Assembly: GCF_008802355.1 (NCBI RefSeq)
Contig: NZ_VZRA01000002.1
Coordinates: 127,709-191,708 of the forward strand
DNA: 64,000 nucleotides
Direction of reading: 5' to 3'
Source of the DNA: Oryzomonas sagensis
GTDB taxonomy: Bacteria; Desulfobacterota; Desulfuromonadia; Geobacterales; Pseudopelobacteraceae
Made by a program: the position numbers and the translations under genes. Below, piece by piece: positions 1 through 64,000 of this stretch (the stretch's first letter is position 1; every line of letters starts with the position of its first letter). Below the pieces are notes generated by a model. That model was not told the DNA's origin, did no database searches, and worked only from the letters and a program-made list of their open reading frames with translations.

Positions 1-29
1 TGCTCCGTATAAAGGATTGATGGTATGGG

Positions 30-1505
30 TCAGCGGTCGCTTTGCCGGGCGGCGGCAAAATGATTCACCGGGCTATGCCCCTTGCCCAGGGGGTGGGCCA
101 GGCGGATGGCGGCGGAGATGAACTCCTTGGCCTTTTCCACGGCGCTTCTGAGCGGCTCCCCTTGGGCGAGGAAGGCGGCGATGGCCGAGGCGTAGGTGCA
201 GCCGGTGCCGTGGGTGTTGCTGGTGAAGACCCGTTCCGCCGCATATTCCCGGCATTCGTAGCCGTCGAAGAGGATATCCATGGATTGACGGCCGGCCAGA
301 TGTCCCCCCTTGAGCAGAACGTTGGCCGGGCCCAGGGCGTGCAGGTCGCGGGCGGCCTGTTCCATATCCGCCTCGCAGCGGATCGCTCTCCCCAGCAGGC
401 GCTCGGCCTCGGGGATGTTGGGGGTCAGCAGGTAGGCCTGGGGCAGCAACTGTTCCAGCAGGATGCGGAGCGAGTCCCGATCCAGCAGGGTCGTGCCCCC
501 CTTGGATACCATGACCGGGTCGATGACCAGCGGGATATACCCGGTGCGCTCCGCCAGCAGTTCGGCCAAGGCCGAGACGATGGCCGAGGTGTGCAGCATG
601 CCGGTCTTGATGACGTCCACCGGGATATCGGCCAGCACGGTCGTGATCTGATCCACCACAAAGGAAGGGGGGAGGCCGTGGATGGCCGAAACCTCCCTGG
701 TATTCTGGGCGGTCAGGGCGGTCAGGGCGCTGGCGGCGTAGCTCCCCAGCAGGGTAATGGTCTTGATGTCGGCCTGGATGCCGGCTCCGCCCCCCGAGTC
801 GCTGCCGGCCACGGTCAGGACCGAGCCGCGCGGGTAGGGGCAGGTGCGGTTGAAGAGCAGTTTCAGCTCGGCGGCGGCGATGTCGGGACGGGGACTGGAC
901 AGGACCGACGAGATCACCGCCACGGCGTCGGCGCCGGCGTCGATCACCCGGCAGGCGTTGCTGGTGGTGATGCCGCCGATGGCCACCACCGGGAGCTTGA
1001 TGCGGTCGCGGATGGCGCACAGGCCGCTGGTGCCCGGCATGTGGGTGATGACCTTGCTGTCGGTCGGGTACATGGCACCGAAACCGATATAATCGGCCCC
1101 CTCCTGTTCGGCCTGGAGGGCCTCGTCCAGGTTATGGGTCGATTTGCCGACGATCTTGCCCGGGCCGAGCAGCTCCCGTGCCTCGGCAATGCCGCCGTCG
1201 TCCTGGCCCAGGTGGACGCCGTCCGCATCCAGTTCCCTGGCCAGCCGAATGTCGTCATTGACGATGAAGGTCACCCCGAAGCGCTTGCAGAGCTGCTTCA
1301 GCTCGCGCCCCTCCTCCAGGCGGGTCTCGTGGCTTTTCTCCTTGGCGCGGTACTGCAGCACCGCCACACCGCCACGCAGGGCGATCCGCACCCGTTCCAC
1401 CAGATTGTCATCCTGGTCGGTGATCAGATACACGCCCCCAACCGGCGGAAATACCTGCGCCGTATTGTTGATGACGAGACGAAACCGTTTGCTGCAGTCG
1501 TCCAT
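30..1505 (-). CDS. thiED: Fused thiamine-phosphate synthase / HMP-phosphate kinase (ThiE-ThiD)
   Basis: A 491-residue two-domain enzyme of thiamine biosynthesis. Residues about 1-215 are a ThiE TIM barrel that joins HMP-PP to thiazole phosphate (motifs VYLITD, QYRAKEK, HLGQDD, GGITTSN). Residues about 225-490 are a ThiD ribokinase-fold HMP/HMP-P kinase (LTVAGSDSGGGAGIQADIK, DPVMVSKGG, and NTHGTGCTYA near the C-terminus with the catalytic-loop GTGC). The ATG at 1505 is preceded by GAGGGAT at suitable spacing; the open frame runs further upstream but only through the riboswitch leader. Fusing the two enzymes puts HMP phosphorylation and condensation in one polypeptide. Expression is almost certainly controlled by the TPP riboswitch and terminator upstream. 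The gene stops at the left edge of the window, so downstream operon partners are not visible. Confidence 0.93.
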   Translation of the reverse strand: MDDCSKRFRLVINNTAQVFPPVGGVYLITDQDDNLVERVRIALRGGVAVLQYRAKEKSHETRLEEGRELKQLCKRFGVTFIVNDDIRLARELDADGVHLGQDDGGIAEARELLGPGKIVGKSTHNLDEALQAEQEGADYIGFGAMYPTDSKVITHMPGTSGLCAIRDRIKLPVVAIGGITTSNACRVIDAGADAVAVISSVLSSPRPDIAAAELKLLFNRTCPYPRGSVLTVAGSDSGGGAGIQADIKTITLLGSYAASALTALTAQNTREVSAIHGLPPSFVVDQITTVLADIPVDVIKTGMLHTSAIVSALAELLAERTGYIPLVIDPVMVSKGGTTLLDRDSLRILLEQLLPQAYLLTPNIPEAERLLGRAIRCEADMEQAARDLHALGPANVLLKGGHLAGRQSMDILFDGYECREYAAERVFTSNTHGTGCTYASAIAAFLAQGEPLRSAVEKAKEFISAAIRLAHPLGKGHSPVNHFAAARQSDR

Positions 1506-1523
1506 GGCATATCCCTCGTGGTA

Positions 1524-1556
1524 ATAAAAAAGCCGCACTGTTGTGATACAGGCGGC
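1524..1556 (-). terminator. Intrinsic terminator of the TPP riboswitch expression platform
   Basis: Read on the minus strand, GCCGC and GCGGC arms (extended by a CTGT/ACAG inner helix) close a small loop and are followed at once by TTTTTT, ending about 20 nt before the thiED start. Its place between aptamer and start codon indicates premature transcription termination when TPP is bound. Confidence 0.8.
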
Positions 1557-1587
1557 CGGGTTCATGGATAAGATGAACAGTCGTGCA

Positions 1588-1682
1588 AGCCGCTTTCCTA
1601 CGCCGGAATTAACCGGATCAGGTTCAAAGGGTCTGATTCCAAAAGGAATCATCTCAGCTCTTGCGAACTCCCCCAGGGCCTT
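1588..1682 (-). promoter_or_regulatory. TPP (THI-box) riboswitch aptamer
   Basis: On the minus strand the leader shows the conserved THI-box blocks in order: a GGGGAGTTC start, GCTGAGATG, ACCCTTTGAACCTGATC, then CGGTTAATTCCGGCGTAGGAAA. This matches the established TPP-binding aptamer. It lies upstream of thiED, and an intrinsic terminator follows at 1556-1524, so the likely mechanism is TPP-induced transcription termination. Confidence 0.94.
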
Positions 1683-1694
1683 GTAATTGTGTCT

Positions 1695-1723
1695 ACGGTA
1701 CTGGATTTAACCGTTCCTGTCAA
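1695..1723 (-). promoter_or_regulatory. Sigma-70 promoter for the thiED leader
   Basis: On the minus strand TTGACA (1723-1718) is followed after 17 nt by TACCGT (1700-1695). The predicted start falls a few bases before the riboswitch aptamer. The -35 is perfect and the -10 is weak (3/6). Confidence 0.6.
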
Positions 1724-1786
1724 TCCCAATGACAGCAGCGGCAGGCTGGAGGCGGTGTGGCGGCTATCGGAAACGATTTCGTTTCC

Positions 1787-1888
1787 CTACGTTAGGGCAT
1801 CGATGGTGACCTTCACCTTGCCGGTCAGCGTGACGGTGCTCTTGGATGTACAGTCATCTATGTAACCGTAAGATATACCTGGAAAATT
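1787..1888 (-). pseudogene. Possible C-terminal remnant of a lost gene
   Basis: In the 370-bp gap between the thiED leader and alr, one minus-strand frame stays open for 33 codons after an in-frame TAA and ends ...KVKVTIDALT then TAG. The last 24 codons have GC-rich third positions like real genes here, whereas the DNA just upstream is AT-rich. There is no start codon or ribosome-binding site. It could be the tail of a deleted gene or chance. The rest of the gap (1890-2077) shows no gene. Confidence 0.25.
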
Positions 1889-2077
1889 TTAAATCAAGTT
1901 ATATTTGTTTTTATGATCTGCCGTGCCCGTCCGGCTTGTAACGACAGCGACAGCGCCGGTAGCCGGCACGGCCCCGGAAACGGCGGCCCCCTTTCGCTTT
2001 ACAGCCAGGGCCGGACGTGGTAATAACCCCTTCTAAAGACATTGTCTTGCCTTTGATTCCGAAAACCAAGGAGTGTC

Positions 2078-3217
2078 ATGGTCGTGTACGACAGCCGTCC
2101 CACATTCGCCGAGATCGATCTCGACGCACTGCGCCATAATTTTGAGCTTATCCGCGCTTCCATTCCCCGCCGGACCGAGATGCTGGCGGTGGTCAAGGCC
2201 GACGCTTACGGCCACGGCTTCATGGACATCAGTCGCGAACTGGAGGCGCTGGGGGTGAACGCCTTCGGCGTCGCCTTCCTGGCCGAGGGCATTCAACTGC
2301 GCAAGAGCGGCATCGACAAGCCGATCCTGCTGTTGGGCGGGGTGTATCCGGGCCAGGAGCGCAAATGCATCGGCTACAACATCTCCACCGCCCTCTTCAC
2401 CCTAGAGCAGGCCCAGGCACTTAACCTAGCCGCCGGCAAGCTCTTTCGCAAGGCCCAGGTCCATCTCAAGATCGACACCGGCATGGGGCGCCTGGGCATC
2501 ACCTACGCCGAGGCCCCCGCGTTCCTGAGCGAATTGAAGAAGCTGCCCAACATCACCCTGGAGGGGATCGTCTCCCACTTCGCCAGCGCCGATGAACTGG
2601 ACGAATCGGGCCAGCATTTCACCCGCATCCAGGCCGAGCGGTTCTCCTGGGTGGTCGCCGAGGCCCGCAAGGCCGGCTTCTCCCCGCGCTATATCCACAT
2701 CGCCAACAGCGCTGCGGCCCTGCTCCGGGACAACGCCGGCTGCAACCTGGTCCGTCCCGGCATCGTGCTCTACGGCGCCATCCCTTCGCCCGATTTTCAA
2801 GGGAAGCTGGACCTCAAGCCGGTCATGCGCCTGAAAAGCAGCATCGCCATGCTGAAATGGGTGGAGCCGGGCACCACCATCAGCTATGCCCGCCGCTTCA
2901 CCGCCGCCGAGCGGACCCTGATCGCCAGCGTGCCGGTGGGGTATGCCGACGGTTACCCCCGCACCCTCACCAACCGGGGGGAGGCGTTGATCCGGGGCCA
3001 ACGGGCGCGGGTGGCCGGGACGGTCTGCATGGACTGGATCATGCTGGATGTGACCCATATCCCCGGCGTGGCCGTGGGGGACGAGGTGGTGCTGATGGGG
3101 ACGGACGGGGCGGGGAACTGCATCCACGCCGAGGAGTTGGCCACCCTGGCCGGTACCATCCCTTACGAGATCTTCTGCGGCATCAGCAAACGGGTGCCCA
3201 GGATTTACCTGAAATGA
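2078..3217 (+). CDS. alr: Alanine racemase
   Basis: A 379-residue PLP enzyme that interconverts L- and D-alanine for peptidoglycan. The PLP lysine lies in [10 protein letters not shown] near residue 40. The second-domain catalytic tyrosine region ISYARRF, and [10 protein letters not shown] and [10 protein letters not shown] in the C-terminal beta domain, are all present. Length is typical of the family. The ATG follows AAGGAG (2070-2075) at good spacing. It is followed by a dispersed repeat and then selD on the same strand; no functional link to selD is obvious. Confidence 0.95.
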
Positions 3218-3222
3218 TTTAG

Positions 3223-3271
3223 CTGGGACCCATAGGTCCTATAAGACTTATAGGCCCCATAGGACCGATAG
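3223..3271. repeat. Dispersed CCCATAAG/CTTATAGG-type repeat, copy 1
   Basis: This short AT/GC-mixed intergenic stretch is built from units such as CCCATAGG, CCTATAAG and CTTATAGG, with a perfect palindrome CCTATAAG-A-CTTATAGG at 3238-3254. The same units recur at about 8733, 48686 and 52247, always between genes. Confidence 0.75.
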
Positions 3272-3289
3272 CACAAACAAAGGAAAGTT

Positions 3290-4318
3290 ATGATCAAACT
3301 GACGCAGCTGGTAAAAGCCGCCGGTTGAGCCGCGAAACTGGGCCCTGCGGGCCTGGCGAAAGCCCTGGACGGGCTTTGGGATTACCGCGACGAAAACCTG
3401 CTTGTAGGTCCCGAGACCTCCGACGACGCCGGGGTCTACAGGATTGCGCCGGAGTGCGCCCTGGTGGAGACGGCCGATATCATCACCCCTCCCGTGGACG
3501 ATCCCTTCACCTTCGGCCGCGTCGCCGCCACCAACGCCATTTCCGATGTCTATGCCATGGGCGCCCGCCCCGTGACCGCCATGAACCTGGTGTTCTTTCC
3601 CGCCTGCTCCCTGCCGGGGGAGGTTCTGGGTGAAATCCTGGCCGGGGGGAACAGCGTGCTGAAAGAGTCCGGGGTTTGCCTGGTGGGGGGGCATACGGTG
3701 GAGGACGACGAGTTGAAGTACGGCCTCTCCGTGACCGGCCTGGTGGATCCCGCCGCCATCATCCGCAACTCCACCGCCCGGCCGGGGGACCTGCTGCTCC
3801 TGACCAAGCCCTTGGGCAGCGGCATCATCGCCACCGCCGTGAAGGGGGAAATGGCCCCGGAGGGGGCGGTGACCGCGGCCGCCGCCTGGATGGCCACCTC
3901 CAACCGGGCGGCCGCCGAACTGATGCGGGAATGCCGCGCCTCCGCCGCCACCGACGTGACCGGCTTCGGCCTGATCGGCCATTGCAGCGAGATGGCCCGC
4001 GGGGCCGGGGTGACGATCCGCCTGGGGCTCGACGCCATCCCGCTCATGTCCGGCGTGACCGGTTTGGCTGGCGACGGCATGGTGCCGGCCGGCTGCTACC
4101 GCAACCGGGACCACTACGCTCCCCTGGTGAGCGGGCGGGACTCCCGCGACGAAGCGCTGCTGCCGCTCTTCGACCCCCAGACCTCCGGCGGGCTCCTCAT
4201 TGCCCTGAGCCCGGCGGATGCGGAACGCTTCCTGGCCCAAGCCGGGGAGCGCGGCATCTTTGCCCGCCAGGTCGGCCTGGTGCTCCCCCCGCAAGCCCAT
4301 CCCATCGAGATAGTCTGA
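3290..4318 (+). CDS. selD: Selenophosphate synthase, selenocysteine-containing
   Basis: A 342-residue SelD that makes selenophosphate from selenide and ATP. The ATG at 3290 follows AAAGGAAAG. Codon 13 (3326-3328) is an in-frame UGA in the context LVKAAG-Sec-AAKLGP, exactly where SelD proteins carry the active-site Cys or Sec. After it the frame is open to 4318 with family motifs: [49 protein letters not shown] and [15 protein letters not shown]-like hairpin begins 9 nt after the UGA. Standard gene callers would start the gene at 3464 and lose the catalytic N-terminus. The stop codon overlaps the next start (TGATG), which points to translational coupling with the ASKHA ATPase. Confidence 0.95.
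3338..3356 (+). promoter_or_regulatory. Bacterial SECIS-like hairpin in selD
   Basis: CTGGGCCC pairs with GGGCCTGG around a TGC loop: five G-C pairs plus closing G-U, U-G and C-G pairs. It begins 9 nt after the UGA; the strong minihelix begins about 11 nt after it, the spacing known for bacterial SECIS elements bound by SelB. Its role is inferred from position and structure. Confidence 0.7.
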
Positions 4319-5559
4319 TGCCCGGCTACGCCCTTGCCATGGACCTGGGGACCACCACCCTGGCCGCTTCGCTCATGGACCGCGCCACCGGCCAACGGCT
4401 GGCCATGACCGGCGGCATGAATCCCCAACGCCGGTTCGGGGCCGACGTGGTGTCGCGCCTGGCAGCCGCGGTTCACTCCGAAGAGGCATTGCAGGAGATG
4501 GCTCGCCTGATCCGCACCGAACTGCTGCGTCTGGCCCATGATCTGTGCGCGGAGAGCTGTGTCCCGTGGGGCGAGGTGAAACAGGTCGCCATTGCCGGGA
4601 ACCCGGCCATGCAGCACCTGCTGCTGAAGCTGCCGGTGAAGACCCTGGCCTTTCCCCCCTACCGCCCCCTGTTCACCGGCGGCAAACGGGTGACGGCAGG
4701 GGAGTTGGAGTGGGACGGCGCGGCCCCGGTCTATCTGTTCCCCATGCCGGGCGGGTTCGTGGGGGGGGACACGGTTGCCTTCCTCTACGGCGCCCGACCG
4801 GGAGAGGCCGCCCTCTGCCTGGACATGGGCACCAACGGCGAGATGGCCCTGACCGCGGGCGCAACCATCTGGGCCACCTCGGCCGCGGCCGGACCGGCCT
4901 TCGAGGGGGGCAACCTCTCCTGCGGCATGGCCGCCCTGCCGGGTGCCATCACCTCCATCCGCATCGAAGGGGAACGGGTCAAGATCGCCACCCTGGGCAA
5001 CCGGGAGCCGGTGGGCATCTGCGGCTCGGCCGCCATCGAACTGGTCACGGAGCTTTTGGCCTGCGGGGTTCTGGAAGCGGGGGGGAGGCTGCGCACCAGC
5101 GCCGAGATCCCCTCGAACCTGGGACAGCGGGTGATCGAACAGGAGGGGGAGAGCGCCTTTGTGATCCACCGGGACGCCCGGGGGCTGTTGCTCCTCACCC
5201 AGCGGGACATCCGCCAGATCCAGTTGGCGAAGGGGGCCATCCGGGCCGGCATGGAGGTGCTGGCCGAGCGTTCCGGTATACCTTTCCCGGGCCTGAAGGA
5301 GGTGCTCCTGACCGGTTCCTTCGGTGCCGTTTTGCGCCCCTTGTGGCTTAAAACCATTGGAATTTTCGACGCAGGCATGGTACAAATTTCACAGTTTACC
5401 CCCGAAGGGGCGCTGGCCGGTGTCGAACGTGCCCTGGCGGAGCATGACGACTTCGCGTCCGTGGAACGGCTCGGCATGCGGTTCCGGGTGGTGCCGCTCT
5501 CGGGTACGCCGCTGTTCGAGACCATGTTCATGAAACATATGGACTTCCCGCAACCGTAA
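4318..5559 (+). CDS. RACo-like ASKHA-domain ATPase (DUF4445), without a ferredoxin domain
   Basis: A 413-residue protein. The N-terminal phosphate-binding loop AMDLGTTTLAA, the AIAGNPAMQHLLL block, the second phosphate loop CLDMGTNGEMAL, TSAAAGPAFEGGNLSCGM and PVGICGSAAIELV identify the ASKHA/DUF4445 module of corrinoid-activating RACo and RamA proteins, which use ATP to drive reduction of Co(II) corrinoids. Those proteins also carry an iron-sulfur domain; here the protein starts directly at the ATPase and no iron-sulfur cysteine cluster is visible. The start codon overlaps the selD stop (TGATG). The substrate is unknown. Activation of a corrinoid protein with a separate ferredoxin partner, or a role tied to selenium metabolism, are both inference. 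Confidence 0.8.
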   Translation: MPGYALAMDLGTTTLAASLMDRATGQRLAMTGGMNPQRRFGADVVSRLAAAVHSEEALQEMARLIRTELLRLAHDLCAESCVPWGEVKQVAIAGNPAMQHLLLKLPVKTLAFPPYRPLFTGGKRVTAGELEWDGAAPVYLFPMPGGFVGGDTVAFLYGARPGEAALCLDMGTNGEMALTAGATIWATSAAAGPAFEGGNLSCGMAALPGAITSIRIEGERVKIATLGNREPVGICGSAAIELVTELLACGVLEAGGRLRTSAEIPSNLGQRVIEQEGESAFVIHRDARGLLLLTQRDIRQIQLAKGAIRAGMEVLAERSGIPFPGLKEVLLTGSFGAVLRPLWLKTIGIFDAGMVQISQFTPEGALAGVERALAEHDDFASVERLGMRFRVVPLSGTPLFETMFMKHMDFPQP

Positions 5560-5585
5560 GCACAAACAAGATAAAACCTTAGATT

Positions 5586-5677
5586 CCGCCACAGAGACGC
5601 AGAGACTCGGAGAAAACCTAGATTTTTGTCCTGGACCGTTTTGGCTTTTGACGTTCCCCGTGGCTCTGTGGCAGATG
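5586..5677. repeat. Dispersed CACAGAGAC-type inverted repeat, copy 1
   Basis: The left arm CCGCCACAGAGACGCAGAGA is mirrored on the right by CGTGGCTCTGTGGCAGATG, giving an imperfect palindrome in the gap before purH. Related copies lie at 30911-31029 and 38941-39070. Confidence 0.75.
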
Positions 5678-5733
5678 TGAGATGTTTCGGTTTTCCGGTT
5701 ATCAACTTATTAGATAGAGAAGGAGCAGGTACC

Positions 5734-7290
<1,557 letters not shown>

Positions 7291-7298
7291 ATCGCCCA

Positions 7299-7400
7299 CT
7301 TTTCCGCGATCTCGGCGTCAGATTTCACGAATACTTGTGCGACGTACCTCTCGGTACGTCTCCGCGCATTCGCTTATCTTCCTTGACCTCGCGAAAAATT
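7299..7400. repeat. Long imperfect palindrome between purH and purD
   Basis: The two halves, TTTTCCGCGATCTCGGCGTC and (reversed) TTTTTCGCGAGGTCAAGGAA, fold back on a perfect core ACGTACC-TCTC-GGTACGT at about 7334-7351. The whole gap is one potential stem of about 45 bp with bulges. It looks like a small non-coding mobile or structural repeat, not a gene. Confidence 0.65.
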
Positions 7401-7449
7401 GGACGATCTATTCAGCACTGAGCATGTATAAATTGTAAGGAGTGAATCC

Positions 7450-8724
7450 ATGAAAGTTTTGGTGGTTGGCGGCGGGGGCAGGGAGCATGCGCTGGTGTGG
7501 AAGATCGCCCAGTCGCCGCTGGTGACGAAGGTGTTCTGCGCCCCCGGCAATCCGGGGATCGGCGCGTTGGCCGAGAATCTCCCCATCCGGGTGGACGAAC
7601 TGGACAAGCTGCTCGCCTTTGCCCGGAGCGAGGGGATCGGCCTCACGGTAGTGGGGCCGGAACAACCGCTCTCCCTGGGTATCGTGGATCTGTTCGAGGA
7701 ACATGGCCTCAAGGTCTTCGGCCCCCGGAAGAACGCCGCCATCATCGAGGCCAGCAAGGCGTTCTCCAAGGATCTGATGCAGAAATACGGCGTCCCGACG
7801 GCGGCCTACGGTGTCTTTACCGAGGCCGGTCCGGCCGAGGCGTTCATCGACCGGACCGGGGTGCCGATCGTGGTCAAGGCAGACGGTCTGGCCGCCGGCA
7901 AGGGGGTCATCATCGCCCAGACCCGTGACGAGGCGGTGGAGGCCGTGAAGGATATGTTGAGCGGCAACGCCTTCGGCAGCGCCGGCGCCCGGGTGGTGAT
8001 CGAGGAATTCCTCACCGGGGAGGAGGCCTCCTTCCTGGCGATCACCGACGGCACGAACATCATCCCCCTGGCCAGCGCCCAGGACCACAAGGCGGTCTTC
8101 GACGGCGACAAGGGCCCCAATACCGGGGGCATGGGCGCCTATTCCCCCGCGCCGGTGGTGACCCGGGCCGTGCACGACACGGCCATGGCCGAGGTGCTCC
8201 GCCGGACGGTGGACGGCATGGCCGCCGAGGGACGCCCCTATCGCGGCGTGCTGTACGCGGGGTTGATGGTGAAGGACGGTCGGGTCAAGACCCTGGAGTT
8301 CAACGCCCGTTTCGGGGACCCGGAGTGCCAGCCGCTCCTGATGCGCATGAAGTCCGACATCGTGCCGGTCCTGATGGCCGTGGCCGAAGGGGATCTGGCG
8401 GGACGCTCCATCGAATGGCACGACAAGGCGGCGGTCTGCGTGGTCATGGCCAGCGAGGGGTATCCGGGGGACTACCGCAAGGGGGACGCGATCAGCGGTC
8501 TGGACAAGGCGGCCGAGTTGGACGACGTATTCGTCTTCCATGCCGGCACCGCAGCCAAGGACGGCGCGTGCGTCACCAGCGGCGGCCGGGTCCTGGGGGT
8601 CACCGCCCTGGGGGCAACGGTGCAGCAGGCCATTGAACGGGCCTACCAGGGGGTTGGACGGATCACCTGGCAGGGGGTGCAGTACCGCACCGACATCGGG
8701 AAAAAGGCGCTCAACCGCGGATGA
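7450..8724 (+). CDS. purD: Phosphoribosylamine-glycine ligase (GAR synthetase)
   Basis: A 424-residue ATP-grasp ligase that joins phosphoribosylamine and glycine in purine synthesis. It opens with KVLVVGGGGREHALVWKI, carries VVGPEQPL and the ATP-grasp core VVKADGLAAGKGVIIA, and contains NTGGMGAYSPAPVV and EFNARFGDPECQPLL near the metal site. Length is standard. The ATG follows AAGGAGTGAATCC. Neighbours are purH upstream and purE downstream. Confidence 0.96.
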   Translation: MKVLVVGGGGREHALVWKIAQSPLVTKVFCAPGNPGIGALAENLPIRVDELDKLLAFARSEGIGLTVVGPEQPLSLGIVDLFEEHGLKVFGPRKNAAIIEASKAFSKDLMQKYGVPTAAYGVFTEAGPAEAFIDRTGVPIVVKADGLAAGKGVIIAQTRDEAVEAVKDMLSGNAFGSAGARVVIEEFLTGEEASFLAITDGTNIIPLASAQDHKAVFDGDKGPNTGGMGAYSPAPVVTRAVHDTAMAEVLRRTVDGMAAEGRPYRGVLYAGLMVKDGRVKTLEFNARFGDPECQPLLMRMKSDIVPVLMAVAEGDLAGRSIEWHDKAAVCVVMASEGYPGDYRKGDAISGLDKAAELDDVFVFHAGTAAKDGACVTSGGRVLGVTALGATVQQAIERAYQGVGRITWQGVQYRTDIGKKALNRG

Positions 8725-8732
8725 ATCATAGA

Positions 8733-8788
8733 ACCTATAGGTCGTATAAGACGTATAAGTCCCATAGGCCCCATAAATCCTATGGGGT
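8733..8788. repeat. Dispersed CCCATAAG-type repeat, copy 2
   Basis: Tandem units CCTATAGG, TCGTATAAG, ACGTATAAG, TCCCATAGG, CCCCATAAAT and CCTATGGGG fill the gap between purD and purE. Same family as 3223-3271, 48686-48726 and 52247-52333. Confidence 0.75.
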
Positions 8789-8818
8789 AAAGCATTTATT
8801 GGATTCTGGAGGAATATA

Positions 8819-9331
8819 ATGACAGATTCACCAAAAGTCCTGCTCATCATGGGGAGCGATTCCGACCTGCCGGTCATGCAGGCGGCCGGCGAGGTGCTTC
8901 AGAAATTCGGCATCCCCTATGAGATGCATATCGCCTCGGCCCACCGCTCCCCGGCCAAGGCCATGGCCCTGGCCTCGGAAGCTGCCGGGCGGGGCATCGA
9001 AGCGATCATCGCCGGAGCCGGGATGGCCGCCCACCTGGCCGGGGTCGTGGCCGCCAAGACCATCCTGCCGGTGATCGGCGTGCCCATGCCGGGCGGGGCG
9101 TTGAACGGCGTGGATGCCCTCTACTCCACGGTGCAGATGCCGGGGGGGATTCCGGTGGCCACCATGGCCATCGGCAAGGCCGGGGCCAAGAACGCCGGGC
9201 TGTTCGTCGTCCAGATGCTGGCCCTGAGCGATGTGCGGCTTGCCGGGGCGCTGAAAGAGTACCGCCGCGAGATGGAAGACGAGGTGGAACGCAAGGACGC
9301 CGCCCTGCAGGCGGCGGGCCGGGAGGCGTGA
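8819..9331 (+). CDS. purE: N5-carboxyaminoimidazole ribonucleotide mutase (class I PurE)
   Basis: A 170-residue class I PurE, converting N5-CAIR to CAIR. The nucleotide-binding start [14 protein letters not shown], the catalytic SAHRSP histidine segment, [14 protein letters not shown] and [11 protein letters not shown] are all present. A good ribosome-binding site (GGAGGAA, 8808-8814) precedes the ATG. The C-terminal tail ([18 protein letters not shown]) is a charged helix slightly longer than usual. Class I enzymes normally work with PurK, which is not in this window. Confidence 0.95.
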
Positions 9332-9348
9332 GCCGGAGGGCTTTTTGC

Positions 9349-9378
9349 TTGACATCCTTTTTTGCCATGTAGTAGTTT
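9349..9378 (+). promoter_or_regulatory. Probable promoter of the cytochrome c7 gene
   Basis: TTGACA at 9349-9354 is followed after 18 nt by TAGTTT (9373-9378). The -35 is perfect and the -10 weak. The start would fall about 30 nt before the cytochrome ATG, immediately after purE, so the cytochrome can be transcribed independently. Confidence 0.45.
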
Positions 9379-9415
9379 TAGCGAGTTTTTTACCATTTCC
9401 CCCAGGAGGAATAAA

Positions 9416-9679
9416 ATGAAAAAAGTTGTTGTTGCGCTGTTTGCCTTGGTTGCGTTTGCGGGCACCGCCTTCGCCGCTCCTGAATTCATCGAGATGAAAA
9501 AAGGAGTGAAGTTCCCCCACAAGGCCCACATTGCCGCTGTCGGCAACTGCAAGAAGTGCCACGAAACAAAACCGGGCAAGATCGAAGGCTTCGGCAAGGA
9601 ATGGGCCCATAAGAACTGTAAGGGTTGCCACGCCGAAGGCAAAAAAGGTCCCACGAGCTGCAAAGAGTGCCACAAGTAA
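9416..9679 (+). CDS. Periplasmic triheme cytochrome c7 (PpcA family)
   Basis: An 87-residue precursor with a signal peptide ending TAFA-A and a mature domain of about 67 residues. It has exactly three CXXCH motifs (NCKKCH, NCKGCH, SCKECH) and three more histidines (FPHKAH and EWAH), the six His needed for three bis-His hemes. The blocks VKFPHKAH, PGKIEGFGKE and KKGPTSCKECHK match Geobacter PpcA-E proteins, which shuttle electrons through the periplasm to outer-membrane conduits. The ATG at 9416 follows AGGAGGAATAA. A strong terminator follows, so this is a single-gene unit; the heme-ligation genes resB-ccsA come next. Which Ppc paralogue it corresponds to cannot be decided by eye. Confidence 0.95.
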   Translation: MKKVVVALFALVAFAGTAFAAPEFIEMKKGVKFPHKAHIAAVGNCKKCHETKPGKIEGFGKEWAHKNCKGCHAEGKKGPTSCKECHK

Positions 9680-9712
9680 TCATTCGGATCGTATAGTTTT
9701 AACGTAGCTTTG

Positions 9713-9751
9713 AGAGGGATAACGCTAGCCTGCTGTTATCCCTCTTTTTTT
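9713..9751 (+). terminator. Strong intrinsic terminator after cytochrome c7
   Basis: AGAGGGATAAC (9713-9723) pairs perfectly with GTTATCCCTCT (9735-9745), followed by a run of T. The 11-bp stem closes the monocistronic cytochrome transcript. Confidence 0.92.
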
Positions 9752-9884
9752 ATGGTCAGGGGCGTAAACCGGAACGATTCCGAAAAAAAAGAGTACATTT
9801 TTTATTGTTCTTGCGCTAAAGTTACCTACATCAAGCCTGCCGCCCGGGGCGGCGGGCCGTTGACATCATGATCGGGAGAGACCA

Positions 9885-11249
9885 TTGGCAACCACCAACC
9901 GCAGCTTCGCTCAGGCACTTTGGGATTTTTTCTGTTCACTCAAACTCACCATCTCTCTGCTGATCTCCCTGGCCCTGACCTCCGTCATCGGCACGATCCT
10001 GCCCCAGGGTAAGCTGCCGCCGGAGTACGTGGCCTCGATCAGCCCCGTAAAACTCCAAATCTATTCCAAGCTCGGCTTTTTCGACATGTACCACAGCTGG
10101 TGGTTCATTCTGCTGCTGTACGTCTTCAGCGTCAACCTGATCTGCTGTTCCATCAAACGCCTGCCGCACGTCTTCAAATTCATCAGCGAACCGAACCTGG
10201 TACTGGGCGAAAGTCAGCGCACCGGCTTTTCCCAGAAGCAGGATCTCAAGATTACGGCGTCGCTCGACAAGGGGCGCGAGGCCCTGGCGGAGTTTCTCGG
10301 CAAGGAGTTCAGCGTTCCGGTCGTGACGGAGCACGACGGTGAATACCATCTCTTTGCCCAGAAGAACGCCTGGTGCCGCCTGGGTGTGTATGTCGTCCAC
10401 CTGAGCATCCTCGTCATCTTCGTCGGCGCCATCCTCGGATCGCTGTTCGGATATAAAGGGTTTGCCGCCATCGTCGAGGGCACCGGGATATCGAGCATCC
10501 AGGCCAACAACGGCGCCGAGATCCCCCTGGGGTTTGAAGTCCGCTGCGAGAAGTTCAACGTCACCTTCTACGACTCCGGCGCGCCCAAGGAGTTCAAGAG
10601 CATCCTGACGGTCCTGGAAAACGGCCAACCGGTCAAGGGGCTCACCAATGTCCGGGTCGTGGTGAACGAGCCGCTCTCCTACAAGGGGTTCACCTTTTAC
10701 CAGTCCAGTTACGGCCAGGCCACCGAGAGCAGCGACCACACCTTCTCGGTGCAGGCGCGCTCGGGCGGTTTTAGCGACCGCCTCACCCTGCGGGAAGGGC
10801 AGGCGACCGTCCTGAAAGACGGCACCACCTTCAAGCTGCTGGAGACGACCGCGGATATCCGCCAGTTCATGCCCAATTTCTCCGGGCCGGCCGCCAGGAT
10901 CGAGGTGACTCCGAAGGGCGGGGTTCCCCAGACCTATATCGTGTTCAAGGACTTCCCCGATGCCAATGCCCAGCGGGGCGACGCGTTGCAGGTCGTGTAC
11001 GAGGGCTCCAACGCCAAGATGTACACCGGCCTCCAGGTGGCCAAGGACCCGGGCGTCTGGGTAGTCTGGCTGGGATGCACCCTGATGGTGTGCGGCCTGT
11101 TCATCGCCTTCTTCATGTCTCACAAACGGGTCTGGATCGTCGTCTCCAAGGGCTATGCCCGCATGTACGGCAATGCCAGCAAGAACCAGGCTGCATTCCA
11201 GATGCAGTTCGAAGAGCTGTCCGACAAGTTTAAAAACCTGAAAATCTAG
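9885..11249 (+). CDS. resB: Cytochrome c biogenesis protein ResB/Ccs1
   Basis: A 454-residue membrane protein of system II cytochrome c maturation. Three N-terminal membrane segments (about residues 15-35, 60-80 and 165-185), a large periplasmic domain (about 190-380) and a C-terminal membrane helix (VVWLGCTLMVCGLFIAFF) match ResB. The start is a TTG at 9885 preceded by GGGAGAG; the nearby ATG at 9868 is out of frame. ResB with CcsA delivers and ligates heme to apocytochromes at the outer face of the inner membrane. The ccsA gene starts 17 bp downstream, so the two form an operon. Confidence 0.92.
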   Translation: MATTNRSFAQALWDFFCSLKLTISLLISLALTSVIGTILPQGKLPPEYVASISPVKLQIYSKLGFFDMYHSWWFILLLYVFSVNLICCSIKRLPHVFKFISEPNLVLGESQRTGFSQKQDLKITASLDKGREALAEFLGKEFSVPVVTEHDGEYHLFAQKNAWCRLGVYVVHLSILVIFVGAILGSLFGYKGFAAIVEGTGISSIQANNGAEIPLGFEVRCEKFNVTFYDSGAPKEFKSILTVLENGQPVKGLTNVRVVVNEPLSYKGFTFYQSSYGQATESSDHTFSVQARSGGFSDRLTLREGQATVLKDGTTFKLLETTADIRQFMPNFSGPAARIEVTPKGGVPQTYIVFKDFPDANAQRGDALQVVYEGSNAKMYTGLQVAKDPGVWVVWLGCTLMVCGLFIAFFMSHKRVWIVVSKGYARMYGNASKNQAAFQMQFEELSDKFKNLKI

Positions 11250-11266
11250 CGGAGGTTACCTAGTTT

Positions 11267-12121
11267 ATGACAAGTTCACTGCTCTTCAACGTGACAACGC
11301 TCGCCTACATGGCGTCCATGGTTGTCTTCTTCGCATTCCTCGCCAGCAAGAACAAGGCCATCGGCCTGACCGGCAGCCTGTTGGCCTATGCCGGCTTCGC
11401 CATCCAGACCCTGGCCATCGCCCTGCGTTGGAAAGAGTCCTACGACATGGGGTACGGCCATGCGCCGCTCTCCAACCTGTACGAATCGGTGGTCTTCTTC
11501 TCCTGGACCATCATCCTCATCTACATGTTCATCGAGTTGAAGTACAAATACCGCATCGTCGGCGCCTTCGTGGTCCCTTTTGCCCTGTTGGGCATGGCCT
11601 GGGCCCAGCTCGGCATGCACAGCGGCATCGAGCCGCTCGTCCCGGCGCTTCAGAGCAACTGGCTCCTGTACCACGTCGTCACCTGTTTCTTAGGCTATGC
11701 GGCCTTCGCCGTGGCCTGCGGCATCTCCATCATGTACCTGGTCAAGGCCAGGAGTGAAGAAGCGGGGGGCGGCGCAGCCGGCGGCCTCATGGGCATGTTT
11801 CCGCCGATCCGGGTGCTGGACGACCTGAACTACCGGGCGATCATGATCGGCTTTCCGCTCCTGACCCTGGGCATCATCACCGGTGCGGCCTGGGCCAACT
11901 ACGCCTGGGGCACCTACTGGAGCTGGGACCCCAAGGAAACCTGGTCCCTGATCGTCTGGTTCGTGTACGCCGCGTTCCTCCACGCCCGCTTTACCCGGGG
12001 CTGGGTCGGCAAGCGTGCGGCCTGGCTCTCCATCATCGGGTTTGCCGCCACCATCTTCTGCTACCTGGGGGTCAACCTGTTCCTGTCCGGGCTGCACAGC
12101 TACGGCAGCTCAAAGATGTAG
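11267..12121 (+). CDS. ccsA: Cytochrome c biogenesis protein CcsA/ResC
   Basis: A 284-residue polytopic membrane protein, the heme-handling partner of ResB. It has the tryptophan-rich WWD-type heme-binding segment (WGTYWSWDPKETWSLIVW, about residues 220-238) and conserved external histidines in YHVVTCFLGY, HARFTRGW and SGLHSYG. About eight hydrophobic helices are visible. The ATG follows GGAGG at 11251-11255. Its stop codon abuts a repeat element (12122-12264) that may end the resB-ccsA transcript. Confidence 0.93.
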   Translation: MTSSLLFNVTTLAYMASMVVFFAFLASKNKAIGLTGSLLAYAGFAIQTLAIALRWKESYDMGYGHAPLSNLYESVVFFSWTIILIYMFIELKYKYRIVGAFVVPFALLGMAWAQLGMHSGIEPLVPALQSNWLLYHVVTCFLGYAAFAVACGISIMYLVKARSEEAGGGAAGGLMGMFPPIRVLDDLNYRAIMIGFPLLTLGIITGAAWANYAWGTYWSWDPKETWSLIVWFVYAAFLHARFTRGWVGKRAAWLSIIGFAATIFCYLGVNLFLSGLHSYGSSKM

Positions 12122-12264
12122 CAGGTTGTTGAAAAACTATTGCGGAGAGCCGTCTGCGGCGTTGCGCGGTACTCACGACCTCGGCTAACTGATTGTTATG
12201 CCTCGGCCGCTCCGTTCCGGGCGCCTGGCATCCGGCCTTCCTCATAACGTTTTTAAACAACCTG
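12122..12264. repeat. 143-bp MITE-like element with terminal inverted repeats
   Basis: CAGGTTGTTGAAAAAC at the left end and GTTTTTAAACAACCTG at the right are inverted repeats matching at 15 of 16 positions. The interior holds no open frame. The left end begins on the base after the ccsA stop codon. Size and ends resemble a miniature inverted-repeat element, though no transposase is nearby. Confidence 0.7.
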
Positions 12265-12331
12265 TAAAACCGCCATTGTGTTGTTTCGGCAACATTTTTG
12301 GTGATTTTGTCCAGCGACTGTGATTATATGA

Positions 12332-12357
12332 GCCGGGAAGTAATTCCCGGCTTTTTT
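12332..12357 (+). terminator. Terminator-like hairpin touching the next start codon
   Basis: GCCGGGAA-GTAA-TTCCCGGC followed by TTTTTT is a textbook intrinsic terminator. The last T is directly followed by the ATG at 12358 of the glycosyltransferase. It may end transcripts from upstream or attenuate the downstream gene. Confidence 0.85.
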
Positions 12358-13332
12358 ATGAACAAACCAACCATTTCCATCATTATTCCGGTCAAGCCGG
12401 GTTTCAGCGTAACGGCCGCCCAGCGGCTGGCGGCGGTGGAGTACCCACGGGACCGCTATGAGATCATCGTCGCCGAGGGATACAGCCCGAGCCGCCAGAG
12501 GAATGCCGCGGTGGCCCAGGCCCAGGGGGAGATCGTCTGCTTCCTGGACGACGACTCCCTCACCGCCCCCGATTATCTCACCCTGGTCGCCGGGCACTTC
12601 GAGAATCCCCGCGTGACGGCCGTGGGCGGCCCGTCCCTGACCCCGGCCAGCGACTCCATCCTGCAACGGAGCATCGGCACGGCCCTGGCCTCGGCCTTGG
12701 GCGGCGGCGGGATGCGCAACCGCTACCGGGCCCAGGGGGAGGCGCGCCTGACCAACGACAGCGAGCTGATCCTGTGCAACCTGAGCTTTCGCCGGGAGCG
12801 GTTCCTGGCCTTCGGCGGCCTGGACGAACGGCTCTATCCCAACGAGGAAAACGAGCTCCTGGAGCGGATGCAGCATGCCGGGGAGGGGCTGGTCCACGAT
12901 CCGCGCCTGGCGGTCTTTCGCAGCCAGCGACCGACTTGGCGCCTGCTCTGCCGCCAGTTTCTGAACTACGGCCGGGGCAGGGCCGAGCAGACCGTCATCA
13001 GCAGGCGCGTCCGGCCGGTCAGCCTGCTGCCGGCCCTGTTTCTGGCCTACGCGCTGCTCGTGCCGTTTTTCCCGGGATCGCTGTTCCGGCTGCCTCTGGC
13101 CTGCTACGGGCTCCTGCTCCTGGCCGTTTCCGCCGGGGAGGCGGCCCGGGCGCGCAGCCTGGGGATGTTCCCGCGGCTGCCGCTCATCTACGCCATCATC
13201 CATCTGGCCTATGGGGCCGGCCTCTGGTGGGGGGCGTTGGGCGCCCTGGCGGGCACGCGGCGCAAACCGGGGGGCGAGGTGACCCTGCGACAGGTGAAGG
13301 GGCTGAACGACGCGCCCGCAGCCGGAGAATGA
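12358..13332 (+). CDS. Family 2 glycosyltransferase with C-terminal membrane segments
   Basis: A 324-residue GT-A-fold glycosyltransferase. The N-terminus ISIIIPVKPGF, the metal-binding CFLDDDSL, and NLSFRRERFLAFGGLDER with NEENELLERM fit GT2 enzymes. Two or three hydrophobic segments (about residues 225-300) anchor it in the membrane. The substrate is unknown; surface polysaccharide or glycolipid assembly is likely since two more glycosyltransferases follow. The start is uncertain: the ATG at 12358 abuts the T-run of a hairpin and has no ribosome-binding site, and alternatives in frame are ATG 12328 and TTG 12298, also without one. The gene may be translated from a transcript starting inside the hairpin region, or be leader-controlled. 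Confidence 0.85.
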   Translation: MNKPTISIIIPVKPGFSVTAAQRLAAVEYPRDRYEIIVAEGYSPSRQRNAAVAQAQGEIVCFLDDDSLTAPDYLTLVAGHFENPRVTAVGGPSLTPASDSILQRSIGTALASALGGGGMRNRYRAQGEARLTNDSELILCNLSFRRERFLAFGGLDERLYPNEENELLERMQHAGEGLVHDPRLAVFRSQRPTWRLLCRQFLNYGRGRAEQTVISRRVRPVSLLPALFLAYALLVPFFPGSLFRLPLACYGLLLLAVSAGEAARARSLGMFPRLPLIYAIIHLAYGAGLWWGALGALAGTRRKPGGEVTLRQVKGLNDAPAAGE

Positions 13333-13366
13333 TTATTTCAGAACGCTTGGATACAAGGGGGACACG

Positions 13367-14317
13367 GTGGGTATGGAGTTGAGCATTGTCGTGCCGATCT
13401 ACAACGAGGAGGAAAACGTGGCGGCGCTCTACGAGAGCATCCGAGACGCCTTGGCCCGGACCTCCCTGGAGTACGAGACCATCTTCGTGGATGACGGTTC
13501 GAGCGATAGCTCGTTCACGCTGTTGAAGGGGATTGCCGCCCAGGACCAGCGGGTCAAACTCCTGCGTTTTCGGCGCAACTTCGGCCAGACCGCCGCCATG
13601 GCCGCCGGCTTCGACGCGGCCACGGGCGCCGTCATCATCCCCATGGACGGCGACCTGCAGAACGACCCGGCCGATATCCCCCGCCTCCTGGCGAAGCTCC
13701 ACGAGGGGTACGACGTGGTCTCCGGGTGGCGCAAGGAGCGCAAGGACACCTTCATCACCCGCAAGATCCCCTCGCTGCTGGCCAACTCCCTCATCTCCCG
13801 GCTGACCGGCGTGCACCTGCACGACTACGGCTGCACCCTCAAGGCCTACCGCCGCGAGGTGCTGGACGGCATCAACCTCTACGGCGAGATGCACCGCTTC
13901 GTGCCGGCCCTGGCCTCCCAGGTGGGGGCAAAGGTCACGGAACTGCCGGTCAACCACCGCCCGCGCCTGTACGGCACGAGCAAGTACGGCATCTCCCGCA
14001 CCCTGCGGGTCGTGCTGGACCTGATGACGGTCAAGTTCCTCATGGCCTACTCCACCAAGCCGATCCAGTTGTTCGGCAAATGGGGGATCTATACCCTGCT
14101 GGCCGGCTGCCTCTCCGGCGGCACGACCCTGTACATGAAGATCTTCGAGAACACGAGCATGAACCGCAATCCGCTCCTGATCCTCACCGCCTTCCTGCTC
14201 TTCATGGGGGTCCAGTTCATCGTCCTGGGGCTCCTGGGGGAACTGAACGCCCGGACCTACTTCGAATCCCAGGGCAAGCCGATCTACGTGATCCGGGACC
14301 GAGTCAACCTTGGCTGA
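13367..14317 (+). CDS. Family 2 glycosyltransferase, polyprenyl-phosphate (DPM1/GtrB-like) type
   Basis: A 316-residue membrane GT2. The N-terminal domain has LSIVVPIYNEEENVAAL, FVDDGSSDSSF, MDGDLQNDP and the ending SKYGISRTLRVVLDLM; two hydrophobic helices (about residues 235-290) follow. This architecture is typical of enzymes that load a sugar on undecaprenyl phosphate (GtrB, ArnC-like). The GTG at 13367 is preceded by AAGGGGG at 5 nt; an ATG two codons later is the alternative. It overlaps the next gene by 8 bp, so the two are co-translated. Confidence 0.9.
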   Translation: MGMELSIVVPIYNEEENVAALYESIRDALARTSLEYETIFVDDGSSDSSFTLLKGIAAQDQRVKLLRFRRNFGQTAAMAAGFDAATGAVIIPMDGDLQNDPADIPRLLAKLHEGYDVVSGWRKERKDTFITRKIPSLLANSLISRLTGVHLHDYGCTLKAYRREVLDGINLYGEMHRFVPALASQVGAKVTELPVNHRPRLYGTSKYGISRTLRVVLDLMTVKFLMAYSTKPIQLFGKWGIYTLLAGCLSGGTTLYMKIFENTSMNRNPLLILTAFLLFMGVQFIVLGLLGELNARTYFESQGKPIYVIRDRVNLG

Positions 14318-15497
14318 TGACCGGCTGAGAATCCTCATGGTGGCGCCGACCCCCTATTTCGCGGATCGGGGCTGCCATGTGCGCATCTACGAGGAGGCCC
14401 GCGCCCTCCGCGCCCTGGGCCACGACGTGCGCATCGTCACCTACCACATCGGTCGGGACCTGCCCGGCATCCCGGTACTGCGCATCCCCCGGATACCGTG
14501 GTACAACCGCCTGGAAGCCGGCCCCTCCTGTCACAAGCTCTACCTCGACCTTTTGCTGCTCGGCAAGGCCACAGCCTTCAGCCTCCGCTTCCGCCCCCAG
14601 GTAATCCACGCCCACCTCCACGAAGGGGCCGCCATCGGCTGGTTGCTCAAGCTCGTGACCCGCGCCCCGTTGATCTTCGACTACCAGGGGAGCCTCAGCG
14701 GCGAATGCATCGACCACGGTTTTTTCAAGGCCGACTCCCGCGCGGCCCGCATCTTCCGCTGGGCCGAGCGGTTCATCAACAATAGCGCCGACCGGATCGT
14801 CACCAGTTCCAGCGCCGGGTACGCCGATCTTCGGGCGAACTGGGGGGTGGCCCCCGAACGCCTCGTTTCGGTCATCGACGGCGTGGATACGGACCAGTTC
14901 CGCCCCCATGACCGGCAGGAAGCGCGCAGCCGCCTGGGGATCGCCCCCGATGTGCCGGTGGTGGCCTATCTGGGGCTCATGAGCGCCTACCAGGGCACGG
15001 ACCTGCTCTTGGACGCCATAGCGCTCCTGAAGGCCCAGGGGGTGCAGGCACGCTTCCTCATCATGGGCTTCCCCGTGGAGCGCTACCGGGAAGCGGCCGA
15101 GGCGTTGGGGATCGGCGACATGATCACCTTCACCGGCAAGGTGGACTACCGGGAGGCGCCGCTCTTCCTCTCGGCGGCGGACCTGGCCGTATCCCCCAAG
15201 CTGTCGTTGACCGAGGCCAACGGCAAGCTCTTCAACTACATGGCCTGCGCCCTGCCGGTGGTGGTCTTCGACACCCCGGTCAACCGGGAGATCCTGGGGG
15301 ATACGGGCGTCTATGCGCCCCTGGGGGATACCGCCGCCTTCGCCGCCCGCATCGCGGACCTACTGGCGGACCGGGACGGGTTGAAGGGGCGGGGGGAACG
15401 GGTCCGGGCCAAGGCGGTCCACGACCACGCCTGGCAGGCCAGGGGCGCCCGTCTGGCCGAGGTGTGCCGGGCGGTTACCGGTGCGTCGGAGCCCTGA
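14310..15497 (+). CDS. Family 4 glycosyltransferase
   Basis: A 395-residue GT-B-fold enzyme. The N-terminal domain (RILMVAPTPYFADRGCHVRI) binds acceptor. The C-terminal domain has VVAYLGLMSAYQGTDLL, FTGKVDYREAPLFLSAADL and the GT4 donor-binding segment SLTEANGKLFNYMACALPVV with the conserved glutamate. The likely start is TTG 14310, overlapping the upstream glycosyltransferase stop; ATG 14337 is the alternative. Together with the two preceding genes this looks like a small glycan assembly operon. Donor and acceptor are unknown. A tRNA gene with its own promoter follows. Confidence 0.88.
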   Translation: MADDRLRILMVAPTPYFADRGCHVRIYEEARALRALGHDVRIVTYHIGRDLPGIPVLRIPRIPWYNRLEAGPSCHKLYLDLLLLGKATAFSLRFRPQVIHAHLHEGAAIGWLLKLVTRAPLIFDYQGSLSGECIDHGFFKADSRAARIFRWAERFINNSADRIVTSSSAGYADLRANWGVAPERLVSVIDGVDTDQFRPHDRQEARSRLGIAPDVPVVAYLGLMSAYQGTDLLLDAIALLKAQGVQARFLIMGFPVERYREAAEALGIGDMITFTGKVDYREAPLFLSAADLAVSPKLSLTEANGKLFNYMACALPVVVFDTPVNREILGDTGVYAPLGDTAAFAARIADLLADRDGLKGRGERVRAKAVHDHAWQARGARLAEVCRAVTGASEP

Positions 15498-15543
15498 AAA
15501 AGGGGGTTGTGCGTTTACGTTGAAAAAAATTGCACAAAAAATG

Positions 15544-15572
15544 TTGACACACAGGCCTGATTTTGGTAAAAA
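15544..15572 (+). promoter_or_regulatory. Sigma-70 promoter of the tRNA-Gly gene
   Basis: TTGACA (15544-15549), 17-nt spacer, TAAAAA (15567-15572). The tRNA begins 15 nt after the -10 box. The -35 is perfect and spacing ideal. Confidence 0.75.
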
Positions 15573-15586
15573 ACAAAACTCACCAA

Positions 15587-15661
<75 letters not shown>

Positions 15662-15674
15662 TTTAGAGCGCACA

Positions 15675-15700
15675 AGCCAGGCCAAAAGCCTGGCTTTTTT
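15675..15700 (+). terminator. Intrinsic terminator after tRNA-Gly
   Basis: AGCCAGGC (15675-15682), loop CAAAA, GCCTGGCT (15688-15695), then TTTTT. Perfect 8-bp stem. Confidence 0.9.
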
Positions 15701-15740
15701 GCGTCCTGCGTTGGAGGCGCCCCCACATCCAGCCACCCGC

Positions 15741-15872
15741 TCACCACAAGCCACTCACCAGAACCATCAACAGCGGCCCGGCTATGCAACAGGCGGCGAG
15801 GAGGAGCAAGCCGATGAAGGCGATGGCCATGCCCGGCACTTCGTGGACAGGTCTTTCGTGGCAGGTCGTCAT
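15741..15872 (-). CDS. 43-residue single-span membrane miniprotein
   Basis: A short gene below usual calling thresholds. On the minus strand AGGAGGTATACAGC leads to ATG at 15872, a strong ribosome-binding site at good spacing. The product begins MTTCHERPVHEVPG, then has a hydrophobic span of about 25 residues (MAIAFIGLLLLAACCIAG and LLMVLV) and ends SGLW; the stop is at 15741-15743. It has two adjacent cysteines in the membrane span and Cys/His residues in the head. A TATACT box lies about 22 nt upstream of the start. Function unknown. The ribosome-binding site, single-span pattern and clean stop support a real gene, but homologues were not checked. Confidence 0.6.
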   Translation of the reverse strand: MTTCHERPVHEVPGMAIAFIGLLLLAACCIAGPLLMVLVSGLW

Positions 15873-15968
15873 TGCTGTATACCTCCTGATGCCAGTATAG
15901 CGCAAACGGCACCGCACCGGGGAGAGGTAAAAAAACGATCCGCCTGCCCCAAAGGGGCCAGGCCGTGC

Positions 15969-16340
15969 CTACAGGGTCTGGGCTGCCGATGCGATGGTGA
16001 CCGCCAGGGTGGCCCGCGCCCAGGGGAAACGCGCCTTGATCACGTCGAAATCCGGGCCCGCGGTCACGAAGGCGGCCGTCCCCTTGATCAAGAAGCCGGT
16101 GCCGGGCCCCTGCTTCCCGGCCACCTTGGAGCTGCCCAGGGTGATCAGAACCTGGTCGTTGTAGGCCACATTGGCCTCAGTGTGCTGCATGTACCCGGCC
16201 GGGATCAAGAGCCGTCCCTCCGGGGAGACGATCAGGTAGCTGTTCCAGGTGTTGACCATGTGCGGCCCGTCCGGGCCCAGGGTGGCGATGGCCACGACCC
16301 CGTCCTGTTTCATCACTTCCACTAATTTTCCCGGAATCAT
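15969..16340 (-). CDS. Pyridoxamine 5'-phosphate oxidase-fold protein
   Basis: A 123-residue split-barrel flavin-binding-type protein. DGVVAIATLGPDGPHMVNTW at the start, RLLIPAGYMQHTEANVAYNDQVLITLGS in the middle and GTGFLIKGTAAFVT later are typical of small PPOX-family proteins, which bind FMN, F420 or heme. The ATG at 16340 follows AGGAGGTTACAC; upstream in-frame ATGs lie in the promoter region. It is divergent from a MocR/PdxR-type PLP-dependent regulator, a pairing that suggests the regulator controls it, perhaps in response to a B6 vitamer. The actual substrate is unknown. Confidence 0.82.
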   Translation of the reverse strand: MIPGKLVEVMKQDGVVAIATLGPDGPHMVNTWNSYLIVSPEGRLLIPAGYMQHTEANVAYNDQVLITLGSSKVAGKQGPGTGFLIKGTAAFVTAGPDFDVIKARFPWARATLAVTIASAAQTL

Positions 16341-16358
16341 GTGTAACCTCCTTGTTGG

Positions 16359-16400
16359 GTATAGTTTCCCTTTGCCGCCCCCCGAAGGGATACGGTATAC
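16359..16400. promoter_or_regulatory. Divergent operator/promoter region with imperfect palindrome
   Basis: GTATAGTTTCCCTT (16359-16372) and AAGGGATACGGTATAC (16385-16400) form an imperfect inverted repeat between the two divergent genes. The right arm overlaps a plus-strand TATACT (16396-16401) paired with TTGCCG (16372-16377) at 18 nt. It is the natural candidate for autoregulated binding by the MocR-type regulator. Confidence 0.5.
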
Positions 16401-16444
16401 TGCTGTCTCTATGATGCAACCCATCCTTGATCCGCGGGGGCGTT

Positions 16445-17848
16445 ATGTTCATCCTGAACCTCCATGACCAGACCCCTCTGTACCGGCAATTGTACCACCA
16501 GATCAGGGAACGGGTCCTGTCGGGGGAGTTGCCGGCCGACAGTCGGCTCCCCTCGGTCCGGGACCTGGCCGCCGAGCTTGCCGCCAGCCGCACCACGGTG
16601 GAGAGCGCCTACCTGGAGCTGTACGGCGAGGGGTACATCTACAGCAAGCCGCGCAGCGGCTACTTCGTCTCGGCCCTGGACAGCGAGGCCGCGCCCCGCT
16701 CCCTCATCCCGGCCGCGCCCCGGCAGACTCCACTCCAGGACCCCCCGCACCCCTGCGCCTTCGACTTCCATCCCGCCCGGCTCGACCCGGCGAGCTTTCC
16801 GGCCGCCATCTGGCGCCGGCTCTTCCTGGAGACCCTGCGGGACAGCGTCCGCGAACTGACCCACTATAGCGAGCCCCAGGGGGATTGGGGGCTGCGCGTC
16901 GCAATCCGCGCCTACCTGGAACGTTCCCGGGGCGTGGTGTGCGACCCGGAGCAGATCGTGATCTGCGCCGGCCTGCAACAGAGCCTGGATATCGTGGCCG
17001 TTCTGCTGAAGGACGGCCACTCCGCCGTGGCGGTGGAGGACCCGGGCTACCCGTTGCCCCGCTCCCTTTTCCGCAATCACGGCTACCGGGTCATCCCCCT
17101 GCCGGTCGGGCCGGGGGGACTCGACCTGGCGGCTCTCCGGGGAAGCGGCGGCACCGTAGCCTACGTCACCCCGTCCCATCAACTCCCCATGGGGTATGTC
17201 ATGCCGGTGGCCAACCGGCTGCGGCTGATTGAGTGGGCCGCAACCGGCGGCAAGATGATCATCGAGGACGACTACGACAGCGAACTGCGCTATCACGGCA
17301 AGCCGATCCCCTCGTTGCAGGGGCTGCGTCCGGACGGGAACATCATCTATCTGGGGACCTTCTCCAAGATCCTCTCCCCGGCCCTGCGGGCGAGCTACCT
17401 CGTGTTGCCCCGGACCCTGCTCGCCCCTTACCACCACCGCTTCAGTCATTACTTCTCGACCGTGCCGCTCTTGGAGCAGAAGACCCTGGCCGCGTTCATG
17501 GAGCAGGGACACTGGGAACGGCACATCCGGCGGATGCGCATCATCTGCAAGCGAAAACACGATGCCCTGCTTCACGCCCTGGAACGGCACTTCGGAAACC
17601 AGGCCGCCATTATCGGCCAGGGCGCCGGACTCCACGTGGCCGTACAGCTCTTGGGCCCTGGCCCGGACGAAACAGAGCTGATCGACCGGGCCCGCCACAG
17701 GGGCGTCCGGCTGTTCCCCTTTTCCGCAACCTGTGACGTCCCCCGGAGCGGCCCGCCCATGGTGTTGCTCGGCTTCGGCGGTATGAACGGCGACGAGATC
17801 GAACAGGGGGTCCGGCTCCTGCTCCAGGCATGGCGGAACAGCCCCTGA
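16445..17848 (+). CDS. MocR/PdxR-type transcriptional regulator (GntR HTH fused to aminotransferase fold)
   Basis: A 467-residue regulator. Residues about 1-75 are a GntR winged helix (PLYRQLYHQIRERVLSGEL, RLPSVRDLAAEL, SRTTVESAYLEL). The remainder is a fold-type I aminotransferase with IVICAGLQQSLDI, the aspartate in VEDPGYPL, IIEDDYDSELRY and the PLP lysine in GTFSKILSPALRASY. MocR proteins sense PLP or other amine ligands. ATG 16445 is preferred; an in-frame TTG at 16427 lies upstream. It is divergent from the PPOX-fold gene, its probable target. Confidence 0.9.
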   Translation: MFILNLHDQTPLYRQLYHQIRERVLSGELPADSRLPSVRDLAAELAASRTTVESAYLELYGEGYIYSKPRSGYFVSALDSEAAPRSLIPAAPRQTPLQDPPHPCAFDFHPARLDPASFPAAIWRRLFLETLRDSVRELTHYSEPQGDWGLRVAIRAYLERSRGVVCDPEQIVICAGLQQSLDIVAVLLKDGHSAVAVEDPGYPLPRSLFRNHGYRVIPLPVGPGGLDLAALRGSGGTVAYVTPSHQLPMGYVMPVANRLRLIEWAATGGKMIIEDDYDSELRYHGKPIPSLQGLRPDGNIIYLGTFSKILSPALRASYLVLPRTLLAPYHHRFSHYFSTVPLLEQKTLAAFMEQGHWERHIRRMRIICKRKHDALLHALERHFGNQAAIIGQGAGLHVAVQLLGPGPDETELIDRARHRGVRLFPFSATCDVPRSGPPMVLLGFGGMNGDEIEQGVRLLLQAWRNSP

Positions 17849-18096
17849 TATCCCCACTATAAGGGAAAACTGCCCGTGCTGACAGGTGCAGTTATGAATA
17901 ATTTTACCGGGGCAGATGGGGGCACCGGGGTGAGCCGGAGAAAACGACGTTGCCGGTGCCGGGTGACCATGCCCGGAAACTGCGCTTGCGCATGAACCGA
18001 ACAGTCCCCCATTCCTCCATAACGACGTGATTTTATATCGGCTCCCCCCAGGGTGGCCGCCGATATCCGGGGCCGGCAAGCCAACCGGCAAAACTT
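17849..18096. other. Intergenic region with one inverted repeat, no gene
   Basis: About 250 bp between the MocR-type regulator and the CRP-family gene. GGCACCGG (17921-17928) and CCGGTGCC (17953-17960) form an inverted repeat that could act as a weak terminator or operator. No supported open frame or known RNA motif was recognised. Confidence 0.4.
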
Positions 18097-18105
18097 TGCT
18101 ATACT
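18097..18105 (+). promoter_or_regulatory. Extended -10 promoter of the CRP-family gene
   Basis: TG-C-TATACT (18097-18105) is a perfect extended -10 layout about 60 nt before the start codon at 18165. No good -35 box is visible, as is common for extended -10 promoters. Confidence 0.55.
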
Positions 18106-18164
18106 TATCATGTGTGAGCTACGAAAACGGCACCCCTGGGCGGGGAGGCCCGGACAAGGAGCGA

Positions 18165-18902
18165 ATGATGATCAGAAGAGCGTTCGACCCGGAGTTGGCA
18201 ACCAGGATCGTCAAGGACGTCCCGCTGTTTATCAGTTTCTCCGACGAGGAGATCGCCGAGTTGCTGGAAAAAACAGCCATTTACAGCTATCACAAGGATG
18301 AGATTATTATCAACGCCGACGAGCATATCGAGCAGATGTACATCATTCTGAAGGGGCGGGTCAGGGTCGTTGACCTGTCGAGCAGCGGGGAAGAACGGGT
18401 CATGGCGTTCCGTCACCGGGGCGATTATTTCGGCGATATGGGGCTTCTGGACGGCAAAACCGATTTTGCCACGGTGGTCGCCACGGAGCCGTGCAAGGTC
18501 CTGTTGATCGGGAAGAGCGCGTTCGACGAATTCTTCCTGAACAACAACAAGGCGCTGCGTCAGGTCATCACCGTGCTGTGCCAGCGTCTGCGGGAAAGCT
18601 GGCTCTTCCATAACGTCATCGGGATCAACGATGCCGAGTCGAAGATCAGGGCCACCCTGGCGCACTACAGCACGACGCTGGGGACCAGGAACAGCCACGG
18701 CATCATCATTAATTCCATCTTCTCCCAGCAAAGCATCGCCGACCGGGTTCAGATCACCCGGGAAACGGTCACCAGGGTGCTGCGGAAGATGAAGGAGCAG
18801 CACGAGATCGAGATGGTCGGGCGGCACTTCAAGCTGATGCCCACCTTTTTCGACAAATACCGCCAGTCCCAATTGTACAAGAACCTCTCCTCGGACTTTT
18901 AG
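18165..18902 (+). CDS. CRP/FNR-family transcriptional regulator
   Basis: A 245-residue regulator. Residues about 20-140 form the cyclic-nucleotide-binding beta roll (IIINADEHIEQMYIILKGRVRVV, FRHRGDYFGDMGLLDGK, TDFATVVA). Residues about 165-230 carry the Crp winged helix (FSQQSIADRVQITRETVTRVLRKMKEQ). The N-terminal cysteines that hold the iron-sulfur cluster in FNR are missing, so it is CRP-like and its effector is unknown. ATG 18165 follows AAGGAGCGA. It sits alone, ended by a terminator. Confidence 0.92.
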   Translation: MMIRRAFDPELATRIVKDVPLFISFSDEEIAELLEKTAIYSYHKDEIIINADEHIEQMYIILKGRVRVVDLSSSGEERVMAFRHRGDYFGDMGLLDGKTDFATVVATEPCKVLLIGKSAFDEFFLNNNKALRQVITVLCQRLRESWLFHNVIGINDAESKIRATLAHYSTTLGTRNSHGIIINSIFSQQSIADRVQITRETVTRVLRKMKEQHEIEMVGRHFKLMPTFFDKYRQSQLYKNLSSDF

Positions 18903-18914
18903 GTCAGATGCAGG

Positions 18915-18950
18915 AAGGGGCCGGATCGTTGGACCCGGCCCCTTCGCTTT
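18915..18950 (+). terminator. Intrinsic terminator after the CRP-family gene
   Basis: AAGGGGCCGG (18915-18924) and CCGGCCCCTT (18935-18944) form a perfect 10-bp stem followed by CGCTTTTC. Confidence 0.8.
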
Positions 18951-19089
18951 TCCTGTTCCCCACCTTTTCTGTCTGCCAGCGATTGTTCAGAATTGTAAAT
19001 GCCTCGGTCGGTCGGCATTCTTTTCAGGCTTCCTCAACGAGGGCCAGCCGGTTGATGGCGATGGCAGGACGGGGTGTTCACTCTGCTGC

Positions 19090-20013
19090 CTAAACGGTTG
19101 CCGATGAAATCTGGGAGGTGTTTTCCGCATCATGGGCATAGCTGTTCGAACTGAGCTGCAGGTAGTCCTTCAGCGCCGAGCTGAGCAGCGCCTGCAGGCT
19201 GGCGGCGGAACTGTCGCTGCCGGTGTCCGTCGTGGCTGACGCTGTTGCGGCGGACGACGAGGAAGCTTTGTCCAGGGCATCCAACAGCGCCTGGAGCGTT
19301 TGGGCGACGGTATCCTGGGTATCGCCGCTGGCCTGGGTTGAGGATGGGGTGGGTGCGACACCCTCGGGCGGTTGCGGCGGCGGGGACGACAGTTTGTCCT
19401 CGATCCGGGAGAAGACTGTCTGGGCATCGGTCAGGTTGCCGGATTGCAGGGCGCTGCCCAGGCTCCGGAGATCCTGGCTGAACGGATCGTTGCCCTGGCC
19501 GCCGTCCTGCGCTGAGACATCCTCCTGGAGCGTTGCGAAGGCCGTCTGGGCGTCGGATAGGTTGCCCGACGTCAAGGCCGCGCTCAGGGCCTGGAAGTCC
19601 TGTGCCAGGGGATTGGTGTCCGAAGAACTCGTGGAGTCGGTGGAGTCGGCGGCAGCCGTCGAGTCGGTGGAGAGCAGCGAGGCAAGGTCCATCTGCTGCT
19701 TGGCAAACTCACCTTGTCCCTTCATGTGCTGCTGGATCTTGTCGAGGGCATTCCGGGCATCGGTCAGGTTGCCCGATTGGAGGGCGCTGCCTAAACTCTG
19801 GATGTCCTGGGCCATGGGGTTGTTGCTATCGTTGCCAACGCTGTCCGTGCCGCTCGTGCCCGATTGCGCTGCCTTATCCGAGGCAAGCGCGGCGTATGCC
19901 TGTTGGGCGTCGGTCATGTCGCCCGACTGGAGGGCGGTGCTGATGTCCTGAAAATCCTGGGCAATCTTGGCAAAAAAACTGGAACTGCTGGAAGAGATAC
20001 CTGAAATTGACAT
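19090..20013 (-). CDS. Unknown protein with four ALxSGxLTDAQ repeats
   Basis: A 307-residue protein of low complexity. Four copies of a unit of about 28 residues follow the pattern x-A-Q-D-F-Q-x-L-x-x-A-L-x-S-G-N-L-T-D-A-Q-x-A-F; their cores are ALQSGDMTDAQ (about residue 28), ALQSGNLTDAR (77), ALTSGNLSDAQ (146) and ALQSGNLTDAQ (189). Each looks like a helical hairpin, resembling a short TPR-like repeat. Linkers are rich in Ser, Thr, Asp and Gly, and the C-terminal third is Ala/Ser-rich with two ASLQALLSSAL-like helices. There is no signal peptide and no cysteine. The ATG follows AAGGAGGTCTACAC. I recognise the repeat as recurrent in Geobacter but know no function. Confidence 0.8.
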   Translation of the reverse strand: MSISGISSSSSSFFAKIAQDFQDISTALQSGDMTDAQQAYAALASDKAAQSGTSGTDSVGNDSNNPMAQDIQSLGSALQSGNLTDARNALDKIQQHMKGQGEFAKQQMDLASLLSTDSTAAADSTDSTSSSDTNPLAQDFQALSAALTSGNLSDAQTAFATLQEDVSAQDGGQGNDPFSQDLRSLGSALQSGNLTDAQTVFSRIEDKLSSPPPQPPEGVAPTPSSTQASGDTQDTVAQTLQALLDALDKASSSSAATASATTDTGSDSSAASLQALLSSALKDYLQLSSNSYAHDAENTSQISSATV

Positions 20014-20245
20014 GTGTAGACCTCCTTGTGGTAGAATGAACCGGGTTGGAAGCGCCGGTCTGGATCAACGGGGACTCGTGACGCGATGTGCTTGCGCTAT
20101 CCGTCCATAGGGGCTCCTTTCACGGTTGGAACGCCTGACCCACGCCCTTCCCGGAGGCGGGTGCCGGCGTCTTTTCGCATGGTACGTATCGTGTGTACGC
20201 GCGAAATGAGGATGAATTGTGAAGGAAAAGAGAAAGTTTTTGTGC

Positions 20246-20269
20246 AATTTGCCGCTATGGTGGCAAATT
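20246..20269. promoter_or_regulatory. Palindromic operator-like site
   Basis: AATTTGCC-GCTATGGT-GGCAAATT is a perfect inverted repeat with 8-bp arms and an 8-bp spacer in the 390-bp gap between the divergent repeat protein and DUF2844 gene. It could be a regulator-binding site. The rest of the gap (20014-20400) shows no convincing gene. Confidence 0.45.
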
Positions 20270-20400
20270 TTCCTCGATTGCTGCATATTTCATCCATAGT
20301 CCTTCGCTATCCTCATGGCCGGCATCGTGAATTTTCGCCGCAACCGGCACAAACATCCCCGGCCATACGTTGTGATGACAGGGGAGAAAAGGTGGTTCCC

Positions 20401-20871
20401 ATGAAACACAGTACCCGGGGCCGATGGGCCTGTTTTGGCGTGGCCGTAAGTATGCTCGTTCTTCCCCGTTTGGGGGAGGCCGCGCTCGGCGGGACCGCCG
20501 CTTCGGTCGCGGCGGACCGCGCGGCCCTTGCGGCCGTGCATCGGGCCACTACGACCCGCGGCGCCTACACGGTCCAGGAGTTCCGGTCCGATTCGAGCAC
20601 CGTACGGGAATACGTCTCCGCGTCCGGTGTGGTGTTCGCCGTTGTCTGGAATGGCCGGGCGCATCCCGACCTCACCACCCTCCTCGGTTCCTATTCCGGC
20701 GAATATCGGGCCGCCCTGCGGCAAACCGCGCGCACGCGCGGGCTCCGGCGCCAGCAGGTGCAGTCGGATGGGGTCGTGGTGGAGAAGTGGGGACACATGC
20801 GGAATCTGCAGGGCAGGGCCTATGCCCCGGCATTGATCCCAACGGGGGTAACCATCGATGAAATCAAGTAA
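20401..20871 (+). CDS. Exported DUF2844-family protein
   Basis: A 156-residue protein with a signal peptide ending near LGEAALGG and a compact domain marked by SVAADRAALAAVHR, YTVQEFRSDSSTVREYVSASGVVFAVVW and PDLTTLLGSYSGEYRAAL. This is the DUF2844 pattern, of unknown function. The ATG at 20401 gives a clean signal peptide; GTG 20392 is an alternative. It overlaps the DUF3443 gene by 14 bp, and the two families commonly occur as a pair, so they probably act together in the periplasm or at the outer membrane. Confidence 0.85.
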   Translation: MKHSTRGRWACFGVAVSMLVLPRLGEAALGGTAASVAADRAALAAVHRATTTRGAYTVQEFRSDSSTVREYVSASGVVFAVVWNGRAHPDLTTLLGSYSGEYRAALRQTARTRGLRRQQVQSDGVVVEKWGHMRNLQGRAYAPALIPTGVTIDEIK

Positions 20872-22114
20872 CGTAGGCATGACGCTCCTTGTCATGGCCC
20901 TTGTCGCCGGCTGCGGTTCGGGCGGCAGCTCCGGCACCGGCAGTACCACGACCGGCACCACCAGCGGCACCACCGGCACCTCGACCGGCACCACGGGTAC
21001 GACAACCGGCACTACCGCGAGCAATGTGCTCGCCGTCACCGTCAACGGTTCCCTCTGCTCCGGCAGCACCTCCGGCTCTTATGTCAACAAGCCGTGCGTC
21101 AGCGTGACGATCTGCACCCCCGGCACCTCCACCTGTCAGACCGTCAGCGACATCCTGCTGGATACCGGGAGTTACGGGTTGCGTATCTTCAGCACCGCCC
21201 TGACCGGGGTATCCCTTACCCAGGTAGCCAGCGCCGGCGGCGGGTCGTTGGCCGAATGCGTCCAGTTCGGGGACGGGTCTGCGTTGTGGGGGCCGGTCAT
21301 GACGGCGGATGTGGTCCTGGGGGGAGAATCCAGCGTGCAGATGCCGATCCAGGTGATCAACGCCGGCTTCGGTTCCCCTCCCCAGACTTGCAGGAGTGCC
21401 GATGCCAGCCCCACGGCGGCGGGATTCAACGGGATACTGGGGGTGGGGTTATTTGCGCGGGATTGCGGTGCGGGTTGCGTCGACGCGGCCGATAACGGGA
21501 TGTACTACTCCTGCAGCGGATCGAGTTGCACCGCCACGGCGGCGGAACTCGCCAAACAGGTGCCCAACCCGGTGGCGCTGCTCCCGCTGGACAATAACGG
21601 CGTAATCGTGCAACTCCCCACGGTCGCCACGAACGGGGCCGCCTCAGCCGCAGGCTCGCTCACCCTGGGGATCGGCACCCGCTCCAACAACATCCCCTCG
21701 TCGGTAACCACATACCCTGCCGATGCGTCGACCGCCGAGTTCCTCACGACCTATAACGGCACGACCTACGCCAGCTTTCTGGACACCGGTTCCAACGGCC
21801 TGTACTTCCCTGCCACAAGCCTTGTGTCGGCCTGCACCGTCTCCGGTTATTCCGCCTGGTTCTGCCCCGCGACGACCAAGAGCCTGAGCGCCGTCAACGC
21901 CGGGTATAACGGTTCGCCCTTCGGCACCATCGACTTCACGATCGGTAGCGCCGTCACCATGTTCAACTCGTCCTACATGGTGTTCCCCGCCCTTGGGGGC
22001 GCCATGAGCGGCGGCTTCGACTGGGGCCTCCCCTTCTTTCTGGGGAGAAACGTCTATGTGGGGATCGACGGAACGGGCTCCCCCCTGGGAACCGGCCCGT
22101 ACTGGGCGTACTGA
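20858..22114 (+). CDS. DUF3443 lipoprotein with two aspartyl-protease-like DTG motifs
   Basis: A 418-residue protein with a lipobox (MALVAGCGSGG), then a Thr/Gly/Ser-rich linker of about 35 residues built of GTTTGTTSG-like units. Two halves follow, each with an Asp-Thr-Gly-Ser motif: LLDTGSYGLRIF (about residue 105) and SFLDTGSNGLYFP (about 305), with GILGVGLF between. Paired DTG motifs in a bilobal layout are the hallmark of pepsin-like aspartic proteases. Several Cys pairs (CVSVTICTPGTSTC, CGAGC) suggest disulfides. The family is DUF3443; proteolytic activity is inferred from the motifs. It is translationally coupled to DUF2844 (ATGAAATCAAGTAA overlap). Confidence 0.85.
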   Translation: MKSSNVGMTLLVMALVAGCGSGGSSGTGSTTTGTTSGTTGTSTGTTGTTTGTTASNVLAVTVNGSLCSGSTSGSYVNKPCVSVTICTPGTSTCQTVSDILLDTGSYGLRIFSTALTGVSLTQVASAGGGSLAECVQFGDGSALWGPVMTADVVLGGESSVQMPIQVINAGFGSPPQTCRSADASPTAAGFNGILGVGLFARDCGAGCVDAADNGMYYSCSGSSCTATAAELAKQVPNPVALLPLDNNGVIVQLPTVATNGAASAAGSLTLGIGTRSNNIPSSVTTYPADASTAEFLTTYNGTTYASFLDTGSNGLYFPATSLVSACTVSGYSAWFCPATTKSLSAVNAGYNGSPFGTIDFTIGSAVTMFNSSYMVFPALGGAMSGGFDWGLPFFLGRNVYVGIDGTGSPLGTGPYWAY

Positions 22115-22207
22115 TGGTCTTGGGTGCTCCTCCGACAACCGTAATAACGGCAGCCAGGCCACGGAGCCACGGAAACCCCCGGAGGAAGCAGGGGGATAAC
22201 CTATCCG

Positions 22208-22885
22208 TTACAGCACCTCGAATTTGTACCCCACGCCGTACACCGAATGGATCAGCTCCGCCTCGGGATCGACGCTGGCGATCTTTTTCCGCAGCTTCTT
22301 GATATGGCTGTCGATGGTGCGGTCGCTCACGGTGCGCTGGTCGAGGTAGATCTGGTCCATGAGTTGCTGCCGGCTGTAGATGCGCCCCGGGCTGGCGACG
22401 AGGAACTGCAGGAGTTTGAATTCAACCGCCGTGAGATCCAGGTCATTGCCGGTGAGGGTGGCCCGGTAACGCGGCTCGTCCAGGACGAGCCCATGCGCCT
22501 GGGTCGTCTGTTCGCTCCCGGCCCGGCGCAGGACCGACTTGACCCGCGCCACCACCTCCCGGGGACTGAACGGCTTGCAGATGTAGTCGTCGGCGCCCAA
22601 TTCGAGCCCGAGCAGGCGGTCGATCTCCTCGATGCGGGCGGTGACCATGATGATCGGCACGCTGGAGAAGGTGCGGATGTCCTTGCAGATCTCGATACCG
22701 TCGCGGCCCGGCAGCATCAGGTCGAGGAGAATGAGGGCGGGCGTATGTTCCCGCACCCAGGCGACAACCTCCAGGCCATTGTCCAGGCGGTGGGCGTCGT
22801 AGCCGTTCTGGTGCAGGTAATCGTGCAGCAGCGCCGCCAGTTTCTCTTCGTCTTCTACAATCAGTATCTTGCCATTCATCAGCAT
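22208..22885 (-). CDS. baeR: OmpR-family response regulator, BaeR-like
   Basis: A 225-residue regulator. The receiver domain has ILIVEDEEKLAALLHDYL, the phospho-acceptor in LILLDLMLPGRDG, MVTARIEEIDRLLGLELGADDYICKPFSPREVVARVKSVLRR, nearly word for word as in E. coli BaeR. The DNA-binding winged helix ends in TIDSHIKKLRKKI and VYGVGYKFEVL. Its start overlaps the baeS stop, so the kinase and regulator are co-translated. E. coli BaeR activates spy and efflux genes under envelope stress, and here a spy-like gene and an efflux operon lie just beyond the divergent promoter. Confidence 0.92.
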   Translation of the reverse strand: MLMNGKILIVEDEEKLAALLHDYLHQNGYDAHRLDNGLEVVAWVREHTPALILLDLMLPGRDGIEICKDIRTFSSVPIIMVTARIEEIDRLLGLELGADDYICKPFSPREVVARVKSVLRRAGSEQTTQAHGLVLDEPRYRATLTGNDLDLTAVEFKLLQFLVASPGRIYSRQQLMDQIYLDQRTVSDRTIDSHIKKLRKKIASVDPEAELIHSVYGVGYKFEVL

Positions 22886-24333
22886 CTCCCCGTCAACGGT
22901 AGTTCTATTCTGATCCAGATTCCCCCAAGCGATGAGGGGTGGGCGGTAATGGTCCCTGCGTGGGCCTCGACGATATTGCGGCAGATGGCCAGGCCGAGTC
23001 CGGCGCCCCCGGCGGCCCGGTTGCGGGAGGCCTCCACCCGGTAGAGCCGTTCGAACAGCCGTTCAAGGTCGCCGGGCGGTACGCCGGGGGCCGAATCCTC
23101 GATGTCGATGGCGGCCAATTTTGACTGGTACGTCAGGCGGACGGCGATCGTGCCGCCCGGATCGGTATATTTCAGGGCATTGTCGAAGATATTGACGAAA
23201 AGCTGGCGCATGCGCTCGGGATCGCCGAACACCACGTCCGTTCCCTCCCCAAGGATCGTGGCGGCCACGGTAATCTCCCGGGCGGCGAACTGGGGGCGGT
23301 AGGTGGCGAGCACCCCCGTCAGCAGGGCGTCCAGCTCCAGCTCCACTTTGCGGTAGGTCAAGGCGCCCACATCGGAGAGGGAGAGTTGGTAGAGGTCGTT
23401 CACCAGGTGTTCCAGGCGCAGCACCTCCCCGTGGAGGGAGTCGATGGCGTCCGGGTTTGTCGGGCGGATCCCGTCCTGGATCGCCTCGATTTCGCCCCGC
23501 AGGATGGCCAGGGGGGTGCGCAGTTCGTGGGAGATATCGGCGACCCACTGGCGCCGTGTCTGATCGTTTTTTTCCAGGGTCAGGGCCAGGGAATTGAACC
23601 CCCGGGCAAGCTGACCCAGTTCGTCCGTCGATGTTATGGGTACCCGGGTGGTGTACTCTCCGGACGCAAGCCGCTCGGTGGCCGCGGCCAGGGCCTTGAT
23701 CGGCCGGACCAGGCGGTTGGCCAGGGGAAGGGCGAACCCTGCGGCCAGGAGCACGATGGTTCCGGCGATCAGGCTCAGAGCGGATTGGACATCCTTGAGA
23801 AAGCGGCGCTGGAAGTCGTCCGTGAGCCGTTTGTGGGGCAGGAGTCCCAGGTAGCCCACGGTCCTGTTGCGGTATTGGAGCGGCTTGAGAGTGGTGTCCG
23901 CCGGGATCTCCGCCGGAGCGAATACCGGCTGTTTGTTCCCGTCCAGCAGGAGGAACATCCTGCCGATCTCCCGGGGCGGGTGGCCCATGGGTGGGGGGAG
24001 GAGGGGCCGCGGCTCCCGGTCATGCTCCCCGGGCCGGGGGCCTCCCTGGGGCTGCTCCTCGGGGGGCCTGGGGTGACCTTGGGGGAATGTTTCCGCAATG
24101 AGCCGGAGCCACTGCTCCGGTTCGTTCTTCAGGTAATCCCAGCCACCCTGGGCGGCATAGCCCGACTCCAGCCGCACCGCCAGCCGCGCGAACTGGGTCT
24201 GCTCAACGTTGTGCAGGTAGCGCCGAAACCCATGTTCCACGCTCCACTGCATGATGAAGAACGTGCTGAGTACGGTCAGGATGGCGGCCGCCAGGATCAC
24301 CAGGAACAGGCGGTAGGTGATGCGGATCTTCAT
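22879..24333 (-). CDS. baeS: Envelope-stress sensor histidine kinase, BaeS-like
   Basis: A 484-residue membrane kinase. Two membrane helices (about residues 9-30 and 180-200) flank a periplasmic sensor that holds a Pro/Arg/His/Gly-rich loop (about residues 85-120). HAMP, HisKA (WVADISHELRTPLAILRGEIEAIQDGIRP) and HATPase (VFGDPERMRQLFVNIFDNALKYTDPGG, GAGLGLAICRNIVEAHAGTI) follow and strongly resemble E. coli BaeS. The start at 24333 (MKIRITYRLF) is preferred over an ATG 21 nt upstream because it gives a normal N-terminus with GGGG upstream. It precedes baeR, overlapping by 7 bp. Confidence 0.9.
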   Translation of the reverse strand: MKIRITYRLFLVILAAAILTVLSTFFIMQWSVEHGFRRYLHNVEQTQFARLAVRLESGYAAQGGWDYLKNEPEQWLRLIAETFPQGHPRPPEEQPQGGPRPGEHDREPRPLLPPPMGHPPREIGRMFLLLDGNKQPVFAPAEIPADTTLKPLQYRNRTVGYLGLLPHKRLTDDFQRRFLKDVQSALSLIAGTIVLLAAGFALPLANRLVRPIKALAAATERLASGEYTTRVPITSTDELGQLARGFNSLALTLEKNDQTRRQWVADISHELRTPLAILRGEIEAIQDGIRPTNPDAIDSLHGEVLRLEHLVNDLYQLSLSDVGALTYRKVELELDALLTGVLATYRPQFAAREITVAATILGEGTDVVFGDPERMRQLFVNIFDNALKYTDPGGTIAVRLTYQSKLAAIDIEDSAPGVPPGDLERLFERLYRVEASRNRAAGGAGLGLAICRNIVEAHAGTITAHPSSLGGIWIRIELPLTGRC

Positions 24334-24586
24334 CGACCAAAATCCCCTTGTCATCGTTACGGCGGTCCCGCGGACCGACCATAAACAGAATAGGCGATTA
24401 TTATCACAAACCGTGGGCGAGGACCATCTTCAGAATTGTCTGTCCGCTTTTTTCATAATTGTTACATATTTCAACCATATTGGCTTGCTAGCCTTTTCCC
24501 ATGGTAACGAGTGCTTTTTAACGGCGGATCGACGGTTGCGCCGATGGCGTTGGCGGAACAGTACAAGTCGCGGAAAGGAGTGAAGT

Positions 24587-24856
24587 ATGGGAATACGCGG
24601 TATGAAACGGCTAGGCGCCCTGCTCGTGGCGGGCGTCATGGTTTCGGCCCCGGCATGGGCCAGTGTGGGGCCTACCCCGGGCGAGCGCCGGGAGCCCCCC
24701 CAGGCGGCATTCGATGCCTGCAAGGACAAAAGCGAAGGGGCCGCTGTGGAGATCGTCACCCCCAACGGTGGCACGATCAAGGCGACCTGCAGAAAGTTTG
24801 CGGATCAGTTGGTGGCGGTCCCGGAAGACGCACCGCCTCCTCAGCCTCGGAACTGA
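24587..24856 (+). CDS. Small exported protein with a Cys pair
   Basis: An 89-residue precursor: signal peptide ending APAWA-S, then a mature part of about 63 residues with DACKDKSEGAAVEIVTPNGG and TIKATCRKFADQLVAVP. The two cysteines could form a disulfide. AAAGGAGTGAAGT precedes the ATG. I know no named family. It is the first gene after the divergent baeS promoter and is followed 54 bp later by the Spy-like gene, so it is probably part of the envelope-stress regulon. Confidence 0.8.
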   Translation: MGIRGMKRLGALLVAGVMVSAPAWASVGPTPGERREPPQAAFDACKDKSEGAAVEIVTPNGGTIKATCRKFADQLVAVPEDAPPPQPRN

Positions 24857-24909
24857 ACGGCAATGACGACAACCAACGAATGGCAGGAACAGGCGAGGGG
24901 AGAATCCTT

Positions 24910-25515
24910 ATGAAACGGCAGATCATGGTGTGCGTCCTGCTGGCGGCAACGGCACTAGGCACCAATGGCGGCTGGGCCAGGGCGACGGGCGAAAGCGGAC
25001 ACGGGGGGATGGATGAGCGGGGCATGGGGGGGCCGGGGATGATGCCGCCTCCGTCCGAGGAGATGGTCGCCCACATGGCGCAGCGGCTCAAGCTGACCAG
25101 CGACCAGCAGAAGAAGGTCAAGGCGCTGTTTGCGGCAGAACGGGAAAAAACGGCGCCGCTGATGCAGAAAATGGCGGAATATCACAAGCAGCTGCGCGAT
25201 GCCTCCCGTGCCGCAACGTTCGATGAAGCGGCCATCCGTGCCATTGCAACAAAGAAGGCCCAGGCCGAGGTCGAGCTGCTCGTTTCGTTCGAGCGGACGC
25301 GCAGCCAGGTCAATGCCCTGTTGACCCCGGAACAGCGGGCCCTTGCCGACAAATGCCCACCACCGCCTCCCCACCGCGGCCATGGGCCTGAGGGGAGGTG
25401 CGGCTGTGGACACGGGCCGGAGCACATGCCGCCGCCACCCTGCGATGACGGCCCCGGCAAGGACGGTGACCGGATGCCGGGACCCGGTCCCGGCCCTGGC
25501 GAGGGACAGAGATAG
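24910..25515 (+). CDS. Spy/CpxP-like periplasmic chaperone
   Basis: A 201-residue exported protein. After a signal peptide it has a Gly/Met-rich stretch, a helical core with LKLTSDQQKKVKALFAAEREKTAPLM and LLTPEQRALADK (paired LTxxQ motifs of Spy/CpxP), then a long Pro/Gly/His/Cys-rich tail (HRGHGPEGRCGCGHGPEHMPPPPC). The tail is much longer than in E. coli Spy and looks capable of binding metal. The core should act as an ATP-independent holdase in the periplasm. In E. coli, spy is a BaeR target, and here it sits next to baeSR. ATG 24910 follows GGGGAGAATCC. Confidence 0.85.
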   Translation: MKRQIMVCVLLAATALGTNGGWARATGESGHGGMDERGMGGPGMMPPPSEEMVAHMAQRLKLTSDQQKKVKALFAAEREKTAPLMQKMAEYHKQLRDASRAATFDEAAIRAIATKKAQAEVELLVSFERTRSQVNALLTPEQRALADKCPPPPPHRGHGPEGRCGCGHGPEHMPPPPCDDGPGKDGDRMPGPGPGPGEGQR

Positions 25516-25587
25516 GTGACGTGGGGATGGCCGCCACGAGGAGGCTGTCCCCATAATCCTCTACGAACAGAAGTGCGGGAGGCTGCG

Positions 25588-25962
25588 ATGGTATTACCTT
25601 ATCTTCGAGAACAGGTGCGGGAAACATGCCCGGTCAAGCTTGACATCCTGGGCATGGCCGTCACGGAAATAGACCATGTCTCCGCCCTGCGCAGCGGGAT
25701 GGAATTGGTGGCCGGGATCATCGTCATGGCGGTCAGGTGGGGCGGCGCAGCCGACCTGGCCGGGGTGGCGACCGGCGACATCATCTCCGAGGTAGACGGA
25801 AAACCTACCAGAACCATCAAAGACCTGAAGGATACCCTGGCCGCCCACGAGGCCCAGACACCGATCAGGTTGCTGTTCCGGCGCGTCGGCGCGTGGCGAT
25901 ATCTCGCCCTGCCGTACGAAGAAGAGAGCCTTGGAAGAGAGGGAGGCTCCTGTTGCTGCTGA
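25588..25962 (+). CDS. Small PDZ-domain protein with a tri-cysteine C-terminus
   Basis: A 124-residue protein made almost entirely of a PDZ domain: VMAVRWGGAADLAGVATGDIISEVDGKPTRTIKDLKDTL is the ligand-groove and hairpin region. No signal peptide or membrane span is visible. The last residues are GGSCCC, an unusual run of three cysteines at the very C-terminus that could bind metal, be lipidated or form disulfides. GGGAGG lies just before ATG 25588. It follows the Spy-like gene on the same strand and precedes the efflux operon. Role unknown. Confidence 0.75.
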   Translation: MVLPYLREQVRETCPVKLDILGMAVTEIDHVSALRSGMELVAGIIVMAVRWGGAADLAGVATGDIISEVDGKPTRTIKDLKDTLAAHEAQTPIRLLFRRVGAWRYLALPYEEESLGREGGSCCC

Positions 25963-26275
25963 ACCCGCTATACATCGAGGCGCTCGCTTCGTTGACTTGC
26001 CTCCTCAACGGATCGGGTGCCGTGCTTTCTCACCCGTTTATGCACCCCCGACGATTTCCACATCTTTTCACGGCAAGTGCAATAATCTCTTGACTCTTTT
26101 ACCTGATAATTTAAAACAAACGTCGAGGTGCGGCTCCATGCCCTCGGCGAGGCCATGAATGGGGGAGGCCTCCCACCCCTTGGACGACCTCGAGGCGTTT
26201 GCGGATCATGTGGTGAAATTTTCCCTGGCCCGGATGGCAGCCACTCGCGGCCAGGCATAGAAATGGATCGATTCA
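25963..26275. other. Intergenic region upstream of macA-like gene
   Basis: About 310 bp. A TTGACT (26090-26095) followed 16 nt later by TAAAAC (26112-26117) is a possible promoter. From 26158 to 26259 one plus-strand frame encodes 33 residues ending ...RMAATRGQA with codon use like real genes, but no clear ribosome-binding site; it may be a gene remnant or a leader peptide. Nothing else recognised. Confidence 0.3.
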
Positions 26276-27478
26276 ATGACAAAGTTAGCGCGTAAACGAA
26301 TCATCATCGCCCTGGGCATCGTCGTGCTCCTCGCGGGGGGCGGTTTTGGGGTCAGGCATTTTTTCTTCGCCAAGCCCAAGGTCACCTATGTCACGGCAAG
26401 CGCAGCCAGGATGGACATCGAGGAAAGTGTCCTGGCCAGCGGCATCCTGAAGGCCTTCAAGACGGTCGCGGTCGGCGCCCAGGTGTCCGGGCAGTTGAAG
26501 ACGTTGCACGTGGCCCTGGGGGACAGGGTCAAGAAGGGGCAGTTGGTGGCAGAGATCGATTCGGTGACCCAGTTGAACTCCCTCAAGGACGCGGAGGCCC
26601 AGGTGGAGAACCTGCGCGCCCAGAAGCGCTCCTCCCAGGCGCTCCTGAAGCAGTACACCCTGGCCTGGCAGCGCCAGAGCCAGATGGCGTCCCAGGACGC
26701 CGCCTCCCATGCGGACCTGGAAAGCGCCCAGGCATCGCTCGACAGTACGCGTCATACCATCGCCTCCCTGGATGCCCAGATCAAGAAGGCGATCATTGCC
26801 GTGGATACGGCCAAGGCCAACCTGGGGTACACCCAGATCAGCGCTCCCATGGACGGGACCGTCATCTCCATCGATACGGACGAAGGGCAGACCGTGGTCT
26901 CCACCCAGTCGGCCACCACCATCATCACCCTGGCCACCCTGGATACCATTACCGTCAAGGCCAAGATCTCGGAAGCGGACGTCATGCGGGTCAAACCGGG
27001 CCTGACGACCTATTTCACCCTGCTGGGGGATGCGGACACGAAATACTACAGTAAATTGCGGGCCATAGAGCCGGGGCCGGTTTCCAGCAGCACCAGCAGC
27101 ACCACCAGTAGCAGCAGTTCCAGCAGCAGTTCGGCGGTCTATTACTACGGCCTGTTCGAAGTTCCCAACCCGGCCAACAAGCTGCGGGTCTCCATGACCG
27201 CACAGGTGTCCATCGTACTGAATGAGGCGAAACACGCCCTCTGCATCCCCTCTTCGGCCCTGGGGGACAAGCTGAAGGACGGCCGCTATACGGTGCGGGT
27301 CCTGAGAAACGATGTGCCCGAGAGCCGTACCATCCGGGTGGGCATCAATAACAGCGTCTACGCACAGGTGCTGGAGGGATTACGGGAGGGGGACAAGGTC
27401 GTGGTGGGGGACAGCACTACCGTGCCGGCGACCACCACCAGCCAGCACCCCGGGCCGCCGCCGGGGGGGAGGCGCTGA
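26276..27478 (+). CDS. macA: MacA-like periplasmic adaptor (HlyD family)
   Basis: A 400-residue membrane-fusion protein. An N-terminal signal anchor ([18 protein letters not shown]) is followed by a lipoyl half-motif ([30 protein letters not shown]), a long coiled-coil hairpin (about residues 95-185), the second lipoyl half ([20 protein letters not shown]) and beta-barrel domains. A serine-rich tract of about 20 residues ([17 protein letters not shown]) interrupts the barrel near residue 275. It bridges MacB and a TolC-like channel. macB starts 2 bp after its stop. Confidence 0.9.
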
Positions 27479-27480
27479 GC

Positions 27481-29439
27481 ATGGACCGGCCATTGCTCGA
27501 ACTCACCGGCCTGGGACGCCGGTTCGTCACCGGCGGGCAGGAGATCCCGGTGCTGAAGGGGATCAACCTCGCCATCCATGCGGGCGAGATGGTCGCCATC
27601 GTCGGCGCCTCCGGCTCGGGAAAGTCCACCCTGATGAATATCCTGGGCTGCCTGGACCGCCCCAGCGAGGGGAGCTATACGGTCAACGGCCAGGAGACCG
27701 GCGCCCTGTCCGGCGATGAGCTGGCCAAGCTGCGCCGGGAATACTTCGGCTTCATCTTCCAGCGCTATCATCTCATGCCGCACCTGAGCGCGACCCAGAA
27801 TACCGAGATTCCGGCGGTCTATTCCGGGGTCAAGAAGGCCCCGCGCCGGGCCCGAGCCCATGAACTGCTGGCCCGCCTCGGTCTCGAGGACCGCTGGGAC
27901 CACCGCCCCAACCAGCTCTCGGGCGGCCAACAGCAGCGGGTGAGTATCGCCCGGGCGCTCATGAACGGGGGCGACGTCATCCTGGCCGACGAGCCGACCG
28001 GTGCCCTGGACAGCAAAAGCGGCCAGGAGATGATGAACATCCTCCACGAACTGCACGGCCGGGGCCACACCATCATCCTGGTCACCCACGACATGCAGGT
28101 GGCGGGCAACGCCGAGCGCATCATCGAGATCAGCGACGGCGAGATCATCCGGGACCAGCCCAACCCGAAGGCACCGGCAAAGGATAAGGCCACCCTGCCG
28201 GAGAAACCCCTTGGGGAGGAGCCGGGCAACCCGCTCCAGGCCCATTGGGGGCGGTTCGCCGAGGCGTTCAAGATGGCCCTCATCGCCATGGCCTCCCACC
28301 GGATGCGGACGCTCCTCACCATGCTGGGCATCATCATCGGCATCACCTCGGTGGTCTCGGTGGTGGCGCTGGGGCAGGGGGCGCGCCAGAAGGTGATCAA
28401 CGACATCAGCTCCATGGGCACCAATGTCATCGATATCTATCCCGGCAACGATTGGGGGGACGAGGACGCCGGCAGCATCTACACCCTGGTCCCGGCCGAT
28501 ATGGAGGCGCTGAAGTCCCAGGTTTACGTGGACAGCGCCACGCCGGGCACCAGCGACAGCGAATTGGTGCGCTACCGCAACATCAAGGCCAGCGCCTCCA
28601 TCAAAGGCGTCGGCGAACAGTACTTCCGCGTGCGCGGCTACGAGATCGCGCAAGGTTCGGCGTTCGATGCCGAGGATGTGAAGCGGCAGGCCCAGGTGGT
28701 GGTGATCGACCAGAACACCAGCAAGAAGTTCTTCGCCAAGGAGGACCCCATCGGCAAGATCCTCTTCCTCGGCGCGCTCCCCTGCCAGGTCATCGGGGTG
28801 ACCAAGGAGAAGGAGAGTCCCTTCGGCAACAATCAGAACCTGGAACTCTGGATGCCCTACAGCGCCGCCATGAGCCGGCTTCTGGGGCAGACCTATTTCA
28901 GCTCCATCACCGTTCGGGTGCGGGAGGGGGTCTCCAACCAGATCGCCGAGCAGAGCATCATCAAGCTGCTCAAACAGCGCCACGGAACCAAGGACTTCTA
29001 TACCAACAGCAGCGACAGCATCCTCAAAACCGTGAAGAAGACCACCGCCACCCTCACCCTGATGATCTCGGCCATTGCCGTGATCTCGCTCATCGTGGGG
29101 GGGATCGGGGTCATGAACATCATGCTGGTCTCGGTCACGGAGCGTACCCATGAGATCGGCATCCGCATGGCGGTGGGCGCCCGGCAGGATGACATCATGC
29201 AGCAGTTCCTCATCGAATCGGTGCTGGTCTGCCTCATCGGCGGCTCCATCGGCATCGTGCTTTCCTATGGCGTGGGGCTGGTCTTCCAGATGTTCGTCAC
29301 GAGCTTTACCATGAAATTTTCCATCTTCTCCATCGTTTCGGCATTTCTCTGTTCATCCCTGATCGGGGTCATGTTCGGCTTCCTGCCGGCGCGCAACGCC
29401 GCCCGGCTCGACCCGATCGAAGCGCTGGCACGGGAGTAA
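27481..29439 (+). CDS. macB: MacB-like ABC transporter, ATPase-permease
   Basis: A 652-residue MacB. The N-terminal ATPase has Walker [19 protein letters not shown], signature [15 protein letters not shown] and Walker [14 protein letters not shown], plus the H-loop VTHD. The C-terminal part has one membrane helix (about residue 270), a large periplasmic domain and three helices ending in [16 protein letters not shown], the MacB/FtsX layout. MacB is a mechanotransmission pump that moves substrates (macrolides, lipopeptides, heme precursors in other species) from the periplasm through TolC. Substrate here unknown. The outer-membrane gene follows 5 bp later. Confidence 0.93.
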
Positions 29440-29444
29440 CGACC

Positions 29445-30839
29445 ATGATGATCCGATACCGGGCGCTCGCCCTGCTGCTCGCCGCCGTCCTGCTGACGGG
29501 AGGGTGCAGCCTGCTGCCCCGCAGCGACTATACGCCCCCCCAGGTCAGCCTGCCCCGCCAGTGGCAGGGAGAGGCCACCACCGGCACGGCGGTAGCCGAC
29601 GGGAAACAGTGGTGGAAGAGGTTCAACGATCCGCTGCTGAATGAGTTGATCGAGCGGGCGCTCACCACCAACAACGACCTGGCCGCGGCCGCCATCAAGG
29701 TCCGCCGGGCCCAGCTCACCGCCCGGCTGACCAACACCAACCTGACCCCCTCCGTAAGCGTTACGGGGAACAGCAGCATCAGCCGCGACCTGAAGAACCA
29801 TGCCGACACCCAGACCCATAGCGTGACCGGGTCGCTCAGCTACGAGGTGGACCTGTGGGGGAGGCTTGACGCCACGCGGGACGCCAGCCGCTGGGAGGCC
29901 GAGGCCACGGAGGTGGACCGGCGGAGCACGGCCTTGTCGCTCATCGGCACCACGGCGGCGGATTACTGGCAGGTCGCCTACCTGAACCAGCTCATCACCC
30001 TCGGCGAGGCGAGCATCGCCTATGCGGAAAAGAGTCTGGAACAGGTGGAGGTGAAATACCGTGCCGGCGCCGTTTCCAGCCTGGACCTGGTCCAGGCCCG
30101 GCAGGCCGTGGCCACCCAGAAGGCCGACCTCGCCTCGCTCCTGCGCCAGCGGGCCGAGGCGCGCAACGCCCTGGCGATCCTGTTCGACCAGGCGCCGGAG
30201 AACAGCGTGCCTGAGCGCACGGCGTTGCCGGACGGCCCGTTGCCGGCCGTGGCGGCAGGCCTGCCGGCCAGCCTGTTGGGCCAACGTCCCGATGTGCACG
30301 CCGCCGAGCTGCGCCTCAAGGAATACCTGGCAAACGTGGACAGCACCCGGGCCAGCTACTACCCGGCGCTCACCCTGACCGGCAGCCTGGGGAGCAGCAG
30401 CACCAGCTTGGCGAATGTGCTGCAGAACCCGGTCGCCGCCCTGGGCGCCGGCCTGACCCTGCCGTTTCTCCAGTGGAACACCATGCAGTTGAACGTGAAG
30501 ATCTCGGAGACGCAGTACGAACAGGCGGTGGTCTCCTTCCGGCAGACCCTGTACGCCGCCCTGAGCGACGTGGAGAACGCCCTGGCGGGGCGCACCCAGT
30601 ACGAAGCGGAGGGGAAACGGTTGGAAGAGGCGCTGGCGCTGGCGCAGCGGTCCGAGGAGTTGGCCGGAATCCGCTACCGCGCCGGCTATACCGCGGTGCA
30701 ACTCTGGCTGGATGCCCAGGAGAGCCGGCGCAGCGCCGAGAAGAGCCTGGCGGCGAACCGCCTGAACCGGCTCAAGAACCTGATGACGCTTTATCAGGCC
30801 TTGGGCGGGGAAACGGGGACGGTCGCGCAGGGGCACTAG
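29445..30839 (+). CDS. Outer-membrane efflux lipoprotein (NodT/TolC family)
   Basis: A 464-residue outer-membrane channel. It begins with a lipobox (LLTGGCSLLPR), followed by the typical WQGE...WWKRFNDPLLNELIERALTTNNDLAAAAIKVRRA, GSLSYEVDLWGRLDATRDASRWEAEA, and the second structural repeat YRAGAVSSLDLVQARQAVATQKADLA with LLGQRPDVHAAELRLKEYLANVDSTRASYYPALTLTGS. This is the NodT-type OMF family. With MacA and MacB it completes a tripartite pump encoded as one operon. Confidence 0.92.
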   Translation: MMIRYRALALLLAAVLLTGGCSLLPRSDYTPPQVSLPRQWQGEATTGTAVADGKQWWKRFNDPLLNELIERALTTNNDLAAAAIKVRRAQLTARLTNTNLTPSVSVTGNSSISRDLKNHADTQTHSVTGSLSYEVDLWGRLDATRDASRWEAEATEVDRRSTALSLIGTTAADYWQVAYLNQLITLGEASIAYAEKSLEQVEVKYRAGAVSSLDLVQARQAVATQKADLASLLRQRAEARNALAILFDQAPENSVPERTALPDGPLPAVAAGLPASLLGQRPDVHAAELRLKEYLANVDSTRASYYPALTLTGSLGSSSTSLANVLQNPVAALGAGLTLPFLQWNTMQLNVKISETQYEQAVVSFRQTLYAALSDVENALAGRTQYEAEGKRLEEALALAQRSEELAGIRYRAGYTAVQLWLDAQESRRSAEKSLAANRLNRLKNLMTLYQALGGETGTVAQGH

Positions 30840-30910
30840 ACCTGGAGAATACCGGTCCACGAAAAGCACGAACGTCGATAAGGAGAGCAACTGTCAAAAC
30901 GTCACAGGCT

Positions 30911-31029
30911 CTCTCTCACAAAGTTCACGGAGGCACCGAGAAAAGCTGTAAAACATTTTTGGTAAAGCCATCATCAAGAGCGTTGATTTTCACGTGCCTT
31001 GTCTCTGGTGTCCTCCGTGCCTCTGTGAG
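30911..31029. repeat. Dispersed CACAGAG-type inverted repeat, copy 2
   Basis: CTCTCACAAAGTTCACGGAGG on the left is mirrored by CCTCCGTGCCTCTGTGAG on the right (31012-31029), about 80 bp apart. It lies between the convergent efflux operon and hybrid kinase and may serve as a bidirectional end of transcription. Confidence 0.7.
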
Positions 31030-31078
31030 CGGGTGGGAGAACAGCTTTTATTAAACTGCAGCACATGCCTTTTCCAGG

Positions 31079-33499
31079 TTACATCTCCCGTAGAGCCTCC
31101 CTCAGCGCCGATAACCGGTAGGGTTTCTGGATGAAGCCCGCCAGCCCCTTGCCCGCAAACTTCTGGGTAACCTCCTGCTCATTGTAGCCGCTGGACATGA
31201 TCACCTTGACATCGGGCCTTATACGCCTGAGCTCGCGGAAACACTGCTCGCCGTTCATGTGCGGCATGGTCAGGTCGAGAAGGACGAAGGCGATGTCGGG
31301 GATCTCTTTGAAGAGGGCTACCGCCTCCCTGCCGTCCCTGGCGGTGGTGGTGCTGAAACCCAGCTCTTCAAGCAGTTCCGACCCGATGCCGAGGATGGTC
31401 TCATCGTCATCCACGAGCAGGACCTTTCCCTCACCATGCCAGTCGTCTCGGCTGCTGTCGTGACCGGCCGGTTCGGCAGGGCGGCTGGCGGCAGGCAGCA
31501 GAATCTTGAAGGTGGTCCCTCTGCCCGGCTCGGTGTAGATTTTGATGGCGCCCTTGTGGCCCCGCAGAATGCCGAGGACGGCGGCCATGCCGAGGCCGCG
31601 GCCGGTAAACTTGGTGGTGAAAAAGGGGTCGAAGATCTTGGCGAGGGTCTCTTTGTCCATGCCGCAGCCGGTGTCGGCAATTTCCAGGTAGACATAGGGC
31701 CCTTCGGTGATGTCTTCATCGAGCCACGTGTCTTTTAAATAACCGGCATCACAGTCCATGCAACCGGTGGTGACGGCGATGACGCCGCTTGTATCGCCGA
31801 TGGCTTCGGAGGCGTTGATAATCAGGTTCATGATTATCTGGCGCATCTGGGTAGTGTCGGCCTCCACGAGCGGCAGGTCCTTGGCGAGGTTGAGACGTAA
31901 TAGGGCGTTCTTGGAGATGGATACCTCAAGCATGTGCAGCATCTCCGTCAGAAGGGAATTCACGTTGATGTGCTCGACAACGAATTTTCCCTTGCCCGAG
32001 TAGGCGAGCATTTGCTTGGCGAGGTCGGCCGCCTGGGCGGCGGCATTCTCTATCCGGTGCAGATTCTCGACGGCGGGGGATTCGGTGGTGATGCGCATCA
32101 AGGCCAGATCGGCATTGCCCATGATGGTCATCAGGATGTTGTTGAAGTCGTGGGCGATGCCGCCGGCCAATACCCCCAGGCTCTCGAGTTTCTGGGCGTG
32201 GAGGAGTTGCTGTTCCAACTTCAGACGCTCGCTTTCCACCCTTTTCCGGTCCTCGATGTTTCTCGATATGGCTATGATTCCCTTGATATGGGGGTTGGAA
32301 AGCTGGTTGCAGGCGCACCATTCCACCCAGGTGTAGCTGCCATCCTTGTTCCTGTACCGGTACTGCACGTTTGCGATCTTCTCCGGGTTTTTCAGGAGTT
32401 CGTTGAAGACGTGATCGACGCGCTCCCGGTCTTCCGGGTGGGCGAGATCAAGGGGCGTAAGCCCCAACATATCGTCTTGAGTATACCCGTGAATTCGTTC
32501 GGCCGAGGGCGAGTTGTATGCAAAAGCTCCATCTTTACCGATAATACTGATGATGTCGGGTGACAGGGACATAATGCTGCGGAAGCGCTCCTCGCTCCCC
32601 GAGAGTTCCCGGGTTTTATTGGAAACGGCTCTCTTCAGCAACCTCAACCACACCAGCAGCCCGGCCACGAGGGCGGCAATCACCAGGGCCGAATAGCCCA
32701 CATATCGGACGTACGGCGAAGCGCTTATGGGTATCCCCAGCCATTTTTTATCGATGGCGCGGTATTCGGCAGGCGTGATGTCGGCAAAACCTTTCTCGAC
32801 CACGGCCAGCAGATTGTTCCGGCCCTTGGGCACCGCACGGTGAAACTCGCCGCTGTAAAGCGGTGCCGTCTCCCGAAACTGATCCTGTATCCCCATTTTG
32901 TTCAAATGATATAAAGCCGGCGGGCGGTCGACGGTAAATACCTTCACCTTGCCGTCATGGGCCGCCTCAATGATCTTCTCGTAACTGGGGTATTCCACGA
33001 TGTTGGTGACGCCATGTTTCCTGAGAACGTCAAGGACATTGCCGCCGGCCTTGGCGGCAACCATGAATCCCCTGGCGTCGTCAGGCCCGCTGATGCCGGA
33101 GATATCCTTGTGGAAAAACAGCGGTACGGGGATAACCGCGTAGGGCTTGGTAAAGTCATATATTTTCTCGCGCTTCTCGTTGCGGAAGATCGTATCGATC
33201 ACATCGAACTCGCCCGCGTCCATTCTGCGTTGGGCATCGCTCCAGTCGGTTCCGGTCAGTTCAACATGGATTCCGGTTCTCTTCTCCCAAAGGTGCCACT
33301 GGTCAACGGTAATGCCTTTCAATTGCCCCTGGTCGCCTTTGAAGACATACGGCGGGTAATTGTTGTCCATGACAACGCGGATTGATGCGGGGGAGGCGGC
33401 GGAATTCCGCTGGGATGAGGCAATGCAGGTGGAAGCGGCAAGCAAAAAGGTTGATAATGCAAAGAATCGCAGCACGTAAGACGCAATGGGGATGATCAT
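31079..33499 (-). CDS. Hybrid sensor histidine kinase with periplasmic solute-binding domain
   Basis: An 806-residue kinase. In order: signal peptide; a bacterial extracellular solute-binding family 3 domain (about 35-275: IRVVMDNNYPPYVFKGDQGQLKG to DKKWLGIP); a membrane helix (about 285-305); PAS (about 330-440); HisKA (LGVLAGGIAHDFNNILMTIMG); HATPase (MNLIINASEAIG, GCGMDKETLAKIFDPFFTTK); and a C-terminal receiver (VLLVDDDETILGIG, phospho-acceptor in VLLDLTMPHMNGEQ, IQKPYR). The binding domain should sense an amino acid or similar ligand. The start is uncertain: ATG 33499, or GTG 33508 closer to an AGGAGG. No output regulator is adjacent. Confidence 0.88.
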   Translation of the reverse strand: MIIPIASYVLRFFALSTFLLAASTCIASSQRNSAASPASIRVVMDNNYPPYVFKGDQGQLKGITVDQWHLWEKRTGIHVELTGTDWSDAQRRMDAGEFDVIDTIFRNEKREKIYDFTKPYAVIPVPLFFHKDISGISGPDDARGFMVAAKAGGNVLDVLRKHGVTNIVEYPSYEKIIEAAHDGKVKVFTVDRPPALYHLNKMGIQDQFRETAPLYSGEFHRAVPKGRNNLLAVVEKGFADITPAEYRAIDKKWLGIPISASPYVRYVGYSALVIAALVAGLLVWLRLLKRAVSNKTRELSGSEERFRSIMSLSPDIISIIGKDGAFAYNSPSAERIHGYTQDDMLGLTPLDLAHPEDRERVDHVFNELLKNPEKIANVQYRYRNKDGSYTWVEWCACNQLSNPHIKGIIAISRNIEDRKRVESERLKLEQQLLHAQKLESLGVLAGGIAHDFNNILMTIMGNADLALMRITTESPAVENLHRIENAAAQAADLAKQMLAYSGKGKFVVEHINVNSLLTEMLHMLEVSISKNALLRLNLAKDLPLVEADTTQMRQIIMNLIINASEAIGDTSGVIAVTTGCMDCDAGYLKDTWLDEDITEGPYVYLEIADTGCGMDKETLAKIFDPFFTTKFTGRGLGMAAVLGILRGHKGAIKIYTEPGRGTTFKILLPAASRPAEPAGHDSSRDDWHGEGKVLLVDDDETILGIGSELLEELGFSTTTARDGREAVALFKEIPDIAFVLLDLTMPHMNGEQCFRELRRIRPDVKVIMSSGYNEQEVTQKFAGKGLAGFIQKPYRLSALREALREM

Positions 33500-33730
33500 G
33501 GAGTTCACACGCCTCCTGGAGAATGTCGTTGCATGGCATGATTCCGGGTCGTTACGCTCAAAACGCGCCATATCTCGACAGGGTGGACAAACCGGCACCA
33601 TTTTGTCTGCCGCTGTCGACAAACATTACCCCAGTGAGCGAAAAAATAACAATAATTTAATAATAAGACGGCCGTTGGGGGGCAAAGCAACAGGACACAG
33701 AGGAGATGACGGAGCCCATGCCCTCCGTGA

Positions 33731-34537
33731 TCAGCGCTGGACGAATGCGAAGCTGCCCCCCAGGGCGGTGTAGGCGTCCATCATCCTGCCCAGCCCCTTC
33801 TTCTCCGCATCCGTGATCGCCCGCACCCGCTCGTCCGATTTCCCGATACAGGTGAGCGTCGCCTTGCGTGCCTTGATCAGGGCGCGCATGGCGTCGTAGG
33901 AGAGTTGATCCACCGGGGTGTCGAAATATTCGGCCACCTTGCCGGGGGACTTCTCCTGCTTGATGGCCGTGGCCGGTATGGTGAAGGTCTTGGCGTCCGC
34001 CTTGATCCTGAAGGCGGTTATGTCCAGAGCCCGTTTGCCCACGGACTGGATGCAGAACTTGGGCCAGACGCTCCCGGACACCTCCACCAGGTAGAGGAAA
34101 AGCCCTTCGCTGAATCTGTCCCGAGGGGTTGATTCATCCAGATAGCGCAAGGGGCTCTGGGTCGTGTCCGCCTCTTTCCTGATGCCGGGCAATTTGCGGG
34201 CGCGGGGGTTGGAGGCCAGCAGCTTCCGCAACTCCTCGTATTCCGCCGAGTCTTTGGGCGCCTTGCTCAGTTGCAGGTGCGCCGTGGAGTAGTCCCCCTG
34301 GCTCACCGCATCGCGGACGGCATCCGTGACCGATTTGGAGGTGGCCTTGGATATGATGTCCGCCTTTTCCGACTCGGAGACGATGACCGCAGGTTCTTTC
34401 TTCTTGTCGGACTGGAGCGTCGAAGAGTCGCCTTTGAAAAAATGGTTGAGGGCGAAGAACAGGAGGGGGGACAGGAGTACGATGCCGACAAAGATGATCG
34501 TGTAGCGGGTTTCCTCGGGCAGCGGTTTCTTGAACAT
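33731..34537 (-). CDS. Membrane-anchored protein of unknown function
   Basis: A 268-residue protein with a short cytoplasmic head (MFKKPLPEETRY), one membrane helix (TIIFVGIVLLSPLLFFALNHFF) and an external region of about 230 residues. A helical stretch (SEKADIISKATSKSVTDAVRDAVSQGDY) precedes a mixed domain with LFLYLVEVSGSVWPKFCIQSVGKRALDI. Two cysteines (FCIQ and LTCIGK) could pair. GAAGGAACCGGTA precedes the ATG. I do not recognise a family. It is followed by the hybrid kinase on the same strand after about 230 bp. Confidence 0.7.
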   Translation of the reverse strand: MFKKPLPEETRYTIIFVGIVLLSPLLFFALNHFFKGDSSTLQSDKKKEPAVIVSESEKADIISKATSKSVTDAVRDAVSQGDYSTAHLQLSKAPKDSAEYEELRKLLASNPRARKLPGIRKEADTTQSPLRYLDESTPRDRFSEGLFLYLVEVSGSVWPKFCIQSVGKRALDITAFRIKADAKTFTIPATAIKQEKSPGKVAEYFDTPVDQLSYDAMRALIKARKATLTCIGKSDERVRAITDAEKKGLGRMMDAYTALGGSFAFVQR

Positions 34538-34684
34538 TACCGGTTCCTTCTTTGCGGAAGATGGTCACACGTTCAACTGGTTATACGCTTAATGAAAAAA
34601 ATATCCAGAGGAATGGGGGAGGGGAGGGACGGTCCCGGCAGGCTCAAAGACCTTCTCCAATCTTGCGGAGCGCCTCGTTGGCCG

Positions 34685-34710
34685 CCCCCCCCAGCCTTTG
34701 GCCGGGGGGG
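34685..34710. repeat. G/C-run hairpin downstream of DUF1015 gene
   Basis: CCCCCC-CAGCC-TTT-GGCC-GGGGGGG is a near-perfect hairpin with homopolymer arms just after the DUF1015 gene (minus strand). There is no T-run, so a Rho-independent terminator is doubtful; it may stabilise the 3' end. Confidence 0.4.
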
Positions 34711-34753
34711 AAATAATCGGGATGGGGCCGCCTTCCCGGAGGGGGGCAGCCCG

Positions 34754-35995
34754 TCAGGAAAGCAGGTGCACGAAGAGGCCGCTCCGCAGTTTGGGCTCGA
34801 ACCAGGTGGATTTGGGGGGCATGATCCGGTCCTGGTCGGCCAGTTCGATCAGCTCGCGGATCGAGGTCGGGTAGAGGGAGAAGGCCACGGCGTACTCGCC
34901 CGAATCCACCAGCTTCACCAGTTCATCGTTTCCCCTGATGCCGCCGACAAAATGGATGCGTTTGTCGGTGCGGGGATTGCCGATGCCCAGGATGGGGTCG
35001 AGCAGGCGGTCCTGGAGAATCGACACGTCCAGGCGGCCGACCGTGTCCGACTCGTCCACGATGGTGTCGCGGGCGTGGAGTTGATACCAGCGGCCATCCA
35101 GATACATGCCGAACTGATGGCGCTCGCACGGTATGACCGGCACCGGGGAAGGGAGGAGCGTGAAAGCCTCCTCCACCCGGGCCAGGAATTCGGCCGCAGT
35201 CCGGCCGTTCAAATCCTTGACGGCACGATTGTAAGGCATGATGTTGAGCTGGGTTTCGGGGAAGATGACGGTGAGGAAGACGTTGTACTCCTCCCGGCCG
35301 GTATGGCCCGGATTCTTCTCCCGGCGCAGTTCGCGCACCCGGCCGGCAGCGGCGCTGCGGTGATGGCCATCGGCCACGTACAGGCGGGGAATGGCGGCGA
35401 ACAGGCCGGTCAGCCGGCCGATGAGCGTCTGGTCGGCGACGATCCAGAGGGTGTGGCTCACGCCGTCGTCGGTGGTGAAATCGTATTCGGGGGGCGCGGC
35501 CGTAATCCCCGAGATGATGGTCTCGATCTCTGCGCTGGAGCGGGAGAGGTAGAAGACCGGCTCGTCGTTGGCGTCCAGGCAGTCGATGTGCCTGACCCGG
35601 TCATCCTCCTTGTCGGCCCTGGTGAGCTCGTGCTTCTTGATGACGCCGGACTGATAGTCGTCCACGCTGGTGCAGACCACCAGACCGGTCTGGGTGATCT
35701 CCCCCATACGCTGGCGGTAGACGTAGAAGCATTCCCGGTCGTCCTGGACCAGGATGCCGCGCCGGATGAATTCTGCCAGGTTTTTCCTTCCCTGCACATA
35801 GACCGGCTCGTCGTGAGGGTCGGTCCCGGCGGCAAGGTCGATCTCGGGCCGGGAGACGTGCAGGAAACTGGCGGGGTTGCCGGCCGCCATCTGGCGGGCC
35901 TCTGCCACGTTCATTACGTCATAGGGGAGGGCCGCTACCTTGTCGGCCAGATCTTTGGGGGGGCGCAGTGCCCGGAACGGTTTGATGAATGCCAT
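34754..35995 (-). CDS. DUF1015-family protein
   Basis: A 413-residue cytoplasmic protein: IKPFRALRPPKDLADKVAALPYDVMNVAEAR at the N-terminus, PASFLHVSRPEIDL, then LYVADGHHRSAAAGRV in the centre and RLDVSILQDRLLDPILGI late. These are the signature blocks of DUF1015 (PF06245-like), of uncertain function; the ADGHHR motif looks catalytic. I recall reports of serine-kinase-type activity in this family but cannot confirm them here. GAGG lies 7 nt before the ATG. It appears to be transcribed alone, with a REP-like repeat upstream. Confidence 0.8.
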   Translation of the reverse strand: MAFIKPFRALRPPKDLADKVAALPYDVMNVAEARQMAAGNPASFLHVSRPEIDLAAGTDPHDEPVYVQGRKNLAEFIRRGILVQDDRECFYVYRQRMGEITQTGLVVCTSVDDYQSGVIKKHELTRADKEDDRVRHIDCLDANDEPVFYLSRSSAEIETIISGITAAPPEYDFTTDDGVSHTLWIVADQTLIGRLTGLFAAIPRLYVADGHHRSAAAGRVRELRREKNPGHTGREEYNVFLTVIFPETQLNIMPYNRAVKDLNGRTAAEFLARVEEAFTLLPSPVPVIPCERHQFGMYLDGRWYQLHARDTIVDESDTVGRLDVSILQDRLLDPILGIGNPRTDKRIHFVGGIRGNDELVKLVDSGEYAVAFSLYPTSIRELIELADQDRIMPPKSTWFEPKLRSGLFVHLLS

Positions 35996-36030
35996 GGTAA
36001 AACCTCGTGGTCGTAGTCTGAATCAGTGAT

Positions 36031-36130
36031 CCCCTCACCCGGCCTTCGGCCACCCTCTCCCCGTGGAAGAGGGCAGAGGGATATTCCTTCTCCCGGCGGG
36101 AGAAGGTGCCCCAAAGGGGCGGATGAGGGG
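36031..36130. repeat. 100-bp REP/MITE-like palindromic repeat
   Basis: CCCCTCACCCGGCCTTCGGC at the left and GGGGCGGATGAGGGG at the right are inverted versions of one another, with inner CTCTCCC/GGGAGAAGG arms. This CCTCACCC...GGGTGAGG type of element is widespread in bacterial intergenic DNA. It sits between the NlpC/P60 and DUF1015 genes. Confidence 0.75.
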
Positions 36131-36164
36131 GCTTTCGGCTTGCTGCTGAAAGCTTGTTCTGAGC

Positions 36165-37034
36165 CTATTGAAAATACCGGCGTGCGCCGATAAAGTGCCG
36201 CTCGAAATAACTTTCGTCAACAGCGGATACCTTGATGTCCTCGCCGCGGCGGGGGGCGTGCACGAACCTGCCGCTCCCCACGTAGATACCCACGTGGCTG
36301 ATGCTGTCGGCCGATGAGCCGAAAAAGAGCAAATCCCCATCCCGCAGGTCATCCTTCGCTACCTGGTCGCCGGCCTTGAACTGGTCGCGGGAGGTCCGGG
36401 GAATGCTGAGGCCGCACAGGTTGTAGACCGCCCGCACAAAGCCGCTGCAATCCATGCCGTCCACCACGTTTTCCCCACCCCAGCGGTAGGGGATGCCCAC
36501 GAAACGTTCGGCGGTGCGGGCGGCGATGGCCCCCATGTCCCGGTCGCCCCGCGCCGGCCTCGGCTGGGCGCTCTCCGCCATCTTGCCGGTCCGGGCCGTA
36601 CCCTTGTCCCACGCCGTTTTGGAACCATCGGTGGAACGGGGCGAGGTGATCTCTTCCCCCACCGGTTTCTGCCACCCCGCTCCCCGGGGGCGGGCAAAGA
36701 CGATCTCGTTGGGGGGGGCGATATAGTAGCCGCCGATCAGCCGGTCCGCCACCAGCCGTTTGGCCGCGGCGCGGGCCTTGTCCTTCGTGGCGAAGTCGCC
36801 GAAACGCACGGCATAGATACCGTTGTCCTTGCGGAAGTAAAAGGCCTCGATCCCCTTTTTCTGGAGGGTGTCGGTAAAACGCTCGGCATTCTTGACGTCG
36901 GCGAAGGCGCCCATCTGGATGGCGAAGCCCAGGCGGTCGAGCCCCGATGGCGAGGCCGCGTGCCCGCAACCCGGGCTGGAAAGGAGTACGATGGCGAATA
37001 AGGCGATGATGGCTGGTTTGCTGGTAGAGAACAT
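36165..37034 (-). CDS. SPOR-domain NlpC/P60 endopeptidase
   Basis: A 289-residue exported cell-wall hydrolase. A signal peptide (IIALFAIVLLSSPGCGHA, possibly a lipobox SPGC) is followed by a SPOR domain (about residues 35-105: FAIQMGAFADVKNAERF and IYAVRFGDFATKDKARAAAKRL), a linker, then NlpC/P60 (about 165-289). The catalytic Cys is in DGMDCSGFVRAVY, the His in ISHVGIYVG and the third polar residue in FVHAPRRG. SPOR binds septal, denuded glycan, so this enzyme probably cuts stem peptides at the division site. No strong ribosome-binding site is visible. Confidence 0.92.
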   Translation of the reverse strand: MFSTSKPAIIALFAIVLLSSPGCGHAASPSGLDRLGFAIQMGAFADVKNAERFTDTLQKKGIEAFYFRKDNGIYAVRFGDFATKDKARAAAKRLVADRLIGGYYIAPPNEIVFARPRGAGWQKPVGEEITSPRSTDGSKTAWDKGTARTGKMAESAQPRPARGDRDMGAIAARTAERFVGIPYRWGGENVVDGMDCSGFVRAVYNLCGLSIPRTSRDQFKAGDQVAKDDLRDGDLLFFGSSADSISHVGIYVGSGRFVHAPRRGEDIKVSAVDESYFERHFIGARRYFQ

Positions 37035-37216
37035 GGCTCGAAGATGTCTTTGTTGTGACGTGATGAAAAGGGTCGAATGGAACTAGTATCCATAATTGAC
37101 CACAGGGAGTAAAGAACTTTTTGTCCCGGTCGCCCGGCATGCTTGTCCCGATGCGGGAGACTCTCCCCCGTGGCCCTGTCAAGTAATGTCGCGCTTTGGG
37201 GAAAAAATAATTGCAG

Positions 37217-37244
37217 TTGCAAATTGCCTGAAATATCATATAAT
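37217..37244 (+). promoter_or_regulatory. Sigma-70 promoter of the FlaG-like gene
   Basis: TTGCAA (37217-37222), 16-nt spacer, perfect TATAAT (37239-37244). The start would fall about 50 nt before the ATG at 37302. Confidence 0.6.
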
Positions 37245-37301
37245 AACAAACATTGACAAAAGTTTGTTTATGTGCCCTTGCCCTGAAGAGAGGGAAATAC
37301 C

Positions 37302-37700
37302 ATGACGACATATCCGATAACAACAGGGGGAACGGCGGCGGCAACGGACACCGCGATGGTTGTGAACCCGGTGTCCGGCGGCGCCGAGGCGGCCAATCCG
37401 ACGACGGATAGCCTGGCGGTCACCCCGGAGGCGAAAGCCGCCGCGGCTGATACGGTAACCCTGCTGGGCAAGGACCGGTCCCAAGCCCAAGCCGCCATGA
37501 AAGACACCTCAGGGGGCAAGAGCAACAAAATCGGCAGCCGGATCGGAGCGGTGCTCTTTACCTACAACTCGAAAGGCGACCTGCGCATCAGGTTCATGGA
37601 CAGCACCAACACCCTGGTGTACCAGACGCCGCCGGTGATGATGGCGCGCATGATGGACCTCATGTTGCACGCCGGTTCATCGGTAAGCGCCCTGGTCTAG
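37302..37700 (+). CDS. Small FlaG-like protein, function uncertain
   Basis: A 132-residue protein. The N-terminal 70 residues are Ala/Thr-rich and look disordered. The C-terminal half (GAVLFTYNSKGDLRIRFMDSTNTLVYQTPPVMMARMMDLM) resembles the FlaG C-terminal fold, a beta-hairpin followed by a xxQxPP motif and helix. No signal peptide and no cysteine. AGAGAGGGA precedes the ATG. A strong terminator follows. No flagellar gene is nearby, so the flagellar link rests only on the motif. Confidence 0.6.
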   Translation: MTTYPITTGGTAAATDTAMVVNPVSGGAEAANPTTDSLAVTPEAKAAAADTVTLLGKDRSQAQAAMKDTSGGKSNKIGSRIGAVLFTYNSKGDLRIRFMDSTNTLVYQTPPVMMARMMDLMLHAGSSVSALV

Positions 37701-37724
37701 ATTCCGCCTGTCATAAAAGTACCT

Positions 37725-37766
37725 AAAAAGCCGTTCTCCGGTCACCCCGGCAGAACGGCTTTTTTG
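37725..37766. terminator. Bidirectional intrinsic terminator
   Basis: AAAAAGCCGTTCT (37725-37737) pairs with AGAACGGCTTTTT (37752-37764). With A-run and T-run on opposite sides it can end both the FlaG-like transcript (plus) and the prfB transcript (minus). Confidence 0.92.
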
Positions 37767-37784
37767 CGTCGGCAGGCCGGCGTG

Positions 37785-38904
37785 CTAGTCCACATCGGCC
37801 GTCTGGCGGCGCACCCCCATGAGGTAGGCCACCACGAAATCGTCCAGGGCCCCGTCCAGCACCGCGTCCGGGTTGCCCGATTCCACGCCGGTCCGCAGGT
37901 CCTTGACCATCTTGTAGGGATGCAGCACGTAGGAGCGGATCTGGCTCCCCCAGCCGATCTCCTTCTTCTCCGCGGCGATCTCCGAGGCCTTGGCGTTTCG
38001 CTCCTCAACCTCCCGCTCGTACAACTTGGCCCGCAGCACCTTCATGGCCGTGGCCCGGTTGAGGATCTGGCTCCGCTCGCTCTGGCAGGCCACCACGATG
38101 CCGGTGGGCAGGTGGGTGATGCGCACGGCCGAGTCGGTGGTGTTGACGTGCTGACCGCCGGAGCCGCTGGAGCGGTAGGTGTCCACCCGCAGGTCCGAGT
38201 CGGAGATCTTGATGCTGATATCCTCCTCCTCGATCTCGGGAAAGGCGTAGACCGAGGCAAAAGAGGTGTGGCGGCGGGCGTTGCTGTCGAAGGGGGAGAT
38301 GCGCACCAGGCGGTGGATGCCCGCCTCGGCCTTGAGGTGGCCGTAGGCATACTCGCCGCTGACGCTGAAGGTGGCGGATTTGATGCCCGCTTCGTCCCCG
38401 GCCTGGTAGTCGGTGATGGCGGTCTTCCACCCCCTCTTCTCACAGTAGCGCAGGTACATGCGCAGCAGCATCTCGGCCCAGTCCTGGGATTCCGTCCCGC
38501 CGGCCCCGGGGTTGATGGAGATGAAACAGGAGTTGCGGTCATGGGGGCCGGAGAGCATGCGCTGAAATTCGGCCGCCTCGACACCCTGCTGGAGGAGGTT
38601 GTTCATCTCCCTGACCTCGGCAAGGGTCGCCTCGTCCTGGGCCTCTTCGCCCAACTCGATCATTACCCGCACGTCGTCCAACTGCCGGGCGAGGGTATCC
38701 CAGCTCTGGAGGAGCTTTTCCAGGGCGGTGCGCTTGCGGAGGACCTCCTGGGATTTGTCGAGGGCATCCCAGAAGCCGGGTACCGCAATCTGCGCTTCGA
38801 TCTCCTGGAGCGCTTCCCGCTTGTCATCTATGTCAAAGAGACCCCCGAAGTTTGGCGATCCGTTCCTCAAAGTCCTGCATTTTTGCCACTTCTTCACGAA
38901 ACAT
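37785..38904 (-). CDS. prfB: Peptide chain release factor 2, with +1 programmed frameshift
   Basis: RF2 terminates translation at UGA and UAA. The ATG at 38904 (after AAGGAG) starts MFREEVAKMQDFEERIAKLRGSL. After CTT (38838-38836) comes in-frame UGA (38835-38833); moving +1 past one T reads on as LDIDDKREALQEIEA to the stop at 37785, giving 372 residues. The slippery context CGGGGG-TCT-CTT-TGA-C matches the classic prfB autoregulatory site, with the purine-rich Shine-Dalgarno-like stretch just upstream. The SPF anticodon-like motif (RISPFDSN) and GGQ (SGSGGQHVN) are intact. A naive start in the second frame would be wrong. It is the last gene of the minus-strand cluster. Confidence 0.96.
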
Positions 38905-38940
38905 GTTCTCGTACTCCTTGATGGTTAGTAAAAAGTAAAT

Positions 38941-39070
38941 CCGCCACAGAGACACAGAGACACGGAGGTCCACAGAGAAAGGCAGAAAAACTATTGGGTC
39001 AAACCTCTCGGTTCCGTGTGGGCCTTGCCCTTGGTTTTCTGTGTGTCTCTGTGTCTCTGTGGCAGAAGTT
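38941..39070. repeat. Dispersed CACAGAGACACAGAG-type inverted repeat, copy 3
   Basis: CCGCCACAGAGACACAGAGA (38941-38960) is matched in reverse by TCTCTGTGTCTCTGTGGCAG (39046-39065). This is the best-preserved copy of the family and fills the gap between lnt and prfB. Confidence 0.85.
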
Positions 39071-39074
39071 AGGG

Positions 39075-40646
39075 TTACCCTGAAATCTGCGTTTTCCTTT
39101 TTTGCCTGAACCGGGCCAACAGGACTACGCCCAAGGTAAGCATAGCACAGAACCAGGCCGGCGAGTCGCCTATTTTCAGATACAGAGAGTCGCCGCTCCC
39201 CGGCTGGATTTCGCCGGTGCACACCTCCTCCTGGAAGATGGTGCTCATGGCGCGGATGTGGCCGTTCTGGTCGATAATGGCGCTGATGCCGGTGTTTGCG
39301 GCCCGGATCAGCGGCGTCCGGGTCTCCACGGCGCGGAACACCGCGATGGAAAAGTGCTGGTAGGGAGCCGATGAACGGCCGTACCAGGCATCGTTGGTGA
39401 TGTTCACCAGGATGCGGGCGCCGTTATTCACATATTCCCGGGCCAGCTCGGGAAAGACCCCTTCGTAACAGACCAGAAGGCCCGCCCGGGTCTTGCCCAC
39501 ATCCAACGGAGCGGCCTGCTCGCCGGGGGAGAAGTCGCCGATCCCCACCACCAGCTTGCTGACGAAGGGGAGTAGACGTTTGAGCGGCACATATTCCCCA
39601 AAGGGGACCAGGTGCAGTTTGTCCCCCCTGGCGCCGGTTTCGCCGTTGGGAGCAACGACGAAGGCGCTGTTGAGGAAGGTGCGGGTGCCGTTACGCAGTT
39701 CGTGGGCCGGGCTGCCGAAGAGCACGTAGGCGTTGATCTCACGCGCCAGGGAGCGGATCCGCTCCGCCTGCCGGAATTCGTCCTGGAAGAAGAACGGTGC
39801 GGCGCTTTCCGGCCAGACCACCAGGTCGACCCCTCCACGTGCGGCCTCGCGGGTGAGCCGCTCGTAGATATCCATGGTCTGTCCCTGAAAGGCCGGGCTC
39901 CATTTCACATCCTGATCGATGTTCCCCTGGATCAGGGCCACCCTGAGGGGCGATGCGGCGCTTTTTTCCTCTCCGTTCAGACGGCTGAAGCCGTAGAAAA
40001 GGGTGGCGGCGAACAGGAACAGGAGCAACAGGGCGCTTTTGGCGGGATAGGGGACGTTCGCCCCGGAAACCGCCCGCAGCACCCGGTAGAGGACCACATT
40101 GGTCAGCACGATCAACAGGGTGATGCCGTAGACGCCGCTTAAGTCCGCAATCTGGATCAGCGGCAGGATGCGGTACTGGGAGTGCCCCAGCATGGCCCAG
40201 GGAAAGCCGGTGAGCAGAAAGGAGCGGAGAAAGTCCAGGGCCACCCAGGCCACCGGCAGGGTGAAGACCAGTTTGACCCTCCCCAGTTCCCCATAGCGGG
40301 CGATCAGGGTGGCCAGCCCGTAAAACAGGGCCAGCCAGGCCGCCAGGGCGAGGTAGAGCGGAATGCTGACCGCCCAGGGGAGATGGCCGAAGTGGGTGAC
40401 GACGATATTGATCCAGTAGAGGATGAGGATGTAGGCGGCCAGACCGCAGGTAAAGCCCAGGCGAAAGGCCTGGCGCAGGGACGCCCCTTCCAGGGAGATC
40501 AACAGCGGTATCAGGGCGATCCAGGCCAGGAAGGACAATCCGGCCGTGGGAAAGGAAAGGGCGATCAGGACCCCGGAGGCGATGGCAAAGAGCCCCGGCC
40601 GGTCGAGGACCGCTGCCAGTTGGGTACGCAGGGATGAAGGTCTCAC
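39075..40646 (-). CDS. lnt: Apolipoprotein N-acyltransferase
   Basis: A 523-residue inner-membrane enzyme that adds the third acyl chain to lipoproteins. Six or seven N-terminal helices are followed by a periplasmic nitrilase domain with the catalytic triad: Glu in VVWPESAAPFF, Lys in GDKLHLVPFGEYVP and Cys in LLVCYEGVFPELA. A final helix closes the protein. The start is GTG 40646, overlapping the corC stop (GAGTGAG), so the two are co-translated. The gene co-occurs with corC, ybeY and an HD protein as in many bacteria. Confidence 0.94.
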   Translation of the reverse strand: MRPSSLRTQLAAVLDRPGLFAIASGVLIALSFPTAGLSFLAWIALIPLLISLEGASLRQAFRLGFTCGLAAYILILYWINIVVTHFGHLPWAVSIPLYLALAAWLALFYGLATLIARYGELGRVKLVFTLPVAWVALDFLRSFLLTGFPWAMLGHSQYRILPLIQIADLSGVYGITLLIVLTNVVLYRVLRAVSGANVPYPAKSALLLLFLFAATLFYGFSRLNGEEKSAASPLRVALIQGNIDQDVKWSPAFQGQTMDIYERLTREAARGGVDLVVWPESAAPFFFQDEFRQAERIRSLAREINAYVLFGSPAHELRNGTRTFLNSAFVVAPNGETGARGDKLHLVPFGEYVPLKRLLPFVSKLVVGIGDFSPGEQAAPLDVGKTRAGLLVCYEGVFPELAREYVNNGARILVNITNDAWYGRSSAPYQHFSIAVFRAVETRTPLIRAANTGISAIIDQNGHIRAMSTIFQEEVCTGEIQPGSGDSLYLKIGDSPAWFCAMLTLGVVLLARFRQKRKTQISG

Positions 40647-41500
40647 TCGTCACCCTGCGCTTTACCGGCAATTGCGTCCAGACGTGCGATGCGGACCTGT
40701 TTTACCTTGCGCTCGTCGGCGTCCAGAATGGTCAGGTGCAGGCCGGACCCCTCCATGGTGTCGCCGACGGCGGGGATCTTGCCGGTCAGATGGAAGATCA
40801 GGCCGCCCACGGTGTCGAACTTGTCCCGTTCGATCTCCACGTCGAAGTGGTCTTCCAGATCCTCCACCGGCATGCGGGCGTCGGCGGTGATGGAACCGTC
40901 GCTGTTGGCGGTGAAGAGCGCCTCTTCCCGGTCATACTCGTCCTGGATGTCGCCCACGATCTGTTCCAGCAGGTCTTCGATGGTGATCAGCCCCGAGGTG
41001 CCGCCGTATTCGTCGATGACGATGGCCAGATGGACCCGTTTGCGCCTGAATTCCTGGAGCAGCTCTTCCAGATCCTTGGTCTCGGGGATAAAGTAGGGGG
41101 GGCGTATGATGGCGCGTACCTGGAGTTGCTCCTGGCCGTTATCCCAGAATTTAAGCAGGTCCTTGGCGTAGAGCAGGCCGATGATGTTGTCGGTGGTGTT
41201 CTCGTAGACCGGGATGCGGGAGTGGCCGCAGGCGATGATGGTTTCCAGCATCTCGGGGATGCCGGCCTCAATGTTGACGCAGGCCATATCGGTACGGGGC
41301 ACCATGATCTCGCGCACCACCGTCGTGCGCAGCGAGAAGATGGAGCGGATCATCTCGCTCTCCTCCTCGTTGACCAGCCCCTCCTCCTCGGTGGCCTCGA
41401 TAAAATCGTGGATCTCCTCTTCGGTGATCTTTTTGCGTCCGGTCACGAACCGGCTCACCAATTCGATAAAACCGGACCTTTTACTGCCGCCCTCTTCCAA
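40643..41500 (-). CDS. corC: CorC/HlyC-family CBS-domain protein
   Basis: A 285-residue cytoplasmic protein. An N-terminal acidic helix (ITEEEIHDFIEATEEEGLVNEEESEMIRSIF) precedes two CBS motifs (VREIMVPRTDMACVNIEAGI, HSRIPVYENTTDNIIGLLYAKDLL; VHLAIVIDEYGGTSGLITIEDLLEQIVGDI) and a CorC_HlyC domain at the C-terminus. Family members bind adenine nucleotides and are linked to magnesium/cobalt efflux and membrane homeostasis. The ybeY-corC-lnt order is conserved in many bacteria; here the dgkA-PAP2 fusion sits between ybeY and corC. Confidence 0.9.
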   Translation of the reverse strand: MEEGGSKRSGFIELVSRFVTGRKKITEEEIHDFIEATEEEGLVNEEESEMIRSIFSLRTTVVREIMVPRTDMACVNIEAGIPEMLETIIACGHSRIPVYENTTDNIIGLLYAKDLLKFWDNGQEQLQVRAIIRPPYFIPETKDLEELLQEFRRKRVHLAIVIDEYGGTSGLITIEDLLEQIVGDIQDEYDREEALFTANSDGSITADARMPVEDLEDHFDVEIERDKFDTVGGLIFHLTGKIPAVGDTMEGSGLHLTILDADERKVKQVRIARLDAIAGKAQGDE

Positions 41501-41514
41501 TGCTCTTTCCTCCT

Positions 41515-42264
41515 TTATGATCCAAGAAACTTAAATACGTAGAGAACGATAAGCGTGAGCCCCGCCCCGAGGCATGAACCCGCCACCACCTCGCCCATGG
41601 TGTGGATGCGCATGAACAGCCGCGAGTGGCTGACCATGAGCGCCAACGCGACGGACAAGAGGGAGGTGAGCGGGTCCCGGGAGTTGAGCGATGCCGCCGT
41701 GGCGATGGAGAAGGCGATGGCCGCATGGCCGCTGGGGGCCCCGCCGTGCAGGGGGCTCCCCTTGCCGAGCAGGCCCTTGAGCATGATCACGACGATCGTG
41801 ACGATCAGGATCGAGACCATGGTACCGATATCCGAGGGTGCACCGAACATTGCAAGGACCTCCCCGTAGAGCGGCAGGATGTATTTGGCCAGGATCAGGT
41901 AGCCCATGATGGCGGCCCCGCAGGCGGCGACCAGGACCGCTCCGGCCGCGGTATCCTTTGCTATTTTCGCCAAATGGTTGTAGCCGGGCGAAACCAGGTC
42001 CACCACCGCCTCCACCGCCGTGTTGATCAGTTCCGCGAAGAGCACGAACAGGATCGACAGCGCCAGCAGGGCGAATTCCAGGGGATTCACCCTGAGGAAA
42101 AGCGCCACAAGGAGCACCACCCCGGCGGAGATGAAGTGATTGCGCATGTGCTTTTCAGTGCGGGCCGCGTGGATGATGCCCGCGATGGCACAGTTGACCG
42201 AATCGATGAACCGGTCGGGTTTTACGGGTTCAGGAACCCTTCCTTCTTCAGAAGATTGAATAAT
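41515..42264 (-). CDS. Diacylglycerol/undecaprenol kinase fused to PAP2 phosphatase, non-canonical start
   Basis: A membrane protein joining a DgkA-type kinase (ELINTAVEAVVDLVSPGYNHLAKIAKDTAAGAVLV) to a PAP2 phosphatase (GGAPSGHAAIAFSIATA and SHSRLFMRIHTMGEVVAG). In the last motif the usual final Asp is Glu. The first canonical start is ATG 42147, yet conserved DgkA sequence (FIDSVNCAIAGIIHAARTEK) is encoded upstream of it in the same frame. That frame is open back to a TGA at 42267-42265; the first codon after it is ATT at 42264, five bases after GGAG. So an ATT start is my preferred reading. It overlaps the ybeY end by 43 bp. The fused activities suggest recycling between lipid alcohol and lipid phosphate in undecaprenyl or diacylglycerol metabolism. 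Confidence 0.75.
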   Translation of the reverse strand: MIQSSEEGRVPEPVKPDRFIDSVNCAIAGIIHAARTEKHMRNHFISAGVVLLVALFLRVNPLEFALLALSILFVLFAELINTAVEAVVDLVSPGYNHLAKIAKDTAAGAVLVAACGAAIMGYLILAKYILPLYGEVLAMFGAPSDIGTMVSILIVTIVVIMLKGLLGKGSPLHGGAPSGHAAIAFSIATAASLNSRDPLTSLLSVALALMVSHSRLFMRIHTMGEVVAGSCLGAGLTLIVLYVFKFLGS

Positions 42265-42683
42265 TCACTCTCCTTTTTTTCCATCCTGGCCGCTTCGGCC
42301 TCGCCGCTCCGTTCGTGGTCATAGCCGCGCAGGTGCAGGATGCCGTGCAGCAGCAGAAAGCAGATCCGATCGAAGGTTTCCATCTCACCCTCCTCGGCCT
42401 CCCGGGCAGCGGTGTCGGCCGAGATGACTACATCTCCCAGGGCATGGGGCGCGATGCCGGCGTATTCCCCCTCCTGGAGGGAGAAGGAGATGACGTTGGT
42501 GGGACGGTCCTTCGCCAGGTATTCCCGGTTGATGATGCGGATGGCGCGGTCGCCGACGATGGAGACGGACAACTCGGTCTCGTCAGAACATGCCAAGGCG
42601 CTTAAGATCCTCTCCGCCACCTTTCTTAGGCGGGTCGCCATGATCCGGTGTCGTCTCTGGCGGTTGTTCAACTGTATCAGCAC
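42222..42683 (-). CDS. ybeY: Endoribonuclease YbeY
   Basis: A 153-residue metalloprotein for 16S rRNA 3'-end maturation and ribosome quality control. The zinc motif HGILHLRGYDH (H-x3-H-x5-H) is intact, and RPTNVISFSLQEG is characteristic. The GTG at 42683, preceded by GGAGA, gives the normal N-terminus (VLIQLNNRQRRHR); an ATG further upstream (42764) would add a Pro/Ala-rich tail-less extension. This start means the first 101 bp overlap the end of the pgpH-like gene in another frame. A run of seven A (ATGGAAAAAAAGGAG) lies near the 3' end, before the downstream gene's start. Confidence 0.9.
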   Translation of the reverse strand: MLIQLNNRQRRHRIMATRLRKVAERILSALACSDETELSVSIVGDRAIRIINREYLAKDRPTNVISFSLQEGEYAGIAPHALGDVVISADTAAREAEEGEMETFDRICFLLLHGILHLRGYDHERSGEAEAARMEKKESELFNLLKKEGFLNP

Positions 42684-45039
42684 TTGCTTGGTCTCCGTTT
42701 CCCGGCTTGCCGTGCTCGCCGGAGCTGGTTTTATGCTCGGCCTTCTTTTGGCCGCTGTTTCCACCCTTGTAGACCGGTTCGGGATAATCGATCCGGTGGT
42801 GGAAGATGCCGTTCAGGATGCGGTTGAAGCTTTTGGCGATCTCGTGGAGGTTTTTGAGGGTCAGTTCGCACTCCTCAAGCTGGCCGTCCATGAAGATATT
42901 GTTGATGATCTTCTGCACCATCCCCTGGATGCGGTCCGGGGTGGGATTGACGAGGGTGCGGGAGGCCGCCTCCACGCAGTCGGCCAGCATGACGATGCCG
43001 GCTTCCCTGGTTTGGGGTTTGGGGCCGGGGTAGCGGAAATCCTTGTCCTCCACCGTCTGGCCGGTCGCCTCGGCCTGGGTCCTGGCCCGGTCGTAGAAGA
43101 ATTTGATCAACCCGGTGCCGTGGTGCTGGCGGATGATGTCGGTGATCGGCTGCCCCAGGTGCCGCTCCCGGGCCAGTTCGGCCCCCTCCTTGATATGGGA
43201 GATCAGGATCAGGGCGCTCATGCTGGGGGTCAGCTTGTCGTGGCGATTCTCTTCGCCCCCCAGGTTCTCGATGAAGTAGAGCGGCTTGGAGATCTTGCCG
43301 ATGTCGTGGTAATAGGCGGCCACCCGTGCCAGCAGGGGATTGGCGCTGATGGACTCGGCGGCGGACTCCACCAGATTGCCCACCACCACGCTGTGGTGAT
43401 AGGTGCCCGGGGCCCGCACCATCAGATCCCGCAGGAGTGGGGAATTGAGGTTGGCCAGTTCCAGGAGCTTGATGTCGGTGGTGTAATGGAACAGCGTCTC
43501 GATGAGCGGGATGAAGCCGGAAACGAGGCCGGCGCTCAATACGCCGCTCACCAGGGCGAAGAAAACCACATAGATCGTCTGCATGCTGAACAGGGTGGCG
43601 CTGGAGGTCTGAAAGGAGAGGGCCATGGCCAGGTTGACCACCGACACCTTCAGGCCGGCGGTGTAGATGGTGCTCCGGTCCGAGCACTGGCGCACCCCGT
43701 GGGCACCCACGATGCTCCCCAGCATGGTATAGATCACCACCGTCATGTTGCCGTCGAACATGATCCCCAGGAGGGGGGCCAGGATGGCGCAATAGACCAG
43801 GGCCACCTCGGAGTTGATGAAGATGCGCACGATCATGGGCCCGGCGGCAAAGGGGAACAGGTAGAAGAACGAGGCGGTGTCGATGTCCGGGAAGACCGGG
43901 CCGATATTGTGGGTGATCAGGATCGCGATCTTGAAGAGCAGGAAGCTGCCGATAATCAAGAGCGATATGGTCAGGATGTCCTTATTGGTCGGATTGAACT
44001 TGCGGATGTTCTTCAAGGCGAAACGGTAGGGGAAATAGAACAGCACCACGATCAGGGTGAAGATGCCGATGGCCGAATAGATACGGCTGCCGCCCCGGTT
44101 CTCCTGGAAGATCGCTTGCAGCTTGTGGGTTTGCTCGGGGCTGATCCGCTCCCCGACCCGGACGATCATCTCCCCCTTCTGGACCTTGAAGAGCACCGGC
44201 CTGACCGATTCCGTGGCCGCCTTGGCCCGGGCCTCCGACGCCTCGCGGTTGTAGAACAGGTTCGGCAGGAGGATGCGGGCGATCACGCGGGCGATGGCGC
44301 TCCCGTCGGTACGGTCGTTCTGGCCGGAAAACTGCCAGGAAGTCACCAGTCTGCGGGCCTCCCGAATCTCGGTGTACTCCAGGGCCACGTCGCTGTCCTC
44401 GACGAGTTGGCCGTTGTCGTCGATCAGCTCCAAGCCCCTTCTGGTGTCGGTCTGAAAGGCCTTGCCGTCGAGGACGATCCGGCGGCGGTACAGTTCGTTC
44501 ACCATGCGGGCGGCATCCGCCAGAAAAACCTTGTCCGAGGCGATATGGGTGAAGGCGTGGATATCCGCTGCGCTCAGTTCCGTGTCCAAAAGCGGCGTCA
44601 GCAGGGTCCGCCATTCGTGCGTACTCTTCTGGCTCTTGGCCGTACGCTCCTTGCGGACCGCGCCCACCACCTGCTCGAGTTTGCCGATGATGTAGGAGGG
44701 GACGCGGTCGCTGACGTTGTAGACCACCGGCGCGCTGTTGCCGGCCTCTTTGCGGCGCTGCTCGGTCAGGGCGTGATCTTCCACCAGATAGTCCTGGGGG
44801 GCGCGGATATCGGAGGTGGCGATGTCGCCCGGCTTGAATTCGGCCGAGTGGAACCGCTGGCCGGGGAGCAGGATGAGGGTCAGCAGGAGGGCGGTCGTAA
44901 CAAGGAGGATAAACCTGTTCCGACGGGCTGTCAGTGGGTTGGAGAACCTTTTTACGACCACGTCCAGGAGGTTCGATCCCAGTTTGCTCAGGTAGGTCAG
45001 CGTATGTTGGCCCTGATTATCGGCAGGTTGGTCAGGCAT
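42583..45039 (-). CDS. 7TM-HD receptor hydrolase, PgpH-like (c-di-AMP phosphodiesterase family)
   Basis: An 818-residue membrane protein. A first helix (about residues 42-60), a long extracytoplasmic 7TMR-HDED domain (about 65-320), seven helices (about 325-510), then a cytoplasmic HD domain (about 520-720) with RAPGTYHHSVVVGNLVESAAE, AAYYHDIGKISKP and IIRQHHGTGLIKFFY. This is the PgpH layout; Listeria PgpH hydrolyses c-di-AMP. The C-terminal 50 residues are hydrophilic (Gly/Lys/Pro/Glu) and are encoded where ybeY begins. A near-consensus promoter lies 60 nt upstream. Whether the nucleotide ligand is c-di-AMP in this organism is inference. Confidence 0.9.
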   Translation of the reverse strand: MPDQPADNQGQHTLTYLSKLGSNLLDVVVKRFSNPLTARRNRFILLVTTALLLTLILLPGQRFHSAEFKPGDIATSDIRAPQDYLVEDHALTEQRRKEAGNSAPVVYNVSDRVPSYIIGKLEQVVGAVRKERTAKSQKSTHEWRTLLTPLLDTELSAADIHAFTHIASDKVFLADAARMVNELYRRRIVLDGKAFQTDTRRGLELIDDNGQLVEDSDVALEYTEIREARRLVTSWQFSGQNDRTDGSAIARVIARILLPNLFYNREASEARAKAATESVRPVLFKVQKGEMIVRVGERISPEQTHKLQAIFQENRGGSRIYSAIGIFTLIVVLFYFPYRFALKNIRKFNPTNKDILTISLLIIGSFLLFKIAILITHNIGPVFPDIDTASFFYLFPFAAGPMIVRIFINSEVALVYCAILAPLLGIMFDGNMTVVIYTMLGSIVGAHGVRQCSDRSTIYTAGLKVSVVNLAMALSFQTSSATLFSMQTIYVVFFALVSGVLSAGLVSGFIPLIETLFHYTTDIKLLELANLNSPLLRDLMVRAPGTYHHSVVVGNLVESAAESISANPLLARVAAYYHDIGKISKPLYFIENLGGEENRHDKLTPSMSALILISHIKEGAELARERHLGQPITDIIRQHHGTGLIKFFYDRARTQAEATGQTVEDKDFRYPGPKPQTREAGIVMLADCVEAASRTLVNPTPDRIQGMVQKIINNIFMDGQLEECELTLKNLHEIAKSFNRILNGIFHHRIDYPEPVYKGGNSGQKKAEHKTSSGEHGKPGNGDQASADTVEQPPETTPDHGDPPKKGGGEDLKRLGMF

Positions 45040-45107
45040 AGGGGGTCATCGGTCCGGCTGGCCCCACTCTGGGGTCCATGCAATATAAGTATTTGAAATA
45101 AGATTTA

Positions 45108-45136
45108 AATATACCCTGCATGGGCCACAGTGTCAA
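45108..45136 (-). promoter_or_regulatory. Near-consensus sigma-70 promoter of the pgpH-ybeY-dgk-corC-lnt cluster
   Basis: On the minus strand TTGACA (45136-45131), exactly 17 nt, then TATATT (45113-45108). The start would be near 45101, giving a leader of about 60 nt. Confidence 0.85.
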
Positions 45137-45171
45137 TATAGCTCTTATTAAGAGGGGATTCGGCCCGATTT

Positions 45172-45453
45172 TCACACCTCGCTGATATCGGATGCCACGA
45201 TCTCCACGTCCGGCCATCCCTCGTAGACCCACTCCTCGATCCGCTCCAGCACCTGCCGGGCAATGACCTTGTCCGGGCTGACCGTTACGAAGGCCAGCAC
45301 TGCCGCTCCGGGTGCGTCCTGGCGGTCGACCTCGGCGCAGGCGGTATTGAAACGGTTGCGGCAGCGCCCCAGGATGCTCTTGACGATGCCCCGCTTCTCC
45401 TTGAGGGAGCGGGCGGGCAGGTCCAGGTGGAGTTCGAGACAGAAGATGAACAT
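45172..45453 (-). CDS. DUF503 (YlxP-like) protein
   Basis: A 93-residue protein: MFIFCLELHLDLPARSLKEKRGIVKSIL at the start, RNRFNTACAEVDRQD, and AFVTVSPDKVIARQVLERIEEWV. This matches DUF503/YlxP, often found with ribosome-maturation genes. AAGGAGGA lies 14 nt before the ATG, somewhat far, inside the end of the upstream gene. It is followed by the pgpH/ybeY cluster, which also affects ribosome maturation. Confidence 0.88.
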   Translation of the reverse strand: MFIFCLELHLDLPARSLKEKRGIVKSILGRCRNRFNTACAEVDRQDAPGAAVLAFVTVSPDKVIARQVLERIEEWVYEGWPDVEIVASDISEV

Positions 45454-45463
45454 GGGGCTGGCT

Positions 45464-45751
45464 TCAGTCCTCCTTCAAGAGCGCCCGGCACTTGGGGCAG
45501 CGGCGCAGTTGGCACAGGGATGAATAGAATGCCTGGGCCAGGGACGCCTCGCATTGGGGGCAACGGAAAACATTCCGGGCGACGAGGATGATCACGGCCA
45601 GAGAGGCGAACTTCAGCAGGTTGGATCGATTGGCGTTCTGGTCGCCCGGCACGGCGGTCAGGCGAAAGACGATGGCGAGGACGACCATGGCCGCCATCAG
45701 CACGAGGTAGAGGGTCTTCCTCTTTTGGTACTTGCTTTGTATCGCATCCAT
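45464..45751 (-). CDS. Small membrane protein with C-terminal zinc ribbon
   Basis: A 95-residue protein with two hydrophobic helices (TLYLVLMAAMVVLAIVF and LLKFASLAVIILVA) and a cytoplasmic CPQC...CPKC pair (FRCPQCEASLAQAF and LRRCPKCRALLKED), a treble-clef or ribbon-type metal site. Family unknown. It lies 10 bp upstream of the DUF503 gene on the same strand and supplies that gene's ribosome-binding site, so they are co-expressed. Confidence 0.75.
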   Translation of the reverse strand: MDAIQSKYQKRKTLYLVLMAAMVVLAIVFRLTAVPGDQNANRSNLLKFASLAVIILVARNVFRCPQCEASLAQAFYSSLCQLRRCPKCRALLKED

Positions 45752-45930
45752 CGGGGCGTATCTCCATCTCTCGTACCTGGCAAACCACTGTGCATCTATC
45801 TAGCAGACTTCGATGCGCCTGCAAACGTTTTTATCACAACGTGGTCGCAACAGAGGGAAAGACGGAGGCCGCCGGTTGGATGCAATTGTGCCGTCGGCCG
45901 GAGTCTCACGCCGGGCGGGCATGCGGGGCA

Positions 45931-46335
45931 CTACCTTTTAGAGGCAATGATCTCGTGCCAGTTGTCCCGGTTGAGCTCGACCAGAATGGTCTTGGCGCCG
46001 GCGTATTCGGGAGAATCTATCTCGATGGTGTAGTCGTCGCGGGAAAACGGCCCCGCCAGGCTGAAATTGCCGATATGGTCCGTGTCGGCACTTGATACGA
46101 CCGCCGCTTGCGTTTTTCTCTTGAGTACGACACGCACGCCGCTGATGGGGGTAACGCGGTCCTCCCGCAAGACCGTGCCGCTTATGAGGGTCGGCTTGAT
46201 TGCCGCTGCCGTCGCATTGCTCGCGGGGCTGTGGGGGGCGTTCTGCCTGAGGGCGTCGTCGCCCTTACCGATGCAGCCGCTCAACGATATGCAGGAGATG
46301 CCGAAAAGTGTGGCGATAATGAATTTTCCGAACAT
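45931..46335 (-). CDS. Lipoprotein with carboxypeptidase-regulatory-like (Ig) domain
   Basis: A 134-residue lipoprotein: lipobox ISLSGCIGKG, a short linker, then a beta-sandwich TLISGTVLREDRVTPISGVRVVLKRK...GNFSLAGPFSRDDYTIEIDSPEY, the CarboxypepD_reg pattern. AAGGGGAAGC precedes the ATG. It is probably an outer-membrane or periplasmic accessory protein; no partner is adjacent. Confidence 0.78.
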   Translation of the reverse strand: MFGKFIIATLFGISCISLSGCIGKGDDALRQNAPHSPASNATAAAIKPTLISGTVLREDRVTPISGVRVVLKRKTQAAVVSSADTDHIGNFSLAGPFSRDDYTIEIDSPEYAGAKTILVELNRDNWHEIIASKR

Positions 46336-46936
46336 GATGCTTCCCCTTGTCCCCCGGCCGGATTCGTCTCTTCCCGGATGACACGCTCGTATGCAGCTTG
46401 ACTGCTCTCCTGCGCCATTCTCCTCGATGCTTAAAGCCCATCCGGTGACGTCTCCGGGAATTCCTCAATTCGACGACGCGGCTGTGTGCAGAAGGATGGG
46501 GGCGATCTGCTGGGATTGCTATCTTCATTAGAATATATACCCCTCTTGCTCGGAGGTAAAGTATATTTCAATAGCAATTTCAGTATGTTAAAAAAATTAA
46601 CATTTTTTGCGAGGTGTTAAAAAAAATAACACTCCCGGAGTATTTTCAAACTTGCCGTAATTGCGCGATAAATATATATTATAGTCCCTCATGGCGTCCT
46701 TGTTTGTATCATTTTGACGCACTACCGCATCACGGGGTTCTGGGGATGGCGGATAACGACGGCAAACCCCTGCGACATTTTTTGCAGGCGGGTACATTAG
46801 TTGACTCAAATAATATGCGTGATTTCGCTGCGTTGGCTATCTGCCGGGCACAACAGGGTAATATCAGTCGCAGGCGTATACGATATACCAATCATATAAT
46901 ATGCCGAAATGATTTACTAAAATAGTTTAGAGCGTT
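46336..46936. other. Long AT-rich intergenic region, no supported gene
   Basis: About 600 bp, clearly richer in A and T than its surroundings from 46520 to 46930. It holds the paired palindromes at 46586-46632 and a CCTGC...GCAGG hairpin near 46769-46788. Short open frames here have poor ribosome-binding sites and atypical codon use. It is best read as a control region for the chemoreceptor, possibly with remnants of acquired DNA. Confidence 0.5.
46586..46632. promoter_or_regulatory. Two tandem TGTTA-N7-TAACA palindromes
   Basis: TGTTAAAAAAATTAACA (46586-46602) and GTGTTAAAAAAAATAACAC (46614-46632) are two near-identical palindromes with centres 29 bp apart, close to three helical turns. They look like a cooperative binding site, plausibly an activator site for the sigma-54 promoter about 310 bp downstream. 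Confidence 0.55.
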
Positions 46937-46952
46937 TGGCGCGTAGCTTGCT
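46937..46952 (+). promoter_or_regulatory. Sigma-54 (RpoN) promoter of the chemoreceptor gene
   Basis: TGGCGCG-TAGC-TTGCT has the invariant GG and GC doublets 12 bp apart and differs from the TGGCACG-N4-TTGCW consensus at one base. It lies 65 nt before the chemoreceptor ATG. Confidence 0.75.
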
Positions 46953-47015
46953 AACCGCAATGGGCACCAAGGGACCAATAGCGTCGTAATTATCATAAAA
47001 CTGCGGGAGGTCGAG

Positions 47016-48662
47016 ATGAGCGTGTGGGCGGATATGAAGGTAAAGGCGAAGATCATGACGCTAGTGCTGGCGAGCTGTGCCGCGCTGCTGCTGGTGGGGG
47101 GCTTCGGGGTGGTGAACATGTCCAGCATGAACGGCGACGAGGCGGCGCTCAAGGACGGCATGCAGCAGACCGCGCTGCTTCAGGACCTGAAAAACTGCTT
47201 CCTGGCCATGCGGCTGGATGTGGTCTATATGCTGGCGCTCAGGGATGCGGAGCAGATCGCCGAAAAGGGCAAGGACTTCTCCGTCCAGATCGAGAGCGTC
47301 CGGACCAAGCTGGGAACCTACGAGAAGAGTGCCATCAGCGCCAAGGAAAGGGAAGAGCTTGGGGCCTTCCGGCAGGGATTCGAGGCCTATGCCGTGGAAG
47401 GGACCAAGCTGGCCGCGATGGCCAAGGCGGCCCACGCCTCGGGCGATGCGGCGGCCATCGGGGCGGCCCTGGCTTTTGCCACCGACAAGGTGGCGCCCCT
47501 GTACGACAAGCCGGCCCAGACCATCGCCGATATGGTGACGTCCAACGTCAGGGAGGGCGAAGATACCTACCGGCACAGCAGCGATACCTTCCGGCGTATC
47601 CGGCTGGTGCTGCTGGCGGTGGTGGCCCTGGTGGCGGCGGTCTCCCTCCTGGGGGGTAGCCTGATCGCCAACTCCGTATCACGTCCGCTCCAGGCGGTCC
47701 TTGGCACCCTCCGGGAGGTGGCCGGGGGCAACCTGATCGTCCGTTCCCCCATCGCCAGCGAGGACGAGATGGGGATGCTGGCCCGGGAGGTGAACGGCAC
47801 CGCCGAGAAGCTGCACACGATCATCTCCATGGTGGCGGGGAACAGCGCCCAGGTGGCTTCCGCGGCGGCCGAGCTGCACGCCACCGCCGCCGAGATGGCC
47901 ACCGGGGCCGAGCAGATGGCGGCCCAGGCCGGCACCGTGGCCACGGCCAGCGAGGAGATGTCCGCCACCAGCGGCGACATCGCCCAGAACTGTCACCATG
48001 CGGCATCGGGCGCGCTCCACTCCAGCCAGGCCGCCGAGAACGGCGCGGGCGTCGTGGAGAACACCGTCCAGGTCATGGGACGCATCGCCAGCCGGGTGAT
48101 GGACACGGCCAAGACCGTGGAGAGCCTGGGGGCGCGCAGCGACCAGATCGGCGAGATCGTGGGGACCATCGAGGACATTGCGGACCAGACCAACCTTTTG
48201 GCCCTGAACGCGGCCATCGAGGCGGCCCGTGCCGGCGAGCAGGGGCGCGGCTTCGCCGTGGTCGCCGACGAGGTGCGGGCGCTGGCGGAGCGGACCACCA
48301 AGGCGACCCGCGAGATCGGCGAGATGATCAAGGCGATCCAGGGCGAGACCAAGGGCGCGGTGGGGGCCATGGAAGAGGGGGTCAGGGAGGTGGAGAGCGG
48401 CACCAGCGAGGCGGCCAAATCGGGCGCGGCGTTGCAGTCGATCCTGGAGCAGATCAACGCGGTGAACATGCAGGTAAGCCAGATCGCCACGGCGGCCGAG
48501 GAGCAGACGGCGACGACCAGCGAGATCAGCAGCAACATCCAGCAGATCAACGAGGTGGTGCAGCATACGGCCCGGGGGGCCAGCGAGTCGGTCATCGCCG
48601 CCAACCAACTTTCCACCCTGGCCGAGGAGTTGCAACGGCTGGTGGGGCAGTTCAAGCTGTAA
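47016..48662 (+). CDS. Methyl-accepting chemotaxis protein
   Basis: A 548-residue chemoreceptor. A membrane helix (about residues 12-34), a four-helix-bundle periplasmic sensor (about 35-190), a second helix (about 192-214), HAMP (about 215-268) and a signalling domain whose hairpin tip reads [38 protein letters not shown]. The ATG follows GGGAGGTCGAG. A sigma-54 promoter upstream suggests co-regulation with motility or pili genes. No CheB/R-binding pentapeptide is seen at the C-terminus (GQFKL). Ligand unknown. Confidence 0.95.
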
Positions 48663-48685
48663 GCGAGTCGCAAGACAGGGTGGCA

Positions 48686-48726
48686 AATGGGACGTATAGG
48701 TCGTATGTGACTTATACGTCCCATTT
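48686..48726. repeat. Dispersed CCCATAAG-type repeat, copy 3 (palindromic)
   Basis: AAATGGGACGTATA and TATACGTCCATTT are nearly perfect inverted arms around AGGTCGTATGTGACT. Same family as 3223, 8733 and 52247. It fills the gap between the chemoreceptor and metH. Confidence 0.75.
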
Positions 48727-48736
48727 GTGTTATAAC
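48708..48736 (+). promoter_or_regulatory. Possible metH promoter overlapping the repeat
   Basis: GTGACT (48708-48713), 17-nt spacer, TATAAC (48731-48736), about 35 nt before the ATG. The -35 lies within the repeat. Confidence 0.4.
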
Positions 48737-48769
48737 GTCTCCTTATAACTCAGTTTGAAGGAGCCCCGC

Positions 48770-51700
48770 ATGTCCCACCCGATCATCTCCGCCCTTGGCG
48801 AACGCATCCTGGTCTTGGACGGCGCCATGGGCACCCAGCTCCAGGAACGCAGCCTCACGGCCGACGATTTCGGCGGCCCCGCCTATGAGGGGTGCAACGA
48901 GCACCTGACGTTCACCCGCCCCGACGTGATCAGTGCCATCCACCGGGATTACCTGGCGGCCGGGGCCGATATCGTGGAGACCAACACCTTCGGCGCCACC
49001 GGCATCGTCCTGGCCGAGTACGGCCTCGACGGCCAGGCCTTCGAACTGAACCGCCGGGCCGCCCAACTGGCCCGTGCCGCCTGCGACGCCGCGGCCACGG
49101 CCGCGAAACCGCGCTGGGTGGCCGGTTCCATGGGACCCACCACCCGCACCATCTCCGTCACCGGCGGGGTGACCTTTGCGCAGCTGGTGGAGGCGTTCCG
49201 CGTGCAGGCCCTGGGACTGCTGGCCGGAGGGGTCGACCTGCTGCTCCTGGAGACGGCCCAGGACACCCTCAACATCAAGGCCGGCGCCGAGGGGATACGC
49301 CGGGCGTTCGGGGAGCAGGGCCGCCGGGTGCCGCTGATGATCTCCGGCACCATCGAGGCCAGCGGGACCACCCTGGCCGGCCAGGGGGCCGAGGCGCTCT
49401 ACGCCAGCCTGGCCCACCTGGAGGATCATCTGGGCATGATCAGCATCGGGCTGAACTGCGCCACCGGCCCGGAGTTCATGGCCGACCACCTGCGGGCCCT
49501 GGCCGAACTGGCCGCCTGCCATGTGTCGGTCTATCCCAACGCCGGGCTGCCGGACGAGCATGGCCGGTACGCCGAGACCCCCGCGTCCCTGGCCCACAAG
49601 CTGGCCCGGTTCGTGGACGAAGGATGGCTCAACATCGTCGGCGGCTGCTGCGGCACCACCCCGGCCCACATCGAGGCCATCGCCCGGATGGTGGCGGGCA
49701 AAGCGCCCCGCCGCCCCGGGCAGGGACGCAGCCGGGTCATCGCCGGGATTGAGCCGTTGTTCGTGGAGGAGGACGTGCGGCCGGTGCTGGTGGGGGAACG
49801 GACCAACGTCATCGGTTCGCGCCGGTTCAAGAACCTGATCGTCGCCGAACAGTTCGAGGAGGGGAGCGAGATCGCCCGGGCCCAGGTCAAGGGGGGCGCC
49901 CAGGTGATCGACGTCTGCGTGGCCAACCCGGATAGGGACGAGGCGGCCGACCTGGAGCGGCTGCTCCGCTTCCTCCCCCGCAAGGTGCGGGTGCCGGTCA
50001 TGGTCGACAGCACCGATGCCCGGGTGATGGAGCTGGCCCTGCAACGCCTCCAGGGGAAGTCCATCCTCAACTCCATCAATCTGGAGGACGGGGAGGAGCG
50101 CTTCGCCCGGGTGGCGCCCCTGCTGCAGCGCTACGGCGGCGCCGTGGTGGTGGGGTGCATCGACGAAGACCCGCAGCACGGCATGGCGGTCACGAGCAAG
50201 CGCAAGCTGGAGATCGCCCGGCGCTCCCACGACCTCCTGGTGGGGCGCTACGGCCTGCGCCCCGAGGACCTGATCTTCGACCCCCTGGTCTTCCCCGTGG
50301 GGACCGGGGACGAGAACTACATCGGCTCGGCCCGGGAGACCATCGAGGGGGTGCGCCTGATCACCGAGGCCTTCCCCCGGTGCGGCACCATCCTGGGGAT
50401 CTCCAACGTCTCCTTCGGCCTCCCCCCGGCCGGGCGCGAGGTGTTGAACTCGGTCTTCCTGCACCACTGCGTCAAGGCCGGCCTGACCTATGCCATCGTC
50501 AACACCGAGAAGCTGGAACGCTACGCCGGTATTCCCCCCGAGGAACTGGCATTGGCGGAAGACCTGCTCTTCTGGCGCGGCAGCGACCCGGTGGCCGCCT
50601 TTGCCGCCCATTTCCGCCAGCCGGCCGCCGCACCCACGGTGCCGGCCGCAGCCCTGCCGTTGGACGAACGCCTCCCCCGCTATATCGTGGAGGGGAGCAA
50701 GGACGGCCTGGCAGCGGACCTGGATGAGGCCCTGGGGCGGGGCGACAAGCCGCTGGACATCATCAACGGGCCGCTCATGGCCGGCATGGCCGAGGTGGGG
50801 CGGCTGTTCAACGACAACCAGATGATCGTGGCCGAGGTGCTCCAGTCGGCGGAATCCATGAAGAGCGCGGTGGCGCATCTGGAACCGCATCTGGAAAAGG
50901 GGGACAGCGCCGCCAAGGGGAAACTGCTTTTGGCCACGGTCAAGGGGGACGTGCACGACATCGGCAAGAACCTGGTGGAGATCATCCTGGGCAACAACGG
51001 CTTTCAGGTGGTCAACCTGGGGATCAAGGTGCCGCCGGAGGAGCTGATCGCCGCGGCGCGGCGGGAAAAACCCGATTTCATCGGCCTCTCGGGACTCTTG
51101 GTCAAGAGCGCCCAGCAGATGGCCGTCACCGCCGCCGACCTGAAGGCGGCCGGGATCGCCGCCCCCCTGCTGGTGGGCGGGGCGGCCCTGTCCCGGCGCT
51201 TCGCCGACAACCGCATCGCCGCGGAGTACGGCGGGCCGGTGCTCTACGCCAAGGACGCCATGCAGGGGCTGGATCTGGCCAACCGGCTGAGCGACCCGGC
51301 CCTGCGCCCCGCGCTGTTCCAGGAGCTGGGGCAGCGCCAGGAGGAATCGCGCCGCGAGGCCGCCGCCCGTCCGGCGGCCGCCCCGGCGGCCCCGTCCACC
51401 CTCCGCTCGGCCACGGCCGTGGATGGCCCGCTCCCGGCGGTCCCGGATTTCCAGGAACACATCCTCCGGGAGATCCCCCTGGACCACGTGCTCCCCTACA
51501 TCAACCGCCAGATGCTCTACAGCAAGCACCTGGGGCTGATCGGCGCGCTGGATAAGCTTCTGGCCGCCCGGGACGAGAAGGCGCTCAAGCTGCACGCCGA
51601 GGTGCAGGAGGCCATCGACCTGGTGCGGGAACAGGGGCTGATCCGCCCCCACGCCCTGTACCGCTTCTACCCGGCCGCCGGGGAGGGGAACGACCTGATC

Positions 51701-52231
51701 CTCTACGACCCGGCAGGGTCCGGGGCGGAGGTCATGCGCTTCACCTTCCCTCGCCAGCCGGGGGAGGAACACCTCTGTCTGGCCGACTACGTGCGCCCCG
51801 TGACCAGCGGGGAGCGGGACAGCGTGGCCCTGTTCGTCACCACCGCCGGCGCTGGGGTCCGTCGACAGGCTGAAATATGGAAGGGGGAGGGGTTGTACCT
51901 GAAGTCGCACCTGGTGCAGGCGCTGGCGCTGGAGATGGCCGAATGCACGGCCGAGTTCGTCCACCGGCGCATCCGGGACGCCTGGGGGATTCCCGACGAC
52001 CCGGCCCTGTCCGTAGCCCAAATCATGGACGGCGGCTACCGCGGCATCCGGGTCTCCCCCGGCTACGCCTCGTGTCCCGAGATGGCCGACCAGGAGAAGA
52101 TCTTCGCCCTGCTCCACCCCGAACGGATCGGCATGCAGTTGACCGAGGGGCACATGATGGACCCGGAGGCGAGCGTCTCGGCCCTGGTGTTCCATCATCC
52201 CCAGGCGCGGTATTTTACCATCGGGCGGTGA
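48770..52231 (+). CDS. metH: Cobalamin-dependent methionine synthase
   Basis: A 1153-residue MetH that moves a methyl group from methyl-tetrahydrofolate to homocysteine via cobalamin. Four modules are complete: homocysteine domain (about 1-320, zinc cysteines in LNCATG and VGGCCGTTP), pterin domain (about 340-600, VGERTNVIGSRRFKNLI), cobalamin cap and Rossmann domains (about 640-880, with KGDVHDIGKNLVEIILGNNGF carrying the DxHxxG cobalt ligand) and the AdoMet activation domain (about 900-1153, with RVSPGYASCP and GMQLTEGHMMDPEASVSALVF). ATG 48770 follows AAGGAG; the TTG five codons upstream lies in that site. No cobalamin riboswitch is seen in the 107-bp leader. Confidence 0.97.
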   Translation: MSHPIISALGERILVLDGAMGTQLQERSLTADDFGGPAYEGCNEHLTFTRPDVISAIHRDYLAAGADIVETNTFGATGIVLAEYGLDGQAFELNRRAAQLARAACDAAATAAKPRWVAGSMGPTTRTISVTGGVTFAQLVEAFRVQALGLLAGGVDLLLLETAQDTLNIKAGAEGIRRAFGEQGRRVPLMISGTIEASGTTLAGQGAEALYASLAHLEDHLGMISIGLNCATGPEFMADHLRALAELAACHVSVYPNAGLPDEHGRYAETPASLAHKLARFVDEGWLNIVGGCCGTTPAHIEAIARMVAGKAPRRPGQGRSRVIAGIEPLFVEEDVRPVLVGERTNVIGSRRFKNLIVAEQFEEGSEIARAQVKGGAQVIDVCVANPDRDEAADLERLLRFLPRKVRVPVMVDSTDARVMELALQRLQGKSILNSINLEDGEERFARVAPLLQRYGGAVVVGCIDEDPQHGMAVTSKRKLEIARRSHDLLVGRYGLRPEDLIFDPLVFPVGTGDENYIGSARETIEGVRLITEAFPRCGTILGISNVSFGLPPAGREVLNSVFLHHCVKAGLTYAIVNTEKLERYAGIPPEELALAEDLLFWRGSDPVAAFAAHFRQPAAAPTVPAAALPLDERLPRYIVEGSKDGLAADLDEALGRGDKPLDIINGPLMAGMAEVGRLFNDNQMIVAEVLQSAESMKSAVAHLEPHLEKGDSAAKGKLLLATVKGDVHDIGKNLVEIILGNNGFQVVNLGIKVPPEELIAAARREKPDFIGLSGLLVKSAQQMAVTAADLKAAGIAAPLLVGGAALSRRFADNRIAAEYGGPVLYAKDAMQGLDLANRLSDPALRPALFQELGQRQEESRREAAARPAAAPAAPSTLRSATAVDGPLPAVPDFQEHILREIPLDHVLPYINRQMLYSKHLGLIGALDKLLAARDEKALKLHAEVQEAIDLVREQGLIRPHALYRFYPAAGEGNDLILYDPAGSGAEVMRFTFPRQPGEEHLCLADYVRPVTSGERDSVALFVTTAGAGVRRQAEIWKGEGLYLKSHLVQALALEMAECTAEFVHRRIRDAWGIPDDPALSVAQIMDGGYRGIRVSPGYASCPEMADQEKIFALLHPERIGMQLTEGHMMDPEASVSALVFHHPQARYFTIGR

Positions 52232-52246
52232 AGCGGGGGGAAATCG

Positions 52247-52333
52247 GATAGGACTTATGGGACTTATAAGACTTTTATAGGTCCCATAGGTCCCATAAGT
52301 CCCATAAGTCCCATAAGTCTTATAAGTCCTATT
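52247..52333. repeat. Dispersed CCCATAAG-type repeat, copy 4 (array)
   Basis: The largest copy: an array of 8- to 9-base units (CCCATAGGT, CCCATAAGT three times, CTTATAAGT, CCTAT) preceded by the same units in reverse (ATAGGACTTATGGGACTTAT). It separates the convergent metH and outer-membrane barrel genes. Confidence 0.85.
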
Positions 52334-52347
52334 TCAAGCATCTCCCC

Positions 52348-52998
52348 TCAAAACCCCACCCGCACCCCGAGCACGACGCTGTGGTTGTAATAATCCATCC
52401 TGAAATCCGTCCCGTCGGCCTCCCGGAGCTTGGGGCGGACCGTGCCGAAAAAGCGGTACCCCAGATCCAGGTTCAGCCGGTCGGTCAGGGCGAAATCGAC
52501 CCCCAGCCCCGCCTGGTAGGCAAAGGCGAAGGCCGCGTCGTCGCTCAGGGCCCCGCCGGTCACCCGCAGGTCCGAGGCCTCGATGCGGGCGGCCCCCAGG
52601 CCGAGCCCCAGGTAGGGGGACCAGGACCGGTCGCCGAACAGGGTGCCGTAAAAGTTGACCAGCAGGCTGTCCGCCGTGACGCTGCCGCTCGCGGTCACGC
52701 TCCCATCGGCAAATTTGGCCTTGTCGAGTCGGTTGCCGCGGTGGCTGTATTCCAGTTCGATGCGCCCCTCGCCCGCGCTGTTGCCCGGCTCGAAGTCCCA
52801 CCCCAGGACGGCGCTGCCCATGAGGCCCGGGGCGAATTTGAGGCTGAAGTCCCCCTGGCTGTCGGAGCCCTTGGCGGACATCAGGGCGTTGCCCCCCAGG
52901 AAGACCCCCGCATAGGGGCCCGCGTGCTGCGCCCAGGCCGAGCCGCACGCCAGCAGCGGCAGGCCCAGGGCGATGATCATCCGGCAGATTCGTTTCAT
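52348..52998 (-). CDS. Outer-membrane beta-barrel protein
   Basis: A 216-residue protein: signal peptide ending GSAWA-Q, then alternating amphipathic strands (AGPYAGVFLGGNAL, SWSPYLGLGLGAARI, DRLNLDLGYRFFGTV) ending in a C-terminal strand with terminal phenylalanine (VVLGVRVGF), the BAM recognition signal. It is an eight-stranded OmpX/Opa-like barrel. AAGGAACCAT precedes the ATG. The six-repeat Ig-like lipoprotein lies 35 bp upstream on the same strand, suggesting a surface pair. Confidence 0.85.
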   Translation of the reverse strand: MKRICRMIIALGLPLLACGSAWAQHAGPYAGVFLGGNALMSAKGSDSQGDFSLKFAPGLMGSAVLGWDFEPGNSAGEGRIELEYSHRGNRLDKAKFADGSVTASGSVTADSLLVNFYGTLFGDRSWSPYLGLGLGAARIEASDLRVTGGALSDDAAFAFAYQAGLGVDFALTDRLNLDLGYRFFGTVRPKLREADGTDFRMDYYNHSVVLGVRVGF

Positions 52999-53033
52999 AT
53001 GGTTCCTTCCTTCGTAACTGGTGGTATCGGACG

Positions 53034-54737
53034 CTAGGGCACCTTGACCGTCACGGTCGGGGCGGTAATGCCGCCGAAGGTGGCGGTGAGGGTCGCCGTG
53101 CCGCTATCGACTCCCATGATCTGCCCCGGCAGCTGCTGGCTGTCGGCCGGGATGGCCACGTTGGCGTCGGAGGTCGTCCAGACCGTGTCCTTGGTCACGT
53201 CCGCGGTGGTGTTGTCGCTGTAGGTGACCGTGGCGGTGAAGGATGTGGCGGTGCCGATGGCCAGGGTCGTGGTGGTGCTGCCCGGGGTGATGGCCAGGCT
53301 TTTGGGGGTCTTGGCCGTGGCCGTGACGGTCGCCGTGATGGTCGTGCCGCCGTAGGTGGCGGTGACGGTGGCGGTGCCGGCGGCCACGGCGGTGACCTGG
53401 CCGCTTGCCAGCCCGGCGGTGCCGACCGTGGCGACGGAGGTGGCGTTGGAGCTCCAGGCGGCGCTGTCGGTCACGTCCTGGGACGTGCCGTCGTTAAAGA
53501 TTGCGGTCAGGGCGAAGCGGCCGGTGGACCCCTTGGTCAGGCCGAGGCTGGCCGGGGCGATTGCCAGGTGATTGAGCGACGGGGCGGTGACCGTCACGGT
53601 GGCGGTCCTGCGCAGGGAGGCGGAGTCTGCCGTAATGGTGACGGCGCCGCTCGCCAGGGCGCTTGCCCACATCACATTGCCCGACGGCGCGGTCAGCGTG
53701 GCGCGGCTCGTGAAGTCCACCGTCCAGGTGAGCGCCCCGGTGATGTCGCGCGTCGTGCCGTTGCTGAAGACGCCGGTGGCGCTGATGCGCCCCATGGTTC
53801 CCTTGACGAGGGTCTGGCTGTTCGGGGAGATGCTGAAGCTCGTCAGGGTGCCCCCCGTCACCGTGAGGGTGGTTGTCCCGCGGACGCTGCCCAGGGCGGC
53901 GCTGATGGTGGTGGTGCCGGGGGCGGAGGTGACGGTCGTCCCGGCGGTGGGGGCGGGCGCCGTGTTGGTGTTGGACGAGCCCCAGGCGACCTGACCGGTG
54001 ATGTCGCCGGTGGTTCCGTCCGAATAGGTGCCGGTGGCCGTAAAGGTCGTTTTGGTCAGGGAGAGGACCGAGGGGGTGCCCGGCGAGACCGCAATGGATT
54101 GCAGCACCGGGGCGGTGGCGGTGAGGAGCGCCGTGCCGCTGATGCCGCCGAAGGTGGCGCTGATGGTCGTGGTGCCGGCGGCCAGGGCGGTGGCCAGCCC
54201 CTTGGTGTCGTCGGCCGCGTCGCTGACGGACGCCACGGTGGCGTCGCTGGAGGCCCAGGCGGCGTCGAAGGTCAGATCCTGCCTGCTGCCGTCCGAGAAG
54301 GTGCCGGCGGCCGCAAACTGCGTGGTCAACCCCTTGGCCAGGGTCGGAGCGGCGGGGGTGACGGTGATGGCGGTGGCGGTGGCCGCACTCACGTTCATGG
54401 TGTAGGTGGCCGACACGCCCCCCATGGTGGCGGTCAGGACGGCGCCGCCCGCCCCCTTGCCGGTCACCCGGCTCGGGTTGGCCGTGGTCGCGAAGGCGGC
54501 CACGGTGGGCGTATCGCTGGTCCAGGTCACCTTGTCGCTGATGTCGCGGGTGAACAGGCCCGAGTAATTGCCCGTGGCTTTGAGCTTGGTGGAGGTGTTC
54601 AGGGCGATGGTGGAGTAATCCGCCGTGATCGTGATGGCGGTGAGGGGGGTGATATCGTTCTCCCGGGTCGCGGCCCCATCCCAACCGCAGCCGGACAGCA
54701 GTACCATAAGAAAACCTGACCAGAGCAGGTTGCGCAT
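53034..54737 (-). CDS. Lipoprotein with six bacterial Ig-like (Big_2) repeats
   Basis: A 567-residue lipoprotein: lipobox MVLLSGCGWDG, then six Ig-like repeats of about 85-95 residues, each opening with a strand such as AITVTPAAPTLAKGLTTQF and containing the pattern G-T-F-S-D-G-S-x-x-D-L-T and later AGTTTISATFGG. This Big_2 type is typical of surface adhesins and stalk proteins. GAGGAAG precedes ATG 54737. It is likely anchored to the outer membrane and co-expressed with the barrel gene downstream. Ligand unknown. Confidence 0.88.
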   Translation of the reverse strand: MRNLLWSGFLMVLLSGCGWDGAATRENDITPLTAITITADYSTIALNTSTKLKATGNYSGLFTRDISDKVTWTSDTPTVAAFATTANPSRVTGKGAGGAVLTATMGGVSATYTMNVSAATATAITVTPAAPTLAKGLTTQFAAAGTFSDGSRQDLTFDAAWASSDATVASVSDAADDTKGLATALAAGTTTISATFGGISGTALLTATAPVLQSIAVSPGTPSVLSLTKTTFTATGTYSDGTTGDITGQVAWGSSNTNTAPAPTAGTTVTSAPGTTTISAALGSVRGTTTLTVTGGTLTSFSISPNSQTLVKGTMGRISATGVFSNGTTRDITGALTWTVDFTSRATLTAPSGNVMWASALASGAVTITADSASLRRTATVTVTAPSLNHLAIAPASLGLTKGSTGRFALTAIFNDGTSQDVTDSAAWSSNATSVATVGTAGLASGQVTAVAAGTATVTATYGGTTITATVTATAKTPKSLAITPGSTTTTLAIGTATSFTATVTYSDNTTADVTKDTVWTTSDANVAIPADSQQLPGQIMGVDSGTATLTATFGGITAPTVTVKVP

Positions 54738-54812
54738 ATACTTCCTCCCCAAATAGGTGTGAACCGCGTGATCGATGGAACTCTTATCCCGGTCCGCCGG
54801 GACGGAGGGAAC

Positions 54813-54841
54813 AGAGTAAGCCGAAATCGCCGGTTTGGCAA
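54813..54841 (-). promoter_or_regulatory. Possible promoter of the Ig-like lipoprotein operon
   Basis: On the minus strand TTGCCA (54841-54836), 17-nt spacer, TACTCT (54818-54813), about 75 nt before the start codon. Confidence 0.4.
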
Positions 54842-54998
54842 TGGCGGCGTGCGGCCCTGCCCGGCCTTTTTCTGCCCGGCTCCCGACGAACAGCCGGAAA
54901 CAGCCCCGCATCTGTTGTGATATCCGGCAATGATAGCATATTTTATCGCATGCTTTGTCCGGCAGGGAGGCCGCCATGTCGCCGCAGGCCGGGCAATG

Positions 54999-55036
54999 AA
55001 AAGGGGCGGTCCGTGTATGGGGCCGCCCCTTTTTTC
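54999..55036. terminator. Intrinsic terminator after the HDOD-GGDEF gene
   Basis: AAAAGGGGCGG (54999-55009) pairs with CCGCCCCTTTT (55023-55033). On the minus strand it ends the HDOD-GGDEF transcript; the structure is symmetric enough to work both ways. Confidence 0.85.
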
Positions 55037-55058
55037 ATCGTCTGGCCGCACCGCGCGG

Positions 55059-56546
55059 CTATGCCACGTGGACGCGGTTCTTGCCGGTTTTCTTGGCCAT
55101 GTACAGGGCCGCGTCCGCCTTGTTGAAGATGACCCTCTTGTCCCAATCCCCATGGTCGGAGCGGTAGCTGGTCACGCCGACGCTGATGGTGGCGGCGATA
55201 CTCCCGGCCGAAGCCTCTATGGAGCGCCTGATCTGCTCGGCAACGATGCCGGCCCGGGAGGCGTCCGTTTCCGGCAGGATGATGCCGAATTCGTCGCCCC
55301 CCAGGCGGGCAAAGATATCGGTGGCCCGCACCTTTTTCTGCACCAGCCTGCTGACGTTGACCAGCACCTGGCTCCCCACGAGATGCCCGTGGGTGTCGTT
55401 GATCTCCTTGAGCTGATCCAGGTCGAACAGGACGAGGGAAAATTCCCGGCCGTAGCGCTGGGATCTGCTGATTTCCTGCCCCAGGGCCTCCTGGAAGAAA
55501 CGGTAGTTGTACGCCTGGGTCAGGTCGTCCTTGTAGGCCAGCTCCCGGTGCCGTTCGTTGCTCTCATGGAGTTCCTGGGCCAGGGCCTCGGCCTTTTCCC
55601 GCGCCTGTTTCAATTCCAGCATCATCAGCTCGTAGGAATGGTACATTGCGCCCAGTTCCTCGTTGGCTTCCTGCAGGATCTGGGAGAGCGGCTTCACGGT
55701 CGCGCCGTTGATGCCGAAGGCGACGAACATCTCCCCGCTCTTGCGGGCGACCTCCTCGATCAGGCTGTCGGCGGCATGCTCCTCGAAGCCCAGGCCCGCG
55801 GTGAGCAGCTGTTTGGCCCGGGTAATCCTGGCGACGTCGTGGCTGTCGTTGTAGAAGCACGAAAGGACGTTGGCGGCCTCCAGTATGTCGATGGTCAGGC
55901 GATACTGTTGCGGCGCGTCGTCGCCGCAGTGGTGATGCCGTATGGGGAGGCAGATCTCTTCGGGGAAGTTCCAGCTCTTGAACAGTTCCGCGCCCGCCGT
56001 CTGATGGTCGAATCCGAAGAGGTCGCGCTCCAGGCGGTGCAGCGGGGTGCGCCCGTCCAGGGCGGCCCTGGAGAGCTGCCGGTAGTCCTGGGGCCGCCAG
56101 TTGCGCATGAGCAGGGCGCCGATGTCCTGGAGCAGGGCGATGAGGAACAGGTCGCCGCCCGAACCGGCAAGGGCGGTGGCAATCTGTTCGGCAGCCACGG
56201 CCGAGGTCAGGGAGCGCCGCCAGAAGAGGTCGATGTCGAACGTGCCGTCTCCCTCCACCTGGAACTCGCTGTACACGACAAAGGAGAGGGCGATGATCTT
56301 GACGATATTCACCCCCAGGATGGCGACCGCCTTTTCGACGCTGGTAACCGAACCGGAGAGGTTGTAGTAGGGGGTATTGGCAACCTTCAGGAGTTTGGCG
56401 GTCAGGGAGGGGTCCGCGCCGATGATGTGGGCCAGGTCCTGAAAGGTGAAATCGTCCTCGCGCACCAGATCGAGAATATTGATGCAAATCAAGGGAGGCG
56501 AAGGAAGCCTGGTCTTTCCCGTGATCACGGTTTGAATCGAATCCAA
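55059..56546 (-). CDS. HDOD-GGDEF signalling protein (probable diguanylate cyclase)
   Basis: A protein of about 495 residues. The N-terminal half is an HDOD domain (ICINILDLVREDDFTFQDLAHIIGADPSLTAKLLKVANTPYY, AVAILGVNIVKIIAL, ALLQDIGALLM). A coiled-coil stretch (about residues 300-335, LKQAREKAEALAQELHESNERHREL) links it to a GGDEF domain with DDLTQAYNYRFFQEAL and an intact RLGGDEFGIILPET. No RxxD inhibition site is evident. The TTG at 56546 has GAGGA at 8 nt and is preferred; TTG 56570 in frame lacks a site. HDOD fused to a complete GGDEF suggests c-di-GMP synthesis tied to a stress or cell-state sensor. Confidence 0.88.
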   Translation of the reverse strand: MDSIQTVITGKTRLPSPPLICINILDLVREDDFTFQDLAHIIGADPSLTAKLLKVANTPYYNLSGSVTSVEKAVAILGVNIVKIIALSFVVYSEFQVEGDGTFDIDLFWRRSLTSAVAAEQIATALAGSGGDLFLIALLQDIGALLMRNWRPQDYRQLSRAALDGRTPLHRLERDLFGFDHQTAGAELFKSWNFPEEICLPIRHHHCGDDAPQQYRLTIDILEAANVLSCFYNDSHDVARITRAKQLLTAGLGFEEHAADSLIEEVARKSGEMFVAFGINGATVKPLSQILQEANEELGAMYHSYELMMLELKQAREKAEALAQELHESNERHRELAYKDDLTQAYNYRFFQEALGQEISRSQRYGREFSLVLFDLDQLKEINDTHGHLVGSQVLVNVSRLVQKKVRATDIFARLGGDEFGIILPETDASRAGIVAEQIRRSIEASAGSIAATISVGVTSYRSDHGDWDKRVIFNKADAALYMAKKTGKNRVHVA

Positions 56547-56570
56547 TCTCTTGTTCCTCGTTTTCTGCAA

Positions 56571-56873
56571 GGGGACAGTGCTATTCGTCCGATGAGCAAT
56601 CGCCGCGATTCATTCCCGGCAGCCCTCTCCGAATGGCGAACGCCTCGACCATCTCCCCCGCTGTAACAACTCCCGTTCCCGTCGTCACATCGCTGCTTTG
56701 CTTCCGTTCCCTGGAATGCGCCTCCGCCTGGGGATACGTGCCGGGGATACTCCCGCCTCGCCACGGCCCGCACACCAGCATCGGTAAATCCGTTATACAT
56801 AGCAAAAAGATCGCGGGGTTGTCCATCAATTTCGGGATTCGAACCGTAATTCTTCAGAGCGTGCCGTGCCGTC
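56571..56873. other. Intergenic region, no supported gene
   Basis: About 300 bp between the HDOD-GGDEF gene and the Cys-rich small protein. A minus-strand frame of 82 codons is open but its start lacks a ribosome-binding site and the product resembles no family. No RNA motif recognised. Confidence 0.4.
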
Positions 56874-57233
56874 CTATTCCCGGGGCTTTGGCGCCATCAT
56901 CTCCCTGGCGCGGCGTTTGGCCTCGTCCAGTTCCGCCGGGGTGAGCATGGCGTTGCGCATGGCGCCGAAGCGCGGGCCGATGCGGTCGTTGAGGAAGCGG
57001 AACAGGGGCGATTTCTCCTCCAGTTCCGCCTTCATGAAGCGGACGCAGCCGCGGCATTCGGGATTGCTCACCACGTGCCTGCGGGCGTCGATCCCGTGGC
57101 AGAGGGACAAGAGGCGCATGCCCCACACCAACGGCTCCCGGACCAGGCGGAACCACCAATGCTTTCCATAGCAGCGCCGGACAAGCAGCAGCGCGCAGTT
57201 TTTGCAGACAACGGGAGATGGTTCCTGGGGCAT
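56874..57233 (-). CDS. Small Cys-rich protein downstream of ArsS-like gene
   Basis: A 119-residue protein with VVCKNCALLLVRRCYGKHWWF at the N-terminus and NPECRGCVRFMKAEL in the middle, two CxxC pairs plus one further Cys and several His, consistent with a zinc or iron-sulfur site. The C-terminal half is helical and charged (ELDEAKRRAREMMAPKPRE). No signal peptide. It starts 36 bp after the arsS stop, so they form an operon. Family unknown to me. Confidence 0.72.
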   Translation of the reverse strand: MPQEPSPVVCKNCALLLVRRCYGKHWWFRLVREPLVWGMRLLSLCHGIDARRHVVSNPECRGCVRFMKAELEEKSPLFRFLNDRIGPRFGAMRNAMLTPAELDEAKRRAREMMAPKPRE

Positions 57234-57269
57234 GATCGTAGCTTCTCTCTTGGTGGCGTCGGGGTCGCG

Positions 57270-58229
<960 letters not shown>

Positions 58230-58549
58230 ACGATTGCCTCCCGGGCAGCGACCCGCTTCGCGCTGCCCTGTATGATGGCCGGTACTGTACCACGCGGACG
58301 ATTGCGCATGCAACTGTGCTGAATCAGCCGGCAACGGCAGGCATGACCGGCTGGAATGAAGCGGACCGCATGCTCGGAAGCCGGGGCGATTGCGTTTTCG
58401 TTTGATGATCGGTTATGGTTATTCATGTGAAGGCGAAAGGGGCGGGGGAGATGCCGTAAATACCGGAGGGGGGAGAAAAAGCCGGCATGTGATCCTGGAA
58501 CGGCATGCGCCACCGTCACCGGGGGTCTGGGGGAAAACGGGGAGAGGGG

Positions 58550-59026
58550 CTACTTCGTCCCCCCCTGCTGCAGCCGTTTCTCGATCTGCTGCACCCGGGG
58601 ATTGGTGAGCAGCTTCAGGAACGCGGGGTTGTTCATCAGGGCGCCGTAATCCCCGGCCTGGACCGCGCGCAGCACCGCCGGGTCGCTCAACAGCGCCTGC
58701 ATCTGCGGGTCGTCTTGCAGTTGGCGGATGAGCGCCATGCTCCCTTCGTCATTCTGCAACCGCCCCTTCACCTCCTCCATCCGGTCGGCGACGGAACCGC
58801 CCTCCGTGGTGCCCTGCCGGGTGGCGGGGGAGGAGACGGCTGCTGCGGGGCCGCTCCCGCTTCCCGTGACGTCGATCCCCAGGGGGGTGGCGCTTTTCCG
58901 GTAGGGTGCCGGGATCTCGGCGCGGGATTCGGAGAAGTGGACGGTTCCCTCCCGATCGGTCCATTCATAGGTTTCCGCCTGGGCGGCGGACGCCGCCAGC
59001 AGCAAAATGATAAGGAGTCTTTTCAT
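58550..59026 (-). CDS. Exported DUF4124-domain protein
   Basis: A 158-residue protein with a signal peptide (LLIILLLAASAAQA) and a DUF4124 hairpin (ETYEWTDREGTVHFSES). A Ser/Gly/Ala linker and a helical C-terminal domain (LIRQLQDDPQMQALLSDPAVLRAVQAGDYGALMNNPAFLKLLTNPRVQQI) follow, the latter resembling STI1-type heat-shock-chaperonin-binding repeats. AGGAACCGGC precedes the ATG. The mix of a periplasmic DUF4124 head and an STI1-like tail is common in Geobacter but its function is unknown. Confidence 0.8.
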   Translation of the reverse strand: MKRLLIILLLAASAAQAETYEWTDREGTVHFSESRAEIPAPYRKSATPLGIDVTGSGSGPAAAVSSPATRQGTTEGGSVADRMEEVKGRLQNDEGSMALIRQLQDDPQMQALLSDPAVLRAVQAGDYGALMNNPAFLKLLTNPRVQQIEKRLQQGGTK

Positions 59027-59081
59027 GCCGGTTCCTGTCGTCTGCGGATGCCTCGCGGCGCTGCGTGGCGGGTGCCGGTAC

Positions 59082-59387
59082 TCATCGGTCCTTGTTTTCC
59101 GGGACAATCGAAGGGTCCGCGCCGATCAAGTCGGCGGTTGTGAACGCCTCTTCCAGCAGGTACGTGAGGTGCTCGATCTCCCCCGGAGAATAGACCGTGG
59201 TTCCGGCCTCAAGAGCCGTCTTCAGGCGCGCGATCTTTTCGACGATATGGTAGTAACTCCGGCCGGTGCAGTTGCTGATATCCAACAGGCACAGGTCCTT
59301 GCCGGCCCCGGGTCCGGGCGCCTGCTCGGCAAAAGCGGCGGAAGCGGCACCCAGGGTGATCGCAATGATGATGGGTGCGAGTCTCAT
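59082..59387 (-). CDS. Small exported protein with a Cys pair
   Basis: A 101-residue precursor: signal peptide ending AAFA-E, then LCLLDISNCTGRSYYHIVEKIARLKTALEAG and YSPGEIEHLTYLLEEAF. Two cysteines six residues apart may pair. GAGGAAACTGAC precedes ATG 59387. Function unknown; the mature part looks helical. It is followed by the DUF4124 gene after 55 bp. Confidence 0.7.
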   Translation of the reverse strand: MRLAPIIIAITLGAASAAFAEQAPGPGAGKDLCLLDISNCTGRSYYHIVEKIARLKTALEAGTTVYSPGEIEHLTYLLEEAFTTADLIGADPSIVPENKDR

Positions 59388-59543
59388 GTCAGTTTCCTCT
59401 CTGGGAGATTTGCCCGGCACGCGCTCCGCCGCGTCCCGGCAACGGCGGGGGAGGCAAACAGGTATACCCTCCGGGCGGTCGGCATGCCCCTTGTCGGTGG
59501 GTTTGTGAAGGCGCGGGTAGCGGCTCTCCCGCCAAAGGTCTTG

Positions 59544-59981
59544 TCATGCGCCGCCTTGGGAGGGGAGGGGGGCCGGTGCGGCCGGGACGTTGGCGGCGAG
59601 ATAGCCGGCCAGTTCCCGGTCTGTCACGAGGATGTGCTGCATCAGCCACTCCTTCAGAAAGATCACGATCTCAAGGTTGTGCAGCGGCTCGCGTGCGTGC
59701 AGCCGGCTCTGCAGGTCGCTGATATGGCGAAAGAAGTGGCCGTGCTGTTCCAGGTGGGACGCCTGGGACGGATAGCCGCACTGGCGCATCAGGTCCGCTT
59801 CGGTCCTGAAATGGTAGGTGGCGTAATCGAGAAGCTCGTCCACGATACGCACCATGCCGTGGCTGTCGTTCAACTGAATGGCGTCGTAGGCCGCGTTGAT
59901 GAGGCTCACCAACCGCTGGTGGTGTTCGTTCATAACCCCTGATTCAAGGTTGAAACTGGTCTCCCAGGTGCAAAGGGGCAT
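59544..59981 (-). CDS. Bacteriohemerythrin
   Basis: A 145-residue oxygen-binding di-iron four-helix protein. The ligand pattern is complete: NEHHQRLV, YHFRTEADLM (H-x3-E), HLEQHGHFF (H-x3-H) and HILVTDREL (H-x4-D). The ATG at 59981 follows GGAAG. A near-consensus promoter lies upstream. In Geobacter such proteins are thought to buffer or deliver O2; no MCP domain is fused here, so it is a free soluble form. Confidence 0.93.
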   Translation of the reverse strand: MPLCTWETSFNLESGVMNEHHQRLVSLINAAYDAIQLNDSHGMVRIVDELLDYATYHFRTEADLMRQCGYPSQASHLEQHGHFFRHISDLQSRLHAREPLHNLEIVIFLKEWLMQHILVTDRELAGYLAANVPAAPAPLPSQGGA

Positions 59982-60031
59982 AGGCTTCCGTTCCGTTCCG
60001 GTTCCGTTTGGCGTCACAGGCGATGGGTTGA

Positions 60032-60060
60032 ATTATAATAGCACTGCATGGATATTTCAA
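60032..60060 (-). promoter_or_regulatory. Near-consensus sigma-70 promoter of the hemerythrin gene
   Basis: On the minus strand TTGAAA (60060-60055), 17-nt spacer, perfect TATAAT (60037-60032). GGTTGAA and TTCAACC form an inverted repeat around it, which may be an operator. Confidence 0.85.
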
Positions 60061-60123
60061 CCGAATACCCGATAGCGGCGTATGTCAGGGGGGATGGGGT
60101 GACCATCCCCCCCATTCCGTGCC

Positions 60124-60324
60124 TCATTGTCCCGGGATCGACGGCTCCCCATGGGGCGCCGAATGGGTTCCGTACCCCGCTTCCCTGCTATCCCGTTGCC
60201 CCTCGTTCTCCCGCTTTTCCAGGGTGACCTGTCCCAGCTTCCAGTAGAATACGAACAGGACGCAAACCATCGCCACCCCTATGACCGCAAGTTCCAACCC
60301 CGATTTGAGCGTAATAAAATCCAC
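60124..60324 (-). CDS. 66-residue single-span membrane protein, OadG-like
   Basis: The start is GTG 60324 with a strong AAGGAGGCGCACC. One N-terminal helix (LKSGLELAVIGVAMVCVLFVFYWKL) is followed by a charged tail of about 35 residues. The GLELAVIGVAMVCVLFVF pattern resembles the gamma subunit of sodium-pumping decarboxylases (OadG). No decarboxylase alpha or beta gene is nearby, so the assignment is only a resemblance. Confidence 0.65.
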   Translation of the reverse strand: MDFITLKSGLELAVIGVAMVCVLFVFYWKLGQVTLEKRENEGQRDSREAGYGTHSAPHGEPSIPGQ

Positions 60325-60707
60325 GGTGCGCCTCCTTTTTGGGTTCCGCCCGGTTGCCTGAGCGTGGGGGAAGCTTATACCCGGAATGTTCCGGCACGGT
60401 CCTGGCCCGGTTACAATGGGGCAAAAAGTCGGCCCGCACCCAAGGGAAGCGGGGCCGATGGCCCTGGAGTGCGTACTCCCGGCCGCTGGTGGGCGCCAAG
60501 GCCGGACCGACGCGGAACCCGTCGCTGCCGCTTGCTCTTTTTTTGCACATTTCAGCCCCTCTTATCCCTTGTGATTATTCGAAAAATGGTATAAAGAGTA
60601 CTCCCATCCGGGTATGGTGTTGTTTGCCGGATCGATGCGGCCGGAAGCGCCCTTCCGGCGTCGGCTGTTCGACGTTCGTTTGTCACCATGACGGCACGGG
60701 ACTCTTA
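60325..60707. other. Intergenic region between divergent genes
   Basis: About 380 bp between the OadG-like and EAL genes. A TATAAA (60591-60596) preceded by TTGTGA at 15 nt is a possible promoter for the EAL gene. No gene recognised. Confidence 0.35.
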
Positions 60708-62135
60708 ATGCACGATGCGAGCAGGACGCGGCGGCAGCTCCAAAGAGAGATAGACGCCTTGCGCGGCCGGGTTGTTCTCCTGGAGGAAACGGTGACGAAG
60801 ATGCGCCACCGGGGCGAAAGCCACGGTGCGGCGTCTTTGACGGACCGTCTGACCGGTTTGCCGAACCGGTCCATGTTCTACGATACCCTGAACAACGCCC
60901 TTTCCTCAGCCAAAGAGAGCGGCGGCAAGCTTGCCGTCATCTTCTTTGCCCTCGATCGTTTCAAACTCATCAACGATACCCTCGGCCAGTTCGTGGGGGA
61001 CGCGCTCCTGCGGGAGACGGCCGTCCGCCTCGACGCCTGCCTCGCGCCCCGCGACACCCTCTGCCGGCCGGGGCGGAACGAGTTCTTGCTGCTCCTGCCC
61101 GGCATGGGCTGCCGGGACGACGTCATGCAGGTCGTGGCGGACGTTTTCGACGCCATGGCGGATTCCTTCCTGTTGGCGGACCAGGAGCTTGTCATCAACG
61201 CCAACATGGGGATCTGCCTCTACCCGGAAGGGGGGGGCAGCGCCGACGCCCTGATCAGAAACGCCTATGCGGCCCTCCTGAAGGCCAAGGATTCCGGGAA
61301 AAACACCCACCGCTTCTTTTCCCCGCAAAGTTACGAATCGGAATTCGGCCGGCTCCTGTTGGAGAACGACCTGCGCCGGGCCGTCAATCGCCAGGATTTT
61401 TCCCTGCACTACCAGCCCCAGGTGGACCTGCAGGGGGGCCGGGTCGTGGGGGTGGAGGCCCTGGCGCGCTGGGAGCACCAGACCCTGGGGAACATCTCCC
61501 CGGACCAGTTCATCCCGCTCGCCGAGGGTATCGGCATGATGGCGCCCCTGGGGGAATGGGTGCTCCGAACCGCCTGCGAGCACCATCTCGCCTGCAGCAG
61601 TTCCGGCTGCCAGCCGGTCAGGTATGCGGTCAACCTTTCCCCCACCCAACTCCACTCCGGCAACCTGGTGCCCTGGATCTTCTCGGTCCTTGAAGAAACC
61701 GGACTGGACCCTAACTTTCTGGAGCTGGAGATAACGGAAGGCGCTCTCCTGAAGAACAGCGAGGCCACGGTGGCGGCTTTCAACACCCTGCACGCCGAGG
61801 GGGTGCATATCGCCATCGACGATTTCGGCACCGGCTACTCCAGCCTTGCCTACCTGAGCCAGTTCCCCATCAGCAAGCTGAAGATCGACAAGACCTTCAC
61901 CAGCGCGGTCACCACGGATGAGAAGTCCGCCGCCATCTCCCGGGCGATCATCTCCCTGGCCCACAGCCTCGACATGCGGGTCATGGCCGAAGGGGTCGAG
62001 ACCCGGGAGCAGTTGGACTACCTGCGGGACCTGGAATGCGACGAGATCCAGGGGTACCTGGTATCGTGCCCGCTGCCCGCCGACGAGACCATGCAGTTTC
62101 TGGCACGGCACTCCCTGTCCGAATTTCCCCTGTAA
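60708..62135 (+). CDS. GGDEF-EAL protein with degenerate cyclase and intact phosphodiesterase motifs
   Basis: A 475-residue cytoplasmic protein. A coiled-coil head (RTRRQLQREIDALRGRVVLLEETVTKM) leads to a GGDEF domain (DRLTGLPNRSMFYDTL) whose active site reads RPGRNEFLLLL, so cyclase activity is very unlikely. The EAL domain is intact: VVGVEALARWEH, ELEITEGALL, AIDDFGTGYSSLAYLSQFPISKLKIDKTF, AEGVET and CDEIQGYLVSCPL. It should hydrolyse c-di-GMP, with the GGDEF half perhaps as a GTP or c-di-GMP sensor. ATG 60708 follows GGGA. Confidence 0.9.
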   Translation: MHDASRTRRQLQREIDALRGRVVLLEETVTKMRHRGESHGAASLTDRLTGLPNRSMFYDTLNNALSSAKESGGKLAVIFFALDRFKLINDTLGQFVGDALLRETAVRLDACLAPRDTLCRPGRNEFLLLLPGMGCRDDVMQVVADVFDAMADSFLLADQELVINANMGICLYPEGGGSADALIRNAYAALLKAKDSGKNTHRFFSPQSYESEFGRLLLENDLRRAVNRQDFSLHYQPQVDLQGGRVVGVEALARWEHQTLGNISPDQFIPLAEGIGMMAPLGEWVLRTACEHHLACSSSGCQPVRYAVNLSPTQLHSGNLVPWIFSVLEETGLDPNFLELEITEGALLKNSEATVAAFNTLHAEGVHIAIDDFGTGYSSLAYLSQFPISKLKIDKTFTSAVTTDEKSAAISRAIISLAHSLDMRVMAEGVETREQLDYLRDLECDEIQGYLVSCPLPADETMQFLARHSLSEFPL

Positions 62136-62305
62136 CGAACCGTTCGACCTCCCGGCAGGAAAAACCTCGCAACGGCGGTTTTGCCACAGGGCCGCAAAGG
62201 CGCAGGGCACAGCGCGGCGTTTCTTCGGAAAAGGCGTTGATTTTGTCGTCCCGGTTGCGTGGCGCATGCCTTTCCCCGGTTGCCGTATCGTGGGGCCTGC
62301 CGATA

Positions 62306-62497
62306 TCAGGAGGGTTCGACGTCCCGCAGTTCCACCCGCAGGGGGGCCGAATCCCAGGTGACGTGGGGGTAGAGGGATTTGTCGAGGCGGAGGTAGGTCC
62401 CGTCGAGCCCCGAAGGGGCCCACCAGCATTCCTTGCCCCGTTTGGGCAGTTCGCAGAAGAGGTACAGGTCGTTATTCTGGTCTCTGGCGATGTACAT
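62306..62497 (-). CDS. 63-residue conserved-looking protein
   Basis: A short gene. GGGAGAATTGCC precedes ATG 62497. The product is MYIARDQNNDLYLFCELPKR, then KECWWAPSGLDGTYLRLDKSLYPHVTWDSAPLRVELRDVEPS, with a Trp pair, an acidic C-terminus and two Cys. No signal peptide. Codon use matches neighbours. Function unknown; the small beta-rich composition recalls other short Geobacter proteins. It is read on the minus strand after the Tim44-domain gene, separated by about 320 bp with two hairpins. Confidence 0.65.
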   Translation of the reverse strand: MYIARDQNNDLYLFCELPKRGKECWWAPSGLDGTYLRLDKSLYPHVTWDSAPLRVELRDVEPS

Positions 62498-62654
62498 GGC
62501 AATTCTCCCGGTTGCGTCGTGATGGCGTGCCCCCCGACAGTAGCAAGCTTTGACCCGATGCTCAAGGAAAAGCGCCACGGGGGCAATCGCCCCGGCCGTC
62601 GTTTCATGGGGTGGCCATCGCCGGCTTTCCCCTTTCCGGGGCCGGGACAAAGCG

Positions 62655-62680
62655 AGCCCACCGGGCTGATCCGGTGGGCT
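62655..62680. terminator. Hairpin, possible terminator
   Basis: AGCCCACCGG-GCTGAT-CCGGTGGGCT is a perfect 10-bp stem. On the minus strand it is followed by CGCTTTGTC, so a weak T-tract is present. Confidence 0.5.
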
Positions 62681-62765
62681 CTGCAGCTGCAAACGGCCGT
62701 GATCCCCGGCCCGGGCCGCCATAACCGGCAGGGGGAAACTGATACCTTGAGGCATGCAATGTTTC

Positions 62766-62803
62766 GGCACGTCCCCCTCCCGTGGCGGGAAGGGGGACGT
62801 GCC
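62766..62803. terminator. Long hairpin after the Tim44-domain gene
   Basis: GGCACGTCCCCCTCCCG and CGGGAAGGGGGACGTGCC pair over 17 bp with one bulge, just downstream of the Tim44-domain gene on the minus strand. No T-run, so it may protect the 3' end or end transcription with Rho. The rest of the 62498-62820 gap shows no gene. Confidence 0.5.
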
Positions 62804-62820
62804 CGGTTGCTGCACGCCGG

Positions 62821-63780
62821 CTATGCCTGGTTGATCGCCGACAACCGCCACGGGTTGGCGCCCACCGCCCGGGTGAAGGTCCAGAATTCCTCGAATTTGA
62901 CCGGCTCCGCCGTGCTGCCGGACACCACCGCGCCGGTCGTCTCGTCGGTGGTATAGTCGAGCAGGTTCGCATAGATCGAAGCGGTGATATAGTCCTGTCC
63001 CGCCTCCTGCCACGCCTCGGCGATCCGCACCTCCCTGACGGCGATATTCTCCAGCCGGTTGATCTGCTTGTCCCGCAGCAACCGGTCCAGGTCCGTCTGG
63101 AAGATCCCCCGCATCTCGTCGGTCAGAAGCCCCGCCACCGGCGACAGACCGCGATTCATCCACGCCCCCTGGATCTTGAAGAAGGTATCCATGGCCGCAT
63201 CGGTGAAGCGGTTCTCGTCGAACGAGGGGTCCATCCGGCGGATATGGGACAGACCGGCCCCCACATCGTCCGTTGCCGGCTGAGTGCCCAGCTGCGCAGT
63301 GGGCAGGGGGATCACCGTTCCGCCCCCATACCCCCCCTGCCCGGAGAAGGTGGCCGCGCTATCGGCCCGCTTTTTTTTTATAGAGCGGTAGATGAGATAG
63401 CCGACCCCCGCCAGGAGGGCGATCTGCACTAGGCCCATGCCTCCGCCGCCCATGCCGCCGACCCCCGATCCCGCCCCGGCAAAGCTGCTGAACAACATGC
63501 TGCCCAGCATGCCCCCGGCGAGGCCGCCGGCCATGCTCCGCAGGAACCCGCCCCCCTGGGGTTGCTGGAAGGCGCCGGGCGCGGGCGCGGCCTGCTGCCG
63601 CGACGGGCCGCCGTAGCTGGACGAGGGGGAGGGGCTGGCGGAACGGGAATAGCTGCGCGAACCGCCGCCGAAAGAGCGGCCGCCGCCGGCCCGGGCGTCG
63701 GCGTTGAATTCGAATGCGGTGATGCTCAGGAACAGTATGGCCGCCATAATGGCGCCCGCCTTGACAAGATGTTTCTTCAT
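62821..63780 (-). CDS. Tim44-domain membrane protein
   Basis: A 319-residue protein. An N-terminal signal-like helix (AGAIMAAILFLSITAFEF), a Gly/Ser/Pro-rich region (about residues 28-90), a glycine-rich second hydrophobic stretch (GGLAGGMLGSMLFSSFAG and MGLVQIALLAGVGYLIYRSIKKKR, about 80-140) and a C-terminal Tim44-like domain (about 180-319: FTDAAMDTFFKIQGAWMNRGL, LTDEMRGIFQTDLDRLLRDKQINRLENIAVREV, EEFWTFTRA). AAGGAGAGCAGA precedes ATG 63780. The family is implicated in membrane-protein handling but unproven in bacteria. Confidence 0.88.
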   Translation of the reverse strand: MKKHLVKAGAIMAAILFLSITAFEFNADARAGGGRSFGGGSRSYSRSASPSPSSSYGGPSRQQAAPAPGAFQQPQGGGFLRSMAGGLAGGMLGSMLFSSFAGAGSGVGGMGGGGMGLVQIALLAGVGYLIYRSIKKKRADSAATFSGQGGYGGGTVIPLPTAQLGTQPATDDVGAGLSHIRRMDPSFDENRFTDAAMDTFFKIQGAWMNRGLSPVAGLLTDEMRGIFQTDLDRLLRDKQINRLENIAVREVRIAEAWQEAGQDYITASIYANLLDYTTDETTGAVVSGSTAEPVKFEEFWTFTRAVGANPWRLSAINQA

Positions 63781-63814
63781 TCTGCTCTCCTTATCTGGGT
63801 TGCTGTTTCCGTGG

Positions 63815-64000
63815 TCAATCCAGGCACAGTTTGCGCCGGTTCTGGCTCCACAGGGCAATCGCCTCTCTCATGATCTCGGAAATGTTCTTGGACGTGGACT
63901 TTGTCAGCTTTTCCAGCGCCCTCTTCTCGTCGTCGTTGATGCGCAGTGAAATGATATTCTGCAGTTGCTCGGTCTTCTCCTTTTTCTTTTTCAGACTCCT
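63815..64000 (-). CDS. Ribbon-helix-helix protein, 5' end beyond the window
   Basis: The window edge cuts this minus-strand gene. The 61 visible codons read ...LQNIISLRINDDEKRALEKL, then TKSTSKNISEIMREAIALW, ending RRKLCLD. A beta strand followed by two helices with SxSEIMREAI is the CopG/Arc-type RHH DNA-binding motif. It may be a small regulator or an antitoxin. The start codon is not in the window, and it ends 35 bp before the Tim44-domain gene. Confidence 0.75.
   Translation of the reverse strand, partial: RSLKKKKEKTEQLQNIISLRINDDEKRALEKLTKSTSKNISEIMREAIALWSQNRRKLCLD

Follow-up and report, generated by a model that had tools for sequence, protein, structure and literature searches.

The window analysed here is a 64,000-nucleotide stretch of the Oryzomonas sagensis genome, in which a methyl-accepting chemotaxis protein gene (47016..48662, plus strand; domains 4HB_MCP_1, HAMP and MCPsignal) is separated by a 680-bp intergenic region from a minus-strand gene for a CarboxypepD_reg-like protein (45931..46335; Pfam PF13620), which was assigned as a lipoprotein by reading its signal sequence. 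The genome is very close to that of O. japonica, and the chemoreceptor is 93% identical to its nearest named record (L011, O. japonica). Downstream of the lipoprotein gene, also on the minus strand, lies a gene for a 7TMR-HDED / 7TM-7TMR_HD / HD domain protein (42583-45039). The first-pass annotation of the intergenic region had joined a sigma-54-type -24/-12 site and a distant pair of TGTTA-N7-TAACA palindromes into one enhancer-dependent promoter of the chemoreceptor gene. By inference, genome G002 is taken throughout to be O. japonica, and the genus to be Oryzomonas.

The -24/-12 site, TGGCGCG-TAGC-TTGCT, was confirmed at 46937..46952 on the plus strand, 79 bp before the ATG of the chemoreceptor gene, and is the only exact match to TGGCRCGN4TTGCW on either strand of the window. 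It holds the GG-N10-GC core in a TGGCAC/TTGC context, and when the intergenic region was shuffled 5000 times, an exact match on the plus strand arose once. At up to two mismatches, sigma-54-like sites in the window as a whole were not significant, with 7 found against 10.6 expected. The site is kept at two orthologous loci, in O. japonica (G002) and in the congener G004, with altered flanks and an altered N4 spacer, and its distance to the ATG is again 79 bp in G004. This conservation and the rpoN gene present in the genome support a sigma-54 promoter before the chemoreceptor. The window site, TTGGCGCG-N4-TTGCT, also fits the RpoN consensus of Geobacter sulfurreducens promoters, TTGGCACGGTTTTTGCT (PMC2725144), a likeness relevant to the chemoreceptor promoter only and not to the palindromes. 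From its sequence, then, the chemoreceptor seems to be served by a separate, conserved, predicted sigma-54 promoter at 46937, and a well-supported candidate promoter is gained for this gene.

The two palindromes, TGTTAAAAAAATTAACA at 46586-46602 and TGTTAAAAAAAATAACA at 46615-46631, were also found where they had been described, each with 0 mismatches to TGTTA-N7-TAACA and above chance. With up to one mismatch allowed, exactly 2 sites occur in the window against 0.15 expected, and 5000 dinucleotide shuffles of the intergenic region gave at least one palindrome in 5 cases and two in 0. Their surroundings are indeed AT-rich (35% G+C at 46540-46720 versus 63% across the window); the spacing had been called three helical turns but is 29 bp start to start, or ~2.8 turns of 10.5 bp. 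The genome contains 24 exact TGTTA-N7-TAACA sites (hereafter palindrome B) versus 0 for the reversed control pattern, and the stricter form TGTTAA-N5-TTAACA has 19 exact sites in this genome and 22, 44 and 29 in three good congeners, the 44 being those of G003.

Many B sites have similar flanks, and a composite element was recognised on this basis, the orientation being ambiguous at some sites of the flank comparison. The element is ~165-200 bp long and consists, from 5' to 3', of palindrome A (TGTATCAAAATGATACA), a GC-rich terminator hairpin with a T run, TGTGAAAACAG, ~25 variable bases, one or two palindromes B, and a sigma-70-like promoter made up of TTGAAA, 17 bases and TAGAAGGGGG. A profile model, R1, gave 21 matches in this genome (G000; one of them weak), beside unrelated genes, and 22, 30 and 26 matches in the congeners G002, G003 and G004, respectively; two less complete congener genomes gave 4 and 7. 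No R1 match was obtained in 51 genomes of other genera, a search with stricter filters in which 50 candidates were scored per genome, so that weak copies elsewhere could be missed. From the 99 matches of G000, G002, G003 and G004 we examined 94, leaving out the weak one of G000 and four of G004; flank comparisons exclude the matches of the two less complete genomes (G001 and G005). One tRNA gene is followed directly by the element in G000 and G002; in the other four congeners the element was not found at this position. Fourteen of the 24 exact B sites of this genome fall inside composite elements and 10 outside, so the binding protein may have another role too.

The arrangement of the boxes was compared among the 94 elements. 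B boxes (up to three mismatches) are present in 93 of them, as a single box in 51 and as two in 42, and the two boxes are 28-30 bp apart in all 42 two-box copies. The distance from the last B box to TTGAAA is 13 bp in 45 copies and 14 bp in 41, which accounts for all 86 copies with the box within 8-18 bp. A -35/-10-like pair scoring at least 9/12 occurs in 94/94 elements, with a 17-bp spacer in 75, whereas 2000 random segments yielded such a pair in 616 cases, and one with a 17-bp spacer in 105. Because the copies share ancestry, these fixed spacings are not independent observations. For palindrome A, the pattern TGTATCA-N3-TGATACA with up to two mismatches has 18 matches in the genome: 15 lie in composite elements, 2 elsewhere, and the remaining one 29 bp from a B palindrome (contig C4). 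At locus L109, palindromes A and B (3892-3908 and 3921-3937) are separated by 29 bp, the usual B-B spacing, which suggests that the two types are versions of a single operator.

The hairpin covaries among copies. Across 95 aligned matches the hairpin stem is paired in 88.6% of cells versus 76.6% in shuffles, with 131 both-side changes versus 40, and slid structures reach at most 58.7% pairing; the alignment was fitted to the model structure, which favours pairing. When 15 of 39 eligible orthologous pairs were compared (each element used once, identity at least 0.75), divergence was 5/210 in the B arms, 4/147 in the B centres and 3/90 in the -35 box. It was 14/196 in the A arms, 67/450 in the hairpin and 10/90 in the -10 box, compared with 272/1286 in undesignated element DNA and 46/255 in the 17-bp spacer. 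The B arms are thus about nine-fold less divergent than undesignated element DNA; boxes were marked in one of the two sequences compared, which slightly biases box divergence towards low values. No known Rfam RNA family reached its gathering score on an element in a scan of 19 loci other than the window, its three matches all being off-element.

In the window, R1 places the element at 46559..46721 on the minus strand (118.5 bits, this copy being in the training set), and the leave-one-out model R2 recovers it on the same strand with an E value of 1e-8, the next match having an E value of 0.53; the whole element extends over 46541-46721. All its parts read on the minus strand. Palindrome A is at 46705..46721 (TGCGTCAAAATGATACA, 2 changes from TGTATCAAAATGATACA), followed by the decayed remnant of the terminator hairpin (46671..46701), in which 8 of 12 model pairs are non-standard. 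Then come the first copy of palindrome B in element orientation (46615..46631), the second copy (46586..46602), which ends 14 bp before a -35-like box TTGAAA (46566..46571) that agrees with the family consensus, and a decayed -10-like position (46543..46548) that reads CAAGAG for the family's TAGAAG. An alternative promoter pair, TTTACC-17-TATATT, lies at 46560-46532. The first-pass annotation was correct about the palindromes themselves and missed palindrome A, the minus-strand -35-like box and the copies elsewhere. The window copy is partly decayed, having lost most of the hairpin and the consensus -10 and kept its operators. The -10 is non-consensus both in this genome and in O. japonica, so the window copy may be silent. 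By eye, the G004 orthologue keeps the TAGAAG -10 and also has a degenerate hairpin, and the G003 copy has an intact hairpin and a -10 that reads TTATAC.

The window copy faces away from the chemoreceptor and toward the lipoprotein gene 45931-46335, which is the likely target of the element. Both neighbours of the element are kept in O. japonica and G004. In G003 the element stands before a homologue of the lipoprotein gene (47% identity), but the neighbour on its upstream side is another one. The chemoreceptor has its best homologue (61% over 228 residues) elsewhere in that genome, with neither the palindromes nor a sigma-54 site upstream of it. The first-pass annotation had named absence of the palindromes from orthologous loci as a ground for giving up its model. 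They are present at the two close loci, those of O. japonica and G004, and absent before the G003 chemoreceptor homologue, which for the chemoreceptor goes against that model if this 61% homologue is its orthologue. Put in terms of a regulated gene, the palindromes stay with the chemoreceptor in G002 and G004 but not in G003.

These results bear directly on the earlier model, in which an enhancer-binding protein would use the palindromes as upstream activating sequences and act at the chemoreceptor sigma-54 promoter. In favour of it, the nearer palindrome is ~305 bp from a sigma-54 site that is both good and conserved, and palindromes and site are retained together in O. japonica and G004. However, the genome check of whether the palindromes recur near RpoN promoters, with up to one mismatch allowed outside an invariant GG and GC, gave 3 sigma-54-like sites at most 500 bp from any of the 94 elements, all of them at the window locus and its two orthologues. 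The density of such sites was 0.028/kb near elements (3 in 108 kb) versus 0.047/kb in far DNA (23 in 492 kb). Sigma-54 sites near elements are thus no denser than in far DNA. The sigma-70-like promoter of the element faces the opposite way, and in G003 the element accompanies the lipoprotein homologue and not the chemoreceptor homologue. The palindromes and the 46937 site therefore appear to be neighbours rather than one promoter. A single enhancer-dependent promoter is thus not supported, the palindromes being part of a minus-strand composite element, and we give the enhancer model a very slim chance, although a B-binding protein may secondarily affect the chemoreceptor. As to known motifs of enhancer-binding proteins, the string TGTTA was not found in the main text, figures aside, of a paper on sigma-54 in D. 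vulgaris (PMC4641369).

The genes that follow the elements were called with a simple ORF script, so neighbour assignments are crude. On the downstream side, 70 of 93 calls have the adjacent gene in the same orientation as the element, versus 48 of 94 on the upstream side, and third-position G+C is 0.57 in downstream genes versus 0.69 in upstream genes (Mann-Whitney p 6e-6, the copies being non-independent). Downstream genes are varied, encoding SIR2-like proteins, DUF2726 proteins, outer membrane proteins, chemoreceptors and others. Among 61 downstream proteins (60 from a filter and one SIR2 gene added by hand), matches to a defence library were scattered, involving 64 families, and each of the 25 families listed matches one protein. 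At L090, a SIR2-like defence-type gene (2-3418, minus strand) lies directly behind the element, and other DNA occupies this position at the orthologous G002 and G004 elements. A DUF2726 gene region (L105 3029-4012; around G003:C1:164258 and G004:C1:2234917) recurs behind elements whose upstream neighbours differ from species to species.

Several loci share the upstream gene and the element between species but differ in the downstream gene. In five of seven loci compared by eye, homology stops no more than ~20 bp from the promoter end, and in the other two it continues for ~40 and ~90 bp. Five loci were followed further: in most of them conserved DNA returns after a gap of kilobases, and in one empty site after ~50 bp. 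When 92 of the 94 elements were used to classify cross-genome pairs, with pairs of intermediate homology left out, 26 of the 47 classified pairs keep the upstream side only, 8 the downstream side only and 13 both. A control tempers this pattern of upstream-kept and downstream-variable DNA: with 90 of the 94 elements, of 37 upstream-homologous pairs, 24 lost homology across the element, whereas 11 of 37 did so at a point one kilobase more distant on the upstream side (Fisher p 0.036 on kept pairs, which are not independent), and from the downstream side the loss was 8/21 across the element versus 7/21 in the control. In many cases the promoter of the element has a conserved gene on one side and a variable gene on the other.

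Sequence comparison establishes the order and spacing of the module, the number of its copies, their confinement to a single genus within the sample of genomes, the conservation of the boxes and the covariation of the hairpin. Our preferred reading, to which we assign a probability of roughly 0.7, is that the palindromes are putative operators of a dimeric DNA-binding protein within a genus-specific, dispersed intergenic promoter module, the chemoreceptor being separately under sigma-54. The hairpin of intact copies would end transcription arriving from upstream, and the dimeric protein would sit on B at about -57/-58, and in two-box copies also at about -86/-87. Once bound, it would switch the sigma-70-type promoter TTGAAA-17-TAGAAG, from which transcription would enter the gene that follows, in many cases one of foreign appearance. 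Genes placed after an element would in this way come under shared control, and the module in the window would be directed to the lipoprotein gene 45931-46335. What began as a guess about an enhancer at one locus would then become a genus-wide system in which one protein acts on tens of near-identical operators per genome. The binder, if found, would show how iron-reducing soil bacteria bring newly acquired genes under shared control.

A TetR-type regulator beside one B site (L095) was considered as the general binder and rejected, because G003, with its 44 exact TGTTAA-N5-TTAACA sites, has no homologue passing an E value of 1e-15. Among the operators of Rex, FNR, CRP and Fur we know of none that fits the 6-5-6 arms of B.

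A further idea is that the elements form a dispersed, chromosomally fixed expression platform for gene uptake. Terminator, operator and promoter would be kept behind core genes, and interchangeable accessory genes (SIR2 and other defence-like genes) would repeatedly be placed after the promoter under a common regulator, an integron-like logic without the integrase. The homology-loss control weakly supports this idea, which we regard as unlikely but worth stating. An integron proper was also considered and rejected: the integrase IntI (TIGR02249) scored above its cut-off in none of the six congener genomes, and matches below the cut-off also occurred in all 14 control genomes.

Alternatively, the element may be a miniature mobile repeat of the MITE or REP type, whose palindromes would be recognised by a transposase or recombinase and would not be operators for gene control. 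Its multiple dispersed copies, its restriction to one genus, its tandem copies, the existence of loci with and without it (such as the position directly behind the tRNA gene) and a Y1 transposase gene ~1.6 kb from one copy would all be in keeping with mobility. At the junctions inspected by eye, however, neither a terminal inverted repeat nor a target duplication was seen, and one intact copy had no match in phage or plasmid collections. Hairpin stems differ among copies yet covary, and the boxes are constrained in orthologues, which is more than a passive repeat needs; this argues against the mobile-repeat explanation, and we hold it to be rather improbable. That the sites bind a nucleoid or xenogeneic-silencing protein marking AT-rich foreign genes we consider very unlikely, even though many downstream genes are low in third-position G+C, the palindromes are AT-rich, and arrays of B alone occur at 55-77 bp and, in two genomes of another family, similar arrays at 63-64 or 127-129 bp. 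Highly specific 17-bp palindromes at a fixed promoter spacing resemble classical operators instead, and several of the downstream genes (a chemoreceptor, an outer membrane protein) are ordinary.

A phage or plasmid origin was rejected as well, since no DNA similar to one intact copy was present in either collection. The exact promoter-end pattern was not found in viral contigs, and one viral contig with a B-B pair differs in its centres and context and looks like a chance occurrence. The IS200-like (Y1) transposase gene mentioned above (L098 4801-5736, plus strand) lies behind its element and has a weak match to a DnaA-type C-terminal helix-turn-helix.

In Class I arrangements of sigma-70 promoters, a palindromic operator lies at a fixed distance upstream of the -35, with its centre at -61.5. 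The element shares such an operator at a fixed distance upstream of its -35, but by sequence its B centre would be at about -57/-58, and it is a repeated module that carries a terminator and a second type of palindrome. REP/RAYT and MITE repeats are short, dispersed intergenic repeats with inverted symmetry, properties that the element has too, whereas it additionally holds a putative operator and promoter with fixed spacing.

The genomes of G. metallireducens and G. bemidjiensis contain many multicopy intergenic sequences, some palindromic or paired and some proposed as sites of global regulators (PMC2700814, PMC2996986). Like the composite element, these are dispersed intergenic families in related bacteria. 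The repeat consensuses given in the text and legends of those reports (e.g. GTTGCTYN, TCTCCGTS, MTYCTGA, CCYTC), supplementary alignments aside, differ from the element motif (PMC2700814, PMC2996986), and a related family may be present in the supplementary Geobacter alignments.

Several further arrangements were noted. At L205 and G003:C1:138458-138818, two tandem elements are separated by 226 bp that include a short GACAGTAT...ATACTGTCCCC stretch. The terminator region found after the upstream core gene is present there a second time, just before the first element. B palindromes also occur without a composite element, at L107 (2611/2676/2753), L108 (3104/3170/3225) and L092 (3101/3167), as arrays of two or three sites with spacings of 55, 65, 66 or 77 bp; in some arrays TTGTAAC lies between the sites. 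In another family of the order (L254 and L258 in G039; L259 in G042), the same palindrome (TGTTAATTTTATTAACA) occurs in arrays with spacings of 63-64 or 127-129 bp, with no clear composite element. Finally, at the right ends of the variable segments of six loci (L218, L219, L220, L221, L222 and L229), two kinds of sequence were seen by eye to recur where the conserved flanks resume: one resembling a tRNA 3' part (complement of GGTTCGAGTCCGTAC), in most of these loci, and attC-like stretches.
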